Assembly: GCA_002134785.1 (NCBI GenBank)
Contig: MBQZ01000073.1
Location: forward strand, 1-64,000
Length of the DNA stretch: 64,000 nt
Origin: Crenothrix sp. D3
GTDB taxonomy: Bacteria; Pseudomonadota; Gammaproteobacteria; Methylococcales; Methylomonadaceae
Direction of reading: 5' to 3'
The first letter of the stretch is position 1, and every line of letters begins with the position of its first letter. The position numbers and the translations under genes are program-made. The notes beneath the pieces were generated by a model, which saw nothing but the letters and a program-made list of their open reading frames with translations, did no database searches and had not been told where the DNA came from. Below, piece after piece: positions 1 to 64,000 of the stretch.

Positions 1-2
1 GG

Positions 3-188
3 GGCTTGAATGAGAACACCAATGGCTTGATTCGTCAGTATTTCCCCAAAGGCAGCAGTTTTGAGGACATTACCGATGAACAGGTTGAAGCAGTCATGCA
101 CCGCCTCAACCACCGCCCTCGAAAAGGATTAAATTACCAAACACCTTATGCGGTGTTTTTTGCACAAGTTGAACGCAAAGCTGCATGA
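3..188 (+). pseudogene. IS30-family transposase, C-terminal end (cut by window edge)
   Basis: The reading frame is open from the window edge and encodes the typical IS30 transposase C-terminus: NENTNGLIRQYFPKG, then a DVxxVxxRLNxRPRK-like stretch (here EAVMHRLNHRPRKGLNYQTP). This is the end of the DDE integrase core, whose last catalytic Glu lies in the NEN segment. Only about 60 codons are visible, so whether the whole transposase is intact cannot be judged. The listed end is the TGA stop, just before the probable right inverted repeat. Family assignment is from motif recognition. Confidence 0.85.
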
Positions 189-567
189 ACTCTGGAATTG
201 CATTTATGACTTGAATCCAAGAATTATTGATATTAAATCTATTTAAAATAACTAAAAATGTTTTTAATTCAGAATAATCTGTATCATGCAACTTAGTCCA
301 GTTCTGTAAGCCTGAAATAAGCCAAGCTATCAGCATAGTAATTTGATGTTTTTCTTGCCCAGTGAATCTGCTTGGTGGTTCATACGCATGAAATAACGGC
401 AACCTAGTATGAAGCTCTTGAAAAAGAGTATGGTCAAAAGAAAAATTAGGTTGAGTCTGCTGTTTTATGATTTCTATTATTTCAACAGGCGATTCTATTT
501 GACAAGATTCTGCTTTGCTTATTAAATCTACTAGCAGAGCTTTATACTCATCTTTATAATGACTCAT
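106..567 (-). pseudogene. Unrecognised downstream partner gene, 3' end replaced by IS30
   Basis: This leftward ORF overlaps the stop of the VPA1262-like gene by an ATGA, so the start at MSHYKDEY is preferred over the ATG 12 bases upstream. The native part is about 116 residues, mostly helical, with segments such as FSFDHTLFQELHTRL and a hydrophobic stretch MLIAWLISGLQNW. I recognise no family. From about position 218 leftward the frame runs through the IS30 terminal repeat and antisense to the transposase, so the last 37 residues (from WIQVINAIPEF) are IS-derived. The gene has therefore been truncated by the IS. Whether the product still works is unknown. The coupling suggests it acts with the upstream protein. 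Confidence 0.6.
198..218. repeat. Probable right inverted repeat of the IS30 element
   Basis: Just after the transposase stop is a stretch reading TTGCATTTATGACTTGAAT, close in form to IS30-family terminal repeats. The left end is outside the window, so the pairing cannot be checked. It also marks where the leftward 157-codon ORF stops being native sequence. Confidence 0.5.
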
Positions 568-2228
568 AAATGTTTCCATAATAAATTATCTGGCTTGTCG
601 AGTTGATTCCATAATTCTATAAAAGCATCGGCAATAAGCTGCCCATCATCAACTTGTTGTAAAATATGATGTTTCTTTCCTAAACTGTTCACAGATGTTC
701 CTAATGACCATGCTAGAGTACCTTGCTGAGTATTTGGAAAAATCAAAAAACGGTCATGAAAATCCCAGCCTGTATTACCAATACGGGCGCGAAATTCTAA
801 TCTAAGTCCATAGAAATTACTTTCAAGCTCATTAAATATGTTTCTTTGATTTTCTAATTGCTCTTTTTTGCTTGTTTTTTTAGACTCTGAATAAGTTTCA
901 AGATTGGTAATTGCTCTTAATTCTGCACCAATAAATGAACAATAAAACAATGTATTAATAACATCATGAGCATTTAAATATGGATCCCATAGCCAAACTC
1001 CATATTCTCCATATTGATGAATTAATTTTCTTAAATCATTTAATGCCAATTCATGTGTATCTTTATTCGGGTTTGGTTTATATTGAACAAACTTGCGACC
1101 TTTTCTTAGTATTTCTTTTTCATCTTTATATAATCGTTCTTGAGTCCAGTATTCTGGTTTTGAACTAGGTAAACCAATTAACCTGTTTCTTTGTTTGTGT
1201 AACATTCCAACCCTAATTTCCTTTTTATTTTCTCCATCATGGATTTTAAAAATTCTTGGTTCGTGTTCAACTATCCCCATACCAAATGACACGGCACGAA
1301 TAAAAGCATTAGGACGAGTTGCAGCTAGTATTAATTTATTTTTATCATCCCATACAATTCCTTTATGTAAACCACAATCATGATTCATGGGAATAATGGT
1401 AATTTCATCTTTGACTTCACAAGAGAAATAGCCTGCTATAAGTTGGTCATGTTCCATTTCACAATTTAATCTTAATGGTCTTGGTTTAGCTTCTGGATGC
1501 CATGCCATTTTTAATTGTAAATTATTTTCTTGCCCAGAATGACCAAATTTTGTCATTAAAATGGTAATAGGAACTTGAAATATGATATTACCTAAACGGT
1601 CTGAAACACTAGCCAAGGCTATTGGACAGTATATTTGAATTTTTTCAGATAGCTCTTGCAACAAGGGTGGATTGTCTAAAAATGGCTTAAAATGTAATTT
1701 TTCTTCATCAAACCATTCCGCAATATAAGAGCCATTCCAGAAATTATTTTTAAGAATATTATTGATAGGAGTGAGTTCATCTGGCGTTACAAATTTCGGT
1801 TCTTGATATTCAATTTTCCCAAGTAATAGTTCTTTACCAGAGGCTAACCATTTATTATGAGTATTTAACTCCATAAAGTCAGTTAGTATGTCGGCGATTA
1901 ATTTTGTATATCGATTAATACCAAAAATCCAACCTTTTAAAGAGTTTAGTTTTATCATTTTTTCACTAACTATTGTCGGTTTAATCAAATTAGCTTCACC
2001 CCTATTTTCTGCCACCACAATAGTTAAAATATTAATAACAGTTTTATCTGGTAAAAAAGCAAAAACCTCCGTAATTTCTACTTGGTCATAAAAACCTAAA
2101 CAACCATGTTTAACTAATTTCTCTAAATTATTCATCATCATAATTTTGGCATACAAAAGCGAATCTAAATTCGCACAGCGTACACGAATAAATTGAGCGC
2201 ATATAGTAGTATTACCTATCAACACCAA
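564..2228 (-). CDS. VPA1262-family-like protein with a PLD-like C-terminus
   Basis: This is a protein of about 525-554 residues. The start is uncertain: the ORF begins at 2228, but three consecutive ATGs (MMMNNLEKL, about 2141) look more natural. The N-terminal two thirds have no motif I can name. The C-terminal part contains WLWDPYLNAHDV, a segment ELRAITN, and then WDFHDRFLIFP, the His-Asp-Arg form of phospholipase-D-like active sites, followed by AWSLGTSVNSLGKKHH, resembling the G/S patch of that fold. This layout reminds me of the VPA1262 family, seen near defence genes; that is recollection, not a search result. It is the first gene of a two-gene operon whose second member is broken by IS30. 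The region is AT-rich. Confidence 0.55.
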   Translation of the reverse strand: MVLIGNTTICAQFIRVRCANLDSLLYAKIMMMNNLEKLVKHGCLGFYDQVEITEVFAFLPDKTVINILTIVVAENRGEANLIKPTIVSEKMIKLNSLKGWIFGINRYTKLIADILTDFMELNTHNKWLASGKELLLGKIEYQEPKFVTPDELTPINNILKNNFWNGSYIAEWFDEEKLHFKPFLDNPPLLQELSEKIQIYCPIALASVSDRLGNIIFQVPITILMTKFGHSGQENNLQLKMAWHPEAKPRPLRLNCEMEHDQLIAGYFSCEVKDEITIIPMNHDCGLHKGIVWDDKNKLILAATRPNAFIRAVSFGMGIVEHEPRIFKIHDGENKKEIRVGMLHKQRNRLIGLPSSKPEYWTQERLYKDEKEILRKGRKFVQYKPNPNKDTHELALNDLRKLIHQYGEYGVWLWDPYLNAHDVINTLFYCSFIGAELRAITNLETYSESKKTSKKEQLENQRNIFNELESNFYGLRLEFRARIGNTGWDFHDRFLIFPNTQQGTLAWSLGTSVNSLGKKHHILQQVDDGQLIADAFIELWNQLDKPDNLLWKHL

Positions 2229-2261
2229 GATAAAACATTATTTAAACTTTTATAACAGAAT

Positions 2262-2300
2262 AAAAAAACCAGAGAGGTTTTAAAAACCTGTCTGGTCTTT
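2262..2300 (-). terminator. Rho-independent terminator after oadB
   Basis: The arms CCAGAGAGGTTT and AAACCTGTCTGG pair with one mismatch around a short A/T loop. On the minus strand the hairpin is followed by a run of seven T, giving a classic terminator shape. It lies 66 bases beyond the oadB stop and also faces the start of the VPA1262-like gene. Confidence 0.65.
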
Positions 2301-2365
2301 GCTGTTAGCGATTAGCACTGGTTGTGCTGGGATTCACTCGTATGCTATCGAATCGGCTATCTCGG

Positions 2366-3493
2366 TTATTTAATTAAACTCAATAACACACCAGCGGCGA
2401 CGGCTGAACCTATTACGCCTGCAACATTGGGACCCATTGCGTGCATTAATAAGAAGTTGTGGGGGTTGCTTTCTAAGCCGACTTTGTTGGCAACTCGCGC
2501 TGCCATTGGGACAGCGGAAACACCTGCTGCGCCGATTAATGGATTAATCAGAGTGGTGCTAAAGCGGTTCATGATTTTTGCCATGATGACACCTGAGGCT
2601 GTGCCGATGGCAAATGCACACGCGCCTAAGGCTAAAATACCCAAGGTTTTCACTTGTAAAAAGGCTTCGGCACTGAGTTTTGAACCGACTGCCAAGCCTA
2701 AGAAAATGGTGACGATGTTGATGAGTTCGTTTTGGGCAGTTTGACTTAATCGCTCAACCACACCCGACGCATTCATTAAATTACCGAGTGCAAACATTCC
2801 TATCAGTGGCGTAGCAGACGGTAGTAATAAAATAGACAGTAATAACAGCATTAACGGAAAAGCGATTTTTTCAGTTTTGCTAACCACGCGGAGTTGCTGC
2901 ATTTCAATTTTACGTTCGGCTTCAGTGGTTAACGCTCGCATAATAGGCGGTTGAATGAGCGGTACTAATGCCATGTAGGAATAAGCGGCAACAGCAATTG
3001 CACCCAGCAAATCAGGAGCTAGTTTTGAGGCAACATAAATGGCGGTCGGGCCATCCGCGCCACCAATAATGCCAATAGCTGCGGCATCTTTTAACGTAAA
3101 TTCTAAACCAGGAACGATGTTGAGTGCTAACGCACCCAACAAAGATGCAAAAATACCAAATTGCGCCGCCGCCCCTAATAATAGCGTTTTAGGATTGGCA
3201 ATCATGGGGCCAAAATCGGTCATTGCTCCGACACCCATGAAAATGAGCAACGGGAAAATGCCCGCTTTGATACCAAAATAGAGGTAAGACAATAATCCGC
3301 CCTCTTCGGCAATACCCGCGATAGGAATGTTGCTGAGTATCGCGCCAAAGCCTATGGGCAATAGTAATAAGGGTTCAAATCCTTTTTTAATCGCCAGAAA
3401 CAATAACAAAAAGCCGACCAGCATCATGAATGCCTGACCTGCGGTAAAGTTGTAAAGTCCTGTGCTGTGCCAGAGTGAAATAAGATTTTCCAT
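2366..3493 (-). CDS. oadB: Oxaloacetate decarboxylase beta subunit (Na+ pump)
   Basis: A 375-residue integral membrane protein with about nine to eleven hydrophobic segments. It matches the beta subunit of the biotin-dependent Na+-translocating decarboxylases, which decarboxylates carboxybiotin and exports Na+. The key signature [10 protein letters not shown], whose Asp is essential for Na+ coupling in this family, is present, as are the conserved [17 protein letters not shown] and [19 protein letters not shown] segments. It is shorter than the roughly 430-residue enterobacterial OadB but the usual size for the compact form. It is the third gene of oadG-oadA-oadB, 23 bases after oadA, and ends at a terminator. 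The substrate is set by OadA, so the assignment leans on that gene. Confidence 0.93.
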
Positions 3494-3516
3494 GCCTGTT
3501 CCCTTTTATTAAAGCG

Positions 3517-5298
3517 TTATAGCGAAATCAACAAATCACTACCAGCAACCGCACCACCCTCTTTAACGTGGATGGCACTGACTATGCCTGTATATTTTGA
3601 ACGTATTTCAGTTTCCATTTTCATGGCTTCCATGATGACAACTACATCACCTGCGGCAATAGTGCTACCCACACTCACCAATATTTTTAGGATATTGCCT
3701 GCCATCGGTGCTTCAATGGTAGCCCCATCACTCGGTGGAGCAACCTCTACACTGTTAGTCGCCGCTTGAATGGCGAATGTGGTATCACCCGCACTCACTG
3801 CGACATTAAAGTTTCTGCCATCAACATTGACAACGTAAGTTTCAGTGCCAGTCGGTTTTTGATTGTTTTTTGTCGCTTGAGGTGCAACAACAGGCTGCGC
3901 ACTAGGTGCGGCTTCAAACATTGCGGCATTGCCACGATTAGCAATAAATTTCCAGCCGACTTGGGCAAACATACCGTTAATCAGCGCGTCTTCTTCAATA
4001 TTCGCTGCTAATTTTACGCCTTCTGTTTTGGCTTTTTCTTGGACTTCAGTAATGAGTTTATCCATTTCAGCGGCGATTAAATCGGCTGGACGGCAAGTAA
4101 TGACTGATGATCCGTTTAATACCCGTGCTTGTAGTTCAGCATTAACTGGCGCAGGTGTTGCGCCGTATTCACCTTTTAATACGCCTGCGGTTTCTTTAGT
4201 AATGGTTTTATAACGTTCACCGCTTAATACGTTGATAACGGCTTGTGTTCCAACAATTTGTGAGGTGGGTGTCACCAGCGGAATAAAGCCTAAATCGGCA
4301 CGCACACGCGGTATTTCTTGTAGCACTTCGTCGTATTTATCAGTCGCGCCTTGTTCTTTTAACTGGCTTTCCATGTTGGTCAACATACCACCCGGAACTT
4401 GAGCAATAAGAATACGTCCATCTACACCTTTCATACTGCCCTCAAATTGGGCGTATTTTTTGCGAACATCCCTAAAATAGTGCGCGATTTCTTCCAGCTT
4501 CACTAAATCCAAACCTGTCGTGTATGGCGTGCCTTCTAAACTAGCAACAATAGATTCTGTCGCGCTATGTCCATAAGTCATACTCATAGATGAAATAGCG
4601 GTATCGGCATGATCTAAACCCGCTTCAGCGGCTTTGATGATAGTTGCAACACTCAAGCCTGTGGTCGCATGGCAATGCAGATGAATGGGTAGTTTGGTGC
4701 TTTTTTTCAAACGACTAACGAGTTCAAACGCTTCGTAAGGTTTGAGTAAGCCCGCCATGTCTTTGATACAAATAGAATGCGCCCCCATGTCTTCGATTTG
4801 TTTCGCTAACGTTACCCACGTTTCTATGGTGTGTACGGGGCTAGTGGTATAAGAAATCGTACCTTGCGCATGAGCATCAGTAGCCAATACCGCTTTGACT
4901 GCGTGTTCGATATTTCTCATGTCGTTCATCGCATCAAAAATGCGGAACACGTCTATGCCATTAATCGCACAGCGTTCGACAAATTTATCGACCACATCAT
5001 CGGCATAATGCCGATACCCTAAAATATTTTGTCCACGCAACAACATTTGTTGCGGTGTGTTAGGCATTGCCGCTTTTAATAAGCGTAACCGTTCCCACGG
5101 ATCTTCTCCTAAATAACGAATACAAGCATCAAAGGTTGCGCCGCCCCATGACTCAATAGACCAATAACCGATGGCATCGAGTTTTTCACAGATGGGTAGC
5201 ATATCTTCAATGCGTAAACGAGTAGCTAAGATGGATTGATGGGCATCACGCAAAACAACTTCAGTGATTGCTAGGGGCTTTTTTTTATCTCGTGCCAT
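3517..5298 (-). CDS. oadA: Oxaloacetate decarboxylase alpha subunit
   Basis: A 593-residue soluble subunit that moves CO2 from oxaloacetate to biotin. The N-terminal carboxyltransferase barrel carries LRDAHQS, the metal-binding [10 protein letters not shown] and an essential-Lys region IKDMAGLL. The conserved PYC/OADA domain follows, with [13 protein letters not shown] near residue 305. After a Pro/Ala/Gln-rich linker comes a biotinyl domain with EAMKMETE; the biotinylated Lys is residue 560, 33 from the C-terminus. The same architecture occurs in pyruvate carboxylase subunit B, but the flanking oadG and oadB make the Na+ pump much more likely. In a C1-assimilating cell it could drain or balance oxaloacetate while pumping Na+. 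Confidence 0.93.
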
Positions 5299-5375
5299 TC
5301 TTAATAGTTCTCCAGAAACCTGTCTATATTTATCATCGGCTCAGTGAGTCACGTTGATTGTTTTATGTTAAAAAA

Positions 5376-5606
5376 TTATTTATGTTTGCTTCGATACTGA
5401 TGCACGGCGGCAGTAATAGCGGCAATGACATTTTTATCAACACCACCTGAGGTGAGATGAATTGCTGTTGTTGGTTGCTCAGGGAAAAATCGCTGTACTA
5501 AAAACGACATGAGATTAATTGCACCCACCAACATAACCAAAAATAAGAACACGATGGTCATTCCAGCAAACATTAATTCTATTCCGCTACTCATTAACTC
5601 TGTCAT
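5376..5606 (-). CDS. oadG: Oxaloacetate decarboxylase gamma subunit
   Basis: A 76-residue protein with one N-terminal transmembrane helix (LMFAGMTIVFLFLVMLVGAINLM, about residues 11-33) followed by a short soluble tail. This is the normal shape of OadG, the small subunit that holds OadA to OadB. The C-terminal part has GGVDKNVIAAITAAVHQYR, a common tail motif in this family. It is the first gene of the oadGAB operon; the spacer to oadA is 77 bases. Small OadG proteins diverge quickly, so the call rests on size, the helix and position. Confidence 0.88.
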   Translation of the reverse strand: MTELMSSGIELMFAGMTIVFLFLVMLVGAINLMSFLVQRFFPEQPTTAIHLTSGGVDKNVIAAITAAVHQYRSKHK

Positions 5607-6056
5607 ATTGCCAAGCCTTTTATATTGAACTGTTTGAAGCCATTGAAACCTATAACTACATTATCCATAAAACCAAGCCGCTAAACAAACTAAAGATAAG
5701 TGGTAGTCGGTGTTTTTAGTGACTGATTTATATAATTTATTGATGCAGCGATTGAATTGCCAACTCCAAAAATCAATCAGTTTTTTATCATAACTTACAT
5801 TAACTCACAAAAATCAACATACTTTATTGTCCTACTGGTTTTATGTTTAACAATTTCTTATAGCAAAAATTAGACCGAAAATACAGAGACTAAGCTGATT
5901 AGACTCATTAAATTAACTTCTTAATTGAGATAATAAATGATAGCATCGAAGCTCAGTTATACACCTACGATGGTGGTTACTGAATCATGTTAGATGTTAA
6001 TTCGCCCGTGTCATTTGACGTACTCATTAAGGGCATCATATAAAAAGGGGAAAAAT
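5607..6056. other. Intergenic region between divergent oadG and DUF805 genes
   Basis: A 450-base AT-rich stretch with no convincing ORF. It must hold the leftward oadGAB promoter and the rightward DUF805 promoter, but I see no clear pair of boxes or a strong repeat. The only distinct element is the AAAAGGGG ribosome site directly before the DUF805 start. Confidence 0.5.
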
Positions 6057-6467
6057 ATGAATTGGTATATTGAAGTTTTAAAAAAATATGTTGTATTTAG
6101 CGGTAGAGCCAGTCGATCAGAGTATTGGTACTTTGTTTTATTCAGCACCATCATCAGCATAATTCTGACCATCATTGACGTAGCGATGGGTAGTGGCAGT
6201 GCTGAAAGCACTATGGGTGGTGCTGATGCAGAGATGGCTGCGAATGTAAGTATGGGATTATTAGGTGGCATTTATTCACTAGCGGTACTCCTTCCAAGCC
6301 TAGCAGTTGCAGTGCGTAGACTGCATGATACTGACCACAGTGGTTGGTGGATGTTTATTGCACTAATCCCACTCATCGGAGCGATTGTACTGCTGATTTT
6401 CATGGTAAAAGACAGCACACCTAGTGAAAATGAATACGGTTCTAATCCTAAAAAGACGGCTTATTAA
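6057..6467 (+). CDS. DUF805 family membrane protein
   Basis: A 136-residue inner-membrane protein of unknown function. The start at MNWYIEVLKKY is chosen because DUF805 proteins almost always begin this way and AAAAGGGG lies six to ten bases upstream; the frame itself is open 63 bases further. The diagnostic N-terminal FSGRASRSEYWYFVLF is followed by a first helix (TIISIILTIIDVA), a small-residue Ser/Gly/Ala loop, a second helix, the conserved VRRLHDTDHSGWW motif, and a third helix. The C-terminus KDSTPSENEYGSNP is also typical. It appears to be a single-gene unit with a strong palindrome 20 bases beyond its stop. Confidence 0.9.
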   Translation: MNWYIEVLKKYVVFSGRASRSEYWYFVLFSTIISIILTIIDVAMGSGSAESTMGGADAEMAANVSMGLLGGIYSLAVLLPSLAVAVRRLHDTDHSGWWMFIALIPLIGAIVLLIFMVKDSTPSENEYGSNPKKTAY

Positions 6468-6484
6468 TTAAAAAGCAATCAAAA

Positions 6485-6520
6485 GAAACGCTATTAAAGT
6501 ACCGCTTTTAATAGCGTTTC
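6485..6520. terminator. Palindrome after the DUF805 gene, possible terminator
   Basis: The arms GAAACGCTATTAAA and TTTAATAGCGTTTC are perfect 14-base complements around an eight-base loop. No T run follows on the plus strand, while AAAA precedes it, so it may act better on the minus strand or simply protect the mRNA end. Confidence 0.5.
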
Positions 6521-6566
6521 TAACCCTACTGATAGTTATAGCAATTATCACATCCTAGTTAGCCTA

Positions 6567-7395
6567 TTAAATCTGTAAATCGGGTTAAAATCAGGGGCAG
6601 AAAGAAGCTAACTAGCCCATACAAAACCTTATGACCTGCTATCAAGAAATCACCTGTCCATCCTGTAAAAGTAACCAGATTGGTAAGGCTGGACGCAATG
6701 CAATTGGCGAAGCGCGTTACCGTTGTCAAAATCCGTTGTGCATGACAAAAACCTTTATGCTGAATTACCGATACCTAGCTTGCCAAGCAGGGATTAAAAA
6801 GCAGATAGTGGAAATGGCAATCAATGGCAGCGGTATCCGCGCTACGGCACGGGTGCTAAAAATCAACAAGAACACCCTCATTAGCACGTTAAAAAAAAGC
6901 CAATACGTTGGTACAAATTCATCCAAAGCTAATTGAATTCAGCGCGAATAGCGGGCTGGAAGTCAGGCTAGAAGCCGCTTTCGAGATTGAAATGGACGAG
7001 CAGTGGTCTTATGTTGGCAATAAATCTAACCAACGCTGGCTGTGGCACGCCGTTGACCATGCCACTAACACGGTACTCGCTTATGTATTTGGTAAGCACA
7101 AGGATGACGTATTCAAACAACTCAAAACCTTGCTTGCCCCCTTTAATGTTAGTCGCTTATACACAGATGATTGGGGTGCTTATAATCGCCACCTTGAGGC
7201 GGATAACCATGAGATTGGTAAGCGCAATACACAGAAAATCAAACCTAAAAACCTGAACTTTCGAACTTGGCACAGCGACTTACACGCAAGACCTTATGTT
7301 TCTCAAAACTAGAGTTGATGCACGATACGGTCATCGGTTTACTCATTAACAAGGTCGAATTCGGGCGCGATATTTATACTTAATTACAGATTTAA
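6567..7395. mobile_element. IS1-family insertion sequence (decayed copy)
   Basis: The ends are marked by a perfect 12-base inverted repeat, TTAAATCTGTAA at 6567-6578 and its complement at 7384-7395, flanking an IS1-type transposase. The element is about 830 bases, close to IS1 size. I could not find a convincing target duplication, so the exact ends may lie a few bases further out. The right end sits immediately against the stop of a truncated integrase ORF, suggesting that the IS inserted into, or deleted part of, the integrase gene. Confidence 0.7.
6631..7383 (+). pseudogene. IS1-family transposase InsA/InsB', frameshifted
   Basis: The first frame (6631-6936) encodes an InsA-like zinc finger/HTH protein: CPSCKS, RYRCQNPLC, then MAINGSGIRATARVLKI. 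The second frame (from about 6899) encodes the DDE part: EMDEQWSYVGNKSNQRWLWHAVD, LYTDDWGAYNR and KRNTQKIKPKNLNFRTW. The two frames join at a run of eight A (6891-6898). Seven A would give one continuous ORF, so this is either slippage or a one-base insertion. A second shift near 7275, probably a one-base deletion, puts the true C-terminus (RKTLCFSKLELMHDTVIGLL, ending at TAA 7381-7383) out of frame. This copy is probably inactive. Confidence 0.8.
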
Positions 7396-7399
7396 CCCA

Positions 7400-7696
7400 T
7401 TACCCTTTTTTGCTAAGGACGTTAATCGCCTCTAACTTGGCTGAATTACGAATTGCAAACAGATCAACATCCAACTGCTTAAATAATTCTTCACCGCCCA
7501 TGCTATCAATATCAGCATCAGACAGTGCCAGCAATTGCGATTGTTCCAGATTAGGAATGGTTTTGATACTGAGTTCAATTTTATCCGCCCATGCTTGAGC
7601 GAGTATTTGAGTAGGGAAGGTTTTGTTTTTGACAATGCCTTTCATGCGAACATCGGCGCGAAAGTGATTGTTTGCCAAGGGTCTAATGTAAGCCAT
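7400..7696 (-). pseudogene. Truncated tyrosine integrase, N-terminal arm-binding part
   Basis: The 98-residue ORF begins MAYIRPLANNHFRADVRMKG and continues with KTFPTQILAQAWADKIE. This is the usual opening of phage-type integrases (a small DNA-arm-binding domain followed by the start of the core-binding domain). The catalytic domain with the R...HxxR...Y residues is absent, and the frame stops five bases before the IS1 right end, so the gene was truncated there. It lies on the same strand as tRNA-Lys and is on the 3' side of that tRNA, the normal place for an island integrase. Family assignment from such a short part is moderate. Confidence 0.6.
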
Positions 7697-7969
7697 TACA
7701 CACCCCCTGCAATTGCAAAGGTGATAAGCGAAAATTTGGGATTATTTTTTACGCAAAAAACAACGCACAATAAGCATTGACTAAGGTAAAAATAATTTTG
7801 GATTTTAGTCCAAGATTGGACTAGAGAGAATTGGTTTTGCGGGTTCATTACGCCACCTCATTGAGCAAATAATGTAGAAGTGCGCCTAACAAGCACCTTG
7901 CTACGGTTATGTTGCTTCAATTCGACGGGCAATCTTATTGAAATTTCTTTGTCCATCAAAGGGTTATGA

Positions 7970-8045
7970 TGGTGGGTCGTGCGCGATTCGAACGCGCGAC
8001 CATCGCATTAAAAGTGCGGTGCTCTACCGGCTGAGCTAACGACCC
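7970..8045 (-). tRNA. tRNA-Lys (TTT anticodon)
   Basis: Read on the minus strand, the 76 bases begin GGGTCGTTAGCTCAG and end CGACCCACCA, so the CCA end is encoded. The acceptor stem GGGTCGT/ACGACCC is perfect, the D arm has GCTCAGCCGGTAGAGC, the anticodon loop is CTTTTAA, and the T arm is CGCGCGTTCGAATCGCGCG-like. It follows the queC gene on the same strand. A truncated integrase lies beyond its 3' end, suggesting past use as an attachment site. Confidence 0.95.
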
Positions 8046-8090
8046 AACAAAGAAAGACAATTATAACGATTATTATGAATTATGCAACAC

Positions 8091-8765
8091 TTATTTTTGG
8101 TAACGTGTGCAGTCTGGAATGCCTGCTTCAATAAAACCTGCTTTTCTTAGGCGGCAGGCATCGCATTCGCCACAGGCGTGTCCTTGTTCATCGGCGGAAT
8201 AACAGGATACGGTGCGTTGGTAATCAACATCTAGGGCTATGCCTGTTTTGATTATTTCTGCTTTGCTTAGGTGTATCAGCGGGGTGTGAATGGAAAAATG
8301 CGTGCCTTCTACGCCTGCTTTGGTGGCTAGGTTGGCTAATTTTTGAAAACTTTCGATAAATTCGGGGCGGCAATCAGGATAGCCTGAGTAATCAACGGCA
8401 TTTACGCCGATAAAAATGTCGTGCAAATGCAGGACTTCTGCCCAACCTAAGGCAAATGATAAGAAAATGGTGTTTCTGGCTGGGACATAGGTGACAGGTA
8501 TGCCTGTTTGTAAGGTGTGCGGCACGGCGATGTGTTCATCGGTGAGTGCTGAACCACCTATTGAACCTAAGCCCAGTTTAATTATTTTATGGTCGGCTAC
8601 TTGGTAATCGGCAGCGATTTGAGCGGCGGCGATGAGTTCGGCATTGTGGCGTTGCCCGTAGTCAAAACTGAGGGCGTAGCATTTAAAACCTTGCTGTTGG
8701 GCAAGTGCGAGTACGGTGATGGAGTCTAATCCGCCTGATAGCAGGACAATGGCTTTTTTTTGCAT
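8091..8765 (-). CDS. queC: 7-cyano-7-deazaguanine synthase
   Basis: QueC converts 7-carboxy-7-deazaguanine to preQ0 with ATP and ammonia in queuosine biosynthesis. The 224-residue protein opens with the PP-loop ATP site [16 protein letters not shown], which pairs with [14 protein letters not shown]. The C-terminus has the zinc-binding cysteines in [20 protein letters not shown]. The length is normal. It is the last gene of the tol-pal-cpoB-queE-queC run, five bases after queE. The two que genes downstream of cpoB are a common gammaproteobacterial arrangement. No preQ1 riboswitch is visible, as expected for genes inside an operon. Confidence 0.95.
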
Positions 8766-8770
8766 AGTAT

Positions 8771-9415
8771 TTATTTGCCTTGGGCATCATCCCAAAGCAG
8801 TTTATGAAGTTGAATTTGAAAACGTACGGGCAGTCTATCGCTGAGAATTTTGTCGGCAAGTTCTGTTGGATTTTGCTGTCCCATAACGGGTGAAAATAAA
8901 ATTTCGCAACGATTAAGCAGGTCGTATTCGGCTAATATTGCTTTTGACCAGCTGTAATCGTCATCGTTACCGATAACAAATTTAATTTGATCCTGCGTAG
9001 TGAGATGTTCAATGTTGGCATAACGATTTTTATCCATTTCGCCTGAGCTAGGGGTTTTTATGTCCATAACTTTGATTGCACGCAGGTCAACCGCTGACAC
9101 ATCAAGCGCACCACTGGTTTCTAGGGAAACGGTATAGCCTTTATCCAGTAATTGGGTCATTAACTCAAGGCAAGCAGGTTGGGCTAATGGCTCACCACCT
9201 GTGACGGTGATGTATTTGCCACCATATTGTTCAACGTCAGCCAGAATATCCGCTAATGTCATTTTTTTACCGCCCGTAAAGGCATAAGCGGTATCACAAT
9301 ACACACAGCGTAATGGGCAACCTGTCAGGCGAATAAATACCGTGGGCAAGCCTACGGTATTGGATTCACCTTGTAGTGAGTAAAAAATTTCAGTAATGCG
9401 CAGTGAATGGGTCAT
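8771..9415 (-). CDS. queE: 7-carboxy-7-deazaguanine synthase (radical SAM)
   Basis: QueE rearranges 6-carboxytetrahydropterin to 7-carboxy-7-deazaguanine using a 4Fe-4S cluster and S-adenosylmethionine. The cluster motif is CPLRCVYCD (CxxxCxxC), preceded by the substrate-binding IFYSLQGE segment; VTGGEPLAQ is the SAM-binding GGE motif. The 214-residue length fits. The start ATG shares one base with the cpoB stop (TAATG), so the genes are translationally coupled. QueE substrate comes from QueD, which is not in this window. Confidence 0.95.
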
Positions 9416-10263
9416 TACTTTAATTGTTGTAGTTTTTTCTCTGCCGAATGGGCAGCGGGAGTGTTGGCAAATTCGGCGGTTACACGCGTCAAATATTCAC
9501 GCGCTTTTTCGTTATTTTTTTGATCCGCTTCAATCGTACCTAGTCTTAATAAAACATCGGCTATTTTGGTGCTGTTAGGGTATTTTTCCAGCACGAGATT
9601 GTAGACCTGCCGCGCGGAATCAGCATCGGGTTTAACACGATAGGCTTCACCTAAATAATAGTTAGCAACATCCGCATAGCCGCCTGTTGGATACTGACTT
9701 AAATAGGCTTTAAATTGCTCTATTGATTGGTCGGTTTTACCGCTACGCAGTGAGCTATAGGCTTGTTGATAGGCTTGTTTTTCACCGCCTGAGGCTTGCA
9801 CTTCTGGGGGTTTAGGTGCAGGTGGCGCAGGTGCTGTCACTTCTGGTTCAACAGGCGCAGGAGCTGGAACTGGAACGGGGAGTGGTGCTGACAAATCGGT
9901 CACTGTGGTCTGAGGGACTGGCGGTGTTTCAGCAATGGGCTGAGCGGCTGGACTTGGGCTACCGCCTTTTTCTGCATTTTGTAAGCGTTCATCAAAGTCA
10001 GAATACATGGTCGTTTGATTTTTTTTCAGTTCAGAAATCAAATTGCCCTGCTCTTCTACCTTGCCCCTCAGTTGTTGCACTTCATTTTGTAATTGATCCA
10101 AACGCGCGATGACATCATACAATGCCTTAGACGAAGGGGCAGCCGCATTAGGTAGTGGCGCAGAGGCTGGGTAAGATGAATTGTCAATCACAGGGGGTAA
10201 TAATTCAGATTCTGCAAACGCGTTGCCACAAAGACATAATAATAAAAAAGCATATTTTTTCAT
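9415..10263 (-). CDS. cpoB: Tol-Pal cell division coordinator CpoB (YbgF)
   Basis: A periplasmic protein that binds TolA and links the Tol-Pal system to peptidoglycan synthesis at division. The start at MKKYAFLLLCLCGNAFA is chosen over the longer frame because it gives a clean signal peptide cleaved after AFA. Residues about 45-105 form a coiled coil (LYDVIARLDQLQNEVQQLRGKVEEQ) used for trimerisation. A Pro/Ala-rich linker follows, then TPR repeats (QAYSSLRSGKTDQSIEQFKAYL, YYLGEAYRV) to the C-terminus. The linker is long and Pro-rich (PVPVPAPAPVEP). It lies four bases after pal and is coupled to queE. Confidence 0.93.
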   Translation of the reverse strand: MKKYAFLLLCLCGNAFAESELLPPVIDNSSYPASAPLPNAAAPSSKALYDVIARLDQLQNEVQQLRGKVEEQGNLISELKKNQTTMYSDFDERLQNAEKGGSPSPAAQPIAETPPVPQTTVTDLSAPLPVPVPAPAPVEPEVTAPAPPAPKPPEVQASGGEKQAYQQAYSSLRSGKTDQSIEQFKAYLSQYPTGGYADVANYYLGEAYRVKPDADSARQVYNLVLEKYPNSTKIADVLLRLGTIEADQKNNEKAREYLTRVTAEFANTPAAHSAEKKLQQLK

Positions 10264-10267
10264 TGTG

Positions 10268-10837
10268 TTATCTCGTATAAACAATTTCAACACGGCGGTT
10301 TTGTTCCCAAGCCGATTCATCACTGCCCATTGCCGCAGGTTTTTCTTCACCATAACTTACCGTTTGCAGTTGGCTGTCCGACACACCATGCGATTTCATT
10401 ATATTAGCAACGGATCTAGCGCGTTGTTCGCCTAAGGCAACATTGTATTCACGCGAGCCGCGTTCATCACTATTGCCTTCTAGGATAATATGTATTTTGG
10501 GATTAGCGACTAGATATTGCGCGTGAGCAGTAACGACAGGCACAAAATCAGGCTGTACTTCACTGCTATCGAGCATAAAATAAATGACTTTAGCCTGTGG
10601 GCTATTAGGATCATTAAATTCTTCACCGCTACCCGCACCGTGCATACCGTCTGTATTCAGTCCGTAGGCATTAACACCTGCACCATTATTTAAACCGTTG
10701 GTGGACGCTCCATTCACTTTACTATTGGCGGCATTTTGCACACCATCGGTAACACTAATGGGTTTTTTATCATCACTACAGGCTGATAACAAACTGGTGC
10801 TTATCAGCAATGCTATGAATGTTTTATTGAATTTCAT
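10268..10837 (-). CDS. pal: Peptidoglycan-associated lipoprotein
   Basis: An outer-membrane lipoprotein that anchors the envelope to peptidoglycan and is moved by TolQRA and TolB. The signal peptide ends in the lipobox LLSAC, giving Cys20 as the lipidated residue. A Gly/Asn/Ala-rich linker (residues 30-72) leads to the OmpA-like domain, with VIYFMLDSSEVQ and the diaminopimelate-binding region EGNSDERGSREYNVALGEQRA. Its linker is longer than that of E. coli Pal. The length is 189 residues. It lies between tolB and cpoB in the canonical order. Confidence 0.96.
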   Translation of the reverse strand: MKFNKTFIALLISTSLLSACSDDKKPISVTDGVQNAANSKVNGASTNGLNNGAGVNAYGLNTDGMHGAGSGEEFNDPNSPQAKVIYFMLDSSEVQPDFVPVVTAHAQYLVANPKIHIILEGNSDERGSREYNVALGEQRARSVANIMKSHGVSDSQLQTVSYGEEKPAAMGSDESAWEQNRRVEIVYTR

Positions 10838-10854
10838 CTGCTATATCCAAAAAA

Positions 10855-12138
10855 TTAAGGTGCTGGCGACCACGCGGGTTCACGAACTTCACCGCTATTA
10901 AAAACCAATTTCTGCTGCATTTTACCATCTATTGATACTGCCGATAAAAATCCTGTACCGCCTTTTTTGGACGCATACAAAATTAGACTACCATTCGGTG
11001 CAAAGCTAGGGGATTCATCATTAGGCCCTGAGGTAAGCACATTAATAGCCCGTGTTGCCATATCCATCACGCCGATGCGGTAGTTATTGCCATTACCATG
11101 CACCATAGCCAAATACTTACCATCGGGTGAAAAACTAGCGCGGGCATTATAATCACCTGTAAAGGTCAATCGCTGTTCATTACCACCTTGGCTAGAGACC
11201 ATATATAACTGCGGCTTGCCACCCTGCCCTGAAGTAAATACGATATTATTACCATCGGGCGACCACGTTGGTTCAGTATCAATTGCCAAGCTGTTGGTGA
11301 CTTTAGTCAACGCGCGAGTAGCTAAATTCAACACATAAATATCGGGGCTACCATCTTTGGATAGCGTTACCGCTAAGCGCGTACTATCAGGCGACCACGC
11401 AGGCGCACCGTTAATACCCGCAAATTCAGCAACACGCGTACGCGCACCTGTCGCTAGCGTCTGCACATAAATAGCGGCTCTTTTTCTTTCAAATGATACA
11501 TAAGCCATTTGCTTACCATCGGGCGACCACGCGGGCGACATAATTGGCTCATTGGAGGTTGCAATCGTTTGTGGATTAACACCATCCGCATCGGCAACTT
11601 GCAGTTGATAAGACCACTTTCTATTGCCTAAACTGTTGCTCGTAATATAGGCAATTCGACCGCTAAACACGCCTTTTTTGCCCGTTAATTTCTCAAAAAT
11701 CATGTCACTGATGGCGTGGGCAGTTTTGCGTAAATCGGCTGCCGATGAGTTCATTTGATAACCCAACAATTGTTCGCCTTTATAGACATCAAACAACTGG
11801 AACTCGACATTATATTGCCCGCCATTATCAGTCACCCGACCAATGGTTAGATAATTCTGACCTATCCCTTTCCAGCTATTAAAATCAACTTCCGCAGGCG
11901 TGCTAGGGCGGCTTGGCATTCCTTGTTCTGCCAGCATTTTAAAATAGCCGCTACGCTCTAAATCTGCATTGATAATATTACGAATATCAACAGGTGCGGT
12001 TTGAGAAGCAAACGGCACGACGGCAACAGGCAAGGCACTTTCAGCTCCGCCAATAACTTCAATGTTTAGTTCCGCGTAGCTGTTGGAGATATTAAAACTA
12101 AGCACTGTACATACAAAAATTAGTCTAAAAAAATTCAC
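10855..12138 (-). CDS. tolB: Tol-Pal system beta-propeller protein TolB
   Basis: A periplasmic protein that binds Pal and TolA. The 427 residues start with a signal peptide cut near SNSYA, followed by the N-terminal domain (VVPFASQT, INADLERSGYFKMLAEQGMP). A six-bladed propeller follows, made visible by repeated WSPDGKQMAYVS/WSPDSTRLAVTL/WSPDGNNIVFTS-type motifs, ending with EPAWSPAP. The length is normal. The 97-base spacer to tolA is larger than elsewhere in the operon and could carry an internal promoter, though I cannot mark one. Confidence 0.96.
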   Translation of the reverse strand: MNFFRLIFVCTVLSFNISNSYAELNIEVIGGAESALPVAVVPFASQTAPVDIRNIINADLERSGYFKMLAEQGMPSRPSTPAEVDFNSWKGIGQNYLTIGRVTDNGGQYNVEFQLFDVYKGEQLLGYQMNSSAADLRKTAHAISDMIFEKLTGKKGVFSGRIAYITSNSLGNRKWSYQLQVADADGVNPQTIATSNEPIMSPAWSPDGKQMAYVSFERKRAAIYVQTLATGARTRVAEFAGINGAPAWSPDSTRLAVTLSKDGSPDIYVLNLATRALTKVTNSLAIDTEPTWSPDGNNIVFTSGQGGKPQLYMVSSQGGNEQRLTFTGDYNARASFSPDGKYLAMVHGNGNNYRIGVMDMATRAINVLTSGPNDESPSFAPNGSLILYASKKGGTGFLSAVSIDGKMQQKLVFNSGEVREPAWSPAP

Positions 12139-12235
12139 TTGCTTACCTCTGTAACGTAACTTTAAAAATCATTATTTAATCGATGTTGTTATTTTCTAAC
12201 TATACCTGTGGGCTGACATCTTGCTAAATCACATA

Positions 12236-13435
12236 TTACTCTTTTGCCTTAAAAGTAAGGGGGAAAGACCTAAATTCCTTGTTAAATAGCTCTATATCTG
12301 TAGGGACGCGAAATCGTGCGGATTTCAAAACAGCGGCTTTTGCATTACCATCAAAAATTGGATTGCTACTGGGTATCTTTACTTCTGCTCTAATCACTTT
12401 GCCACTTGAGTCTAATGTAACCTGAATAACACATTTTAAATTATCCTCGAAATCACGAAGGATAGTCATGTTTCCATGTGCTTTTTTACTAATGGCTTTA
12501 GCCATTTCTTCAGATTCAGCTTTCTGAGCCGATTTATTAGCTTGCGCGGCTTCTTTATCAGCTTCGGCTTTTGCATCTGCATCCATATCTGCTTGCATCT
12601 CAGCTTTTGCCTTAGCTAGTGTATCTTCTTTGGCTTTTTTCGCCTCAGCTTTAGCACGTTCAGCGGCTTCAGCTTTTGCTTTACTTGCCTCAGCTTTGGC
12701 TTGCTCAGCGGCTTCGGCTTTAGCTTTTTTCGCCTCAGTTTTAGCTTTTTCAGCGGCTTCGGCTTTCGCTTTGTTTGCTTCTGCTTTGGCCTGCTCGGCG
12801 GCGGCGGCTTTTTCCTTAGCTTTTTCAGCGTTGGCACGTTCAGTGGCTGCGGCTTTTTCTTTCGCTTTTTCAGCGTTAGCACGTTCAGTGGCTTCGGCTT
12901 TTTCTTTCACTTTTTCAGCGTTGGCGCGTTCAGTGGCTTCGGCTTTTTCCTTGGCTTTTTCAGCGTTAGCGCGTTCAGTGGCTTCGGCTTTTTCCTTAGC
13001 TTTTTCAGCGTTAGCGCGTTCAGTGGCTTCGGCTTTCACTTGGTTTGCCTCCGCTTTAGCTTGCTCAGCTGCTTCGGCATTTGCTTTAGCTGCCTCGACT
13101 TTAGCTTGTTCGGCGGCTTCTTGGGATGCTTCTTCGTTAGCCTTGGCTTGTTCAATAGCCTCAGCGCGGGCTTTTTCAGCTGCTATTTTCGCCTGCTCAG
13201 CCGCTTCGGCTTGGGCTTTTTCTTGTTCAGCTTGTTTTAATGCCAGTTGTTTTTTTTCAACATCCGCCTGCATTTGAGAGGCATCAACAATGATCGCATG
13301 AATAATTTCTGAATTAACAGGCAGGGTGGCTTTGTTCGGTTTGAATAGCGCACTCAAGCCAAACAAACCCAACAGCAACAGATGCAAAACTAAGGCCAGA
13401 ATAAATGGCCATGACAATTTTCTTTGACTATCCAT
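12236..13435 (-). CDS. tolA: Tol-Pal system protein TolA with expanded repeat domain
   Basis: TolA spans from the inner membrane to the outer membrane and carries the energy from TolQR. One N-terminal transmembrane helix (FILALVLHLLLLGLFGLSALF) is followed by a very long Ala/Lys/Glu/Gln helical domain, residues about 55-310. In this region a 15-residue unit (ATERANAEKAKEKAE) repeats five times nearly perfectly, giving 45-base DNA repeats at roughly 12790-13035. The C-terminal domain (NLKCVIQVTLDSSGKVIRAEV, FRVPTD) is the normal Pal/TolB-binding fold. The repeat block makes an antisense shadow ORF of 215 codons, which I do not regard as a gene. Confidence 0.94.
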   Translation of the reverse strand: MDSQRKLSWPFILALVLHLLLLGLFGLSALFKPNKATLPVNSEIIHAIIVDASQMQADVEKKQLALKQAEQEKAQAEAAEQAKIAAEKARAEAIEQAKANEEASQEAAEQAKVEAAKANAEAAEQAKAEANQVKAEATERANAEKAKEKAEATERANAEKAKEKAEATERANAEKVKEKAEATERANAEKAKEKAAATERANAEKAKEKAAAAEQAKAEANKAKAEAAEKAKTEAKKAKAEAAEQAKAEASKAKAEAAERAKAEAKKAKEDTLAKAKAEMQADMDADAKAEADKEAAQANKSAQKAESEEMAKAISKKAHGNMTILRDFEDNLKCVIQVTLDSSGKVIRAEVKIPSSNPIFDGNAKAAVLKSARFRVPTDIELFNKEFRSFPLTFKAKE

Positions 13436-13442
13436 CTACAGT

Positions 13443-13874
13443 TTATGGTTGCTCTTCTGACTTGGTCATCAACCCGACGCTGGGGACACCTGCATTTTTT
13501 AATGCTGCCATTACCGTCACTACCGTACCGTAATCAACACTGCTATCTGCATTAATTAACACAGGCGTTGCTGGCTTACTACTTAATACAGCGACTACGC
13601 GGGCGTTAATTTCTTCGGGTTGAATAGAATCATCTTCTTCACTCCCCGCCTTAATATAATATTGCCCATCGGCTTTAATAGACACCACAATCGGTGGCGT
13701 ATCGTCTTTTTGTTCCACCACCGCTGACTGAGCCTTTGGTAAATCAACTTCCACCCCCGTTTGTAACATCGGCGTAGTAATCATAAAAATAATCAGCAAC
13801 ACCAGCGTGACATCAATATAAGGAACGACGTTGATTTCTGCCATTGGTTTACGGCGTTTCGTGCGTCTACTCAT
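13443..13874 (-). CDS. tolR: Tol-Pal system protein TolR
   Basis: An ExbD-type inner-membrane protein forming the proton channel with TolQ. The 143-residue protein has a basic N-terminus (RRTKRRKPMAEINVVPYIDV) followed by one helix starting TLVLLIIFMITTPML. The Asp in YIDVTLVLL is the conserved protonatable residue. The periplasmic domain includes LPKAQSA and INADSSVDYGTVV. It overlaps tolQ by four bases and lies seven bases before tolA. ExbD is the alternative but gene order settles it. Confidence 0.95.
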   Translation of the reverse strand: MSRRTKRRKPMAEINVVPYIDVTLVLLIIFMITTPMLQTGVEVDLPKAQSAVVEQKDDTPPIVVSIKADGQYYIKAGSEEDDSIQPEEINARVVAVLSSKPATPVLINADSSVDYGTVVTVMAALKNAGVPSVGLMTKSEEQP

Positions 13875-14548
13875 TTACTGTGTGCCTGTCTTTGTAATAA
13901 CACCACAAATTCTTCCACAAATAATTCATAACGCCCTGTTAATCTATCCAAACGGGTGGAAAATCGGTTGTACGCAATAACAGCAGGAATAGCAGCAAAT
14001 AAACCAATCGCCGTAGCAATCAGAGCTTCGGCAATACCGGGTGCGACCTGTGCCAGCGTGGCTTGTTTAGTATTACCCAATGACATAAAGGAATTCATAA
14101 TCCCCCACACCGTACCAAATAATCCGATGTATGGACTCGTTGAGCCGACCGTCGCCAGAAACGACAAATGTTCATCAAGCCGATCTAATTCGCGTGATAA
14201 CTCAATCCGCATAGCCCGTTGCGCACTTTCGACTTGTACCGACGGCTCAATCGTACCGCTTTGGCGCATTCTGGAAAACTCTTTATAACCCGCTAAAAAT
14301 ATTTTTTCGATACCTTCGGGTTCAAAATCCTTCGCGGCTAATTTTCGATACAAGTCGGTTAATGGCATACCCGACCAAAATTGTTCTTCAAATTCATCGG
14401 TAATTTCAATGGCACGGCTTAATTCTTTACGCTTAGAAAAAATAAACGTCCACGACGCGAGCGAGGCGACCAGTAATAATGCCATCACAAACTGGACAAC
14501 AAAACTGGCTTCTTGCACCAAGTGGAGTATGGATAAATCAGTATTCAT
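13871..14548 (-). CDS. tolQ: Tol-Pal system protein TolQ
   Basis: An ExbB/MotA-type proton channel subunit of 225 residues with three transmembrane helices: VVQFVMALLLVASLASWTFIF at the N-terminus, then LFGTVWGIMNSF with the conserved pore region, and LIATAIGLFAAIPAVIAYN. The segment VGSTSPYIGLFGTVWGIM is diagnostic. It overlaps tolR by four bases (ATGA) and the upstream thioesterase gene by 11 bases, so the whole set is one transcript. TolQ rather than ExbB follows from the downstream tolR-tolA-tolB-pal order. Confidence 0.96.
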   Translation of the reverse strand: MNTDLSILHLVQEASFVVQFVMALLLVASLASWTFIFSKRKELSRAIEITDEFEEQFWSGMPLTDLYRKLAAKDFEPEGIEKIFLAGYKEFSRMRQSGTIEPSVQVESAQRAMRIELSRELDRLDEHLSFLATVGSTSPYIGLFGTVWGIMNSFMSLGNTKQATLAQVAPGIAEALIATAIGLFAAIPAVIAYNRFSTRLDRLTGRYELFVEEFVVLLQRQAHSK

Positions 14549-14948
14549 GCGTTAGAGACTCAAGTAAATAATCAGGAATTGCTTTGGGGCGCAGGGTGTA
14601 TGCGTCTAAACAGGCGATACGAATAACGCCCGTACATAACAGTTTACCATCACAGCTGATTTGCTGACTAAACGTTAAACTGGCTTTTTTAATTTCAATC
14701 ACATCACTGCTGGTTTGTAACAGATTATTAAACAAGGCAGGACGTAAATAATCAACCTGTACCGAACGCACGGCAAAAATAACCCCGTCATTGGCTCTGA
14801 TTGCATCTTGCTCAAAGCCCAACGCACGCAGCATTTCAGTTCTTGCCCGTTCAAAAAATTTCAGGTAATTAGCATAATACACCACGCCCCCTGCGTCAGT
14901 GTCTTCGTAATACACCCGAATGGGGTAAGTAAAATTTTTTATGGTCAT
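14538..14948 (-). CDS. ybgC: Acyl-CoA thioesterase YbgC
   Basis: A hotdog-fold thioesterase of 136 residues, first gene of the tol-pal operon, as in most gammaproteobacteria. The active-site region YYEDTDAGGVVYYANYLKFFERARTE holds the catalytic Asp and the usual YANY motif. Known members hydrolyse short- or medium-chain acyl-CoA and associate with phospholipid enzymes; the exact substrate cannot be read from sequence. The operon promoter should lie in the 67 bases before it, up to the TumE-like gene. Confidence 0.93.
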   Translation of the reverse strand: MTIKNFTYPIRVYYEDTDAGGVVYYANYLKFFERARTEMLRALGFEQDAIRANDGVIFAVRSVQVDYLRPALFNNLLQTSSDVIEIKKASLTFSQQISCDGKLLCTGVIRIACLDAYTLRPKAIPDYLLESLTHEY

Positions 14949-15015
14949 TATTTAATTAATAATTTTAGTGGTCTAGTTAGCAACAGCGTTGCTTAACTCT
15001 ACATGGCTCATGTTA

Positions 15016-15381
15016 TCACCGTTGCAATAAAGCAATTTCTAACAAAATCTGATGAAGCGTGGGTTCAGGACTTACCTTAATGTCCTCGCGTTCATGTTTA
15101 TGGTGCGGAAAAGTTTCAATATCATGATGATGGGGTGCATTATCATAACGAAAAATCATCTGCTGATTTTCGTCCATATATTGATAACGATACTTTATTT
15201 TCTGTTTAACATCGCTATGCTTTACTTCAACAAAATCAAGGCGGTTATTAGTTTCAAAAATAATTGAACCCGAAATATAGCCTTGTTTAGTGTTATAGGA
15301 TTTTTTCGTTATGGTGACAAAACGACAATTCGGAAATTCCTGAATAACTTGTTCAAGCTGTAAAAAATACGCTTCAATCAT
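15016..15381 (-). CDS. TumE-like toxin (DUF6516 family)
   Basis: A 121-residue protein of the DUF6516/TumE type, judged from GSIIFETNNRLDFVEVKHSDV, the YRYQYMDENQQMIFRYDNAPHH core and a terminal LHQILLEIALL. Members form type II toxin-antitoxin pairs with a small upstream gene; the biochemical activity is not something I can read here. The His-rich patch (PHHHDIETFPHHKHE) is typical of the family. It overlaps the upstream partner by ATGA. It opens an AT-rich island between tol-pal and ruv genes. Confidence 0.7.
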   Translation of the reverse strand: MIEAYFLQLEQVIQEFPNCRFVTITKKSYNTKQGYISGSIIFETNNRLDFVEVKHSDVKQKIKYRYQYMDENQQMIFRYDNAPHHHDIETFPHHKHEREDIKVSPEPTLHQILLEIALLQR

Positions 15382-15686
15382 TTTAATTCACAAAGCTTAT
15401 TTTTATTTTCAATCAGCAATTCATAGAGTCCAGACCAAATCATAAAGTCTTCATCATCGTTTAAATCACCCTGCAAAAATTTCTCGTAAAAACTATCAGA
15501 TGACATTTGATAATTTTTTTCATAGCTTTGCAAATCGAGTTGTATATTTAAAATGGCTTTTTGTAATTCTGTAATTTGATAATTAATAATACCTTGAGCA
15601 AAGGCTTCAATATCTTGCGTATCATTCAATATTTTTCTAAGTCGTTGTTCTGTTTGGGGTTGAATAGCTAATTGAAAATTTAGCAT
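15378..15686 (-). CDS. Probable antitoxin partner of the TumE-like toxin
   Basis: A 102-residue acidic helical protein upstream of and overlapping the TumE-like gene, in the position of the TumA antitoxin. Visible features are FQLAIQPQTEQRLRKILND, a helical middle ending YEKNYQMSSDSFYEKFLQG, and an acidic C-terminal part NDDEDFMIWSGLYELL. I do not recognise a DNA-binding motif with certainty. The call depends mainly on position and translational coupling. Confidence 0.55.
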   Translation of the reverse strand: MLNFQLAIQPQTEQRLRKILNDTQDIEAFAQGIINYQITELQKAILNIQLDLQSYEKNYQMSSDSFYEKFLQGDLNDDEDFMIWSGLYELLIENKNKLCELK

Positions 15687-15733
15687 AATTATTTCCTGCT
15701 TATCATGATTAATATAAAAATGAAGCCCTGTGT

Positions 15734-15760
15734 GTCGGGTTACTCTATCGCTAACCCGAC
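15734..15760. repeat. Intergenic palindromic repeat (GTCGGGTTA family)
   Basis: The arms GTCGGGTTA and TAACCCGAC flank a nine-base loop. With the adjoining CTAC the whole element matches, in reverse, the element at 46595-46626 with about two differences in 31 bases, so it belongs to a dispersed family. Confidence 0.75.
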
Positions 15761-15868
15761 CTACTTGACTAAATTATCAGGTAATTGAATAGATAAAGAC
15801 ATGAGTGTTTCTCTTAAGGTTGTGTGATTACCGCTCGCGATTGACGATGCTCCGTACCTCAGCCCATC

Positions 15869-16978
15869 CTATCGTGCTATTTTTCTGTCAGCATATAAAA
15901 CTACATCTTTAATAACCAACTTCTGAATAGCTGAGATGAAGGTTTCCATTATTGCGTAATTCGGTTGGTTGTTTTGCGTTGGGAGGTTTATAACTGTACT
16001 TTTTAGTTCTATTTTTGTCGCTTTATGATTATAAGAGTATTTATTTTTTATAACTTTATCTATTGAAGCAACAATACACATTTGATTTTTTTTATTTAGT
16101 TTTGCACACTGCAATACGCTGGTTGCTCCGTGTCCATCTTTTAAATAAAAAGGTGTCTCTAAATAAACAATATTTTGATTATTTGAATGTATTAAAATTG
16201 TTGGATTTCCATCTTTATTATTTAAAACCTTATTTGTTAGCTGATGATAAGAAATTATTCCATTATTTATGGTAGATTGTCCGTAAAAAGGATATATCAT
16301 TTCTGTTTTATCTTTTAATTCTTCAAGTTTTAAAGGGTCAATTTCTTTTTGTGATTGCCATTGCAATACGTCTTCAATTTTATATTCATCCCATGTAAAA
16401 TTCCCATTTACAAAATCCTGCAATACCTGTTGTTCTTCGGCTGTTAATGTGTAATCTTTTAATCCAGTAGCTAATAAATAAGCCTCCAGCTCCGCTATAC
16501 GCTCCGCTTCAATATCGGCTATAAAACTTTCCATAAAATCAAAATCTATTTCACTGTTTTTGATGGGAAGTTGGATTTTATATTCTATAAGTCGAGAAGC
16601 CGTATTTTTTCCATATTCTAAATTTCCAATAATTGAATTTATTGCTGAAATAATAAATTTTGCTGTTTTTATATTCAAAAATTCACTTCTTAAAGTATAA
16701 ACATTACTCCCTTGTTTTGAATAGAATGGTTCTGCCTGATAATAGACTTTATTCAAGTGAGTAAATGCTGATATTGAATTACTCGGTATTAAATTAAAAC
16801 TATTTCCAATTTGTTCAGGGACTTTTTCAATAACTCCGTTATTGTTTTCATTTTGCATTACAAAATTATATTTCAACTCACCATCTTTTTGTAAATCTTC
16901 TTGAGCGCGTTGTTTCCCATAATGTTTTATTTCAAACAAACCGCCTAATTTAAACTCGCCCCACTCCACATTTTTCAA
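15869..16978 (-). CDS. Type IIB restriction-modification specificity subunit (BcgI B-like)
   Basis: A 369-residue specificity protein with two target-recognition halves. The first (about residues 1-145) ends in a conserved helix MESFIADIEAERIAELEAYL; the second (about 190-340) ends with METFISAIQKLVIKDVVLYADR. Each recognises half of a split site, as in HsdS and BcgI B subunits. Segments such as YPFYGQSTINNGIISYH and PTILIHSNNQNIVYLETPFYLKDGHG are typical recognition-domain motifs. The gene follows the methylase/nuclease gene by 20 bases. The length agrees with BcgI B (about 340) rather than a type I HsdS (400-450). Confidence 0.85.
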   Translation of the reverse strand: MKNVEWGEFKLGGLFEIKHYGKQRAQEDLQKDGELKYNFVMQNENNNGVIEKVPEQIGNSFNLIPSNSISAFTHLNKVYYQAEPFYSKQGSNVYTLRSEFLNIKTAKFIISAINSIIGNLEYGKNTASRLIEYKIQLPIKNSEIDFDFMESFIADIEAERIAELEAYLLATGLKDYTLTAEEQQVLQDFVNGNFTWDEYKIEDVLQWQSQKEIDPLKLEELKDKTEMIYPFYGQSTINNGIISYHQLTNKVLNNKDGNPTILIHSNNQNIVYLETPFYLKDGHGATSVLQCAKLNKKNQMCIVASIDKVIKNKYSYNHKATKIELKSTVINLPTQNNQPNYAIMETFISAIQKLVIKDVVLYADRKIAR

Positions 16979-16998
16979 TTTCTCGTGAAGTGAGGCAT

Positions 16999-19035
16999 TT
17001 ATTTTCCCAAGCCGTCATCCCCACTATTTTGTTGTTTTAATAGACTGGAAACTTCCCAAGCCAAATAATCACTTACCGTTTTCTTGAAATCTTGCAGTGT
17101 CGGCTTTGTATCAATGAGTGCTGTTTGATTCCAATCTGCACCGTTTTGGGGGTCTATGGTATTTTCGTAATATTCTTTTTCAGTAAAAATATTGAGTTTG
17201 CTTTTACCAAAACGCACCAAGTTTACCAATTCTTCGTAGCGTTCTTTGGCTCTGTCAGTGTCTTTTAAATTGTTGCTGGATTTTTTGCGGTTGGTACGCG
17301 TGTAACCATCGCTTGAGAAATCAATAAACTTCACCATTTCATCTTTATGGTGTTTTTCATTTACTTTAAACACATAAATATTGGTTTGCACACTTGATTT
17401 ACCGATAAAAATATCTACTGGCATTTTGATACTTGCCAAAAGCGTGTGCTTTTCTAATATTTTTTTAGTGTATCCTTTGGCTTTTCCAGAACCTGCTGAG
17501 TTTTGAATAATAATAGCAGCATAGCCCTTATTCATCATATCAAGGGCTTTTTCAACAAAGTTCATCCCATTACCATTTGCAGAATAAGGTGGATTTAAAA
17601 CAAAAGCATCCGCAGGGAATTTGCTGTCTGTTTTTCCAAAACCGTAATTTCCGTCAAAATCACTCAAAGAGTCTTTATTTAAAATATTCGAGCTGCCATC
17701 ACCCATCAAAATCATATTAAGAATTGCCAGCATATACACACTTGAAAGCAATTCCAAACCAAGTAATTGTTCTGCTTTTATTTTGATTTCTTTTTGAGCA
17801 AGTTCATCAGGTGACGTAATGGTGTTTTTAGCATCAATAAGCATTTCATTCATCGCGGCAACTAACAAACCTGCCGAACCTGTTGCAAAATCCCACACAA
17901 AAGAATCTTTGTTTACTCTCGTTAATTTTACTAAAAGTGTCGCAATATAAGACGGGGTAAGCACAACATCATTTAACTTATCTTGTGAAAAACCCAGCCA
18001 TCCGTACATTTCATTGAATAGCTTTCCAGTAAAATCCGTTGTTAAGCCAATTTTATAATAGATACCTAAATCATCTACAATTTTTGTAAAAACTCGTTTA
18101 AGTTGGCTTTCACCATTTTCAACTTTATTAATATTTTCGGTTAATAAGGTATTGGATAAAGTTCTGATAATTAATTCTTTCTTTTCTTGAGGCAAATCTT
18201 TTTTATTTAGAAAAGCAGTAATGCGATTAATTAAAATATCGCCATCACGTCCACCCATAAATGTTTGAGATTTTAATTCACTTTTTTCAAGAACAGGCAC
18301 TTCATTTGGGATTCCAAGCGTTGCAATAATTGCAGCGGCAACAAGATAAACTCGGTCATTTTCTCCTAAGCCTTTTTCATTTTGGTAAATATCGTTATTG
18401 AGCTTTACTAAGCTGGAATCAATTTCTTTTTCTCGTTGTTCTTTGAGTTTGTCAATTTCCTCTTGCGTTAAACTCAACGTATTAACTTGCTCAGTAAACG
18501 CATCAAAATTTTCTTTTTTTAGAAAAGAAAAATCTGAAAATGCTCCGACTTTTTGTCCAACACCAAAATTGCTTTTTGAAACATAATACACGCCAATTTG
18601 GTATTGTATTTTTCCCGCTTCATCTTTGTGTCCAGTCATTCCGATAGCGATAATATCGGTGTAACTGGTATGATGAAGCAAGGCATTGGCATAATGCACC
18701 GCACCGTTTACAGCAAATGAATTGATGTTTTTTAAATTGGGTTCATTTTTCGCAGTTTTATTGTCAACCTGTCCGTTACTGTCAAGTTTTACGAGTTTGT
18801 CTTTATAACCTTTATATTCAATAAGAATTGGGTAAAAGTTTAAATTCTTATCTTGCAACAACAGTTTTGTATCAGGACGATTTCCGCCAACTCCGCCATT
18901 TTTAGAAAAATAATCATTAAGAGCTTTATCAATTTCAGAATTTAAAAATTCTTGTTCTAATTTATAATCGAGCTTGTAAGATTTAAGCCAGCCATTCGCT
19001 AATTCTGTAATATTGGGTTCTATTGATTGTGCCAT
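16999..19035 (-). CDS. Type IIB restriction enzyme and N6-adenine methylase (BcgI A-like)
   Basis: This gene fuses nuclease and methyltransferase. The start at MAQSIEPNITELANGW is chosen because AGGA lies eight bases upstream; the frame is open 60 bases further. The N-terminal region has a PD-(D/E)xK-like pattern: RPDTKLLL followed by FYPILIEYKG, the Glu-x-Lys pair. The middle has the methylase motif I region (FVWDFATGSAGLLVAAM) and the catalytic NPPY. The roughly 678-residue length and the separate S subunit downstream match BcgI-type enzymes, which cut on both sides of the site. No separate HsdR is present, supporting type IIB over type I. The region is AT-rich, suggesting transfer. Confidence 0.85.
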   Translation of the reverse strand: MAQSIEPNITELANGWLKSYKLDYKLEQEFLNSEIDKALNDYFSKNGGVGGNRPDTKLLLQDKNLNFYPILIEYKGYKDKLVKLDSNGQVDNKTAKNEPNLKNINSFAVNGAVHYANALLHHTSYTDIIAIGMTGHKDEAGKIQYQIGVYYVSKSNFGVGQKVGAFSDFSFLKKENFDAFTEQVNTLSLTQEEIDKLKEQREKEIDSSLVKLNNDIYQNEKGLGENDRVYLVAAAIIATLGIPNEVPVLEKSELKSQTFMGGRDGDILINRITAFLNKKDLPQEKKELIIRTLSNTLLTENINKVENGESQLKRVFTKIVDDLGIYYKIGLTTDFTGKLFNEMYGWLGFSQDKLNDVVLTPSYIATLLVKLTRVNKDSFVWDFATGSAGLLVAAMNEMLIDAKNTITSPDELAQKEIKIKAEQLLGLELLSSVYMLAILNMILMGDGSSNILNKDSLSDFDGNYGFGKTDSKFPADAFVLNPPYSANGNGMNFVEKALDMMNKGYAAIIIQNSAGSGKAKGYTKKILEKHTLLASIKMPVDIFIGKSSVQTNIYVFKVNEKHHKDEMVKFIDFSSDGYTRTNRKKSSNNLKDTDRAKERYEELVNLVRFGKSKLNIFTEKEYYENTIDPQNGADWNQTALIDTKPTLQDFKKTVSDYLAWEVSSLLKQQNSGDDGLGK

Positions 19036-19087
19036 TTTTTTCCTATTTTCTGTACTCGTCATGGATGACGGGCGTTTCATTTTTAAT

Positions 19088-19228
19088 CGTTCCAACGCTC
19101 TGCGTTGGAATGCTTCGGTTGACGCTCCAGCGTCTTCATTGTTAAATCGTAACTATCAATAAAACACAGACTGAAACGAGGACGCTGGAGCGTCCTCAGA
19201 CACATTCCAACGCGGAGCGTTGGAACGA
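19088..19228. repeat. Composite palindromic repeat cluster (CGTTCCAACG / GGACGCTCCAGCGTCC)
   Basis: Four palindromes lie in mirror order: a CCAACGC...GCGTTGG hairpin at 19091-19110, GACGCTCCAGCGTC at 19121-19134, GAGGACGCTGGAGCGTCCTC at 19178-19197 and a second CCAACGC...GCGTTGG at 19207-19223. Together they form a large inverted repeat upstream of the restriction genes. The 19178-19228 half has the same two-part structure as the copy inside gckA at 28667-28720. Confidence 0.85.
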
Positions 19229-19330
19229 TAATGAATTGGTTAAAAGTCAGGTAGAGTACGCTGTGCGTACCGTTAAATCTAATTTTTCATCACTCATAAA
19301 ACCCCGCTATTATTTTGGGCAAAAATTGTC

Positions 19331-19537
19331 TTACAGTTCGGTTTCGGTAATGCCTGCCACTTTCATAAAATGCTTGAGCAAGCCGACTTTCAAATCTTCG
19401 TTTTTATGAATGGGTAGAGAAATACGGGCAGGATTTCCAGACTGCGTATAAACGTGGTGACTGCCATTGACCCGCACTAAAACCCAGCCGTGACTTTCCA
19501 GAATTCGGGCAAAGTGTTTTCCTGAAACAGCTTTCAC
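19331..19537 (-). CDS. hicA: HicA mRNA interferase toxin
   Basis: A 68-residue double-stranded-RNA-binding-like toxin that cleaves mRNA when not bound by HicB. The conserved pattern is GWVLVRVNGSHHVYTQSG, where the His in GSHH is the catalytic residue, followed by ISLPIHKNEDLKVGLLKHFMKVAGI. Length and motifs are complete, so it could be active. It overlaps hicB by four bases and is the second gene, the less common antitoxin-first order that is often seen in short HicBA pairs. Confidence 0.92.
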   Translation of the reverse strand: MKAVSGKHFARILESHGWVLVRVNGSHHVYTQSGNPARISLPIHKNEDLKVGLLKHFMKVAGITETEL

Positions 19538-19737
19538 ACCGCAATCTCCAAAACCCTGTCATTTTGCGCCAGTTCAATATCTTCCAAGTCCACAGAAAGA
19601 CAGGCTTCAACCGCTTCATAGAGATTGGTTAAAAGCTCTTCAATAGTATCGCCTTGCGTTGCACAGCCTTGAATAGCAGGGACTTCTGCCCAAAACCCAC
19701 CTTCTTCGGCAGGATGAATAATAACTTTTAATTTCAT
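19534..19737 (-). CDS. hicB: HicB antitoxin
   Basis: A 67-residue antitoxin with the partial RNase-H-like fold: VIIHPAEEGGFWAEVPAIQGCATQGDTIEELLTNLYEAVEACL. This is the compact HicB without an added C-terminal ribbon-helix-helix domain, so autoregulation through DNA binding may need another protein or be absent. It is upstream of and translationally coupled to hicA. Confidence 0.92.
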   Translation of the reverse strand: MKLKVIIHPAEEGGFWAEVPAIQGCATQGDTIEELLTNLYEAVEACLSVDLEDIELAQNDRVLEIAV

Positions 19738-19789
19738 ATTTTTTACCTTATCGCAAAGTGGTTTGAGCTATTTTCTCTGTTAAGTTAAG

Positions 19790-19894
19790 CCGTTCGTGCT
19801 GAGCTGTGAGCTTGTCGAACAGTCGAAGCATGAATGGCTTAACGTCGGGCTTCGAATTTTTCCATTCACCCTTCGACAGGCTCAGGGCGAACGG
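19790..19894. repeat. Dispersed inverted repeat (CCGTTCG...GCTTGTCGAA family)
   Basis: The left part CCGTTCGTGCTGAGC with GAGCTTGTCGAA and the right part TTCGACAGGCTCAGGGCGAACGG form long, imperfect complementary arms. Similar elements occur at 21745-21818, 48404-48502 and 56583-56640. All are intergenic. Confidence 0.85.
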
Positions 19895-19974
19895 AAAAAT
19901 CCTTAACTTAATAGTAGTGACGCTTTGCGTACCTTTAAATCGTTGGTTATGGTATGGAAAGTTACGCACAGTTT

Positions 19975-21009
19975 TTATTCAAATAAATCCACCGACACAC
20001 CCAATTGTTTAGGCACGGGTAAACCAAAATGCAAATACGCGTTTTGTGTTACTACGCGTCCACGCGGGGTGCGCATGATAAAGCCTTGTTGTAATAAATA
20101 CGGTTCTAATACGTCTTCAATTGTGCCACGTTCTTCACTGATTGCCGCTGCTAGGGTATCGAGTCCAACTGGGCCACCTGCAAAATTTTCTATCATGGTT
20201 AGCAATAATTTGCGGTCTAGGGCATCGAAGCCGTTGCTATCGACTTTGAGCATATTGAGTGCGGCGATGGCGACTGCTTCGGTGACTGTGCCATCGCCTT
20301 TGACTTGGGCGTAATCGCGCACACGGCGCAGTAAGCGGTTGACGATTCTGGGCGTACCGCGTGAACGGCGGGCAATTTCAAACGCGCCATTGTCTGCCAT
20401 TTCAATACCCAAGACTCTGGCAGAGCGCATGACGATACTGGCAAGTTCTTCCACGGTGTAAAATTCTAAGCGTTGGACAATACCGAAACGGTCGCGTAGC
20501 GGGGAAGTCAATAAACCAGCGCGGGTGGTTGCACCGACTAAAGTAAACGGAGGTAAATCTAATTTGATAGAACGCGCGGCTGGGCCTTCGCCTATCATTA
20601 AATCTAGCTGATAGTCTTCCATTGCGGGGTATAAAATTTCTTCTACCGCTGGGCTGAGACGGTGAATTTCATCAATGAATAATACATCGTGGGCTTCTAA
20701 ATTGGTCAGTAAGGCGGCTAAATCGCCCGCTTTTTCTAATACGGGGCCTGAGGTTTGCCGAATCGCTACGCCCATTTCAGCGGCGATAATATTGGCAAGC
20801 GTGGTTTTACCTAAACCGGGCGGGCCAAAAATCAGGACGTGATCCAAGGCTTCTTGTCGTGCCACTGCCGCTTGAATAAAAATTTCCATTTGGGTGCGTA
20901 ATTCGACTTGCCCAATATATTCAGCTAAGCGTTTCGGGCGTATCGCACGGTCTTGGCGTTCTTCGTCGCTGTGACTGCGTGCGGTGATTAGTCTATCGGT
21001 TTCTATCAT
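19975..21009 (-). CDS. ruvB: Holliday junction branch migration helicase RuvB
   Basis: The hexameric AAA+ motor of the RuvAB complex that drives Holliday junctions during recombination repair. The 344 residues begin with the RuvB-typical [11 protein letters not shown], then Walker [10 protein letters not shown], Walker B FIDEIH, sensor 1 VGATTRAG, the arginine-finger region SPLRDRFGI and a C-terminal winged helix ([20 protein letters not shown]). The start overlaps the ruvA stop by four bases. Length and motifs are complete. Confidence 0.97.
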
Positions 21010-21587
21010 CGAATCGTGCCTTGTAATGCCATGCGAATAATATCTTCACAACTTTTGCCTTCGCTATGAATGCCTTGCACCATTTTAGCGGCATCCAAGG
21101 GTTTGTAACCTAATGAACATAAAGCACTAACCGCTTCTTGTTTGGCATTGCCGACGATAGGCGTTAGTGTTGCTGTTTCACCTAAATTGGGTAATCTATC
21201 TCGCATTTCAATGACTAAGCGTTCAGCGGTTTTTTTACCCACACCCGGTAAGCGCATTAAGGCGAGGGTGTCATTATCATGAATACATTGATGCAGTTGT
21301 TCCGCGCTTTGCCCTGATAAAATGGTCAATGCCAATTTCGGGCCCACGCCGTTGACTTTAATCAAGGTTCTAAACATGGTGCGGTCGGCTTCGGTGGCAA
21401 AGCCAAATAAACTATGTGCATCTTCACGCACCACTAAATGGGTATGTAGCATGATTTCAACACCCAGCGCGGGCAAATCATAAAAGGTGGTCATCGGTGC
21501 TTCAATTTCATAACCGACACCGTGTACATCCAGCACCAATAAGGGTGGGGCTTTAAGCACTAATTTACCGCGTAAAAATCCAATCAT
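21006..21587 (-). CDS. ruvA: Holliday junction DNA-binding protein RuvA
   Basis: RuvA binds four-way junctions and loads RuvB. The 193-residue protein has the OB domain ([27 protein letters not shown]), two helix-hairpin-helix motifs ([16 protein letters not shown] and [19 protein letters not shown]) and a C-terminal RuvB-binding domain ([20 protein letters not shown]). Upstream lies a relic of the ruvC 3' end whose stop would overlap this ATG, so ruvC and ruvA were once adjacent. In the present arrangement a phosphodiesterase/hemerythrin module separates them, so the promoter used by ruvAB may have changed. Confidence 0.96.
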
Positions 21588-21590
21588 GTT

Positions 21591-21660
21591 AATAATCCAG
21601 TCTGCAAACGCAGTGCCGTTTTGATAATGGGTGTAATAGATGACAATGCCTAAGGCATTA
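21591..21660 (-). pseudogene. Relic of the 3' end of ruvC
   Basis: About 70 bases before ruvA match the last 70 bases of the intact ruvC (24428-24502), including a 22-base identical block (21592-21613 versus 24434-24455). Read in the ruvC frame the relic ends LRLQTGLLT and its TGA stop overlaps the ruvA ATG as ATGA, the expected junction of a ruvCA operon. It carries a small deletion relative to ruvC. It is therefore a scar of the ancestral junction, now duplicated on both sides of the inserted genes. Confidence 0.85.
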
Positions 21661-21744
21661 CAAGATAAACACGGTATTGTTGTTGACGTTTTAAGTTCTG
21701 TTCATTCAAAAACGTAAGGTATAGCCAATGCACAATAAAATGAT

Positions 21745-21818
21745 TCCGTTCGTGGTGAGCTGTGAGCTAGTCGAACAGTCGATCCCATTCACACTTCGAC
21801 AGGCTCAGTGCGAACGGT
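21745..21818. repeat. Dispersed inverted repeat (CCGTTCG...GCTTGTCGAA family)
   Basis: The shorter copy of the family: CCGTTCGTGGTGAGC and its partner ACTTCGACAGGCTCAGTGCGAACGG flank a small GAACAGTCGATCCC core. It lies in the spacer between the ruvC relic and the hemerythrin gene. Confidence 0.85.
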
Positions 21819-21896
21819 TTTATAATCACAAAAATATATTAGCTATAAAACTGCGTCCTCGTATGCACACGGACTGACCAGAAGACGTAATTCACA

Positions 21897-22565
21897 TTAG
21901 TTGATTAATACGGTCTCGGCAAGTTCCATTGCTTCTTCGATGGTCATGCCCGTAGCGGCAAGAGCAATTTCTTCTAAGTCTTGGGCTTCAGGCGTGTTGT
22001 GCATAAATGCGTAAGCACACCGCTCGATCACTTTTTGTTTGCTCATGGGGACTTTAACGGTGACTTCTACCAGTTCCTCATCTAAAGGCACTTGCTCTAT
22101 CAGTGTAATAGATTGTAACCGTTCAGTGGCATATAACCCTGTACCAATATAAGGGCCATTCACATAAGGAGCTAATTTAATATCGACTTTTTGAATATGT
22201 TCGACTAGCCAGTTGTATAGAAAGTCATTTAATTTTACTTTATCTACTTTATCAATATCCGTTTGAAAAACCCGCCGCACGGCGAACACCACTTTTTTTA
22301 ACTGTAGATGTAATGTCTTATGTTCAATATAAAGGGGATAGCCTTTTTCTCGCATTAACATTTCTTCTCGCGCAAAATGTGCGCTGACATATTTGTCGAG
22401 GAAGCTCAACGATTTTTCTAACTCTTCTGAACTCATGCCACTTTGCAAGTGTTCGTTGAAGCGACTGATTTCCATGAATAAGTTTAAATGATCAGAATCA
22501 ATTAAAGGTACGTTAATTTTATATTTTTCAAACCATTCATTTTCAAGCCCTTCATATTCAAACAT
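21897..22565 (-). CDS. Bacteriohemerythrin with C-terminal extension
   Basis: A 222-residue protein whose first 130 residues hold all di-iron ligands of bacteriohemerythrin: His26, His63, Glu67, His82, His86, His123 and Asp128, with canonical 4-, 4- and 5-residue spacings. It should bind O2 reversibly. Residues about 135-222 form an extension (PLDEELVEVTVKVPMSKQKVIERCAYAFMH) that I do not recognise and that most single-domain hemerythrins lack. The start overlaps the stop of the upstream EAL gene by eight bases, so the two are co-translated; O2 sensing or supply for the phosphodiesterase is a reasonable inference, not shown. Confidence 0.85.
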   Translation of the reverse strand: MFEYEGLENEWFEKYKINVPLIDSDHLNLFMEISRFNEHLQSGMSSEELEKSLSFLDKYVSAHFAREEMLMREKGYPLYIEHKTLHLQLKKVVFAVRRVFQTDIDKVDKVKLNDFLYNWLVEHIQKVDIKLAPYVNGPYIGTGLYATERLQSITLIEQVPLDEELVEVTVKVPMSKQKVIERCAYAFMHNTPEAQDLEEIALAATGMTIEEAMELAETVLIN

Positions 22566-24282
22566 TTATTTTTCCTTTGTAATCAAAAAGCATTTTAAAA
22601 TTCCGCGCGAACTCTAAAAATTCAGTCACTGGCATGGGTTTAGCAAAATAATAACCTTGAACTTCATCACAACCGAGTTGTTCCAATAAACTTAGTTGCG
22701 CTTTATTTTCTACCCCTTCACACACTATTTGGTAGCCAAGTTCATGACCGAGTTTAATAATAGCCTCTACCATCAGGTGATCACGCGCATCAGTCAGAAT
22801 ATTGCGGATAAATGATTGATCAATTTTTAATCTATCAATATTAAATAATTTTAAATACGCCAACGATGATAATCCAGTGCCAAAATCATCGATAGAAATT
22901 GAAATTCCTAATGCGGATAATTCCGCCACTGTTTTAACAGCTATATCAAAACTGGACATTAATGCTGTTTCTGTAATTTCCACCTCTAAGTCTTGTGGCG
23001 CAATTCCCGTTTCTTCAATAATCGCCGCTAATTCTTGCACAAAAGTAGGTGTACAAAGGACGTGCGCTGAAATATTGATGGCACAACGATAACGTTGATT
23101 ACCTGTTGTTTTCCAATCTTTGACGATGGCACAGGCTTTTTTTAACGTCCATAACGTAATATCCTTGATTAAGCCTATGGTTTCAGCAATAGGAATAAAT
23201 TCAGCAGGCGATAGCCATTGACCGTCTTTATCTTGCCAACGAATCAGTGCTTCTACGCCGATAATTTGTCTCTCTGCCAAACTAACTTGTGGCTGTAAAT
23301 ATAATTCAAACGGTAATTCATTCATTGCATTATGCAATTTTTGCACAATTAATGCTCGCCTGTGCATGGTTTTTTCAAGGTCTTCCTCAAAAATCTCGTA
23401 GTTTTTTCCAAAGCGATATTTGGCAAGATGCAAGGCAATATCAGCATAATCAAGTAGCATTATAACCGTTTGTTTTTGTGGGATAATTTTTGCCAAACCA
23501 AACTTTGCATTTAAGAAAATATGATGATTTTCTATCTGTAGTGGCTGACACAGACAAGTTTGAATGTGTTCGGCAACTTGATTGGCTGATAAAGGCTCGT
23601 TAGTTGCTGCATAAATAATTTTTAAATGGCGTAATCCGCACCGTACAATCAAACTTTGGGGCGGTAATTCACTTTTGAGTAGATTGGTTAAGGCAAGGAT
23701 AATATCTTTGACCCCGTGTATGCCAAAAATATTAATATAGTCCGTTAAATTACCTATATAGAGAGAAATTAAGTAATTTTCTGTGTGCGGGTCTTTAAGT
23801 AAATCCTCTAATTTTTCACTTAAATAATAGGCGTTAGGCAGTCCCGTCTCTTGATCAAAAAAAGCCAAGCGAATAATTTTTTGATCTCTATTTTTTCGCA
23901 CTGTAATGTCACGAATCACAGCAGTAAAAATCATTTCACCATCTAGCATTACATCGCTGATAGCAATATCTGCATAAAAGGTTTCTCCATTTCTACGCTT
24001 GGCAATGACTTCACGTCCTTGTCTGGGAATTCGTGATTGGCGTGTTTCAACATAACGTTCCATGTACAGATGATGATGCAAACTATCAGGTATTGGCATC
24101 AATATACTAACATTTAGCCCCATTACTTCATTACTACGGTAGCCAAACATTTGCTCGGCGGCAGCATTAAATATTTCAATCACTCCCTGTGCATTAGTCA
24201 CAATCATCGCATCAATAGCAGCAGCAAAAACTGTTTTTAAATGTAACGACGCATTTTCCCCCTGTTTATTGATGAGTGTCAT
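22558..24282 (-). CDS. PAS-GGDEF(degenerate)-EAL cyclic-di-GMP phosphodiesterase
   Basis: A 574-residue cytoplasmic protein. Residues about 12-130 form a PAS domain (AAIDAMIVTNAQGVIEIFNAAAEQMFGYRSNEVMG) with a PAC tail TAVIRDITVRK. The GGDEF domain keeps LAFFDQETGLPN but its signature is replaced by CGLRHLK, so it cannot make c-di-GMP. The EAL domain looks active: VEALIRW, the Asn in CAINISAH, EITETAL, SIDDFGTG, LKIDQSFI, CEGVE and VQGYYFAKP are all present. It should hydrolyse c-di-GMP in response to the PAS signal. It forms an operon with the hemerythrin gene and lies inside the former ruvCA junction. Confidence 0.93.
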   Translation of the reverse strand: MTLINKQGENASLHLKTVFAAAIDAMIVTNAQGVIEIFNAAAEQMFGYRSNEVMGLNVSILMPIPDSLHHHLYMERYVETRQSRIPRQGREVIAKRRNGETFYADIAISDVMLDGEMIFTAVIRDITVRKNRDQKIIRLAFFDQETGLPNAYYLSEKLEDLLKDPHTENYLISLYIGNLTDYINIFGIHGVKDIILALTNLLKSELPPQSLIVRCGLRHLKIIYAATNEPLSANQVAEHIQTCLCQPLQIENHHIFLNAKFGLAKIIPQKQTVIMLLDYADIALHLAKYRFGKNYEIFEEDLEKTMHRRALIVQKLHNAMNELPFELYLQPQVSLAERQIIGVEALIRWQDKDGQWLSPAEFIPIAETIGLIKDITLWTLKKACAIVKDWKTTGNQRYRCAINISAHVLCTPTFVQELAAIIEETGIAPQDLEVEITETALMSSFDIAVKTVAELSALGISISIDDFGTGLSSLAYLKLFNIDRLKIDQSFIRNILTDARDHLMVEAIIKLGHELGYQIVCEGVENKAQLSLLEQLGCDEVQGYYFAKPMPVTEFLEFARNFKMLFDYKGKINV

Positions 24283-24425
24283 AGTGTGATGGCTGATTTT
24301 CCACGGCGATTAAAGGTTTAATAAGTAGTTGTGTGAAAATTATTCGGTTACTCTGTTCAATTTGGCGTTTTACTCCAAAATCTGAAGGCTTTTTAGGAGA
24401 AACATTAAATGTCAACACAATCTAA

Positions 24426-24923
24426 TCATCTTGATAATCCAGTCTGCAAACGCAGGGCAGTTTTTTGATAATGCGTGTGACAGATGGCAATACCTAGGGC
24501 ATCACTGGCATCTATTTGTAATTGACCTTGAATACTTAACAATATTTTCACCATGTGTTGGACTTGAAGTTTATCGGCACTGCCCTTCCCTACCACCGCT
24601 TGCTTCACTTGCCGCGCCGCGTATTCAAACACGGGCAAGCCTTTGGTCTGCACTGCGCAAATTGCCGCGCCGCGAGCTTGCCCTAATTTAAGCGCGGAAT
24701 CAGCGTTTTTGTGCATGAACACTTGTTCGATTGCCATTTGTTCGGGGTGATACATTTCCACAATCTGTACGATACCATCAAAAATTTGTTTTAAGCGATC
24801 AGGGAAATAATCGGCTTCAATGCGAATACTGCCGCTGGCAATATATTTAAAACTGCGTCCTGATTCTTCGATAATGCCATAACCTGTGAGCCGTGAACCA
24901 GGATCTATACCTAAAATTCTCAT
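24426..24923 (-). CDS. ruvC: Holliday junction resolvase RuvC
   Basis: RuvC cleaves Holliday junctions. The 165 residues have the RNase-H-fold acidic residues: Asp7 in [15 protein letters not shown], Glu in [11 protein letters not shown], and the C-terminal pair in [12 protein letters not shown]. The C-terminus reads LQTGLSR and stops within the segment that is duplicated before ruvA. The start lies one base after the TauE/SafE gene, an unusual neighbour since ruvC normally follows yebC. The enzyme looks intact. Confidence 0.96.
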
Positions 24924-24924
24924 A

Positions 24925-25647
24925 CTATAAAGATTTTATTAGCAACAATATGCCTGATATAAATAAGAATATCGCAAATAGTTTACTGTATTTTTCATTA
25001 TCAATGTTTTTGTACAGTAATTCTTCGGTTAACAAAAACATGATTATGCCAATTTGTATAAAGGTGATTTTGTCCGCGTAGCCGATAGTGAATTGAGTGC
25101 CGAGTAATAACAAGGTGATTAATTGACAGGTAGCCACAGTCGCATAACTCGCCGCCGCTGTGACGCGGGTTTTATCTTTAGTGTAATTTTTGGCGTAAAT
25201 AATGATAGTCAACATTGAGCCGCCTAGATTGCTCATGCCATGCACCGCGCCCATAATCATTAAATACAGTCGCTCATAAACCACTATCGACTTAAGTAAT
25301 CGCTCAATAATCGGTAAAAAACTTTTTAAGGCGACAAAAATTAGCACGCCACCAATGAATAAACCGACGTTGACTTTGACGGTAGTGACTAGCCATAAAA
25401 ACACTACCACGACAGGCGCGGTGTAAAGCAGAATATTTTTATAAAATTTAGTATCGAGGTCTTCGTAGTGTCTGACAAACTGCAAGGCATTGACTGCAAT
25501 GGACACAGGCAACAATACGCCCAGCGCATCGACGAAACCGTAACCCAATAACAATAATATCGGTGTGCCGAATAATAAAACCCCGACTCCAAAAATGGAT
25601 TGAATAACTGATACGACGATGATGGCAAGTAAAATATCAATTGGCAT
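24925..25647 (-). CDS. TauE/SafE family membrane permease
   Basis: A 240-residue protein with about seven or eight transmembrane helices, beginning [47 protein letters not shown]. The repeated Gly-rich helix pair around G-VGVL-FGTP and [13 protein letters not shown] is the TauE/SafE signature. Relatives export sulfite, sulfoacetate or other small anions, but the substrate here cannot be read. It is directly upstream of ruvC with one base between them, so it may share its promoter. Confidence 0.85.
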
Positions 25648-25728
25648 GGTGTTCCTTTTTAAATGAGGGCTAAACAGAAGGAGGGGGGGGCTAACAGCGT
25701 TATTTTTTACAAAGTCGTCAACTCATGT

Positions 25729-26979
25729 CTACGCGAAGCTATTTTTTTTATCTTTGAGCAATTGTTGAACTACCAAACTACCGACCATATCGCCCTCGAC
25801 ATTTGCCGCTGTGCGTAGCGTATCCAGTAAGCGATCCACAGGTAATAAAATAGCAATTGCTTCGGCGGGTAGCCCCACAGATTGCAACACCATCACCATC
25901 GTCACCATGCCCGCGCTGGGAATACCTGGTGCGCCAATTGCCGCGAACATAGCGGTAAATAATACAATCAGTTGTTGTAAAAAATTTAGTTCAATACCAA
26001 CTAAATTAGCCACAAATAATGCGGCGGCGGCTTCATACAGTGCCGTGCCATCCATATTAATGGTCGCGCCTAAGGGAATAACAAATTGCGCTATTTCTTT
26101 ACGAACGTGCAGATTATGTTCAACGCAGCGCAAGGTAATCGGCAGTGTCGCGGAACTTGAACTGGTGGCAAATGCAGTAACTAACGCTTCACGCGCACCG
26201 TGCCAAAAAGTCAGCGGTTTCATACCTGTCACTAGGTATAAAATCAACGGTAACACGATAACGCCATGTACTAAGGTTGTTCCCATGACCACCACGACAA
26301 ATTGACTCAACGTGACTAATAATGACAGCTCTTGACTGACAATTAATTTTATCAATAACGCCATAATGCCAAACGGTGCGACCGCCATAATCCAGCGCAC
26401 CATCTGCATGACAATTTCTAATAACTCTTGTAACAAGGTGAGGATGTTACGATAACGCTCGCCACCAATCACCAGCGCAATGCCTAAAAACAAGGCAAAA
26501 ACCACCACTGCCAACACATTACCTTGCGCTAACGCAGCCACAGGATTCATAAACAAACCATGCAGAAACTGGGCGAAAAAATCGGCTAAACTTTGCTGTT
26601 TTGCCTCAAAATTCCCCATTGCTTGTTGAAACATATCCAAATGCAAACCGCGTCCTGCCTGAAAAATATGGCTGGCAAGCAAGGCTAATACGATGGCAAT
26701 GAACATTGAAAAAACAAAAAAACTTAACGTCAACATCCAAACGCGATGAATTTGCTGATGCGCTTGTAAATTTGCCACCCCGACCACAATCGAAGTAAAC
26801 ACCAGCGGAATCAACACCATTTTTAACAAGTCTATGAATAACGTCCCTAGTAAACCCGCCGCATAAACACTGGATTGTGTTATTGTCGAGTCTTTGCCAA
26901 TAGTGAGCAAGCCTAAGCCAATAACAATACCAAAAAATGCGCCGAGTAAAATTTGCGTGTTGAGTGTGGGGAGTTTCAT
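25729..26979 (-). CDS. Dicarboxylate/amino acid:cation symporter (DAACS family)
   Basis: A 416-residue symporter of the GltP/DctA fold. Signature elements are the serine-rich hairpin AFATSSSSATLPIT, the NMDGTALYEA motif of helix 7 that coordinates Na+ and substrate, and the second hairpin GAPGIPSAGMVTMVMVL. The C-terminal PVDRLLDTLRTAANVEGD is also typical. Substrate could be C4-dicarboxylates or glutamate/aspartate; the VDRLLDTLRTA form does not decide it. Its place beside glyA and the oxaloacetate-linked genes fits C4-acid uptake, but this is only context. It lies on the same strand as glyA, with a hairpin in between. Confidence 0.9.
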   Translation of the reverse strand: MKLPTLNTQILLGAFFGIVIGLGLLTIGKDSTITQSSVYAAGLLGTLFIDLLKMVLIPLVFTSIVVGVANLQAHQQIHRVWMLTLSFFVFSMFIAIVLALLASHIFQAGRGLHLDMFQQAMGNFEAKQQSLADFFAQFLHGLFMNPVAALAQGNVLAVVVFALFLGIALVIGGERYRNILTLLQELLEIVMQMVRWIMAVAPFGIMALLIKLIVSQELSLLVTLSQFVVVVMGTTLVHGVIVLPLILYLVTGMKPLTFWHGAREALVTAFATSSSSATLPITLRCVEHNLHVRKEIAQFVIPLGATINMDGTALYEAAAALFVANLVGIELNFLQQLIVLFTAMFAAIGAPGIPSAGMVTMVMVLQSVGLPAEAIAILLPVDRLLDTLRTAANVEGDMVGSLVVQQLLKDKKNSFA

Positions 26980-27000
26980 TTTTGTTGGTTGCCGATGATA

Positions 27001-27036
27001 AACCTCCGAGGTTTTGAAAACCTCAGAGGTTTTTTG
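27001..27036 (+). terminator. Hairpin between glyA and the symporter gene
   Basis: AACCTCCGAGGTTTT and AAAACCTCAGAGGTT form a 15-base stem with one mismatch, followed on the plus strand by a T run. Both neighbouring genes read on the minus strand, where no strong T run follows, so it may act as a weak terminator or be a repeat like those at 2269-2295 and 37034-37067. Confidence 0.5.
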
Positions 27037-27038
27037 CT

Positions 27039-28292
27039 TTAACTATAAACAGGAAACTTCGCACATAACACGGCGACTTTTTCACGCACTGCCGCTAACA
27101 CAGATTCATCTTCCATGTTTTCCATGACATCACACATTAAGCCCGCAATTTCCGTGACTTCGGCTTCTTTAAAACCGCGTGTGGTGGGGGCAGGTGTGCC
27201 GACACGGATACCGCTGGTGACGAAGGGTGATTCTGGATCGTTGGGGACGGCGTTTTTGTTGACGGTGATGTGGGCTTTGTTGAGTGCCGCGTCTGCCGCT
27301 TTACCTGTGATGCCTTTTGGAATTAATGACACCAGCATTAAATGGTTGTCTGTGCCACCTGAAACGACATCAAAACCACGGTCGATAAAGACTTTTGCCA
27401 TTGCTTTGGCATTTTTCTTCACTTGTTGTTGATAGGTTTTAAACTCAGGCTGCATGGCTTCTTTGAACGCGACCGCTTTGGCAGCGATGATGTGCATGGA
27501 CGGGCCGCCTTGAATACCCGGAAAAATCACAGAGTTTATTTTTTTCTCAAGTTCAGGATTACTTTTACAGACGATTAAACCACCACGCGGGCCGCGTAAA
27601 GATTTATGAGTAGTGCTGGTAACAACATCGGCGAAAGGTACGGGGTTTGGATATTCACCTGCGGCAATTAAGCCTGCAACGTGCGCCATATCAACGACAA
27701 AATACGCACCGACTTTATCGGCGATGTCTCTGAATTTCTGCCAATCCCAAACGCGTGAATACGCGGAGAACCCTGCAATGATTAATTTGGGCTTGTGTTC
27801 TAGGGCTAAGGCTTCGACTTGTTCATAATCAATTTCGCCCGTAACTGGATTTAAACCATATTGAACAGCGTTGTACAGTTTGCCAGAAAAATTAGGTTTT
27901 GCACCGTGGGTTAAATGACCACCATCGGCTAAGCTCAACCCTAAGATAGTATCGCCTGCTGAAATCAATGCCATGAATACCGCCATATTGGCTTGTGAAC
28001 CAGAATGGGCTTGTACGTTGGCATAATCTGCACCAAATAATTCTTTGGCGCGGTCGATGGCGAGTTGCTCAACTTTATCAACGAACTCACAGCCGCCGTA
28101 ATAACGTTTGCCAGGGTAGCCTTCGGCGTATTTATTGGTGAGTTGTGAGCCTTGCGCTTCCATGACGCGTGGGCTGGTGTAGTTTTCTGAAGCAATCAAT
28201 TCGATGTGATCTTGTTGACGTTGGCGTTCTTCTTCCATTGCTGAAAATAAGTCATCATCAAAGCCAGCGATGGTCATGGTTTTTTCAAACAT
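27039..28292 (-). CDS. glyA: Serine hydroxymethyltransferase
   Basis: GlyA interconverts serine and glycine with methylene-tetrahydrofolate; in methylotrophs it starts the serine cycle by adding C1 to glycine. The 417 residues include [11 protein letters not shown], the folate and PLP regions, and [13 protein letters not shown], where Lys230 binds PLP. A GAGGAG ribosome site lies in the end of the upstream gckA gene, and the start follows the gckA stop within a few bases. Its place as third gene of mtdA-gckA-glyA ties it to C1 assimilation rather than only glycine supply. Confidence 0.97.
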
Positions 28293-29652
28293 TAGGTATC
28301 TCCTCGGGGTATAGTAATAAAATTTGTAAATCGGCGACGTTAGTGCCTGTAGTGCCTGTTATCAGTAAGTCGTTTGAGCTATGTAATGCGTTGTAAGCAT
28401 CGTTGTTATTTAGGTATTTGGTAGGATTAATGCCTGCGTTTATCATAGTCTGTAAGCTATCAGCATCTACCATGCCACCTGCGGCATCGGTCGGGCCATC
28501 ACGTCCATCTGTGCCACCGCTGAGTAATGTCCATTGCCCTGTTAAGCGGTGTTTTTCTGCGGCGAGTGCAAAGGCTAGGGCAAATTCTTGGTTGCGTCCG
28601 CCTTTACCGTTGCCTTTGAGGTTGACAGTGGTTTCGCCGCCTGCTAATAAAGCCAACGGTTTTATAGAGGACGCTGGAGCGTCCACTGCTACATTCCCAC
28701 GCTGGAGCGTGGGAACGATATTGTCTTTTAGCGTGGCAGCATAGTGAGCGAGTTGCTCTGCTTCTTCTCTAGCAATACCGCATAACTGCTCACTGTAAAT
28801 CAGCGTTTGATAGCCCAGTTGTTCAGCGGCAAGTTGCGCGGCTTTTAAACTCACGGTGTTACTACCGCATAAAACGTGGCGGGTGTGTTTAAACACGCTG
28901 TCATCAGGCTTGGGGGTTTCGGCAATCAGACCTTGTTTACCGCGTTCTAGGTGTAGGCGCACAGAGTCAGGCACACGCGTCCAAACACCTTTATTTTGTA
29001 AGACGGCCATTGCATCGCCGTAGGTGCTACTATCATGGATGGTTGTACCACTGGCGATAGTGCTTAAATCATCACCCAGTACGTCCGATAAAATCAGCGC
29101 GTAAACGTGAGCAGGCGCGGCTAAGCGTGCTAAACCTCCGCCTTTTAACTGTGATAAGTGTTTACGAACGCAGTTAATTTCTTGAATGTCCGCGCCACAG
29201 GCGAGTAGTAAATCAGTGGTAGCAATTTTTTCTTGTAAGCTGATGCCCGCGACAGGATACGGTATTAGTGCTGAACCGCCGCCACTGATTAACACTAAGA
29301 CTAAATCATTCGCTTGGGCTTGTGATACGCGCTCAGCAATTTTTGCAGCGGCGTGAAAACCTGCTAAGTCGGGTAATGGATGTCCTGCGCCGATGACTTC
29401 AATATTATCAACAGCCCTAACATTTTCATAATTAGTGACGGCAATACCTAACCCTGCTAAACGGGAGGCGGGTATTAATTCACTCGCCGCGTTCGCCATT
29501 GCACACGCGGCTTTACCAAAAGCGATGAGGTGAATTTTTCCTGTCAGCGATTCATCGAGTGTTAAACAGCGTTGCACCGCTTGATATGGATTGGCAGCTG
29601 CAACACCTGCTTGGAATATGTGCAGGGCGTGTTGTTTTAATAGCGTGGTCAC
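28285..29652 (-). CDS. gckA: Glycerate 2-kinase (MOFRL family)
   Basis: Phosphorylates D-glycerate to 2-phosphoglycerate, an essential serine-cycle step. The GTG start at 29652 is chosen over a longer frame because it overlaps the mtdA stop as GTGA and gives the expected N-terminus [21 protein letters not shown]. Conserved parts are [32 protein letters not shown] and the C-terminal MOFRL region [25 protein letters not shown] with [18 protein letters not shown]. The product has about 455 residues. About residues 311-329 ([17 protein letters not shown]) are encoded by an inserted palindromic repeat, in frame, just before the GGETTV motif. The gene would still make a full-length enzyme with an added loop. 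Confidence 0.93.
28667..28720. repeat. Composite palindromic repeat inside gckA
   Basis: GGACGCTGGAGCGTCC and CCCACGCTGGAGCGTGGG lie side by side, the same two-palindrome structure as the intergenic element at 19178-19228 and half of it at 34500-34531. Here the element lies within a coding region, has no stop in the gene's frame and adds about 18 codons. Confidence 0.85.
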
Positions 29653-30515
29653 TCGCTTTTTGCCATCTCTTTTGCTAAGGCAAAAATAGCTTCTGCATCC
29701 AATACTTGCTTGTTGTCGGTAAATAATTGCGCGATACACGCACGGTGTAGAGCCAGTTTTAACGCACCAAAACCAATTGCGCCCCATATAATTTTGCCGT
29801 GACGGTCGATGCCTTTGTCCATCATGTCCGTACCACCAATACCTAGCGGTGGCGTAGCATTCGCATCTAACATTACTTCAATGTGGCTGTTATGTTGCCA
29901 TTGTTCAGGAGTGAGTAGTTCAACACCTGCCGCGCCTGTGGCTAAGACAATGTTAGCGTGGTCAATCGCTTTTGCTCTGGCTTCATTATCAATGGCTTCA
30001 ATAGGTGTTATGTCCACACCAAAACGAGTTTTGATATGCTCACAGGCTTGTACTGCTCTGACCATTTTTCGAGCTGTTAAACTCACTTCCGCGCCTTCTT
30101 GCGCCAACATTGCAGCGGCACGTTGTCCAACAGGGCCTGTACCTGCTAATACGACGGCTTTTTTACCGTTGAGTGCGCTGTTAGCAACCAGTTTTGCGAC
30201 CGCTGCGGAAGCGGTAGTATTACTACCATTACTATCTAACATCACCGAGACTTGAAAACCGTAGAAAAAATGTTGCTGCACAGCGGCAAATAACGCTTCA
30301 CCTGCGTCCATATCGCTACCACCGATAAAAATCGCCGTGTTTTTTTTATCTTTAGGTGCGCGAGTGAAAATAGCACCGTCCACTAGCGTGGCAACATTGT
30401 GTGGCGTTAAACCACCATGTCCAATGACGTGATCAGCACCGCCATCATAAGCCACAACGGTATCAAAAACAGCGGGGTGCATATCGGTATCAAATTGAAA
30501 AAGTAATTTCTTCAT
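29649..30515 (-). CDS. mtdA: NADP-dependent methylene-tetrahydrofolate/tetrahydromethanopterin dehydrogenase
   Basis: Oxidises or reduces methylene/methenyl C1 groups on folate or methanopterin. The start MKKLLFQFDTDMHPAVFD matches MtdA proteins (FQFDTD is typical) rather than MtdB; an upstream in-frame ATG 33 bases earlier is less likely. Substrate-region motifs YDGGADHVIGHGG and MLDSNGSNTTA are present, and the Rossmann site VLAGTGPVGQRAA lies at about residues 123-135. The 288-residue length is right. It leads mtdA-gckA-glyA and is divergent from mdh, with 160 bases between them. Presence of MtdA is the strongest sign of a methylotroph. Confidence 0.93.
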   Translation of the reverse strand: MKKLLFQFDTDMHPAVFDTVVAYDGGADHVIGHGGLTPHNVATLVDGAIFTRAPKDKKNTAIFIGGSDMDAGEALFAAVQQHFFYGFQVSVMLDSNGSNTTASAAVAKLVANSALNGKKAVVLAGTGPVGQRAAAMLAQEGAEVSLTARKMVRAVQACEHIKTRFGVDITPIEAIDNEARAKAIDHANIVLATGAAGVELLTPEQWQHNSHIEVMLDANATPPLGIGGTDMMDKGIDRHGKIIWGAIGFGALKLALHRACIAQLFTDNKQVLDAEAIFALAKEMAKSE

Positions 30516-30675
30516 GATTAATTCTAAGAGTTTAGTGAGTGTTTTCACCGTTATTATAACCGATAAACAAAACCACGCCGTGATTAAGCCGTGGGGTATT
30601 CTGGTAAAGAACCACTAAATTTTTATGCTATTATGACGATTGAGTTTTATTCTATAAACCCGTTAAGGAAATCAA

Positions 30676-31653
30676 ATGAAAACACCGATTCATATAGCAG
30701 TGACAGGCGCGGCAGGGCAAATTAGTTATTCATTACTATTTCGTTTAGCCTCAGGTTCTTTATTAGGTCCTGAGCAGCCTATCATCTTACATTTGCTGGA
30801 AATTACCCCTGCATTGAAAGCATTGGAAGGTGTGGTAATGGAATTAAATGATTGCGCTAGCCCATTATTACGGCGCATTGAAATGACTGATGATCCGAAA
30901 GTCGCGTTTAAAAATGTAGATTATGCGTTTTTAGTCGGTGCGCGTCCACGCGGCGCGGGTATGGAACGGAAAGATTTATTAGAAGCCAATGCGGCAATTT
31001 TTTCGGCGCAAGGTCAAGCGTTAAATGATGTTGCTAGTCGTGATGTTAAAGTATTAGTGACAGGTAATCCTGCCAATACTAACGCACTAATCGCCTTAAA
31101 AAATGCCCCTGATTTAAGCCCAGCGAATTTTTCCGCAATGACCCGTTTAGATCATAACCGTGCGATTAGTCAGTTAGCAGAAAAATGTGGTGTGTTAGTC
31201 ACCGATATAAAAAATATGACTATCTGGGGCAATCATTCAAATACCCAATATCCTGACTTGCATCACGCGATAGTCAAAGGACAAGACGCGCTATCATTAG
31301 TGGACAAAAACTGGTTTGTGAATGATTTTATTCCCAGCGTTCAACAACGCGGTTCGGCAGTCATTGCGGCGCGTGGACAATCCAGCGCGGCATCAGCAGC
31401 TAATGCGGCGATTGACCAAATGCGTACTTGGACATTCGGCACAGAAGAAGGTGATTGGGTCAGTATGGGCGTGCTATCCGATGGCAGTTATGGCATCGAC
31501 AAAGGCTTAATTTATTCGTTTCCTGTCACCGTCATTAATGGCAAGATGGCAATTGTTAAAGGCTTAGCGATTAATGATTTCAGTAAACAAAAAATGCGAG
31601 AAACGGAAACTGAACTGAAAGAAGAACGTGAGGCGGTTAAGCATCTGTTTTAG
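30676..31653 (+). CDS. mdh: Malate dehydrogenase
   Basis: Interconverts malate and oxaloacetate in the TCA and serine cycles. The 325-residue enzyme starts with the NAD-binding [19 protein letters not shown], has the substrate arginines in [15 protein letters not shown], the TRLDHNRA motif and the catalytic His in [12 protein letters not shown]. It belongs to the cytosolic-type MDH class found in many methylotrophs. An AAGGA ribosome site lies eight bases before the ATG. It is the only rightward gene in this block, and a palindrome separates it from gltA, which is convergent. Confidence 0.96.
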
Positions 31654-31661
31654 TATTGATT

Positions 31662-31692
31662 TGTAGAGACGTTGCAATGCAACGTCTCTACA
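31662..31692. repeat. Near-perfect palindrome between mdh and gltA
   Basis: TGTAGAGACGTTGCA and its exact complement are separated by one base, giving 15-base arms. There is no T run, so this is likelier a dispersed palindrome than a standard terminator, although it sits between convergent gene ends. Confidence 0.8.
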
Positions 31693-31711
31693 ATATAATC
31701 ATGTCACTTAA

Positions 31712-33022
31712 TTACCAATGCGCATTACCATGCTGATTTTGCTCAGGCACATCACGTTGTGTTGCACCCGTATAAAGCTGTCTTGGACGACCAATTTTTT
31801 GTTCTGGATCGGCAATCATTTCATCCCAATGGGCAATCCAACCCACAGTTCTACCCATTGCAAACATTGCAGTGAACATATTAGTAGGAATACCTAAGGC
31901 ATGAAAGACAATACCCGAATAAAAATCAACATTCGGATACAGTTTTTTGCTAATAAAGTAATCATCTTCGAGAGCAATACGCTCTAACTCTAAGGCTAAT
32001 TTAAACAGCTTATCATCGTGCAAACCTAATTCTGTTAGCACTTCATGACAGGTAGCCCGCATCAATTTAGCGCGTGGATCGTGATTTTTATAAACGCGAT
32101 GCCCAAACCCCATTAATCTAAACGAATCATCTTTATCTTTTGCTTTAGCAATATACAGTGGAACTCGTGATACATCGCCAATGTCTTCTAGCATATGTAG
32201 TACCGCTTCATTCGCGCCACCGTGTGCCGCACCCCATAAACACGCAATGCCTGCGGTAATACAGGCATAAGGATTCGCGCCACTAGACCCTGCTAAACGC
32301 ACAGTTGAAGTCGAAGCATTTTGTTCGTGGTCAGCGTGTAGAATTAAAATTCTATCCAACGCGCGAACTAACACGGGATTAGCAACATAATCATCACACG
32401 GTGTGCCGTGCATCATGCGTAAAAAATTTTCTACATAACTGAGTGAATTTTTTGGATACATGAACGGTAAACCCGTGCTGTATTTATGACACATTGCCAC
32501 GATAGTTGGCACTTTAGCGATTAAACGAATCGCACTTAAATCACGGTCGGCTTTTGACTTAATGTCCAGCGCGTCATGATAAAACGCCGACAATGCCCCG
32601 ACTACTGCGACCATAATCGCCATCGGATGCGCATCACGACGAAAACCTTTAAAGAAATTAGTCAACTGATCATGCACCATCGTGTGCATGGTAATCGTAC
32701 CTTCAAATTTATCCATTTGCGGCTTAGTGGGCAATTCACCATTCAGCAGTAAATAACACACTTCCAAAAACGTACATTTTTCCGCTAATTGTTCAATCGG
32801 ATACCCACGATATAGCAACACACCCTCATCGCCATCTATATAAGTAATCGTTGATCTGCAACTGGCTGTTGAGGTAAAACCAGGGTCATAAGTAAACATC
32901 CCTGTGTTTTTATACAACGTTTGCACATCTAAGACATCAGGCCCTATCGTGCCAGATAAAACAGGCAATTCACACAGAGATTGTGCGTCCTCATTCAAAC
33001 TAAGATTACGTTGGTTGCTCAT
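31712..33022 (-). CDS. gltA: Citrate synthase (type II)
   Basis: Condenses oxaloacetate and acetyl-CoA. The 436-residue protein has the type II domain arrangement with [18 protein letters not shown], the active-site His in [31 protein letters not shown] with the second His, and the terminal [14 protein letters not shown]. It lies downstream of eda on the same strand, 29 bases away, so it can be read with the ED genes. Type I methanotrophs often have weak TCA flux, and a normal citrate synthase fits biosynthetic use. Confidence 0.96.
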
Positions 33023-33051
33023 GAATTTTCTCTTTAGGTTTTAAAAATGAT

Positions 33052-33699
33052 TTAACACTTTACATTATCTATCGCTAGTTTTGCTAATTCAGTGACTTTC
33101 GCCCAATTTTTCGCGTTCACGGCATCGGCAGGAGCTAACCATGAGCCGCCCACACACGCTACGTTATTCAACTGTAAATAAGCGTTATAATTTTCAGGTG
33201 AAATCCCACCTGTTGGGCAAAAGGTCACTTGTGGAATCGGGCCTGCTATCGCTTTTAACATCGGAATACCACCAGCGGCTTCAGCAGGAAAAAATTTGAA
33301 ACAATCCAAGCCGTATTCCATGCCCTGCATCAATTCTGACAACGTAGCAATACCTGGAATGAGCGCGATATTGCCTTTTACCGCAGCGGCTAACAAAGTA
33401 GGTGTTAAACCAGGACTGATAGCAAATACTGCCCCTGCGTCTTCAGCCGCTTGCAATTGTTCAGGCGTTAAAATTGTTCCCGCGCCCACAATAGCCTCTG
33501 GCACTTCTTGGCTAATCAGCTTAATCGCTTCCAATGCGATAGGTGTACGCAAGGTGATTTCTAATACGCGTATGCCGCCAGCCACTAAGGCTTTCGCCAA
33601 TGGCACAGCATCCTCTAAATTTTGAATCACCATCACAGGCATGACAGGACTCGCAGTTAAAACGTCTTTCGGTTGGATTTTCCAGTGATTTGTATTCAT
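33052..33699 (-). CDS. eda: 2-keto-3-deoxy-6-phosphogluconate aldolase
   Basis: Final enzyme of the Entner-Doudoroff pathway, cleaving KDPG to pyruvate and glyceraldehyde 3-phosphate. The 215-residue barrel has [31 protein letters not shown] with the active Glu, [10 protein letters not shown], and the Schiff-base Lys in [14 protein letters not shown], followed by FCPTGGI. The gene is complete. It is separated from edd by an unrelated 220-codon gene and two palindromic repeats, whereas edd and eda normally sit together. Confidence 0.95.
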
Positions 33700-33728
33700 G
33701 ATTTTTATTTTATAAAGTTAAGGTTTTT

Positions 33729-33812
33729 GTAGGTTGGGTGGGTTGCAGCTCTTTCACAACCCAAGGAATATTAGAGAATGTTGGGGTGCCAAAAAATGGC
33801 AACCTAACCTAC
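33729..33812. repeat. Inverted repeat with GTAGGTTGG / CCTAACCTAC ends
   Basis: The outer arms TGTAGGTTGGG and ACCTAACCTACG are near-complementary, and an internal hairpin GGTTGCAGCT...CACAACC lies between. It fills the spacer after the unrecognised gene at 33817-34479 and resembles other GTAGG-ended elements at 42329 and 46595. Confidence 0.65.
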
Positions 33813-33816
33813 GTCA

Positions 33817-34479
33817 CTACACACTTGCTATACGTTTTTTCAATACGGACTTTGCTTTATCAAGACTTACGCCGTCCTCTTTAATAATTTCGTTAAGCAT
33901 ATTTTTTCCATAGCACCACAAAAATTTATCTATTTCATAATTAGATTTTTCTTGAAGATTGAAATGTATTTTAAATTTTGTGAACACTTGATAGAAATGC
34001 TTATAGTTTTCTGGAGGAGTAAAAGAATATATATTGCCCTTTTCTTGCATTAAATATCCATTCATTACTATCCAAATATAACTATCATAAATCGGAATTT
34101 TGTACCCACTTAAAAAGTGGACGTATTTTGATGCAAATGATAAGTTATTTCTCGAATGACTTTTGTCAGTTATTGGGCTAACCCAAGTAACTATTGAAAT
34201 ACTATCAACTAATATAGCGTAATCTTCATCTGTAAAAAACTTGTGGTTTTGTGTAATCTTCAAAACTATGTTTTCAACAACGGGTGTTATGTACTGAATC
34301 GCCGTTGAATACAGTTGATTTAGTGCAGCAACTTTTATAGAAACTTCAAATGTACTTGATTCATCATTCATGCAATTAAATAGTTTTAGTAAACTTTCAT
34401 TTACTAAATTACCGCCACCTTTATCATGAATTTCCAACATATTCTCGAAGTGGTTTTTATTGATTTTTATCAACTTCAT
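33817..34479 (-). CDS. Unrecognised 220-residue protein within the ED gene block
   Basis: I cannot name this family with confidence. The product is AT-rich in codon use, unlike its neighbours, with no signal peptide or membrane helix. The middle contains NLSFASKYVHFLSGYKIPIYDSYIW. A similar pattern (FASK...H....IPIYDS) occurs in uncharacterised proteins related in shape to DNA-repair glycosylase folds; that resemblance is a guess. It lies between edd and eda, bordered on both sides by palindromic repeats (33729-33812 and 34500-34531), which suggests it was brought in. It may be a single defence or hypothetical gene unrelated to sugar breakdown. Confidence 0.6.
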   Translation of the reverse strand: MKLIKINKNHFENMLEIHDKGGGNLVNESLLKLFNCMNDESSTFEVSIKVAALNQLYSTAIQYITPVVENIVLKITQNHKFFTDEDYAILVDSISIVTWVSPITDKSHSRNNLSFASKYVHFLSGYKIPIYDSYIWIVMNGYLMQEKGNIYSFTPPENYKHFYQVFTKFKIHFNLQEKSNYEIDKFLWCYGKNMLNEIIKEDGVSLDKAKSVLKKRIASV

Positions 34480-34499
34480 CTTTTTCTCATAACCTATTT

Positions 34500-34531
34500 A
34501 TCATTCCCACGCGCTAGAGCGTGGGAACGAT
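34500..34531. repeat. Palindromic repeat (CCCACGC...GCGTGGG), single copy
   Basis: CATTCCCACGC and GCGTGGGAACG pair around a short GCTAGA loop. This is one half of the composite element seen at 19178-19228 and inside gckA. It lies just upstream of the unrecognised 220-codon gene. Confidence 0.8.
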
Positions 34532-34556
34532 ACTCTATTTACAGGGTAAAATATGA

Positions 34557-36377
34557 TTAATCCACCAAAAACAAATTACTAGCCCCCGTCTCAGCAGAAG
34601 ATGCACCTAAACGGAAACCGCCAAACATTTCGCGTCCCATACCGTAATGGTGATTTTTCGCAGAATTCGGTAATGGAACGCGGGCATTAAATTCAGCGTC
34701 ATCGACTAGCACGTTAATGTCACCCGTTTGTAGATTTAAAGAAATGATGTCGCCGTTTAAGACTTTCGCTAACGGGCCACCCATTTCACATTCGGGGCAA
34801 AGATGAATTACGGACGGGACTTTACCTGACGCGCCTGACATACGACCATCGGTCACTAATGCGACTTTAAAACCTTTATCTTGTAATACACCTAATGGTG
34901 GCGTGAGTTTATGCAGTTCAGGCATACCGTTAGCGCGTGGACCTTGAAAACGAATCACCGCGATAAAATCTTTTTCCAGTTCACCGCGTTTAAAGGCGGC
35001 AAGCATATCTTCTTGGTCATCAAATACGACGGCAGGAGCTTGAACAATTTGATGATCTTCTGAAACAGCGGATAGTTTAGAGATACCGCGACCTAAATTA
35101 CCGTGCATGACGTGTAAACCACCACCTGCGGCAAAGGGTTTTTCTACGCTGCTTAAGACTTCAGGGTCTAAAGAAGCGGTAGGCACAGCTTCCCATATTA
35201 GTTGATTTTCAATGAGTTTAGGTTCTTGGCTGTAGCTATCCATACCGCGCTCGTCGGCAACCGTGAGTATGTCTCGATGCAGTAAACCGTGTTTTAACAG
35301 TTCAGCAATTAACACGCCTAAACCGCCTGCGGCTTGAAAATGATTAACGTCTGCTGGACCATTCGGGTAAATTTTTGCTAATTGCGGAATGACTTTGGAT
35401 AAGTTATCAAAATCATCCCAATTCAATACAATACCCGACGCTCTAGCGATAGCGACTAAGTGCATGGTGTGATTGGTTGAACCACCCGTGGCTAATAAGC
35501 CAATAACGGCATTAACGATGGCTTTTTCACAAACGACGTGGGCGATAGGACGATAATCATCACCCAAGGCAGTAAACTTTAACACTTGTTTCGCCGCTGC
35601 TTTGGTGAGTTCATCGCGCAATGGGGTATAAGGATTAATGAAAGAACTACCTGGAAGATGCAAGCCCATCATTTCCATCATCATTTGGTTGCTGTTTGCC
35701 GTGCCATAAAAAGTACACGTTCCTGCACTGTGATACGAGGCGGATTCAGCGGCTAATAATTCGGCGCGTCCAATTTTACCAACTGCATAATCTTGACGAG
35801 CGCGAGCTTTTTCTTTGTTAGTCATGCCACTGGGCATAGGGCCAGCGGGAATAAAAATCGCGGGTAAATGCCCAAAACTTAACGCACCAATTAATAGGCC
35901 AGGAACAATTTTATCGCACACACCTAAATATAATGCGCCATCAAACATATTGTGACTCATGCCAATCGCCGTAGTCATCGCGATTAAGTCACGACTAAAC
36001 AGCGACAATTCCATGCCCGCTTGACCTTGAGTAATACCGTCACACATTGCAGGTACACCGCCTGCCACTTGCGCCACGCCACCTACTTCACGAATCGCTG
36101 CTTTGATCAAATCTGGTGCATCTTTATAAGGTTGATGCGCCGATAACATATCATTATAAGAAGTAATAATAGCAATATTGGCTTTTTGATTACCCGTTAA
36201 ATCGGCTTTTTCCGTCGCGCTACACGCCGCAAAACCGTGGGCTAAGTTGCCACAGCCCATGCCTGAACGAATTGGACCTTTTTTGGCAATGCCATCAATG
36301 TATTTTAAATAAGCAGAACGGGTCGGGTGACTGCGCTCAATAATATCGTTGGTTACTTTTTCTATAGTAGGGTGCAT
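34557..36377 (-). CDS. edd: 6-phosphogluconate dehydratase
   Basis: A 4Fe-4S enzyme dehydrating 6-phosphogluconate to KDPG. The 606-residue protein belongs to the IlvD/Edd family: [14 protein letters not shown] with one cluster Cys, [14 protein letters not shown], and [18 protein letters not shown] with other conserved Cys residues, followed by [16 protein letters not shown]. The size and MCDGITQGQ wording favour Edd over dihydroxyacid dehydratase (about 560). It lies 39 bases after the Uma2 gene and is in the same strand block as zwf and eda, so the full ED route from glucose 6-phosphate is nearly present; only pgl is missing here. Confidence 0.95.
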
Positions 36378-36416
36378 AGTTTTCTCTGTTTATTTAAGTT
36401 TGGTTACGCCAGAAAT

Positions 36417-37013
36417 TTAGTGCGCGTTATTGGCAAGCGTCTCAAAAAACGTCCGCACATCGTCATTAACTACCCGTTCATAAATTTCATTCACTGATAC
36501 GGTTAGCTCAATAGCAGCAAAAACAATGCCATCGCCCATGAAATAATGTTCAGGTTGCCAGCCTTCTGAGCGGCGACAAATTTCTATATCAACAATGTCT
36601 TGTTCAATTAACACATATTCTTGCAAGCTGGGCAGTGATTGATAAAGCCGCCGTTTGGTGGTTTCGTCCACACGGCGCGTGGATTTTGATAGCACTTCAA
36701 CAATAATCAACGGTTGCTCGGTGTAATAATCGTTATCGGTGTCTGGTTCACAAGCAACAATGACATCGGGATAAAAAAACGCGAAGTCGCTGACTTTAAC
36801 TTTAATGTCGGAGGCAAAGGTATCACAAGGCGTATTTTTTAAATGCGTACTTAATAGCCTGACCAAGTTGCTGATAATACGCTGGTGGTTTTTACTCGCT
36901 CCCGCCATTGCATACACTTGCCCATCTATATATTCGTGTTTGCTATCACTGTCTTGTTCGTTGTTTAAATACTCAGTGATGCTGTAATGATTTTGTGCTG
37001 GTTGCCAGTTCAT
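36417..37013 (-). CDS. Uma2 family (DUF820) putative endonuclease
   Basis: A 198-residue protein of the Uma2/DUF820 family, a PD-(D/E)xK nuclease-like fold of mostly unknown role. It shows EYLNNEQDSDSKHEYIDGQVYAMAGAS, then FAFFYPDVIVAC with the acidic residue and PLIIVEVLSKSTRRVDETTKRRLY with the Glu-x-x motif, and LQEYVLIEQDIVDIEICRR. Families of this type multiply in cyanobacteria and some methanotrophs. It sits between zwf and edd, which have no known link with it, behind a terminator-like hairpin. The role is unknown. Confidence 0.88.
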   Translation of the reverse strand: MNWQPAQNHYSITEYLNNEQDSDSKHEYIDGQVYAMAGASKNHQRIISNLVRLLSTHLKNTPCDTFASDIKVKVSDFAFFYPDVIVACEPDTDNDYYTEQPLIIVEVLSKSTRRVDETTKRRLYQSLPSLQEYVLIEQDIVDIEICRRSEGWQPEHYFMGDGIVFAAIELTVSVNEIYERVVNDDVRTFFETLANNAH

Positions 37014-37032
37014 TGGTGCAATCTCTTTCGGT

Positions 37033-37068
37033 AAAAACCGTTCAGGTTTTAAAGAGCTGAACGGTTTA
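37033..37068 (-). terminator. Terminator-like hairpin after zwf
   Basis: AAACCGTTCAG and CTGAACGGTTT form a perfect 11-base stem around GTTTTAAAGAG. On the minus strand a run of T follows directly, giving a rho-independent terminator between zwf and the Uma2 gene. If strong, edd and eda need their own promoter. Confidence 0.65.
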
Positions 37069-37076
37069 TTAAACGG

Positions 37077-38546
37077 TTACTCTTCCCACGCCCTGCCATC
37101 CCGCGCAATCAACGCCACGGAAGCCACTGGACCCCAAGTACCCGCTGGGTAATGTTTGGGTGCATCACCTGAATGTCGCCACGCATCTTGAATGGAATCG
37201 ACCCACGTCCATGCTTGTTCGATTTCTTCACGACTTAAAAATAAGGTCGGATTGCCGCGCATGGCTTCGAGTACCAGTTTTTCATAACCGCCAAAAATAC
37301 GGCTTTTCTTAAAGGCTTCGGAGAAACTTAAATCCAGTTTGGTTTTTTGGATTTTGATGTGTTCATCAATACCAGGAATTTTATTGAGTATTTCAACTTC
37401 CACGCCTTCATTGGGTTGTAAGTGAATAATCAATTTATTAGGCGGTAAGTCGCGGAAACTGTCTTTAAAAATATTATGGGGCAGTTGTTTGAAATAAATC
37501 ACGATTTCGGTGCGTTTATTAGTCATGCGTTTACCTGTACGCAAATAAAACGGCACACCCGCCCAACGCCAGTTATCAATATCTACCCGCAAGGCAACAA
37601 AGGTTTCCGTGGTGCTTTCAGTATTCGCGCCGTCTTCGTCTAAATAACTGGGAACGGCACTACCTTTCATATAACCTGCGGTGTATTGTCCACGCACAGT
37701 TTTTTCATCAACATTATTGAGTGTAATCGGGCGCAAGGCTTCCAATACTTTGATTTTTTCGGCGTGTATGCTTTTAGCTTCCAGATTCACAGGCGGCTCC
37801 ATTGCAATAAACGTCAGAATCTGCAATAAATGATTCTGCAACATATCACGCAACTGCCCTGTTTTATCAAAATACTCCCAACGCCCTTCAATACCGACTT
37901 CTTCCCCGACGGTAATTTGAATATGGTCAATGGTATTGTGATCCCAGTTAGTCGTAAAAATAGAATTAGCAAATCGTAGCGCGAGTAGATTAAGAACGGT
38001 TTCTTTACCTAAATAATGGTCGATACGAAACACTTGTTTTTCGCTGAATACTTTAGCAACTTCATCGTTAATGACTTTAGACGACGCTAAATCATGCCCG
38101 ATGGGTTTTTCCATCACCATGCGTGATTCTTCGTTTAATATGCCCGATTGCGACAAGCCCTGACAAATTTTACTGAACAAAAATGGCGACACCGCAAAAT
38201 AATTGACCGTGACGCGGGTAGTCGTATCCAACACAGTATGCAGTTGTTCATATTCATCCAGCTGCATTAAGTCGATTTTTAAATACGATAAACGAGCAGA
38301 AAAGCGTTTCCATACGGCATCATCGAGCGTGTCATTCAAAAATTCTTGCAAGCTCTTGTAAGCAATAGCAATAAATTCTGCGTTGTCATGCGTATGCCTA
38401 TCAACGCCAATAATACGGGTATCAGGCTCAATTAAATTAGCATTTTCCAGTCGATAGAGGGAAATAAGCAACTTACGGCGCGATAAATCGCCCAGTCCAC
38501 CAAAGATAATTAAATCACAGGGTTTAAATGTTTTTTTTTCTTTCAT
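37077..38546 (-). CDS. zwf: Glucose-6-phosphate 1-dehydrogenase
   Basis: Oxidises glucose 6-phosphate to 6-phosphogluconolactone with NAD(P). The 489 residues hold the nucleotide site IFGGLGDLSRRKLLISLYRL, the catalytic RIDHYLGKETV motif, FANSIFTTNWDHNTIDHIQI, and the substrate region RWAGVPFYLRTGKRM. It is the usual size. It feeds the Edd-Eda branch downstream and is probably the first gene of its transcript. Confidence 0.96.
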   Translation of the reverse strand: MKEKKTFKPCDLIIFGGLGDLSRRKLLISLYRLENANLIEPDTRIIGVDRHTHDNAEFIAIAYKSLQEFLNDTLDDAVWKRFSARLSYLKIDLMQLDEYEQLHTVLDTTTRVTVNYFAVSPFLFSKICQGLSQSGILNEESRMVMEKPIGHDLASSKVINDEVAKVFSEKQVFRIDHYLGKETVLNLLALRFANSIFTTNWDHNTIDHIQITVGEEVGIEGRWEYFDKTGQLRDMLQNHLLQILTFIAMEPPVNLEAKSIHAEKIKVLEALRPITLNNVDEKTVRGQYTAGYMKGSAVPSYLDEDGANTESTTETFVALRVDIDNWRWAGVPFYLRTGKRMTNKRTEIVIYFKQLPHNIFKDSFRDLPPNKLIIHLQPNEGVEVEILNKIPGIDEHIKIQKTKLDLSFSEAFKKSRIFGGYEKLVLEAMRGNPTLFLSREEIEQAWTWVDSIQDAWRHSGDAPKHYPAGTWGPVASVALIARDGRAWEE

Positions 38547-38861
38547 TGTCTGTGTCAGCTAAAAAATACGAGGCGGGGTGAAAAAGAATCACAATAAACG
38601 TTATAGAGCGGGGCTTATTATCGCAGAATTTGTTTTAGGATGCTGACTTGATTGCACTCGATGAAAACCGCTATATTTAAGCCGAATCACTATTTGAATA
38701 GTGTACGGTGTTAGTTAATACAGTATCGAATTAAAATTTTATGACAGCGTTATTTAGCGACTCGTATAGTTTCGACTCGTTAGCTCTTAAGTTGGCGGGT
38801 ATGGGGATTGTCCCTACGGTGGGTTAGTTTTTCGCTTGACTAGAATAAATTCCATGATGGC
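38547..38861. other. Spacer between zwf and the PchR-like gene, no gene seen
   Basis: No ORF or RNA is recognised in these 315 bases. It holds a short inverted repeat TAGGGAC-like segment (GGGATTGTCCCTA, near 38798) and should contain the zwf promoter. Confidence 0.5.
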
Positions 38862-39827
38862 TTATTGCTTAGCAATGATTTTCGGTGCAATGCCAAAATG
38901 TTTTATAAATGCCGCGCTAAAATTATTAGCATGACTATAACCCACAAAGTCTGCTGCCACACTGACTTGGCAACCCGTAGAGGCTAGCAATTGATAAGCT
39001 TTATTCATGCGATTATCTAGCAATACACCGTAAGGGGTGTTGTTAAAAAAATGTTGAAAGAGTCTTTTTAATTTGAATTGATTCGTGCCAACGCGTTTAG
39101 CTAATTCAGCGACCGAGGGTGGATTTTGAAATTCATCATGCAGAATGTCGCGTGCTAATAAAGCTATAGTTTTATCTCTTGCAGTGATTCTCATGCCTTC
39201 TTTGGGCTTTTCTTGATACAAATAACTCAATTCAGACGCTAATAATGACATGGCTTGAGCGCGCATAAATATCCGTTTCATTTCTGGCGCGACGTTAGCG
39301 TTTAATAATTGCTGTGCTGCTATTCTGCCTTGCGATGAGATGGGTTGACAGCTCAGTAATTGCATGGTTTTGGTCGTGAATAATTTCGTGCTTTGTGCCT
39401 CACCAATAATACGATCTAACCATTTCTTACTCAATGATAAACGTAGTTGCGTCACGGATTGGTTAGCGTGATATTGGCGTTCGCCCGCACTGGAATTAAA
39501 GGTGGCTATTGACGTGTAGCCTTCATTAAAAATCAGTTTTTCACCGCGATAATCTGCAAAACAAGATTGTCCTTTTAAACCCAGTGTCACTACCATGCGT
39601 GGCTCTTGCGAGTCGATATGACTCAACACACCTAACGCTTTGGCAGGCGTGTAATGCGTTTCTATGACACTTAAATCGGTATCGAGTTGAAAAATATCCG
39701 AATAACCCGCGCCTAGTTCATCAGGCAATGTTTGGTGTACGCAGTGTCTTTGCGCGTGGAAATGCGTGGGTAAATCATCATTTTTTATGCACCAGCGTTT
39801 TGTTGATTCGATTGCTTTCATTCGCAC
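38862..39827 (-). CDS. PchR-like AraC family regulator
   Basis: A 321-residue regulator. The N-terminal part (GAGYSDIFQLDTDLSVIETHYTPAK, YTSIATFNSSAGERQYHA) resembles the ligand-binding half of PchR-type regulators, which sense siderophores or related ligands. The C-terminal AraC domain has two helix-turn-helix motifs, PSVAELAKRVGTNQFKLKRLFQHFF and VSVAADFVGYSHANNFSAAFIKHFG. It is divergent from the TonB-dependent receptor gene, and two 9-base direct repeats sit between them, so it probably activates the receptor. The ligand is unknown. Confidence 0.88.
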   Translation of the reverse strand: MRMKAIESTKRWCIKNDDLPTHFHAQRHCVHQTLPDELGAGYSDIFQLDTDLSVIETHYTPAKALGVLSHIDSQEPRMVVTLGLKGQSCFADYRGEKLIFNEGYTSIATFNSSAGERQYHANQSVTQLRLSLSKKWLDRIIGEAQSTKLFTTKTMQLLSCQPISSQGRIAAQQLLNANVAPEMKRIFMRAQAMSLLASELSYLYQEKPKEGMRITARDKTIALLARDILHDEFQNPPSVAELAKRVGTNQFKLKRLFQHFFNNTPYGVLLDNRMNKAYQLLASTGCQVSVAADFVGYSHANNFSAAFIKHFGIAPKIIAKQ

Positions 39828-39918
39828 GTCTCTTGAGTGGATTAGTATTTACTGTAAAGCAGGAAGTGTGCCTTTAAGGTAATGCTGACATTGACTGCAT
39901 TCTGATAATAAAAAACTA

Positions 39919-39957
39919 CGGCATATCGCGCACTACATTATAAAAATGCGGCATATC
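39919..39957. promoter_or_regulatory. Direct repeats, probable operator of the PchR-like regulator
   Basis: The 9-mer CGGCATATC occurs at 39919-39927 and 39949-39957, with 30 bases (about three DNA turns) between starts, in the spacer between the divergent regulator and receptor genes. A weaker related sequence, TCGCATAT, follows near 39994. Paired direct repeats on one face of the helix are the usual AraC-family arrangement. Function is inferred. Confidence 0.55.
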
Positions 39958-40135
39958 ACTCAATAACATGATTTAGCATAGAAAATAATACTTATCGCAT
40001 ATAAAACAGCGCGGGAATGCTTAATTCTATTGGTTAAACTAGCTGGAAATGACTTCAAATAAAATTTGAATGACTAACGAAAGCCTCATTTTATTGAGGT
40101 GTGTTTCTAACTAACATCACTCAGGTTATTGCATT

Positions 40136-42322
40136 ATGACGCTTTTATCCCCAACACGTTCGCCCTTAAATCAATCTATATTACTTGCTTTAGTCGCGTT
40201 GAGTGCTGCATCCTCTGTTATGGCGAAAGACTCGCCCAACAACCAGTCTGATACAGTAAAACAGCTGGATACAATGGTGGTTACTGACAAAAAAGAGCAG
40301 CAAAAAGTCAATCCAAAATTGGCAGCAACGCGGGTTGAAGTTGACCAATCCGCAGGCGGCGTGACCTTAATTAATATAGAAGATTTGCAAGATCGCAATG
40401 TCTCCAGTATCGCCGATTTTTTCCGTTATGTCCCTGGAATGTGGGCAGCGAGTCAAAGTGGTAATGACGAAATATTCTTTTCAAGTCGCGGTTCAAACTT
40501 AGACTCCACTAATTTTGACGGCAACGGCGTTAAATTATTGCAAGATGGTTTACCTGTCACCGCAGCGGATGGTAACAATCACAACCGTATTATTGACCCG
40601 TTAGCAGCGCAATATGCGACCGTAGCACGCGGTGGCAATGCACTGAAATACGGTGCAAGTACCTTAGGTGGCGCAGTTGATTTCACCACACCCACGGCAC
40701 ACAATAGCCCAATGGCGCGGTTATCACTGAGTGGTGGTAGCTTCGGTGAATTTTTAGGTCGTGGCACAGTGAGTAAAGTATTCAACGATAAATTTGATGC
40801 TTTATTAACAGCGGAAGGCAAATACTGGGACGGCTACCGCGATCATAACAACCAAGACCGCGTTGGTATTTATGGCAATTTTGGCTGGCAAATTAACGAC
40901 GCTATCGTCAACCGCACCTTTGTCAGTTACATCAAAAACAATCAAGAATTACCCGGTCAATTAACTCGCGCTCAATTTGAAGCCAATCCTAATCAAGCCA
41001 GTCGTGAAGCCAAAAATGGTAATTATCAATTAAATACTGAAACAGAACGCGTTGCCAACAAAACCACTTGGACGATAGACGATAGAAGCTCGCTGGAAAT
41101 TGGTGCGTCGTTTGAAAATCAAAATGTTTATCATCCTATCGTTGATAAAGTGATGGTGGATTTTGACGGTCCTGGCCCTATGCAGCCACAAGAAGTGTTT
41201 AGTTTATTAGTGGACAGTAAACAGCAAGATTGGGGAACGTCTGCGCGTTACAATTTACACCTAGACAAACACGATATACTGTTGGGCATGAACTTTAGCA
41301 TTAACTCAGAAAAAGGCGGCAACTATCGCAATGATGGCGGCAGACGTAATGGACAAACCAATCAAATCCGTAAAGATGCCAGCACCGTAGAAATATTTGC
41401 CCAAGACCATTGGCATATCAATGAACGCTGGACATTAACACCCGCATTGCAAGGCGTATTCGCTCATCGTGAAGTTGATAATATTGGTATAAATCCAGTG
41501 ACGGGCAGGTTGACAGGACAAAACAGCCATCCGAATGCCAACTATCAAGGTATTAATCCTAGCTTAGGTTTGATGTATCGCTTCGAAAAAAATGCCAGTG
41601 CTTATGCTAACGTCAGTCGGATGTATGAACCACCCACTAACTATAATCTAGGCGATAACATCACCGCAGGTGCAGGTGATAAAACCCTAAAAGCAATGGA
41701 AGGCACATCTATCGAAATTGGTACACGCGGCACACAAGAATTTGGAGCATTAAATACGATGAACTGGGATTTATCGCTGTATTACTCATGGTTGAATAAC
41801 GAAATTCTCTCGGTTTCACCGATGGCAGGCACTAGCTTATCAACCAATATTGATAACACCATTCACGCAGGTGTTGAAGGGTTGATTGGTGGACAATTCG
41901 CCCTTGATGACAAAGGGACTCACTCTATCGCACCTATGATAAACATCACCTACAATCATTTTAATTTTGATGGCGACCGTGTTTATGGCAACAATCGCTT
42001 AGCTGCTGCGCCTGATTATTTTCTGAAAGGTGAAGTTTTGTATCGCCATGCCAGCGGCTTTTTCGTCGGTCCAACATTTGATGCAGTTGGCAAACGTTAT
42101 GCGGATTTTGCTAATACTTATAAAGTCTCAGGTTATGCGTTACTGGGTGCGCGTACTGGTTGGTCTAATGACCATTACAAAGTATTTTTTGAAGCGCGTA
42201 ATTTACTGGACAAGAATTATGTGTCGAGTAACTCAGTGGTTGAGCGTGGAACAGCTGCGTCTCAAGTGTTAAATTCAGGTGCGCCTGTGTCTTTCTTTGG
42301 TGGTGTTGAAGTTACGTTTTAA
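40136..42322 (+). CDS. TonB-dependent outer-membrane receptor (FecA-like)
   Basis: A 728-residue receptor with a signal peptide ending near SSVMA. The plug domain includes DTMVVTD (TonB-box-like), IADFFRYVPGMWAASQSG, SSRGSNLDST, GVKLLQDGLPVTAADGN and RGGNALKYGASTLGGAVDFTT. The barrel follows to a terminal Phe (VEVTF), as needed for assembly. The closest type is the FecA/YncD-like group, but the cargo (ferric chelate, another metal complex or a cofactor) is not readable. It lies opposite a PchR-like regulator and before an exported amidohydrolase. Confidence 0.9.
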   Translation: MTLLSPTRSPLNQSILLALVALSAASSVMAKDSPNNQSDTVKQLDTMVVTDKKEQQKVNPKLAATRVEVDQSAGGVTLINIEDLQDRNVSSIADFFRYVPGMWAASQSGNDEIFFSSRGSNLDSTNFDGNGVKLLQDGLPVTAADGNNHNRIIDPLAAQYATVARGGNALKYGASTLGGAVDFTTPTAHNSPMARLSLSGGSFGEFLGRGTVSKVFNDKFDALLTAEGKYWDGYRDHNNQDRVGIYGNFGWQINDAIVNRTFVSYIKNNQELPGQLTRAQFEANPNQASREAKNGNYQLNTETERVANKTTWTIDDRSSLEIGASFENQNVYHPIVDKVMVDFDGPGPMQPQEVFSLLVDSKQQDWGTSARYNLHLDKHDILLGMNFSINSEKGGNYRNDGGRRNGQTNQIRKDASTVEIFAQDHWHINERWTLTPALQGVFAHREVDNIGINPVTGRLTGQNSHPNANYQGINPSLGLMYRFEKNASAYANVSRMYEPPTNYNLGDNITAGAGDKTLKAMEGTSIEIGTRGTQEFGALNTMNWDLSLYYSWLNNEILSVSPMAGTSLSTNIDNTIHAGVEGLIGGQFALDDKGTHSIAPMINITYNHFNFDGDRVYGNNRLAAAPDYFLKGEVLYRHASGFFVGPTFDAVGKRYADFANTYKVSGYALLGARTGWSNDHYKVFFEARNLLDKNYVSSNSVVERGTAASQVLNSGAPVSFFGGVEVTF

Positions 42323-42328
42323 AGTGTT

Positions 42329-42366
42329 GTAGGCGCGAATTCATTCGCACCGTGCGGATAAATCCG
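42329..42366. repeat. Inverted repeat TGTAGGCGCGAAT...CCGCACCTACAC
   Basis: GTAGGTGCGGATTTATCCGCA in reverse pairs imperfectly with GTAGGCGCGAATTCATTCGCA, so two small hairpins (GCGAATTCATTCGC and GCGGATAAATCCGC) lie side by side. It is just beyond the receptor stop and could stabilise its mRNA. Confidence 0.7.
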
Positions 42367-42374
42367 CACCTACA

Positions 42375-42462
42375 CCACCCGCATTCCACGTTAAGAACCC
42401 CCTCAGTACACGGCTCACAAGGATTGTTTTCTGCGTGAGCCGTATGCTCTTCACCTATGTTA
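42375..42462. other. Hairpin segment, possibly a group II intron scrap
   Basis: ACGGCTCAC and GTGAGCCGT form a nine-base stem. The wording CGTGAGCCGTATG and the reverse GTACTGAGGGGG resemble segments found near the end of group II introns, but nothing else of an intron or reverse transcriptase is present. It lies just before the amidohydrolase start. Confidence 0.25.
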
Positions 42463-42469
42463 TGAGCCT

Positions 42470-43669
42470 ATGAAAACCCTGCGTAAATTACTCAGCCGCT
42501 TACTATTCACCCTCAGTTTAGCCAGTTCCGCTTTAGCCCTTGCCGAAGACACCCCGTTACTGCTTCATGCGGCACGAGTATTTGATGGCACAACCTTAAA
42601 AACCAACACCTCCGTATTAATCAGCGGTGACAAGATTACCCAAATCGACAAGCGTGACGCATTCAAAGACAGCACTGCCAAGGTGATTGATTTAGGCGAT
42701 GCCACTTTACTGCCTGCTTTAATTGAATTACACGCCCATCTTGCCTATCAACACATTCCCGCCGATACCGTATTGCGGCACGGTATCGGCACACTGCGTG
42801 ACGTAGGCGGCGTGCTGCATCCGCCTTATGGGGGCAATGGTAGTTTGCGTGTTTTAACCTCAGGACTAATTATGACTGCCCCCAATGGTTATCCGATTCC
42901 TAATATGGGCGAGGACAAACTCGCCATTCCTGTTACTACCGAATCCCAAGCGCGGCAAATAGTACGCGAGTTAATTAACGCTGGCGCGGTCATCATTAAA
43001 ATTGCCTTAGAAGTGGGTAATGAAGTCGGCGCACCGTGGAGTTCTGCTCATCATCATGGGCATTCATCTCATGTAGAACATGGCAAACCGCCTCATGCTA
43101 TGCCGTTGCTATCAGAAGCCATCGTGAAAGCCATTGTCGATGAAGCCCATAAAAACGGGCGTAAAGTCACCGCGCATTTAGCAGAAACCAAAGGCGTAAC
43201 GCTGGCTATCAATGCAGGTGTTGATGAATGGGCGCATATTCCGTGTGATGCTATTCCTGAAAAGTTACTAAAGAAAGCTGTCGCACAAAACGTAAAAATC
43301 ATCACCACGTTTGATACGCTCTCGAAATGTTCAGGCGTGGCACATAACGCACACACTTGGGCAGCCTTGGGCGGTGAATTTTTATACGGTGCAGAAATTG
43401 CCCACCCTGATATTCCGTGGGGTATTGATGCACAAGAATTAAATTTGATGATGCACTTAGCAAAGCTATCACCGCTAGACGTGTTACACACGGCGACTGC
43501 AAAAGCGGGTGCATATCTTAATATTCCACTGCTAGGTACATTACAAAACGGCGCACCAGCGGATTTGATTGCGGTGCGGGGTGATGTTACTCACAATTTT
43601 AAACCGTTGGAATACCCTGATTTAGTTATTTCAGGCGGTAGAATAGTGGTTAATCGTTTTGAAAAATAA
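42470..43669 (+). CDS. Exported amidohydrolase with His-rich loop
   Basis: A 399-residue metal-dependent hydrolase of the amidohydrolase superfamily. The N-terminus has a signal peptide (LLFTLSLASSALALA). Metal ligands fit the family: LIELHAHLAY (HxH), a Lys in AVIIKIALE that could be carbamylated, His in KVTAHLAE and DEWAHIP, and an Asp in the PWGIDAQEL region. An unusual loop SSAHHHGHSSHVEHGKPPH is rich in His and might bind metal. Substrate is unknown; relatives include imidazolonepropionase- and prolidase-like enzymes. It is downstream of the TonB receptor, with a repeat in between, and may be part of the same uptake function. Confidence 0.82.
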   Translation: MKTLRKLLSRLLFTLSLASSALALAEDTPLLLHAARVFDGTTLKTNTSVLISGDKITQIDKRDAFKDSTAKVIDLGDATLLPALIELHAHLAYQHIPADTVLRHGIGTLRDVGGVLHPPYGGNGSLRVLTSGLIMTAPNGYPIPNMGEDKLAIPVTTESQARQIVRELINAGAVIIKIALEVGNEVGAPWSSAHHHGHSSHVEHGKPPHAMPLLSEAIVKAIVDEAHKNGRKVTAHLAETKGVTLAINAGVDEWAHIPCDAIPEKLLKKAVAQNVKIITTFDTLSKCSGVAHNAHTWAALGGEFLYGAEIAHPDIPWGIDAQELNLMMHLAKLSPLDVLHTATAKAGAYLNIPLLGTLQNGAPADLIAVRGDVTHNFKPLEYPDLVISGGRIVVNRFEK

Positions 43670-43696
43670 ACGCGGCAGAAGCATGACTGCCAGTCC

Positions 43697-44419
43697 TTAA
43701 AACCCTGTTTGTTGGTTAGCGTTAGTAAACCAGTGTGTTAAGTTCACATAGCCGCCAAACCAAGCTGCTATTTTTTTGCTGGATAAATCAGGCAGGTCAT
43801 GATGGGCAATAAACCCCAACGGCGTGGTATTGGGCAATAATTCTACAATGCGTTTACTGACATAATGCTGAATCACCGCCAATTCAGACGGCGGGATTTT
43901 ATTGTAAATTAGCCCGATATTTTGCTGATGTTTACTTTGTATCAGCGATACATTTAACACGGTGTCATCAATCGCCGCACCAATACCTGATTTGCCGACA
44001 AAAATAATGCGGCACGGCAATAATGCGGCAATGTCAGTATTTGCCACGCCCACCACGCTACCCACTGACGGCGAGCCGATGCCATCAATCAGCACGATAG
44101 TTTTACCCTTGCCAATCGTCATAATGTTCTGCACGATAGTTGCCAGTAATTCATCAGAGGACGGCGTTAGTCCATCAATGAAATCACGCGTAAAACCTTT
44201 TTTGAATAGTAAGCCACCCCTGTCCATAAACACGATACCTTGTTCAGCACAAAACCGCGCCACCGCTTGTTGTTCAGTACATTGGGTGGTGGGTTTGATA
44301 TAGGCGAGTTGCTGAGGCGAATAACCATAAACCAGCAACTGCGCCAAAATACCTAAGCATACCGTGCTTTTTCCTACGCCTGAATTTGACCCCATGATGT
44401 ACAAATAAGCAGTATTCAT
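43697..44419 (-). CDS. P-loop protein resembling dethiobiotin synthetase
   Basis: A 240-residue protein with Walker A GSNSGVGKST at residues 10-19 and a Walker-B-like TIVLIDGIGSPSVGSV. The fold is that of dethiobiotin synthetase/cobyrinate amidase-like NTPases (segments QLAYIKPTTQCTEQQ, IIFVGKSGIGAAIDD, NIGLIYNKIPPS). No BioD substrate residues can be confirmed, and no biotin genes are nearby. It is three bases downstream of the HypX fusion gene and should be co-translated, so it may help that protein; this pairing is not one I know. Confidence 0.7.
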   Translation of the reverse strand: MNTAYLYIMGSNSGVGKSTVCLGILAQLLVYGYSPQQLAYIKPTTQCTEQQAVARFCAEQGIVFMDRGGLLFKKGFTRDFIDGLTPSSDELLATIVQNIMTIGKGKTIVLIDGIGSPSVGSVVGVANTDIAALLPCRIIFVGKSGIGAAIDDTVLNVSLIQSKHQQNIGLIYNKIPPSELAVIQHYVSKRIVELLPNTTPLGFIAHHDLPDLSSKKIAAWFGGYVNLTHWFTNANQQTGF

Positions 44420-44422
44420 GGA

Positions 44423-46576
44423 TTAAGCTATTTCTGTTTTGCAATAAGTATCAAAACGCATATCCGAATTGAGAATATGTTTTGCCCATTTATCCATAAA
44501 ATCTTCAATATCGGCAGCTTGCCATTCGTTATGATTAATTTTATCGTCGATGGTCGCTAATTTTTCTAGCATAAACGCGTGTTCTTTTACATGGCTTCGA
44601 TAACCATTAAATTCAACGTGTCGCATTGAGGCTTCTTCAGCGGAAAAATGTTCTTTAACGTGTTGCAGTAATATTTGAATATTGCGATTCAATTCGGCTT
44701 TATTACCAGAATCGACCAATTTATTAGCCAAGGCAAACAAATCCTTGTGTTCGCTATCGATCTCCTCATCACCCAGCGCGTAATGGTCTTGCCATACAAA
44801 GTGATACAAACTGCCTGAGGATAGTTTGTTGATGGCTTTTTGCGTTTGCCGATGAATGGCAATGTTGTCAGGCGTTTGTTTATCCGCGCCTGTTTTGTAA
44901 ACAAAATTTTGCCGTGCAAGGTGATAATCATCGTTGCCGTAAAAATTAGCGTACATGTGGGTTAATTCAAACTGCCGATAAGCCGCGAGTGGCTTGATGT
45001 ACTCATCAAAGCAACGAGTTTTTGCTTTTTGCGTTAATAACAGCCGTAAGCCTTCGGTATCCTGCGCATAACTGTTGGCAAGATGTTTGATTTGTGCATG
45101 AAAAATAGCGTGTTGTTTATCGAGCATTTTGTCGATAAAGCCAAGTCGCCACGCTTTCTTCGCGCTAATCGGTAGCCGTTGTTCGGTCAAATCGGTTGCG
45201 ACTTCCACACCCACGCGTTTTGGTAATAAATACGTCCAATATTCAGAGCCGTATAATTCGCCCATGTTTTTGTAATGCGGGTTAAAAATCACGCCTTCTC
45301 TGGCAAATACTTGATCGCTAGCTAACGCTAAAATCGCCCCGCCTGCACCTGCATTCCCCGCTACCGCTGAAATGGTGAGTTTATCCAGCGTGGTGATAAT
45401 CTGATAAATAATGTCATCGATAGCGTTGATATTAAGCCATGATTCTTCAGCGGGGTCAGCGGCAGCTTCAATATGATTGAGATGTATGCCATTTGACCAA
45501 TTGTCCTCTCCGCCCATTAACACAATCACATTAACGGGCAAGGTGCAGACGTGTTGATACACAGACAGCAATAAACGACATTGTTCGGTACTCATACCGC
45601 CGTTGTGAAACGGAAAATACAAATAGGCAACGTTGCCTTCTTGTTCATACCACACCTCTTGGCAAGGTGTGTGTCGCCCTGCTTGCGTGTAATCTATATC
45701 GATGTGCTTGATGGGTTTGGAGAGCAGTTTTTTTAATGCAGAACCGTTAGTGGTCAACTGCTCTTTTAATACAAACGTTGCGGGTAATTTAATGGCTTTG
45801 TCGGCTTTAGGTTTTAGATGTCCAATCCACACCGCACCATCAACCGTAGCGCGGCAAATTGCATAATTAGCCGTGGCAATAAGTTCGCCTGCTTTGCCTG
45901 TAAGTTGCGTTTCTTTGTGCGCGTTGAACAGATAATAAGACTGTCCGTTTATCTCGTCTAACACACCTGGGCTGCCGTCAGCGGCGTTAATGCGTCTTAA
46001 AATGTCATCGGTTTTGTGTTTTTTCCAATCAATGGCACGGTCAGCTTGTTTAATGCTCGGCTGTAATTTCCCCTTAAACTCAGGGTTGTCATAATCCAAG
46101 GCTTGCGGACGAAAATCAGGGGCGTGAAAATAAGTAAGAGCTTCCCACAAACAATCCACCGCCGCTTGCGTCACTTCTCGATAAAACAAACTGCTTTTCG
46201 TGGTGGTACGCACAGGAAAAGTTTTATTGACCCAAATATCGCCAGTATCCATTTCTGCGCGGGCTTCCAATAACGAAACGCCCCATTCTTGTTCACCCGT
46301 TTGAATTGCCCAATCCAGTGATGACGCGCCTCTATCACCTTTAATGCCAGGGTGAACAATGAGGCAGGTGTAATTTTCGTAAATTTCGGGCGGAATTTTT
46401 TTGGTTAAGAATGGGCAGATGATTAATTCAGGTTTAAATAAGGCGACACCTTCCAATAATTGCGCCACATCACCAAGATATAGCTCTACAGAAACGGTAT
46501 AGCCCGCATCATCCAGTTCTGTGTAAAACCGTTGCGTTAAACCTGAAAACGCGGTTGAAATTAATAAAATACGCAT
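44423..46576 (-). CDS. HypX/HoxX-like CO synthase fused to bacteriohemerythrin
   Basis: A 717-residue fusion. Residues 1-270 resemble the formyl-tetrahydrofolate hydrolase/transferase domain of HypX, with LIVHPGIKGDRGASSLDWAI and EMDTGDIW. Residues about 310-560 resemble the enoyl-CoA-hydratase domain: WSNGIHLNHIEAA, NAGAGGAILALASDQVF, FNPHYKNMGELYGSEYWTYLLPKRVG. HypX makes CO from formyl-folate for the NiFe-hydrogenase active site in aerobes. Residues 591-717 form a bacteriohemerythrin domain with ligands His610, His643, Glu647, His662, His666, His700 and Asp705 in canonical spacing. Standard HypX is about 550-600 residues and lacks this. No hydrogenase genes are in the window. Function of the fusion is unproven. 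Confidence 0.85.
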   Translation of the reverse strand: MRILLISTAFSGLTQRFYTELDDAGYTVSVELYLGDVAQLLEGVALFKPELIICPFLTKKIPPEIYENYTCLIVHPGIKGDRGASSLDWAIQTGEQEWGVSLLEARAEMDTGDIWVNKTFPVRTTTKSSLFYREVTQAAVDCLWEALTYFHAPDFRPQALDYDNPEFKGKLQPSIKQADRAIDWKKHKTDDILRRINAADGSPGVLDEINGQSYYLFNAHKETQLTGKAGELIATANYAICRATVDGAVWIGHLKPKADKAIKLPATFVLKEQLTTNGSALKKLLSKPIKHIDIDYTQAGRHTPCQEVWYEQEGNVAYLYFPFHNGGMSTEQCRLLLSVYQHVCTLPVNVIVLMGGEDNWSNGIHLNHIEAAADPAEESWLNINAIDDIIYQIITTLDKLTISAVAGNAGAGGAILALASDQVFAREGVIFNPHYKNMGELYGSEYWTYLLPKRVGVEVATDLTEQRLPISAKKAWRLGFIDKMLDKQHAIFHAQIKHLANSYAQDTEGLRLLLTQKAKTRCFDEYIKPLAAYRQFELTHMYANFYGNDDYHLARQNFVYKTGADKQTPDNIAIHRQTQKAINKLSSGSLYHFVWQDHYALGDEEIDSEHKDLFALANKLVDSGNKAELNRNIQILLQHVKEHFSAEEASMRHVEFNGYRSHVKEHAFMLEKLATIDDKINHNEWQAADIEDFMDKWAKHILNSDMRFDTYCKTEIA

Positions 46577-46594
46577 AATAACCTCCTAAAACAT

Positions 46595-46649
46595 TGTAGG
46601 TCGAGTTAGCGATAGCGTAACCCGACAATCTTGTCTAACCCGAACTACG
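46595..46649. repeat. Inverted repeat TGTAGGTCGAGTTAGCGA...
   Basis: GTAGGTCGAGTTAGCGATAG is repeated in inverted form by GTAACCCGAC and CTAACCCGAACTAC. The first part matches the palindrome at 15734-15764 read in reverse with about two differences. It is in the spacer between the HypX fusion and the GlxA-like gene. Confidence 0.75.
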
Positions 46650-46653
46650 ATTT

Positions 46654-47721
46654 TTAAATCTGGCGGGATGATGAATGAGTAAAACGCTCACGATAACTTT
46701 TAGGATTAACGCCAAGTTGTCGAATAAATGAGCGACGCATACGCTCAGGGTCTAAAAAGCCCGCTTTTTCAGCAATGGCTTCAATCGATAATTTACTGGT
46801 TGCTAAATAATGACGTGCGGTATCAATCCGTGCCATGTCTACATACTTAGCAGGAGTCATCCCTGTTTCAAGCAAAAAAAGACGGGCAAAATTACGCGGA
46901 CTCATACACATCCTCACAGCTAAGCTTTCAACGCGATGATCTTCAGTGGGGTTCGCTATAATCCACGTTTGTAACTCACGCAAATCGGGACGACTAACCG
47001 CTTCGCTGGTTAAATAATTACTAAATTGGGATTGACCACCTTGTCGTTTAAGAAAAACTACCAAATAACGGGCAACAGCCAGCGCGAGTTCATGCCCCCA
47101 ATCGTCTTCAACCATTGCCAAAGCGAGGTCAATGCCAGAGGTAATACCGCCTGAGGTAAAAATATTGTCGTCTTGAATAAAGATTTGATTGGGTTCAACC
47201 GTTATTTCGGGATAATCCAGTAGCAAACGCTGGCAAAAATCCCAGTGCGTGGTCGCTCTGCGACCATTTAAGAGACCACTTTCTGCCAGTGCAAACGTTC
47301 CCGTACAGACAGAAGCCAACCGCCTAACACGCGTAGACATCGTGCGTAGCCAGTCGATAAACACAGGATTTTGGAAAATAAACGGATTGCCTACATCAAT
47401 CCCTTGAAAAAACTTATCAGGAACGAAACCACCAGCAACAATCAAGGTATCAAAATTATCAACTTCGTTATAAGCATGAGTGGCAACAATTTGTAAACCC
47501 ATCAAGGTGGTTACAACCCCCGTTTTTTCTGCCAATATATCGATAATATAAGCAGGTTCTTTGATGATACCTTGAAGAGTTAACATGAGATTAGCAAAGG
47601 CAAACACTTCTGAAGGTCCCGCAATATCCAATATATCCGCACCTGCATAAATGAAAATCCCAATGCGCCGCACTTGAAATTCCCGCGTATTGTCATCAGG
47701 AGCTAACTGTTTAGTCGTCAT
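46654..47721 (-). CDS. GlxA family regulator (DJ-1/PfpI-like plus AraC domain)
   Basis: A 355-residue regulator. Residues about 15-200 form a DJ-1/PfpI-like domain (RIGIFIYAGADILDIAGPSEVFA, TLIVAGGFVP, SVCTGTFALAESGLL with a nucleophile-like Cys), and FTSGGITSGIDLAL follows. The C-terminal AraC domain has VESLAVRMCMSPRNFARLFLLETG and LSIEAIAEKAGFLDPERMRRSFIRQLG. Family members sense small amines or quaternary compounds. It is upstream on the same strand as the HypX fusion with a repeat between, so it may control it. Ligand unknown. Confidence 0.85.
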   Translation of the reverse strand: MTTKQLAPDDNTREFQVRRIGIFIYAGADILDIAGPSEVFAFANLMLTLQGIIKEPAYIIDILAEKTGVVTTLMGLQIVATHAYNEVDNFDTLIVAGGFVPDKFFQGIDVGNPFIFQNPVFIDWLRTMSTRVRRLASVCTGTFALAESGLLNGRRATTHWDFCQRLLLDYPEITVEPNQIFIQDDNIFTSGGITSGIDLALAMVEDDWGHELALAVARYLVVFLKRQGGQSQFSNYLTSEAVSRPDLRELQTWIIANPTEDHRVESLAVRMCMSPRNFARLFLLETGMTPAKYVDMARIDTARHYLATSKLSIEAIAEKAGFLDPERMRRSFIRQLGVNPKSYRERFTHSSSRQI

Positions 47722-47939
47722 AAATTCCTCACTTTCACCTTAAGTTGACGGATTCCGTAGAAATAAGCATGGTGTGATTCTGTTCTAATTCTTATAATTA
47801 CACAATGACATAAAACCCGCTTTTTCTGCCACAATTATCAGATTTCAAAAGTTAGCATAGTGATGTGGCTACACTAAACAGGACACACTAACTTAAAATA
47901 TCGAAAAGGGAAAAGTGTGAATCTAATGAGCAGAGAAAA

Positions 47940-48161
47940 GCAAAAAATATACGGTGGAATCGCTTGGAGTCAACCAAATTACGTCCAGACAACATCAAAG
48001 GCTTTCACTTGCTACCACGCCGCGGGGTAGTGGAACGAACTTTCGCTTGGCTTTATCGCTATCGTCGATTGAGTAAAGACTACGAGGTTCTCACTGATTC
48101 CAGTGTCGCCTTTATTCATATCGCCATGATAAATCTGATGTTGGTGCGACTGGATAATTGA
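47940..48161 (+). pseudogene. IS5-family transposase C-terminal fragment
   Basis: About 60 codons encode [50 protein letters not shown], the C-terminal end of IS5-type (IS427 subgroup) transposases; the E in VVERTFAW is the last catalytic residue. The rest of the element is missing. The start of the frame is not a gene start. Confidence 0.8.
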
Positions 48162-48541
48162 CTTTTAAAACACACTCTGAGGCGTTTGGCTGCGGTAAGT
48201 CTGCAATCGGCACGGTTTGTTAACTGCCGCGTAACGTTTCTGAGCGCGACGGGGTATTCACCCCGTCGTAACGTTTTGGGTATGTCACGAAGCGCATTTT
48301 AATTTCAACGTGCGGGAAGTACGGCTAAACTCATGCACTCCGACCGCGCCACCGCCGCCGATTTGGTAGTCCTAAAAAGCCAGCGATATTGGCTAAGTCA
48401 AACCTTTCGTGGTGAGCTGTGAGCTTGTCGAACCATGAGCGGATTGACGTTCACCCCATTCGACAAGCTCATGACACCCTTCGACAAGCTCAGGGCGAAC
48501 GGTTCATTTGGACAGCAGGAAGTTATTTTCCTGCCATATCC
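48162..48541. repeat. Gene-free stretch with a GC-rich hairpin and a dispersed repeat
   Basis: CGACGGGGT and ACCCCGTCG pair around four bases at 48258-48280. The dispersed GCTTGTCGAA family occurs at 48404-48502, with an additional internal copy of TTCGACAAGCTC. No ORF with family signals is seen in the remainder; a decayed IS is possible. Confidence 0.7.
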
Positions 48542-49939
48542 TTATTGCCCCGCAATCGACATTTGTTCAACCAATATCGACCCTGTGCGGGTATTGCCGC
48601 GAGTGTCCACGTCATTACCAATCGCGACAATATTTTTAAACATGGTCTTCAAATTACCCGCAATAGTTATTTCTTCGACGGGGTATTGAATCACACCGTT
48701 TTCTACCCAAAAACCTGCCGCGCCGCGTGAATAATCACCTGTCACCATATTAACGCCCTGCCCCATTAATTCAGTGACTAATAAACCCGTGTTCATTTGT
48801 CTTAATAGAGCTTCAAAATCTAACTCGCTGGGTGTAATCGTTAAATTATGCACACCGCCTGCATTACCCGTACTGCGCAAGCCCAGTTTCCGCGCTGAAT
48901 AAGTGCTTAAGATATAACCTTGTAACACGCCATCACGCACCAAATCACGCGCTAGCGTTGCCACGCCTTCACCATCATAAATCGAACTGCCTAACGCACC
49001 CAATAAATGCGGTTGTTCGTAAATATGAATAAACTCAGGGAAAATTTGCGTATTCAAGGCATCCAATAAAAACGATGATTTACGGTATAAATTACCGCCG
49101 CTAATCGCGCCACACAATGAACCCAATAAACTCGAAGCCATTTCGGCACTGTACAATACAGGACATTGGCGCGTACTTAATGAACGTGCGCCTAAACGCT
49201 GTAAGGTGCGTTCTGCCGCTTTTTTACCGACTTCAACCGCAGGTTCTAAACCCAGCGCGTTTCTGGCGACGGTATACCAATAATCCCGCTGCATACTGTC
49301 ACCGCGTTGTCCTAATACCGAACAACTTAACGAATGGCGCGTAGACAACCGTCCTTGTAAAAAGTCCAAACTATTACCCATCACGCTAATACCTTGATGA
49401 CTATTCACCGTCGCACCTTCAGAATTACTGATTTCAGCGTCATAAGACCGCGCCGCATTTTCACATTCTATGGCTAAGGCAATCGCTTCGTCGGCACTAA
49501 TTTTCCATGGATGATACAAATCTAAATCAGAAAATTCAGTAGCTAGCCATTCTTTTTCGGGTAGACCTGCGTACTCATCCGCACTGGTATAACGGGCAAT
49601 ACTACACGCTGCCCGCACGGTTTCTTTAATGGATTCAGGCGATAAATCGGTGCTACTGGCTGAACCTTTGCATTGACCAAAATACACGGTCACACCTAAG
49701 TTCTGGCTACAATCATGTTCAATGGTTTCCACTTCACCTAAGCGTGCAGTGACTGACAAACCATCTTGCAAACTTAGCCCTGCTTCCGCTGCACTTGCAC
49801 CTTGACGTTTGGCTTCGTCCAAGATGTCTTGCACGCTATTTTTTAACTTATTCATTAATTCTGGATTCTGCACGGTGTTCTCTGTATTGGTTAATGTGTC
49901 GTAGCCCGTCATGATAGCAATATCATCAACGGCTTTCAT
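48542..49939 (-). CDS. pmbA: TldE/PmbA family metalloprotease subunit
   Basis: TldE partners TldD to cleave peptides, for example in microcin maturation, and acts in proteolysis more widely. The 465-codon ORF has DEAKRQGASAAEAGLSLQDGLSVTARLGEVETIEHD near the N-terminus, IYDGEGVATLARDLVRDGVLQGYILSTYSARKLGLRSTGNAGG in the middle, and ends with GNDVDTRGNTRTGSILVEQMSIAG. The start is uncertain: 49939, 49909 and 49855 (MNKLKNSVQDILDEAK) are possible, the last fitting the usual N-terminus best. The sequence directly upstream is a transposase fragment, so the original promoter may be lost. No tldD is in the window. Confidence 0.92.
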   Translation of the reverse strand: MKAVDDIAIMTGYDTLTNTENTVQNPELMNKLKNSVQDILDEAKRQGASAAEAGLSLQDGLSVTARLGEVETIEHDCSQNLGVTVYFGQCKGSASSTDLSPESIKETVRAACSIARYTSADEYAGLPEKEWLATEFSDLDLYHPWKISADEAIALAIECENAARSYDAEISNSEGATVNSHQGISVMGNSLDFLQGRLSTRHSLSCSVLGQRGDSMQRDYWYTVARNALGLEPAVEVGKKAAERTLQRLGARSLSTRQCPVLYSAEMASSLLGSLCGAISGGNLYRKSSFLLDALNTQIFPEFIHIYEQPHLLGALGSSIYDGEGVATLARDLVRDGVLQGYILSTYSARKLGLRSTGNAGGVHNLTITPSELDFEALLRQMNTGLLVTELMGQGVNMVTGDYSRGAAGFWVENGVIQYPVEEITIAGNLKTMFKNIVAIGNDVDTRGNTRTGSILVEQMSIAGQ

Positions 49940-50029
49940 GGATTTTTGAGTCTGTCATTAACTGAATGGGGTCGATCATTCGAAAATCACCTGTTCGTTT
50001 AACGAACTGTATCAATAATTTTGACGACT

Positions 50030-50215
50030 CAAAAAGACGCACTTTCCATTCGCCTTCACCGTAAACCTTCAGTCCCGTGAAATCAATCACAACGTGCAGC
50101 GGCTCATTATGAACACGGCACGGAATCACCACCGATAAGGTTTTAGCGCGGCGCGAAATATGGCTGTGATCAGGGATGTTCAACTTCAGCCCCATCACAC
50201 AGATGAAACAGGCTT
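50030..50215 (-). pseudogene. IS5-family transposase fragment upstream of pmbA
   Basis: The minus-strand frame encodes MGLKLNIPDHSHISRRAKTLS and HVVIDFTGLKVYGEGEWKVR, the N-terminal and first-Asp parts of an IS5-type DDE transposase. After GEWKVR it runs into unrelated sequence joining the 5' end of pmbA, and nothing of the C-terminal core is left. It lies between pmbA and the diguanylate cyclase gene. Confidence 0.8.
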
Positions 50216-50306
50216 ATTAACTGATGTACGCATACCACCCGAAAAATGCTATCCTTTTCGGCATAGAATAAAGCAAGGCTCTCCCCATTTCGTAGAGTGT
50301 AACCGT

Positions 50307-52925
50307 ATGGACAAAAAAAATAATTCACTACGCGCCGCTGCTGAGAAACAACTTCAGCACGCGTCCACAATAGATTCTACGACTCGCTCTGCTGAAGAAT
50401 TACTCCATGAACTTCAGGTTCATCAAGTTGAACTGGAAATACAAAATGAGAACTTACGCCAATCTTACGAGGCGGTGGCAGAATCGCAGCAAGATTATTT
50501 TGAATTGTATGAGTTTTCACCAGTCGGCTATTTAACGCTTTCACATCAAGGCTTGATTGAAAAAATTAATCTGACGGGTGCAACGTTGCTGGGGAAAAAC
50601 CACTCCCAATTACTACAACGGCGTTTTGCAGGCTTTATCAACGCGACAGATACGACTCGCTGGCATCTTTTTTTCGCTCAAGTCATGCGGGGTAATGAGC
50701 AAAAAACGCTTGAAGTCAGCCTAAAGCAGCCTAACGATAACCTGCTTTATGTACAACTGCACTGTCGTCCTGTGTTAAAAGAGAATAAACAACCCACACT
50801 GCGGATTGTTTTAACGGATATTACCGAGAGCAAACAAGCCGCCGCCGAGTTGGTCATTGCTAATAAAGAAATTTTATTAGCTAAGGATCAACTGCAAGAA
50901 ATCATTAACCTGATGCCAATAGCCATTTTTATTAAAGATACACAGCATCGAATTATTCTAATTAACAAAGCATGTGAAAAACAGTGGGGGCTGAGTTTTA
51001 GCCAAGTGAAAAATACCACTGGCAGTCAATTTTTCCCACCTGAGCAAATGACTGCTTTTTTAGCGATTGATAAACAAGCTTTCGCCGATGGCAAACCGCA
51101 TGAAACTGAAAATCTTATGTGGAACTCACCGTTACAAGCCAATAGAATCCATCATTCTTATAAACAGGTGGTGTTTGATGAATCAGGTCAGCCCCTTTAT
51201 TTAATAGGGGTTTCTGAGGATATTACTGAACGCAAACGGACAGAAGAGGCCTTAATAAAAACCCAGTTTGACTTGCAGGAAGCACAGCGCGTAGGAAAAA
51301 TAGGAAGCTGGAGCTGGGATATAACAATCGATACCATTAAATGGTCGGATGAGCTTTATAAAATTCATAATAGAAATCCAGCTGTACCGCTGCCTACTTA
51401 TCAAGAAAACCTAAAATTTTATACACCTGAAAGCGCAGTGCGGCTAAATGCTGCTGTAGAAAATACTCTCAAAACGGGAGAGTCCTATCAAACTGATTTA
51501 GAACTCACACAAACAAACCAGATAACACACTGGATAGCGGCAAAAGGTGAAGCTGTGAAAGATAGCAACGGTCAAATAATCGCTCTGCGCGGGACGGTTC
51601 ATGACATTAGTGAACGCAAACGGATTGAAAAACAACTCACAGAAAGTGAACGGCACTTACGCGCAATTCTCGAAACAACTTCTGAATGTGTAAAACTGGT
51701 GGCGCGTGACGGGACGCTACTATCAATAAATGCGGCAGGATTAGCACTGATAGAGGCTGACTCAGAAGATGCGGTACTCAATCAATGCGTCTATACACCA
51801 CTTGCCCCTGAGTATCGTGACGCTTTTCAAACCTTTAATGAAGCAGTCTGTGATGGTAAGTCAGGCAAGATAGAATTTGAAATGTTCAGCTTGAAAGGTA
51901 CACGACACTGGATGGAAACTCACTCCGTGCCGTTCAGTTTGGAAAATGGCGATTGTGTTCAATTAGCCTTTACAAGAGAAATCACCGAGCGCAAGCGGCT
52001 GGAAAAATCTTTACACGATTCAGAATTAAAGTTTCGCGCCCTTTTCGATTTTACCAGTGATGCAATCATGTTGTACGATTCGATGATTTTTGATTGTAAT
52101 CAGGCGGCTCTTACTCTATTCGGTTGTAAAACAGTTACCGAATTTTGCACCTATCATCCTGCGGATTTATCACCGTTAGAACAGCCTTGTGGAACAAATT
52201 CCTTGATACTTGCCCAGCAAAAAATAGCTACTGCACGAGAAAAAGGAGAACTTCGCTTTGAATGGACACATAAAAGAATGGACACAGGAAATATTTTTGT
52301 TACTGAAGTATTACTCAGTGCCTTAATTTTAAATGAAAAAACCGTGCTGCAAGGAACAGTTCGCGATATTACTGAACGCAAAGCCATCGAAGAGAAAATT
52401 CAACAATTAGCTTTTTTTGATCCGCTCACAGGTTTACCCAATCGGCGCAAATTGCACGATAGATTGCAGTATGCCATCGCCATTAATCGTCGTAATCATA
52501 ACCAATTTGCGGTCTTCATGATGGATTTGGATAAATTCAAAGCGGTGAACGATAAGCTAGGACACGCGGCTGGTGATGAATTACTCAAACAAGTGGCGGC
52601 AAGAATTATCGACTGTTTGCGTGATAGCGATATGGTCGCACGTTTAGGCGGTGATGAATTTGTCTTCGTGCTAGAAAACCTGAAAATTCCCGAAATGGCT
52701 GACATAATTGCCTTAAAAGTGATAGCCTCTTTAACCCTACCGTTTCAACTATCCGACAATAACACGGTACAAATTGGCGCGAGCATTGGCATTAGCATTT
52801 ATCCCCAACACGGCAACACCCCTGAAAGTCTCATGGATCATGCTGACACCGCACTTTATCAAGCGAAAGACAACGGACGCAGCTGTTTTGCCTATTTTTC
52901 TGGTAATGGGTTAACGCTGTTATAA
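50307..52925 (+). CDS. Multi-PAS diguanylate cyclase
   Basis: The start at MDKKNNSLRAAAEKQ is chosen because upstream codons run through transposase sequence. The 872-residue protein has an N-terminal coiled-coil (LLHELQVHQVELEIQNENLRQSYEAV), then about five PAS domains, most ending with a PAC signature (TDITESK, EDITERK, HDISERK, REITERK, RDITERK). The C-terminal GGDEF domain is intact: LAFFDPLTGLPNRRKL, MDLDKFKAVND and RLGGDEFVFV. RDSD five residues before GGDEF is an I-site for product inhibition. It has no membrane segment, so it senses cytoplasmic signals and makes c-di-GMP. It opposes the EAL protein at 22558-24282 in activity. Confidence 0.93.
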   Translation: MDKKNNSLRAAAEKQLQHASTIDSTTRSAEELLHELQVHQVELEIQNENLRQSYEAVAESQQDYFELYEFSPVGYLTLSHQGLIEKINLTGATLLGKNHSQLLQRRFAGFINATDTTRWHLFFAQVMRGNEQKTLEVSLKQPNDNLLYVQLHCRPVLKENKQPTLRIVLTDITESKQAAAELVIANKEILLAKDQLQEIINLMPIAIFIKDTQHRIILINKACEKQWGLSFSQVKNTTGSQFFPPEQMTAFLAIDKQAFADGKPHETENLMWNSPLQANRIHHSYKQVVFDESGQPLYLIGVSEDITERKRTEEALIKTQFDLQEAQRVGKIGSWSWDITIDTIKWSDELYKIHNRNPAVPLPTYQENLKFYTPESAVRLNAAVENTLKTGESYQTDLELTQTNQITHWIAAKGEAVKDSNGQIIALRGTVHDISERKRIEKQLTESERHLRAILETTSECVKLVARDGTLLSINAAGLALIEADSEDAVLNQCVYTPLAPEYRDAFQTFNEAVCDGKSGKIEFEMFSLKGTRHWMETHSVPFSLENGDCVQLAFTREITERKRLEKSLHDSELKFRALFDFTSDAIMLYDSMIFDCNQAALTLFGCKTVTEFCTYHPADLSPLEQPCGTNSLILAQQKIATAREKGELRFEWTHKRMDTGNIFVTEVLLSALILNEKTVLQGTVRDITERKAIEEKIQQLAFFDPLTGLPNRRKLHDRLQYAIAINRRNHNQFAVFMMDLDKFKAVNDKLGHAAGDELLKQVAARIIDCLRDSDMVARLGGDEFVFVLENLKIPEMADIIALKVIASLTLPFQLSDNNTVQIGASIGISIYPQHGNTPESLMDHADTALYQAKDNGRSCFAYFSGNGLTLL

Positions 52926-52977
52926 AAAGTAAACCACTATCTGCCGTTGAATTTGAGCAACTGCTACGCGGACATCT

Positions 52978-54282
52978 ATGAAAATAGGCATACAAACATG
53001 GGGTTCAAATGGCGACATCAGACCCTTAATCGCATTGGCAGATGGTTTACAAAACGCAGGGCATACTGTCACTTTAGTGGTAAGTAGTCTTGATAACTGT
53101 AGCTATCAGGAAACGTGTGATGCGTTGACGATTAATTATCGACAAATTCCCGCACGGATTGATTTTGATATGCAGAATTTCGCCCAGCGTACTTTTCGCA
53201 TGAATACTCTACAGTGGTTAATCGCCTTGCTGGAGGTCAGTTTCTTTCCTTATGAGCAAGAAATTTATCACGCATCCAAGCAATTAGCCCTAGACCATGA
53301 TTTGGTCATCGGACATCATTTTTTATATCCATTAAAACTTGCCGCCAAAAAACAGAATAAACCGCATATCAGCGTCACCTTTTGTCACGCAGCGATTCCA
53401 ACCCAAATGCAACCGCCATTTCGCTTTCCCAATTTAGGGCGCGTCATTAATCGTTGGCAATGGCGATTATTGGATGCAGCGTTTGATTGGATATTAAAAA
53501 AACGCCTGAGTCGCTTATGGTTTGCGGAAGGAATGCCACCGTTTAAACACGTTTTTGACAGCTTATTAAGTTCAGATTTACTGAATTTAGTGGCAGTTGA
53601 TGGTTTTCTTTGTCCTGTAAAAAACGATTGGCAAGCAGTTAATCAACTGTGTGGCTTTTTAAATTTACCCGAAAATGCCGAACATTGGCAACCTTCGCCC
53701 GCGTTACAAGCCTTTTTAGCGGCAGGGGAAAAACCTGTTTACATGACATTTGGCAGTCTACAACAAGCAGTGCCTGAATGGAGTATGGAATTATTTATTA
53801 ATGCTGCGCGGTTAGCGGGCTGTCGTGCCATTATTCAAACCAGCTCTGCTAATTATCCAGCGGATACCCAACAAGGCGATATATTTTTCATTGGACGACA
53901 TCCGCATCAACCGTTATTTCAATACTGTGCAGCAGTGGTACATCATGGAGGTGCAGGTACGTCTCATGCCGCCACATTAAGTGGTTGCCCGTCCATCGTC
54001 GTGCCGTTTATGGATGAACAATTATTTTGGGCGTGTCAATTGCAACGCTCGCGTTTAGCCCCCGCACCATTACCCGCAAAACACGCGACGGCGAAAAAAT
54101 TGGCAAATCGGCTGAAAGTGGTGTTGTATTCGAAGTATGCGGATGAAATGAAATCGTTTGCGCAGTATGCCAAGCAGTCGATTTCACCGACACAGGGAGT
54201 ATTAAATGCGGTGGCACTTATTGAAGCTATCGTGCTTAACTGCGTTGAGCAAAACGAGAAACAAGCCTGCGACCAAGATTGA
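52978..54282 (+). CDS. UGT/MGT-type glycosyltransferase (GT1 family)
   Basis: A 434-residue nucleotide-sugar glycosyltransferase beginning MKIGIQTWGSNGDIRPLIALADGLQNAGH, the typical acceptor-binding start of the sterol glucosyltransferase and macrolide glycosyltransferase group. The donor domain has VYMTFGSL, then GRHPHQPLFQYCAAVVHHGGAGTSHAATLSGCPSIVVPFMDEQ, which matches the plant-type PSPG-like motif. The acceptor could be a sterol, hopanoid or carotenoid; this is not readable. It lies 52 bases after the diguanylate cyclase. Confidence 0.9.
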   Translation: MKIGIQTWGSNGDIRPLIALADGLQNAGHTVTLVVSSLDNCSYQETCDALTINYRQIPARIDFDMQNFAQRTFRMNTLQWLIALLEVSFFPYEQEIYHASKQLALDHDLVIGHHFLYPLKLAAKKQNKPHISVTFCHAAIPTQMQPPFRFPNLGRVINRWQWRLLDAAFDWILKKRLSRLWFAEGMPPFKHVFDSLLSSDLLNLVAVDGFLCPVKNDWQAVNQLCGFLNLPENAEHWQPSPALQAFLAAGEKPVYMTFGSLQQAVPEWSMELFINAARLAGCRAIIQTSSANYPADTQQGDIFFIGRHPHQPLFQYCAAVVHHGGAGTSHAATLSGCPSIVVPFMDEQLFWACQLQRSRLAPAPLPAKHATAKKLANRLKVVLYSKYADEMKSFAQYAKQSISPTQGVLNAVALIEAIVLNCVEQNEKQACDQD

Positions 54283-54315
54283 TAGGGAAGCGTTAGCGAG
54301 AGTTTAGTTCACCCT

Positions 54316-54622
54316 AAAGCCTGCGAAGAAAAGCGAAAAAGTGTCCAAGATAAAATGGAAGGCTATGAAAAAGAAGGTAAAAACATCGTTTACCTTGACG
54401 AGATCGGCTTTAAAAAAGAGACTTTGCGTGCCTACGGTTATGCAATTGAGGCACACGCTGTGTGGATTCGTTTGATTGGCAAGCCAAGGGGCGAACCAAT
54501 GTCATTGGGGCTATTTTTCAGCGGATCTTATTAGGCATTAGGCTTTTTGACTTCAATGTTAATGCCAATATTTTTTATGGTTAGGTTTTTCAGCACTTAT
54601 TGCCCGCCTTGCCGTCGAATAG
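54316..54622 (+). pseudogene. IS630-family transposase remnant, frameshifted
   Basis: The DNA encodes VYLDEIGFKKETLRAYGYA in one frame, then FDWQAKGRTNVIGAIFQRILLG and FDFNVNANIFYG in another, matching the central DDE part of IS630 transposases (YxDExGF, KGRTNVIGA). A frameshift near 54466 and a TAG for Trp after FYG inactivate it. The ends of the element are not preserved. A MITE follows directly. Confidence 0.8.
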
Positions 54623-54748
54623 TAGAGATGTTGCCAAATAAGTAACTTAATTGATTTCAAAGGATTTATAAGTCATTTATTTTTATTGCATCTATTTGAT
54701 TTATAAAGATAAAGCCTGTTTTTCAATTTTTATTTGGCAACATCTCTA
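54623..54748. mobile_element. Miniature inverted-repeat element with TA flanks
   Basis: The 122-base element has perfect 17-base terminal inverted repeats (GAGATGTTGCCAAATAA at 54625-54641 and its complement at 54730-54746) and is flanked on both sides by TA, the duplication made by IS630/Tc1-type transposases. It has no ORF. It lies between the IS630 remnant and the serA pseudogene. Confidence 0.8.
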
Positions 54749-55112
54749 ATATACCAACCAATGCGGTAACTGAAATAGGACGCACCGCAACTTCGGTGGC
54801 TTTGCCGAAGGTCGCAACATCTACTTTTGTTAACGGTTGTATGGCTAAACCAGCGAGAATTTTGCCTAATATTGTTGCAAGAGTCATAAAACTTAGACGA
54901 TTTTTTCAACTCTTCAGCAGACAATCTGGGTAAGTTTAAGGCATTAACCGCTTCGCCCGTTTTCAGGAAAATTACCGCTTGTCTAGCGATTTCCAGACTA
55001 ACTGCCACTTGGGCTTAGCTAGTTGACGCGCCTAAATGAGGGGGTGAAGACGATGTTTTCCAGCTCTAAAAATGGTGAATTAACGGGAGTTTCATTTTCA
55101 TAAACACCCAAT
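54749..55112 (-). pseudogene. Decayed serA copy (long-type phosphoglycerate dehydrogenase)
   Basis: In frames joined by shifts, the minus strand encodes VYENETPVNSPFLELENIVFTP, PHLGAST, AQVAVSLEIARQAVIFLKTGE, AVNALNLPRLSAEELKK and FGKATEVAVRPISVTAL. These match the end of the dehydrogenase domain and the allosteric domain of SerA. At least one in-frame TAA (after ASTS) and frameshifts disable it. The right side is cut by a repeat at 55113 onwards and the left side by the MITE. The intact serA 200 bases further is a shorter type, so this was a second, different SerA. Confidence 0.82.
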
Positions 55113-55135
55113 GCGGAGCGTTGGAACGATAATAA
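55113..55135. repeat. Half palindromic repeat (GCGGAGCGTTGGAACG)
   Basis: The sequence AATGCGGAGCGTTGGAACGATAAT matches one arm of the palindrome at 19203-19228, but its complementary left arm is missing. It lies where the serA pseudogene starts, so a repeat insertion may have broken that gene. Confidence 0.7.
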
Positions 55136-55303
55136 AGGTAGCCGCACAAGTCATCACTTTTTAGCAACTCAATTGACACATTCAATCGGGTATAATGTGC
55201 GTAGTCTAGCAGTTTTGCTATTGCCCTGTTATGCTGATGTTATACAGTTGCAATAGTGGCGGCTGAGTCACACATAAATTTTAACAAAAACCAAAGGTAA
55301 ACA

Positions 55304-56470
55304 ATGTTTAACATTTTAACTTATAACAATATTTCTCCGATTGGCTTGAATCGTTTTCCAAGCGAGCAGTACAAGGTTGCAGCCGATGTTGCACAGCCAG
55401 ATGCAATTATGTTGCGCTCGTTTAAACTACACGGTATGGAGATTCCTGAATCGGTTAAAGCAGTAGGTCGCGCGGGTGCGGGTGTGAATAATATTCCTGT
55501 CGCTGAATACACAAAACGCGGCATTCCTGTATTTAATGCACCAGGTGCGAATTCAAATGCAGTGGCAGAACTGGCGATTGCAGGAATGTTGTTGGCTTCT
55601 CGGCACATTCCAGCGGCGTTGAGTTATGTCAGTGGCTTGACAGGCGATGAAGAAAGCATGAACGCTGATGTTGAAAAACATAAAAGTAACTTTGCTGGCT
55701 TTGAAATCGCAGGTAAAACGCTGGGTGTTTTGGGTTTGGGCGCAATTGGGGTAAAAGTGGTTAATTCTGCTGCTGCATTGGGTTTGAATACTATCGGCTT
55801 TGACCCGTTTATTTCATTGCAAAATGCGTGGAAATTGAATTCATTGACTGTGCCTGCGGCTAATATAGATGACGTGGTTTCTCAGTCAGATTTTATCAGC
55901 TTACATATTCCACTCAACGAAAAAACTAAAAACCTGTTTAGCAAAGAGCATATTGCGCGTATCAAAAAAGGCGCGACTTTATTGAACTTTTCGCGTGCAG
56001 GCGTGGTAGATGAAGCGGCGATTGTTGAAGCCTTGAATGCTGGCGATTTACACTTTTATGTGTGCGATTTTCCATCACCCGCTTTAATTAATCACCCACG
56101 CGCCATTGCATTGCCTCATTTAGGAGCTTCTACTGAAGAAGCAGAAGAAAATTGTGCGGTGATGGTTGCCGACCAAATACGCGATTTCTTGGAACAAGGC
56201 ATTATTCGTAACGCGGTTAATTTTCCTGAAGTGGTGATTCCGCTGACAGAAGATTGTGTGCGTATCACTATCACCAATCAAAATATTCCTGGTGTGGTCG
56301 GTCATGTTTCATCTGTTTTAGGGGATGCCAGCATTAACATCGTGGATTTAACCAATAAATCACACGCTGACGTGGCTTATACCCTGATTGATGTCAGTGG
56401 CGATGTGACTTCTGACATAGTGGATAAATTACGCGCTGTCGAAGGTGTGTTGTCTGTGCGTATTATTTGA
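55304..56470 (+). CDS. serA: 3-Phosphoglycerate dehydrogenase, short type with ACT domain
   Basis: First step of serine synthesis from 3-phosphoglycerate. The 388-residue protein has GRAGAGVNNIPVAEYTKRGIPVFNAPGANSNAVAELAI with the substrate site, the NAD site VLGLGAIGVKVVNSA, NFSRAGVVDE, and PHLGASTEEAEEN with the catalytic His. The C-terminal ACT domain (VRITITNQNIPGVVGHVSSVLGDASINI) follows directly, without the long type's middle allosteric domain. An AAAGG-like site is 7 bases before the start. A decayed copy of a longer SerA lies just upstream. Confidence 0.94.
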   Translation: MFNILTYNNISPIGLNRFPSEQYKVAADVAQPDAIMLRSFKLHGMEIPESVKAVGRAGAGVNNIPVAEYTKRGIPVFNAPGANSNAVAELAIAGMLLASRHIPAALSYVSGLTGDEESMNADVEKHKSNFAGFEIAGKTLGVLGLGAIGVKVVNSAAALGLNTIGFDPFISLQNAWKLNSLTVPAANIDDVVSQSDFISLHIPLNEKTKNLFSKEHIARIKKGATLLNFSRAGVVDEAAIVEALNAGDLHFYVCDFPSPALINHPRAIALPHLGASTEEAEENCAVMVADQIRDFLEQGIIRNAVNFPEVVIPLTEDCVRITITNQNIPGVVGHVSSVLGDASINIVDLTNKSHADVAYTLIDVSGDVTSDIVDKLRAVEGVLSVRII

Positions 56471-56582
56471 TTACATAATACAGGTGAACAAATGTTTTGG
56501 CGTTTTTAAAGCCAGAATGGAGTACAGACTGTGTCTGTACTCCGATTGACATATCGCTAACCGTAGATAAAATGATTACAAA

Positions 56583-56640
56583 ACCGTTCGCACTGAGCTT
56601 GTCGAAGTGTGAACGTAGTTCGACAAGCTCACCACAAGCG
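56583..56640. repeat. Dispersed inverted repeat (ACCGTTCG...GCTTGTCGAA family)
   Basis: CGTTCGCACTGAGCTTGTCG and CGACAAGCTCACCAC are the arms; this is a compact copy of the repeat at 19790-19894. It is between serA and the TlpA-like gene. Confidence 0.8.
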
Positions 56641-56699
56641 GTATCATTTTATTGTGCCTTAGCTCTACCAGCCCCGTTTAATTCAACCGTCAGTTTCCC

Positions 56700-57182
56700 A
56701 TGCAACGAAAACTCACGCATATCTTTTTGATAGTCATCACCGTCATGCTGATTGGTTGTCACTCTCCTATCGTGCCAGAAACTACTTTTTCTACTATTAC
56801 AGGTAAAAAAATTGTGTTATCTGAATTACACGGCAAGCCCGTCATCGTGACTTTTTGGGCAACAGATTGTGCTAGCTGTATTCAAGAAATTCCGCATTTA
56901 ATTGAACTGTATCGGCAATATCATGATAACGGCTTAGAGATTATCGCGGTTGCGATGGCTTACGACCCGCCGAATCATGTCATTGATATGAGCAAAGCGC
57001 GGCAACTTCCATACCATGTCGCTTTAGATATGCAGGCAGAAAATGCTCATGCGTTTGGTGATGTATCGCTCACGCCGACAACTTTTTTAATTGACCCTGA
57101 TGGACAAATCGCACTACAAAAAACGGGGCTGTTTGATTTGACCAAAATAAAAACTCAACTTTCAAACTTTATAAAAGGATAA
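56700..57182 (+). CDS. TlpA-like thiol-disulfide oxidoreductase lipoprotein
   Basis: A 160-residue redoxin. The signal peptide has a lipobox LIGC, so Cys20 should be lipidated. The thioredoxin fold shows VIVTFWATDCASCIQEIPHL with active CxxC and a cis-Pro region SLTPTTFLIDPDGQIALQ. Relatives reduce periplasmic cysteines, for example for cytochrome c or copper-protein maturation. Three bases separate it from hemJ, so they are likely co-transcribed, suggesting a link with haem proteins. Confidence 0.9.
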   Translation: MQRKLTHIFLIVITVMLIGCHSPIVPETTFSTITGKKIVLSELHGKPVIVTFWATDCASCIQEIPHLIELYRQYHDNGLEIIAVAMAYDPPNHVIDMSKARQLPYHVALDMQAENAHAFGDVSLTPTTFLIDPDGQIALQKTGLFDLTKIKTQLSNFIKG

Positions 57183-57185
57183 ATT

Positions 57186-57611
57186 ATGCTTTGGTTAAAA
57201 GCCTTACACTTAATCGCTATGGTAACTTGGTTCGCAGGGCTGTTTTATTTGCCGCGTTTGTATGTTTACCACGCCATGAGTGACGATAAAATCGGCAATG
57301 AACGCTTTAAAGTGATGGAAAGAAAATTGTTTTACGGTATCACCACGCCTGGGATGGTGGTAACGTTTATCTTCGGCATTTGGATGTTGCTGGATTATGC
57401 GTGGGGAATGTATGGTTCTAGCGGCTGGCTACACGCCAAGCTATTTTTGTTGGCATTGATGGTGGTTTATCACTATTTTTGCTGGCTATGGTTGGAAGAT
57501 TTTAAACACGACCGCAATCAACGCAGCCATGTTTTTTATCGCTGGATGAATGAAATACCGACAGTATTTTTGCTCGCAATTATCATTTTGGCAACGGTAA
57601 AGCCTTTTTAA
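57186..57611 (+). CDS. hemJ: Protoporphyrinogen IX oxidase HemJ
   Basis: A 141-residue four-helix membrane protein that oxidises protoporphyrinogen IX in haem synthesis in bacteria lacking HemG/HemY. The N-terminus WLKALHLIAMVTWFAGLFYLPRLYVYHA contains the conserved His, and GSSGWLHAKLFLLALMVVYH contains the conserved His-Ala-Lys. The AAAGGA ribosome site overlaps the end of the preceding gene. Length and motifs are typical. Confidence 0.92.
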   Translation: MLWLKALHLIAMVTWFAGLFYLPRLYVYHAMSDDKIGNERFKVMERKLFYGITTPGMVVTFIFGIWMLLDYAWGMYGSSGWLHAKLFLLALMVVYHYFCWLWLEDFKHDRNQRSHVFYRWMNEIPTVFLLAIIILATVKPF

Positions 57612-57728
57612 TCACTTAAGGAGTGGAAATTATTGTCGCTGGATACAAAATGCGTAAAATGATTGGCTTAATTTTTAAGTTATGTCACATTAAATTGTAA
57701 TTTTCACTTCAAACCTTCGCTTACGATT

Positions 57729-58649
57729 ATGCCTAAACATACTGCTAAACTCGCTATTCTGTTTGCTGATATTTGTGGCAGTACTAAGCTATACGATCAG
57801 CTCGGTGATCAATTAGCACGCCGTTTAGTGGCCAGCTGTATTGCCTGTATGGTTGCAGAGCTTGTGGCTAATCAAGGTACATTGATTAAAACCATCGGTG
57901 ATGAAATCATGTGTACCTTTCCCAGTGCAGAACAGGCACTGTGTGCGGCAAGTGCGATGCAGTGTGCAGTCAAAAAATCGACCTTTGAAGGGGGTGTTGC
58001 TCTGCACATTCGCATTGGTTTTCATTATGGCGAGGTTATTTGTGAAGAGGGGGACGTGTTTGGCGACACCGTCAATGTCGCGGCGCGGGTGGCAGGGGCG
58101 GCGAGAGCCAATCAAATCATGACCACACAATCGGTCGTCAATGCCTTACCGCTAAAACTGCAAGCTCAAACTCACCAAATTATGTCTGCTGAGTTTAAAG
58201 GCAAGGATGAGCAGTACCTTATCTATCTTGTGTCATGGGGAAAAGAGGATGAAGATGAGCAGAACACCAGTTTTTTACACGCGCCTGTTGTACGCAATAA
58301 TATGTCAACCGCTAATGAACTCGTCTTACGCTACGGCAATAAACAGCTCGTCGTGAATAAAAATTGTAACTCCGTCATTTTTGGACGTGCTGATGACTGT
58401 GATGTGGTGGTGCAAAATAGTTATGTTTCCCGTCAACACGCTCGCTTTGAACACCGTTTCGGCAAATTCGTCGTCGTTGATCAAAGCACTAATGGCACTT
58501 TCATTCGCCCTGATAATGGCAGTGTAATCCGCATCACGCGCGAAGAAATGATTTTACAGGGCAAAGGTTTTATCAGCCTTGGGCTGGATAATTTTGATGA
58601 CCCCAGCAACTTAATTGAGTTTTCTCTCATCGCTAATTTGAAGACATAA
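57729..58649 (+). CDS. Class III nucleotidyl cyclase with FHA domain
   Basis: A 306-residue cytoplasmic protein. The N-terminal 165 residues are a class III adenylate/guanylate cyclase domain: LAILFADICGSTKLY with a metal-binding Asp, IKTIGDEIMCTF with the second, and VNVAARVAGAARANQIM near the end. Residues about 205-295 form an FHA domain (VIFGRADDCDVVVQNSYVSRQHARFEH, DQSTNGTFI), which binds phosphothreonine. The substrate-selecting Lys and Asp cannot be assigned confidently, so cAMP or cGMP is open. FHA fusion suggests control by a Ser/Thr kinase, none being in the window. Confidence 0.9.
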   Translation: MPKHTAKLAILFADICGSTKLYDQLGDQLARRLVASCIACMVAELVANQGTLIKTIGDEIMCTFPSAEQALCAASAMQCAVKKSTFEGGVALHIRIGFHYGEVICEEGDVFGDTVNVAARVAGAARANQIMTTQSVVNALPLKLQAQTHQIMSAEFKGKDEQYLIYLVSWGKEDEDEQNTSFLHAPVVRNNMSTANELVLRYGNKQLVVNKNCNSVIFGRADDCDVVVQNSYVSRQHARFEHRFGKFVVVDQSTNGTFIRPDNGSVIRITREEMILQGKGFISLGLDNFDDPSNLIEFSLIANLKT

Positions 58650-58785
58650 TACGCCGACCATTCAAATAGGCTTTTTGACTCCGTCATAGCGAACACGTTT
58701 TTAAAATATCGCTATAGTTTGGTCATTATCGAATAGTGATAAACTGAACACAATTTATCCCACCTTCCCTTTTATAAATACCATT

Positions 58786-59205
58786 ATGATTAAACACAGC
58801 ATTTTGACAGTAATAATAAGTAGCCTTATTGCACTACAAGGTTGCTCGTTTTCAGAAAGCTCTAAAAGTAGTTCGACTTCATCCCAGTCCTTCACCAGCA
58901 GCGGATCATCGTCGGATTCACAAACTAATAAAAAATATTCCCAAGAAGTGTCGGATTACACGATGGCTTATGTGAAGTCTTCAGTCGCCAATGCTGATTA
59001 TAATTCTTTTGCAAAAGGCATTAGCGATATAGCCGCTAAGGCAGGGATTAGTAATTGGGAGCAAGAATCGTCAACTTACGTTGCTATTGGTCAGGGTTTA
59101 AAACGGGCAGGCGCGACAGGGGTGACTTACGACACTTATAAAAGCAACTTTGCTCATGACAATACGGCTAACATGAAGTCCATTCAACAAGGTTACGACA
59201 AATAG
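58786..59205 (+). CDS. Small Ser-rich lipoprotein
   Basis: A 139-residue protein with signal peptide and lipobox LQGC at residues 17-20. Residues 21-48 are a Ser-rich linker (SESSKSSSTSSQSFTSSGSSSD). The rest is a small domain (TMAYVKSSVANADYNSFAKGISDIAAKAGISNWEQESSTYVAIGQGLKRAG) recalling putative lipoproteins that accompany DUF4105 genes. The stop TAG is followed in the same frame by the DUF4105 gene. Function unknown. Confidence 0.75.
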   Translation: MIKHSILTVIISSLIALQGCSFSESSKSSSTSSQSFTSSGSSSDSQTNKKYSQEVSDYTMAYVKSSVANADYNSFAKGISDIAAKAGISNWEQESSTYVAIGQGLKRAGATGVTYDTYKSNFAHDNTANMKSIQQGYDK

Positions 59206-59214
59206 GCTTGCGCT

Positions 59215-61008
59215 ATTAAACGGCTTAGTGCTTGCGGGCTACTATTATTAATGTGGAGCTGGTCAACGGCAGGGCTGGCGACCAGTTTTAATTACTTGTA
59301 TTTGGAATCTAACGAAGGTACAGCCAGTGGCGGACACAGTGCTTTACAATTAGCCGACCAAATTTATCATTATCAACACGTTGATTCAGGTTACATTCGG
59401 CTGATTAGACAAGATGTCACGACGTTTCATCATAGCTATCGGTTTTTACAAAATCGCCCACTGCATTCCAGCCGCGTTGACGTTTCCGACGATACCCTGA
59501 CATTACTGAAAGACCATTTTAACCAGCTCTATGCCAATCAGGAATTGTTGTTTAAAGCCCTCGCTAATGTACAGACCGACCGCGTATTTTTACAACACTT
59601 ACTGCATCAACAGCCTGCGGATAACGTGTTGCAGATGAAAGGGCTGGGCTTATTTAAAGCCAGTGTACCTCCCAATCAGACCCTACAGCACTTACAAATA
59701 CTGATACAGAAAACCTACGGCACTGATTTTCTCGCTGAACGCTTTGAGCAATTGAACAAAGCCATTACCACCTTAACACCTAGCGACTGGTCAAAGCCAT
59801 TAGCCACGCCTGTTTATACGCTGGCAGAACATTATCAAGATGTGCAAACCGCCCGCCACGCAATTCAGTTATTGCAACATGACACGATAGCGGCGAATAC
59901 CGTCATATTAAGCGAACCATTAACACTCGCAGACACGCAACGTTTAGAACATTTCCAACAACAATTGCAAAACAATATTCTGTCGTTATTAAATTCAAAT
60001 CGCCCTGATTGGGGCTACGCACTATTGATTAATATTGCCCGTTTAATGGCGGTGAATGAATCATTAACAAGACAGCAATGGGTGTTTATTGATGATTTTG
60101 CCAATGACAGCGAACAAGTGCCAAGCGAACAAATACCCAATTTATCCGCTCAATTACAAGACGCTCAACAACAGTGGTTAGCAGCAAAACCCAGCATTCA
60201 GTTCAGTGAAATTAATTACAGTCGTTTAGAAATGACTGCCAACCATTATGCGGAACTCAGCAAAGCTGAGCTAGGAAAAACAGTGCGTTACGCAGGTGAA
60301 CAAGCTCTTCCCGACAAGTATGTACCATTGATTATCGACAGCGTCCCCAACCTAAATATTGCCGAACTTAACCAAGCTCTAACCGATTTAAACGCCTACG
60401 AAACACGCCTACATGAACAGTTAGCGCACCATAACCGTTATGATTTAGTCACCCGCAACTGTGTCACCGAATTATTCCGTAGCCTAGATGGTGCGATATT
60501 GAGTAGCTCTGCATCGCGCTTAACCAATGCCAGCAACACCCATTTTGAGCAAGCCCTAGGTGGACATATTCGAGCTGATTACAATTTTATTCCGTGGGTC
60601 GCGTTTCAAAGTGTACAAGCTAAATTCCGTGTCAGTGACAGCCAATTGTTACCTTCTTATCACGGATTACAACTGGAAAAACTCGCTAACCAACCGCTGA
60701 ATAGTCTAAAAGAAATCAGCACTCTCACCAGTTCATCCTATTCATTCAATGCCAATGATGCGTGGTTTTTATTTTTTACCGATGACACCGTGTTATTGCG
60801 CCCCCTATTAGGTGCATTCAATACGGCGACAGCGATTACGCAAAGTGTGTTCGGTTTATTTAGTTTGCCATTCGATGACGGTGAAAACTTACACGCGGGC
60901 GCGGTGGGGTTTTTAATGAGTGCGCCCGAATTAGTATTTATCAATATTCGCAAAGGCAGTTATCCGTATTTGCCGCGTTCCCTATTGTTGGATCATACTG
61001 AGTATTAA
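59215..61008 (+). CDS. DUF4105 protein, start codon uncertain
   Basis: A protein of about 585-598 residues. The DUF4105 core is clear near the N-terminus: NYLYLESNEGTASGGHSALQLADQIYHYQ and DVTTFHHSYRFLQNRPLHSSRVDVSDD; later NRYDLVTRNCVTELFRSLD contains an NC pair resembling a papain-like site. Family function is unknown. The first ATG (59251) would leave no complete signal peptide, but reading in frame backwards gives IKRLSACGLLLLMWSWSTAGLA, a good signal peptide, with an ATT at 59215 as the only initiation-like codon after the upstream TAG at 59203-59205. I list the ATT coordinate as the best guess. Confidence 0.65.
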   Translation: MKRLSACGLLLLMWSWSTAGLATSFNYLYLESNEGTASGGHSALQLADQIYHYQHVDSGYIRLIRQDVTTFHHSYRFLQNRPLHSSRVDVSDDTLTLLKDHFNQLYANQELLFKALANVQTDRVFLQHLLHQQPADNVLQMKGLGLFKASVPPNQTLQHLQILIQKTYGTDFLAERFEQLNKAITTLTPSDWSKPLATPVYTLAEHYQDVQTARHAIQLLQHDTIAANTVILSEPLTLADTQRLEHFQQQLQNNILSLLNSNRPDWGYALLINIARLMAVNESLTRQQWVFIDDFANDSEQVPSEQIPNLSAQLQDAQQQWLAAKPSIQFSEINYSRLEMTANHYAELSKAELGKTVRYAGEQALPDKYVPLIIDSVPNLNIAELNQALTDLNAYETRLHEQLAHHNRYDLVTRNCVTELFRSLDGAILSSSASRLTNASNTHFEQALGGHIRADYNFIPWVAFQSVQAKFRVSDSQLLPSYHGLQLEKLANQPLNSLKEISTLTSSSYSFNANDAWFLFFTDDTVLLRPLLGAFNTATAITQSVFGLFSLPFDDGENLHAGAVGFLMSAPELVFINIRKGSYPYLPRSLLLDHTEY

Positions 61009-61010
61009 GA

Positions 61011-61721
61011 CTACTTAAACTTCACCACTTTATTCAAAGGGTTAAGGTTGATTTCATCAATGACGATGTGGGCGCGAGAATTCAACACATAATCAACAGT
61101 GTCGGCAATATCTTCAGGTAGTAGGTAATTACTTTCATCATCGGCGGGTGCAAATGATAGCGTATCAAAAAACGGGGTTTTTACCATGCCTGCGTTAATC
61201 AAACACACGCGTACCCCGCTTTTACTGCATTCTTCACGCAAGGCTTGCGTAAAACCACGCACCGCAAACTTACTGGCGCAATACATCGCGCCTTTGCGAC
61301 TGCCTTTTAACGCCGCTTCTGAGCCGATATAAATTAAATCACTGCGCGGTTTGCGTTTCAATTGTGGCAATAAAGCGCGGGTTAAAAACACTTGGCTAGT
61401 AAAATTGACTGCCATTAGGGTTTCAATTTGCGCGTAGGAAAACTCTTCAATTGAACCAAATTGACCGAACCCAGCAGCAAATACCACGGTATCAATAGCA
61501 GGGAAGTTTTTGGCTACTGCTTTCAATTGGTCGGGTAAAGCCTTTGTGTGGCTTAAATCCAGCTGTACGGTGCTGAAATTTTCCAGCGCGTGGGTGAATT
61601 TTTGGCTATCTCGTGACACGCCAATGACATGATGCCCTTGTTGTAACAGCTTTTTGGCGATAGCCCGACCGATACCAGAACTTGCACCCGTCACTAAGAC
61701 GGTACGTTTTATAATCGACAT
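61011..61721 (-). CDS. Short-chain dehydrogenase/reductase
   Basis: A 236-residue classical SDR. It has the NAD(P) motif TGASSGIGRAIAKKLL, VFAAGFG (a variant of NNAG), a catalytic Ser in IYIGSEAALKG and YCASKFAVRGFTQAL (YxxxK). The arginine-like residue after the glycine motif (SRDSQK) favours NADP. Substrate is unknown. The start overlaps the end of the upstream radical-SAM gene by 13 bases, so the pair is translated together. It ends two bases from the convergent DUF4105 gene. Confidence 0.9.
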   Translation of the reverse strand: MSIIKRTVLVTGASSGIGRAIAKKLLQQGHHVIGVSRDSQKFTHALENFSTVQLDLSHTKALPDQLKAVAKNFPAIDTVVFAAGFGQFGSIEEFSYAQIETLMAVNFTSQVFLTRALLPQLKRKPRSDLIYIGSEAALKGSRKGAMYCASKFAVRGFTQALREECSKSGVRVCLINAGMVKTPFFDTLSFAPADDESNYLLPEDIADTVDYVLNSRAHIVIDEINLNPLNKVVKFK

Positions 61722-62701
61722 GGAAAAAATTTGCTCGCTGGAATGTGAGTTAAAAGCAGTTCGCTACAGTAGTTCATCATATCTTGCTCGATGCTGTCAC
61801 GGTAAGACATCATGCCTTGCTGGCTGACAAAATCACCTGCGAATAATTTTTCTTCGGGATAGAGTTTGTGGATTTTTTTAAAGAACGCATCGGGCAAACG
61901 AAATGTGCCAAGACTGACAGAATGCAGTTGTGCCAAGTCAATTTTTGCAAATACTTGGGCAAATAGTTGTTGATACTGCTCTTTGTAATCAGTTTGATAA
62001 ATGAGCGGGTCAAAGCGCAAGCCAATTTGCCAGCCGTGGGTTTGTACTTTAACCAACGCATCTAATCGGCGTTGTAAGCTAGGGGCTTTATCTTCTACTT
62101 TGCGGGCAATATCATCAGGTGATAAGCTAAACGCCACCACACAATTGGCTATCGGTGGTCGATTTAATAGCGTTCTGACTTGGGTACTTTTAGTGCGTAA
62201 TTCTAAAAACGCATTGGGGAGTGTTTCAAAAAACGGTAAAAAATGTTCGGCAAACGCGGTGACAGGTTCTAGGGCTAAGCTATCGCCATCGTAGCCCGAA
62301 AAAAAATGCAGGGTTTCATTCGGCGAAGCGAGGCAAAGTTGCTGAATATCGGCTTGAAAATCTTCGTAATTGACGAATAAAACGTAATGCGCTGATTGAT
62401 ACATCCCTTGTAAAAAACAGTAACGGCAATCATACAAGCAATTTAATACATGAGAAAAATAGTAGTTGCGTGCCGCGCCTATGCCGTAACCTGCGGGGGC
62501 TGGTAATGCAAAATGCTGGTATTTTTCCGCTAAAATTAACGCTGGATTTTGTTTTTGTAGACGAAAATTTTGTGCTTTAGGATTAAATACTTGGGTGTAA
62601 CGCTCACAACTAATGCGCCTTGCTTTGGGAAAGCGTGCCAAAATGTCAAGTACACGCGGGTGTTGTGCAATAGCGTCTTCAATGTAAATAGTATCTATCA
62701 T
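61709..62701 (-). CDS. Spore photoproduct lyase-like radical-SAM protein
   Basis: A 330-residue protein of the spore photoproduct lyase group. The 4Fe-4S motif is CLYDCRYCFLQGMYQ (CxxxCxxC plus the FLQ signature), and the rest (FFSGYDGDSLALEPVTAFAEHFLPFFETLPNAFLELRTKS, VAFSLSPDDIARKVE) matches non-sporulating relatives. In Bacillus the enzyme repairs thymine dimers of spores; here it cannot have that spore role, though a light-damage or other role is possible. It is coupled to an SDR gene, an uncommon partner. Confidence 0.85.
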   Translation of the reverse strand: MIDTIYIEDAIAQHPRVLDILARFPKARRISCERYTQVFNPKAQNFRLQKQNPALILAEKYQHFALPAPAGYGIGAARNYYFSHVLNCLYDCRYCFLQGMYQSAHYVLFVNYEDFQADIQQLCLASPNETLHFFSGYDGDSLALEPVTAFAEHFLPFFETLPNAFLELRTKSTQVRTLLNRPPIANCVVAFSLSPDDIARKVEDKAPSLQRRLDALVKVQTHGWQIGLRFDPLIYQTDYKEQYQQLFAQVFAKIDLAQLHSVSLGTFRLPDAFFKKIHKLYPEEKLFAGDFVSQQGMMSYRDSIEQDMMNYCSELLLTHIPASKFFPCRL

Positions 62702-62817
62702 TATGTAGTGGTAGTATCGTTTTCAATCCGTCAGTTTATAGGAAAAGTCTTGTGATTTATTGCATAGACCTCATATAGAGTAAAATACTTTCCATCATTA
62801 CTAACATAACGTAAATC

Positions 62818-63648
62818 ATGAAAACAAATAAAATAGGTTTTATCGGCGGCGGCAATATGGCATCGAGCCTAATGAGTGGCTTGATTGCTAGCGGTCATCC
62901 AGCGCAACAACTGTGGGTTTCAGATATTAATTCAGACGCACTCAGTCATTTGGCAGCCACGCTTAATGTGCATACTTCAACAAGTAACGATGACGTGATT
63001 AATGCAGTGGATGTCGTTGTGTTTGCTGTAAAACCGCAAATGTTAGCCGAAGTGGCTAAAAATGCTGCCATTTTAGTACGGCAAAAAAAATCACTGGTGG
63101 TTTCTATTGCAGCGGGTATTAGTCAAAATAGCTTAAGTCAATGGTTAGGTGTGGACACGGCGATTGTTCGCTGTATGCCAAATACACCTGCCTTAGTGCT
63201 AACAGGCGCGACCGCACTGCACGCCAACAGTAAAGTGAATACCCAACAACGTAATTTAGCCGAAACTATTTTACGTTCAGTCGGTATCGCGCTCTGGGTT
63301 GACGAGGAAAGCGAGTTAGATGCAGTAACAGCCGTATCAGGCAGTGGCCCTGCGTATTATTTCCTGCTGATGGAAGCGATGGAAAAAACAGCATTGGAAT
63401 TGGGGCTTAGTGCAAAAACCGCCCGTTTGTTGATACAACAAACAGCGTTAGGGGCGGCCAAAATTGCTTTGGAATCGTCTGAATCGCCTGAGCAATTACG
63501 CCAACGCGTGACTTCGCCCAATGGCACAACACATCAAGCGATAGAAACTTTTGTGCAAGGTGGTTTTAGTGAACTGGTTGCTAAAGCCATTCATGCCGCA
63601 TGTGACCGCTCTATTCAAATGTCTAAACAAGCGGAAGATAACGAATGA
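62818..63648 (+). CDS. proC: Pyrroline-5-carboxylate reductase
   Basis: Last step of proline synthesis, reducing pyrroline-5-carboxylate with NAD(P)H. The 276-residue enzyme begins KIGFIGGGNMASSLMSGLI, the nucleotide site, has RCMPNTPALVLTGATAL and the C-terminal signature AVSGSGPAYYFLLMEAMEKTALELGL. The length is normal. It overlaps the yggT start as ATGA, a common gammaproteobacterial order. Confidence 0.96.
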   Translation: MKTNKIGFIGGGNMASSLMSGLIASGHPAQQLWVSDINSDALSHLAATLNVHTSTSNDDVINAVDVVVFAVKPQMLAEVAKNAAILVRQKKSLVVSIAAGISQNSLSQWLGVDTAIVRCMPNTPALVLTGATALHANSKVNTQQRNLAETILRSVGIALWVDEESELDAVTAVSGSGPAYYFLLMEAMEKTALELGLSAKTARLLIQQTALGAAKIALESSESPEQLRQRVTSPNGTTHQAIETFVQGGFSELVAKAIHAACDRSIQMSKQAEDNE

Positions 63649-64000
63649 ATTCTTATATGACTACTCCCGCAATTTTTTTAATCGGAACGCTGTTTGATTT
63701 GTACATCTTAGCTGTGTTATTGCGATTTTTATTACAATATTTCGGTGGTGATTTTTATAATCCAATTTCACAGTTTTTGATTAAAGCGACTCATCCGCCG
63801 TTAAAAGTATTGCGCCGTTTTGTTCCTGCGATTAGAAGAATAGATACAGCATCATTGGTATTGGTATTTGCGTTGCAAATAGTGGAGGATTTTTCCATTC
63901 GATTATTGGCAGGGCAGATGATTGGGATAGCCCCACAAGTTATTTTCTCAATATCTCACTTGATGGAGTTATTTATTGATATATTTATTTATTCTGTCTT
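63645..64000 (+). CDS. yggT: YggT family membrane protein (cut by window edge)
   Basis: The frame is open from ATG at 63645 to the window end, giving about 118 residues. It encodes FDLYILAVLLRFLLQYFGGDFYNPISQFLIKATHPPLKVLRRFVP, the first YggT repeat with its conserved NP and P-P-L residues. A second hydrophobic half starts near the edge. YggT proteins relate to the YlmG/Ycf19 family and are linked to envelope or division; exact function is open. It is translationally coupled to proC. Confidence 0.92.
   Translation, partial: MNSYMTTPAIFLIGTLFDLYILAVLLRFLLQYFGGDFYNPISQFLIKATHPPLKVLRRFVPAIRRIDTASLVLVFALQIVEDFSIRLLAGQMIGIAPQVIFSISHLMELFIDIFIYSV

Follow-up and report, generated by a model that had tools for sequence, protein, structure and literature searches.

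HypX (also HoxX), the closest described relative of the protein analysed here, joins a formyltransferase to an enoyl-CoA-hydratase-like (ECH) domain and, according to the accessible part of a review (PMC12134894), makes CO from N10-formyl-tetrahydrofolate (formyl-THF) via formyl-CoA. Its known role, in that part and in the accessible part of a paper on the Aquifex enzyme (PMC6802093), is hydrogenase maturation, and the open-licence literature that we examined treats it as a hydrogenase maturation enzyme. For Aquifex aeolicus HypX (PDB 6j0p), the accessible text proposes His74, Asp80, Asp109, Tyr416 and Glu426 as catalytic and has the C-terminal tail border window B, with tail movement proposed to go with CoA swinging and CO release (PMC6802093). 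On pHG1 of Cupriavidus necator, hypX lies within hypABFCDE-X. Bacteriohemerythrins (PDB 4xpw-4xq1, which we take to be from Methylococcus capsulatus) and DcrH-Hr are four-helix bundles with seven di-iron ligands, known as a free carrier and as a chemotaxis-type sensor. Regulators of the AraC family of the FtrA/GlxA type combine DJ-1/PfpI and HTH_18 domains, and the MHYT-domain, CO-responsive repressor CoxC is, in the accessible part of its description (PMC11347149), a LytTR regulator from a setting in which CO is a growth substrate, its MHYT domain responding to CO, needing copper and having O2 as an antagonist.

Here we describe a HypX fused to a hemerythrin domain (HypX-Hr) in a 64,000-nucleotide stretch of the Crenothrix sp. 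D3 genome (the window). The protein has the formyltransferase and ECH domains and the five catalytic residues in common with HypX/HoxX, and differs in its extra C-terminal hemerythrin and in having its own AraC-family regulator and operator-like site; unlike C. necator hypX, its gene has no hyp genes nearby. This operon context, apart from hyp and hydrogenase genes, is the main new result. Our preferred reading, to which we assign a probability of roughly 45%, is that HypX-Hr acts in methane-oxidising Methylococcales as a stand-alone CO synthase that responds to O2 and belongs to a gas/low-oxygen response regulon. The features of the locus are as follows:

44423..46576, minus strand: HypX-Hr gene, 717 aa, a single uninterrupted reading frame with Pfam, NCBIfam and PDB matches
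45782..46576, minus strand: formyltransferase part, residues 1-265 (Pfam, Aquifex HypX alignment)
44903..45661, minus strand: ECH-like (decarbonylase) part, residues 306-558 (Pfam, Aquifex HypX alignment)
44444..44800, minus strand: bacteriohemerythrin domain, residues 593-711 (profiles, di-iron ligands, fold)
46654..47721, minus strand: AraC-family regulator with DJ-1/PfpI domain, 355 aa, 77 bp upstream of HypX-Hr
43697..44419, minus strand: BioD/AAA_26-like P-loop protein, 240 aa, 3 bp downstream of HypX-Hr
47800..47830, minus strand: conserved operator-like site GGCAGAAAAAGCGGGTTTTATGTCATTGTGT, 78 bp before the AraC start

Domains, conservation and history of HypX-Hr

Structurally, residues 1-578 of HypX-Hr are a complete HypX. 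Their closest solved structure is Aquifex HypX (6j0p, residues 1-578, E 5e-153), superposition of the model on 6j1i and 6j0p covers 556-557 residues at 2.3 A with Z near 45 (45% identity over 556 aligned residues), and Pfam, PDB and fold matches all find the formyl-THF transferase domain joined to an ECH-like domain that defines the family. Formyl_trans_N, Formyl_trans_C, ECH_1 and Hemerythrin (PF01814) each scored above the curated Pfam cut-off, and the NCBIfam model hemeryth_dom (TIGR02481) passed its cut-off (51.75) with a score of 72.2; the stricter NCBIfam 'bacteriohemerythrin' model (NF033749) reached 69.7 bits, below its cut-off of 84. Judged by these profiles, the C-terminus is a hemerythrin-domain protein outside the NF033749 subfamily. 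A preliminary description of the locus, which had not given the strand of the gene (minus), had claimed a HypX fused to a complete bacteriohemerythrin domain, and the Pfam, TIGR02481 and 6j0p matches, together with recurrence of the fusion at other loci, bear this out.

The fold list of the full-length model consisted mostly of HypX and ECH-domain matches, and the hemerythrin (Hr) domain was therefore folded separately. It was modelled as a four-helix bundle (pLDDT 88), with DcrH-Hr and 4xpw-type bacteriohemerythrins as nearest folds (Z 15.9-17.1, 122-126 residues, about 2 A). Because unrelated helical bundles in the same list reach Z 12-13 and Foldseek gave E 3e-3 at best, the assignment rests on the sequence profile (E 2e-15 to 4xq1) and on the ligands, H610, H643, E647, H662, H666, H700 and D705, which lie exactly where they had been claimed. 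In contrast to bacteriohemerythrins and DcrH-Hr, the domain is here the C-terminal module of a HypX enzyme. The linker between HypX tail and Hr (residues about 578-600) has a pLDDT of about 50, so the position of Hr on HypX is unreadable from the full-length model, which predicts no placement or interface with confidence.

The five Aquifex residues correspond to H75, D81, D110, Y435 and E445 in HypX-Hr and are kept throughout the 35 Hr rows of our tree (D81 in 34/35, the others in 35/35). The di-iron site, with its seven ligands in canonical spacing, is intact in 34 of these rows, the sole exception being L030, whose end is frameshifted. Since catalytic residues and ligands are both kept across the Hr rows, the HypX half and the hemerythrin half both look selected for. 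One might instead imagine a neofunctionalised enzyme, in which the HypX scaffold makes formyl-CoA or another product and Hr is a dioxygen-activating di-iron centre; surroundings that lack hyp genes and a BioD-like neighbour of unknown function at part of the loci would fit such a change, but the five residues to which formyl transfer and decarbonylation have been attributed are all retained, and we regard it as very unlikely.

From contigs of relatives, 53 distinct related loci were retrieved, and the fusion is present at 38 distinct Methylococcales loci, a count that includes the window locus, the broken L059, the deleted L055 and the contig-end-cut L012, L013 and L050, and for some of whose members Methylococcales status was taken from nesting in the tree. 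This recurrence rules out an assembly or frame error as the source of the join, which had been named as a finding that would undo the claim. The author of that description had also been unaware of any described protein of this architecture. Indeed, we found no description of a HypX-hemerythrin fusion in the open-licence literature: the accessible part of a bhr survey of M. denitrificans (PMC12607906) does not mention formyl, enoyl, fusion or hydrogenase, and none of the six terms sought occurs in PMC4919030. The architecture is widespread and conserved across Methylococcales.

Evolutionarily, the Hr label is confined to one Methylococcales clade of a 76-row quick tree of HypX, requiring 6 changes against a shuffled mean of 25, so placed that the domain was probably gained once and then lost several times (as in G016, a member of the Hr clade); such losses imply that Hr is dispensable for the enzyme. 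Among 398 sampled Pseudomonadota, none of the 21 other HypX-bearing genomes (E up to 1e-60) carried Hr on HypX, with no alignment beyond residue 594, and the plasmid HypX matches listed (40 of 53 records) all end by residue 584 and lack Hr. A tblastn search 3' of eight Hr-less members found no Hr remnant, the best match (L105, E 0.23) being weak and apparently inside the frame of another gene, and L043 offering only about 330 bases to search. Broken or deleted HypX(-Hr) copies occur at L046/L112, L059, L061/L113, L055 and L030, where the AraC gene still adjoins them.

Operon context and hydrogenase genes

By its gene arrangement, HypX-Hr belongs to an AraC(DJ-1)-HypX-Hr-BioD-like operon. The regulator, the operator-like site and the BioD-like gene all go beyond what the preliminary description saw. 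Like FtrA, its best NCBIfam match, the regulator has DJ-1/PfpI and HTH_18 in the same order, but it scores far below the cut-off of that model (220.8 vs 425 bits) and is tied to HypX. Of the 35 HypX-Hr loci that extend 1.2 kb or more upstream, 34 have this regulator at most three ORFs from HypX; the exception, without a local AraC, is L099, the second HypX-Hr gene of G049. The BioD-like gene is present at only 14/38 HypX-Hr loci. Across 101 related genomes, HypX (counting the broken copies of G002, G010 and G029) and AraC (E up to 1e-80) co-occurred in 33, side by side on one contig by their coordinates (Fisher P 4e-23, a test that ignores relatedness), with HypX alone in two (G081, and G056, where the contig ends) and AraC alone in one (G005).

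Small uncharacterised proteins of about 71-86 aa, ending in G[VM]PLG or WENIGxGG, recur at AraC-HypX loci (L038 6476-6709, L013 2485-2700, L107 12237-12470), some under operator-like sites. In the window, a 921-aa multi-PAS GGDEF protein of the diguanylate cyclase type (50160-52925) starts 2.4 kb past the AraC gene. A like AraC, 49% identical, lies 26 bp upstream of HypX in L151 (about 7953-10705; G287, from another Pseudomonadota class), where tblastn found no hyp markers and no operator was detected.

The main rival reading is that HypX-Hr keeps its known role and supplies the CO ligand of [NiFe]-hydrogenase under air, with Hr sensing or removing O2 near HypCD. The Crenothrix genome does encode both a hydrogenase and Hyp proteins, with a HoxH-like [NiFe]-hydrogenase large subunit (CGIC and DPCLSC motifs) on contig C23, recovered by the genome check that the preliminary description had called for, and hypF, hypC, hypD and hypE on contig C51. 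The observation that the window has no hydrogenase gene agrees with the genome search, in which the PF00374 matches, on C23 and at C73:90957, both fall outside it. From that observation it had been proposed that CO might serve a purpose other than hydrogenase; the proposal is plausible, but with hydrogenase and Hyp genes elsewhere in the genome, their absence from the window proves nothing. HypX-Hr, in a set that omits G002 and G021, coincides with HypD in 15/15 genomes, as the rival predicts, against 54/86 others (P 0.002; P 0.014 within the family; relatedness ignored), which keeps a hydrogenase role in play.

Other comparisons weigh against it. A tblastn search of whole loci (1.2 Mb), with Hyp and hydrogenase proteins of C. 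necator and R. leguminosarum plus the Crenothrix HoxH as queries, found no hyp or hydrogenase marker at any of 72 Methylococcales HypX loci, many of them short or cut at contig ends (L046/L112 being one locus that the neighbour-ORF tally holds twice, giving 73 rows), while the same search found markers in 9/15 loci of other Pseudomonadota and 6/8 plasmid loci. Thus, the usual, not strictly defining, HypX trait of having such genes alongside is missing. HypX tracks AraC more than HypD in the 101 relatives: HypD is found in 31/35 genomes with HypX and in 38/66 without (P 0.0015, relatedness ignored; P 0.13 inside the family of the window). HypX is also kept in G016 (99% complete) and G025 (100%), which have neither HypD nor any PF00374 match and in both of which AraC stands beside a HypX, and the Crenothrix genome has a second HypX, described below. 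We therefore consider hydrogenase maturation with an oxygen guard unlikely, if still a serious contender. Beyond Methylococcales, the retrieved stretches of L135 (Mycetohabitans plasmid), L136 (Acaryochloris plasmid), L146, L148, L150, L153, L154 and L052/L054 (Scytonema) showed a HypX but neither hyp nor hydrogenase markers, so that HypX genes of this sort also occur outside methanotrophs.

The operator-like site and a candidate regulon

The conserved block upstream of AraC has the consensus GGCAGAAAAnGAGGGnnnnnTGTCATTGT. A strict search of the Crenothrix genome with up to three mismatches returned the site at 47800-47830 as its only match and none for the control. The core pattern, with up to one mismatch, gave 42 matches in 35/101 genomes against one for the reversed control, and 28 of these stand a short way before an AraC gene, counting an AraC-like remnant in G012 besides 27 genes, these having been assigned to matches by eye from coordinates. 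We infer that AraC binds this site. Outside Methylococcales, ten HypX loci (L151 included) gave no match with a score over 8. Scans for sigma-70 promoters and terminators were no richer than shuffles.

Six operator matches stand at other genes of the system. One lies 261 bp upstream of the unlinked HypX-Hr gene L099 of G049, where AraC is not local, and one at HypX of G064; in G011, a match precedes a cytochrome c/Tll0287/membrane-protein operon on a different contig from HypX. Two occur in G029, at a small protein gene and at a NirK-like gene (L061 6711-8183; Pfam multicopper oxidase and cupredoxin, the NirK label being given by eye), and the sixth stands at a FAD/NAD/2Fe-2S reductase gene in G008, followed by a PNPOx/globin-type gene (L121 11805-14308) whose globin score is at the cut-off. 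The reductase, PNPOx/globin-type and NirK-like genes under the operator suggest a NO/low-oxygen regulon. Additionally, a zero-mismatch match in one genome, G096, stops 84 bp short of the start codon (ATG) of folD (Pfam THF_DHG_CYH); about 0.04 zero-mismatch matches would be expected over all genomes at equal base use. The FolD product leads to 10-formyl-THF, the substrate of HypX. The remaining matches are likely chance (G093, two in G063, the second of G021, G085 and G071) or doubtful (the second of G040). The cytochrome module was rejected as a dedicated part of the HypX system, as 6 of the 11 genomes with a Tll0287-like gene have neither AraC nor HypX.

These operator-linked redox and NO genes (NirK-like, reductase with globin-type, multihaem cytochromes, folD) would also suit a one-carbon or nitrosative-stress valve, in which HypX-Hr, at low O2 or under NO, relieves the formyl-THF/CoA pool or vents formate/CO, with Hr as an O2/NO trap and no signalling. 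CO would be a toxic waste product, however, and a permanently CoA-bound enzyme looks poorly suited to high flux, and we think such a valve improbable.

A sister HypX, MHYT kinases and the proposed role of CO

Beyond what the preliminary description saw, the Crenothrix genome has a second HypX beside an MHYT kinase. After this HypX (contig C24; 50% identical, without Hr) come a response-regulator-like protein, an MHYT-PAS-HisKA-HATPase kinase whose MHYT domain scores 92 bits, then a receiver protein and finally an ORF of receiver/kinase type. The order HypX-response regulator-MHYT kinase also occurs in G004, G007, G008, G011, G016, G033, G034, G054 and G057, with PF03707 matches at all nine places, making 10 genomes with our own. 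The MHYT domain is common to this kinase and CoxC; CoxC is a LytTR regulator, whereas the Crenothrix kinase belongs to a phosphorelay next to HypX, with CO as a putative ligand. In L094 (C24, 14161-15522), the final kinase ORF of this operon continues, where the contig stops, as a ClpB-like tail, which is either a genuine truncation or a chimera of the assembly; ClpB is likewise found after the BioD-like gene in L017 and L028 and, by eye, after mem18 in L053.

In G054, the stretch reads AraC-HypX-RR-MHYT kinase-RR-kinase-BioD-cytochromes. The AraCs of L053 (G054) and L124 (G011) nest among those of HypX-Hr loci (FastTree, no support values) and HypX-Hr was not seen in either genome (G011 being 77% complete), which suggests that the two HypX types replace one another behind a shared regulator. 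Divergent from AraC and 1.1 kb away from it, an MHYT hybrid kinase is found at the HypX-Hr locus L025, the only one of 38 with an MHYT protein within four ORFs of HypX-Hr. MHYT is missing from 8/15 HypX-Hr genomes (co-occurrence P 0.13, not significant), and G025 has HypX with neither MHYT nor hydrogenase. No operator was found upstream of the Crenothrix HypX-MHYT operon, and we thus make no claim of co-regulation there.

Mechanistically, our reading of HypX-Hr as an O2-responsive CO synthase would run as follows. AraC would bind the operator-like site and switch on the operon; HypX-Hr would move the formyl group from N10-formyl-THF to bound CoA, and formyl-CoA would be decarbonylated to CO, a production that we infer by analogy with described HypX. 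O2 (or NO) at Hr, tethered after the C-terminal tail bordering the CoA/CO exit window, would raise or lower CO output, and by analogy with Aquifex HypX the position directly after the tail that borders window B is a reasonable place for gating. The CO would then act in the gas or low-oxygen response, being read, in some species most likely, by copper/CO-sensing MHYT histidine kinases beside the sister HypX, which is the least certain step. CO signalling in Methylococcales is plausible; a full endogenous circuit, in which CO from AraC-controlled HypX is a one-carbon readout, Hr gates it by O2/NO and MHYT copper sensors pass it to the phosphorelay and redox genes, is a more doubtful proposition, and we would put it forward only tentatively.

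Thus, HypX-Hr standing away from hydrogenase genes hints that CO has another purpose in many methanotrophs, perhaps as a signal. If true, CO would gain a second biological use through a conserved HypX lineage that has a regulator, an operator-like site and an O2-binding domain of its own, a case to which kin of HypX-Hr in genomes without visible hydrogenase genes contribute, and HypX would be a bacterial gasotransmitter synthase, beyond its role as hydrogenase maturase. Because of the MHYT neighbours, bacterial CO signalling can be tested directly in methanotrophs that grow in culture, such as Methylomonas and Methylovulum, with a bearing on methanotroph life at the oxic-anoxic boundary.
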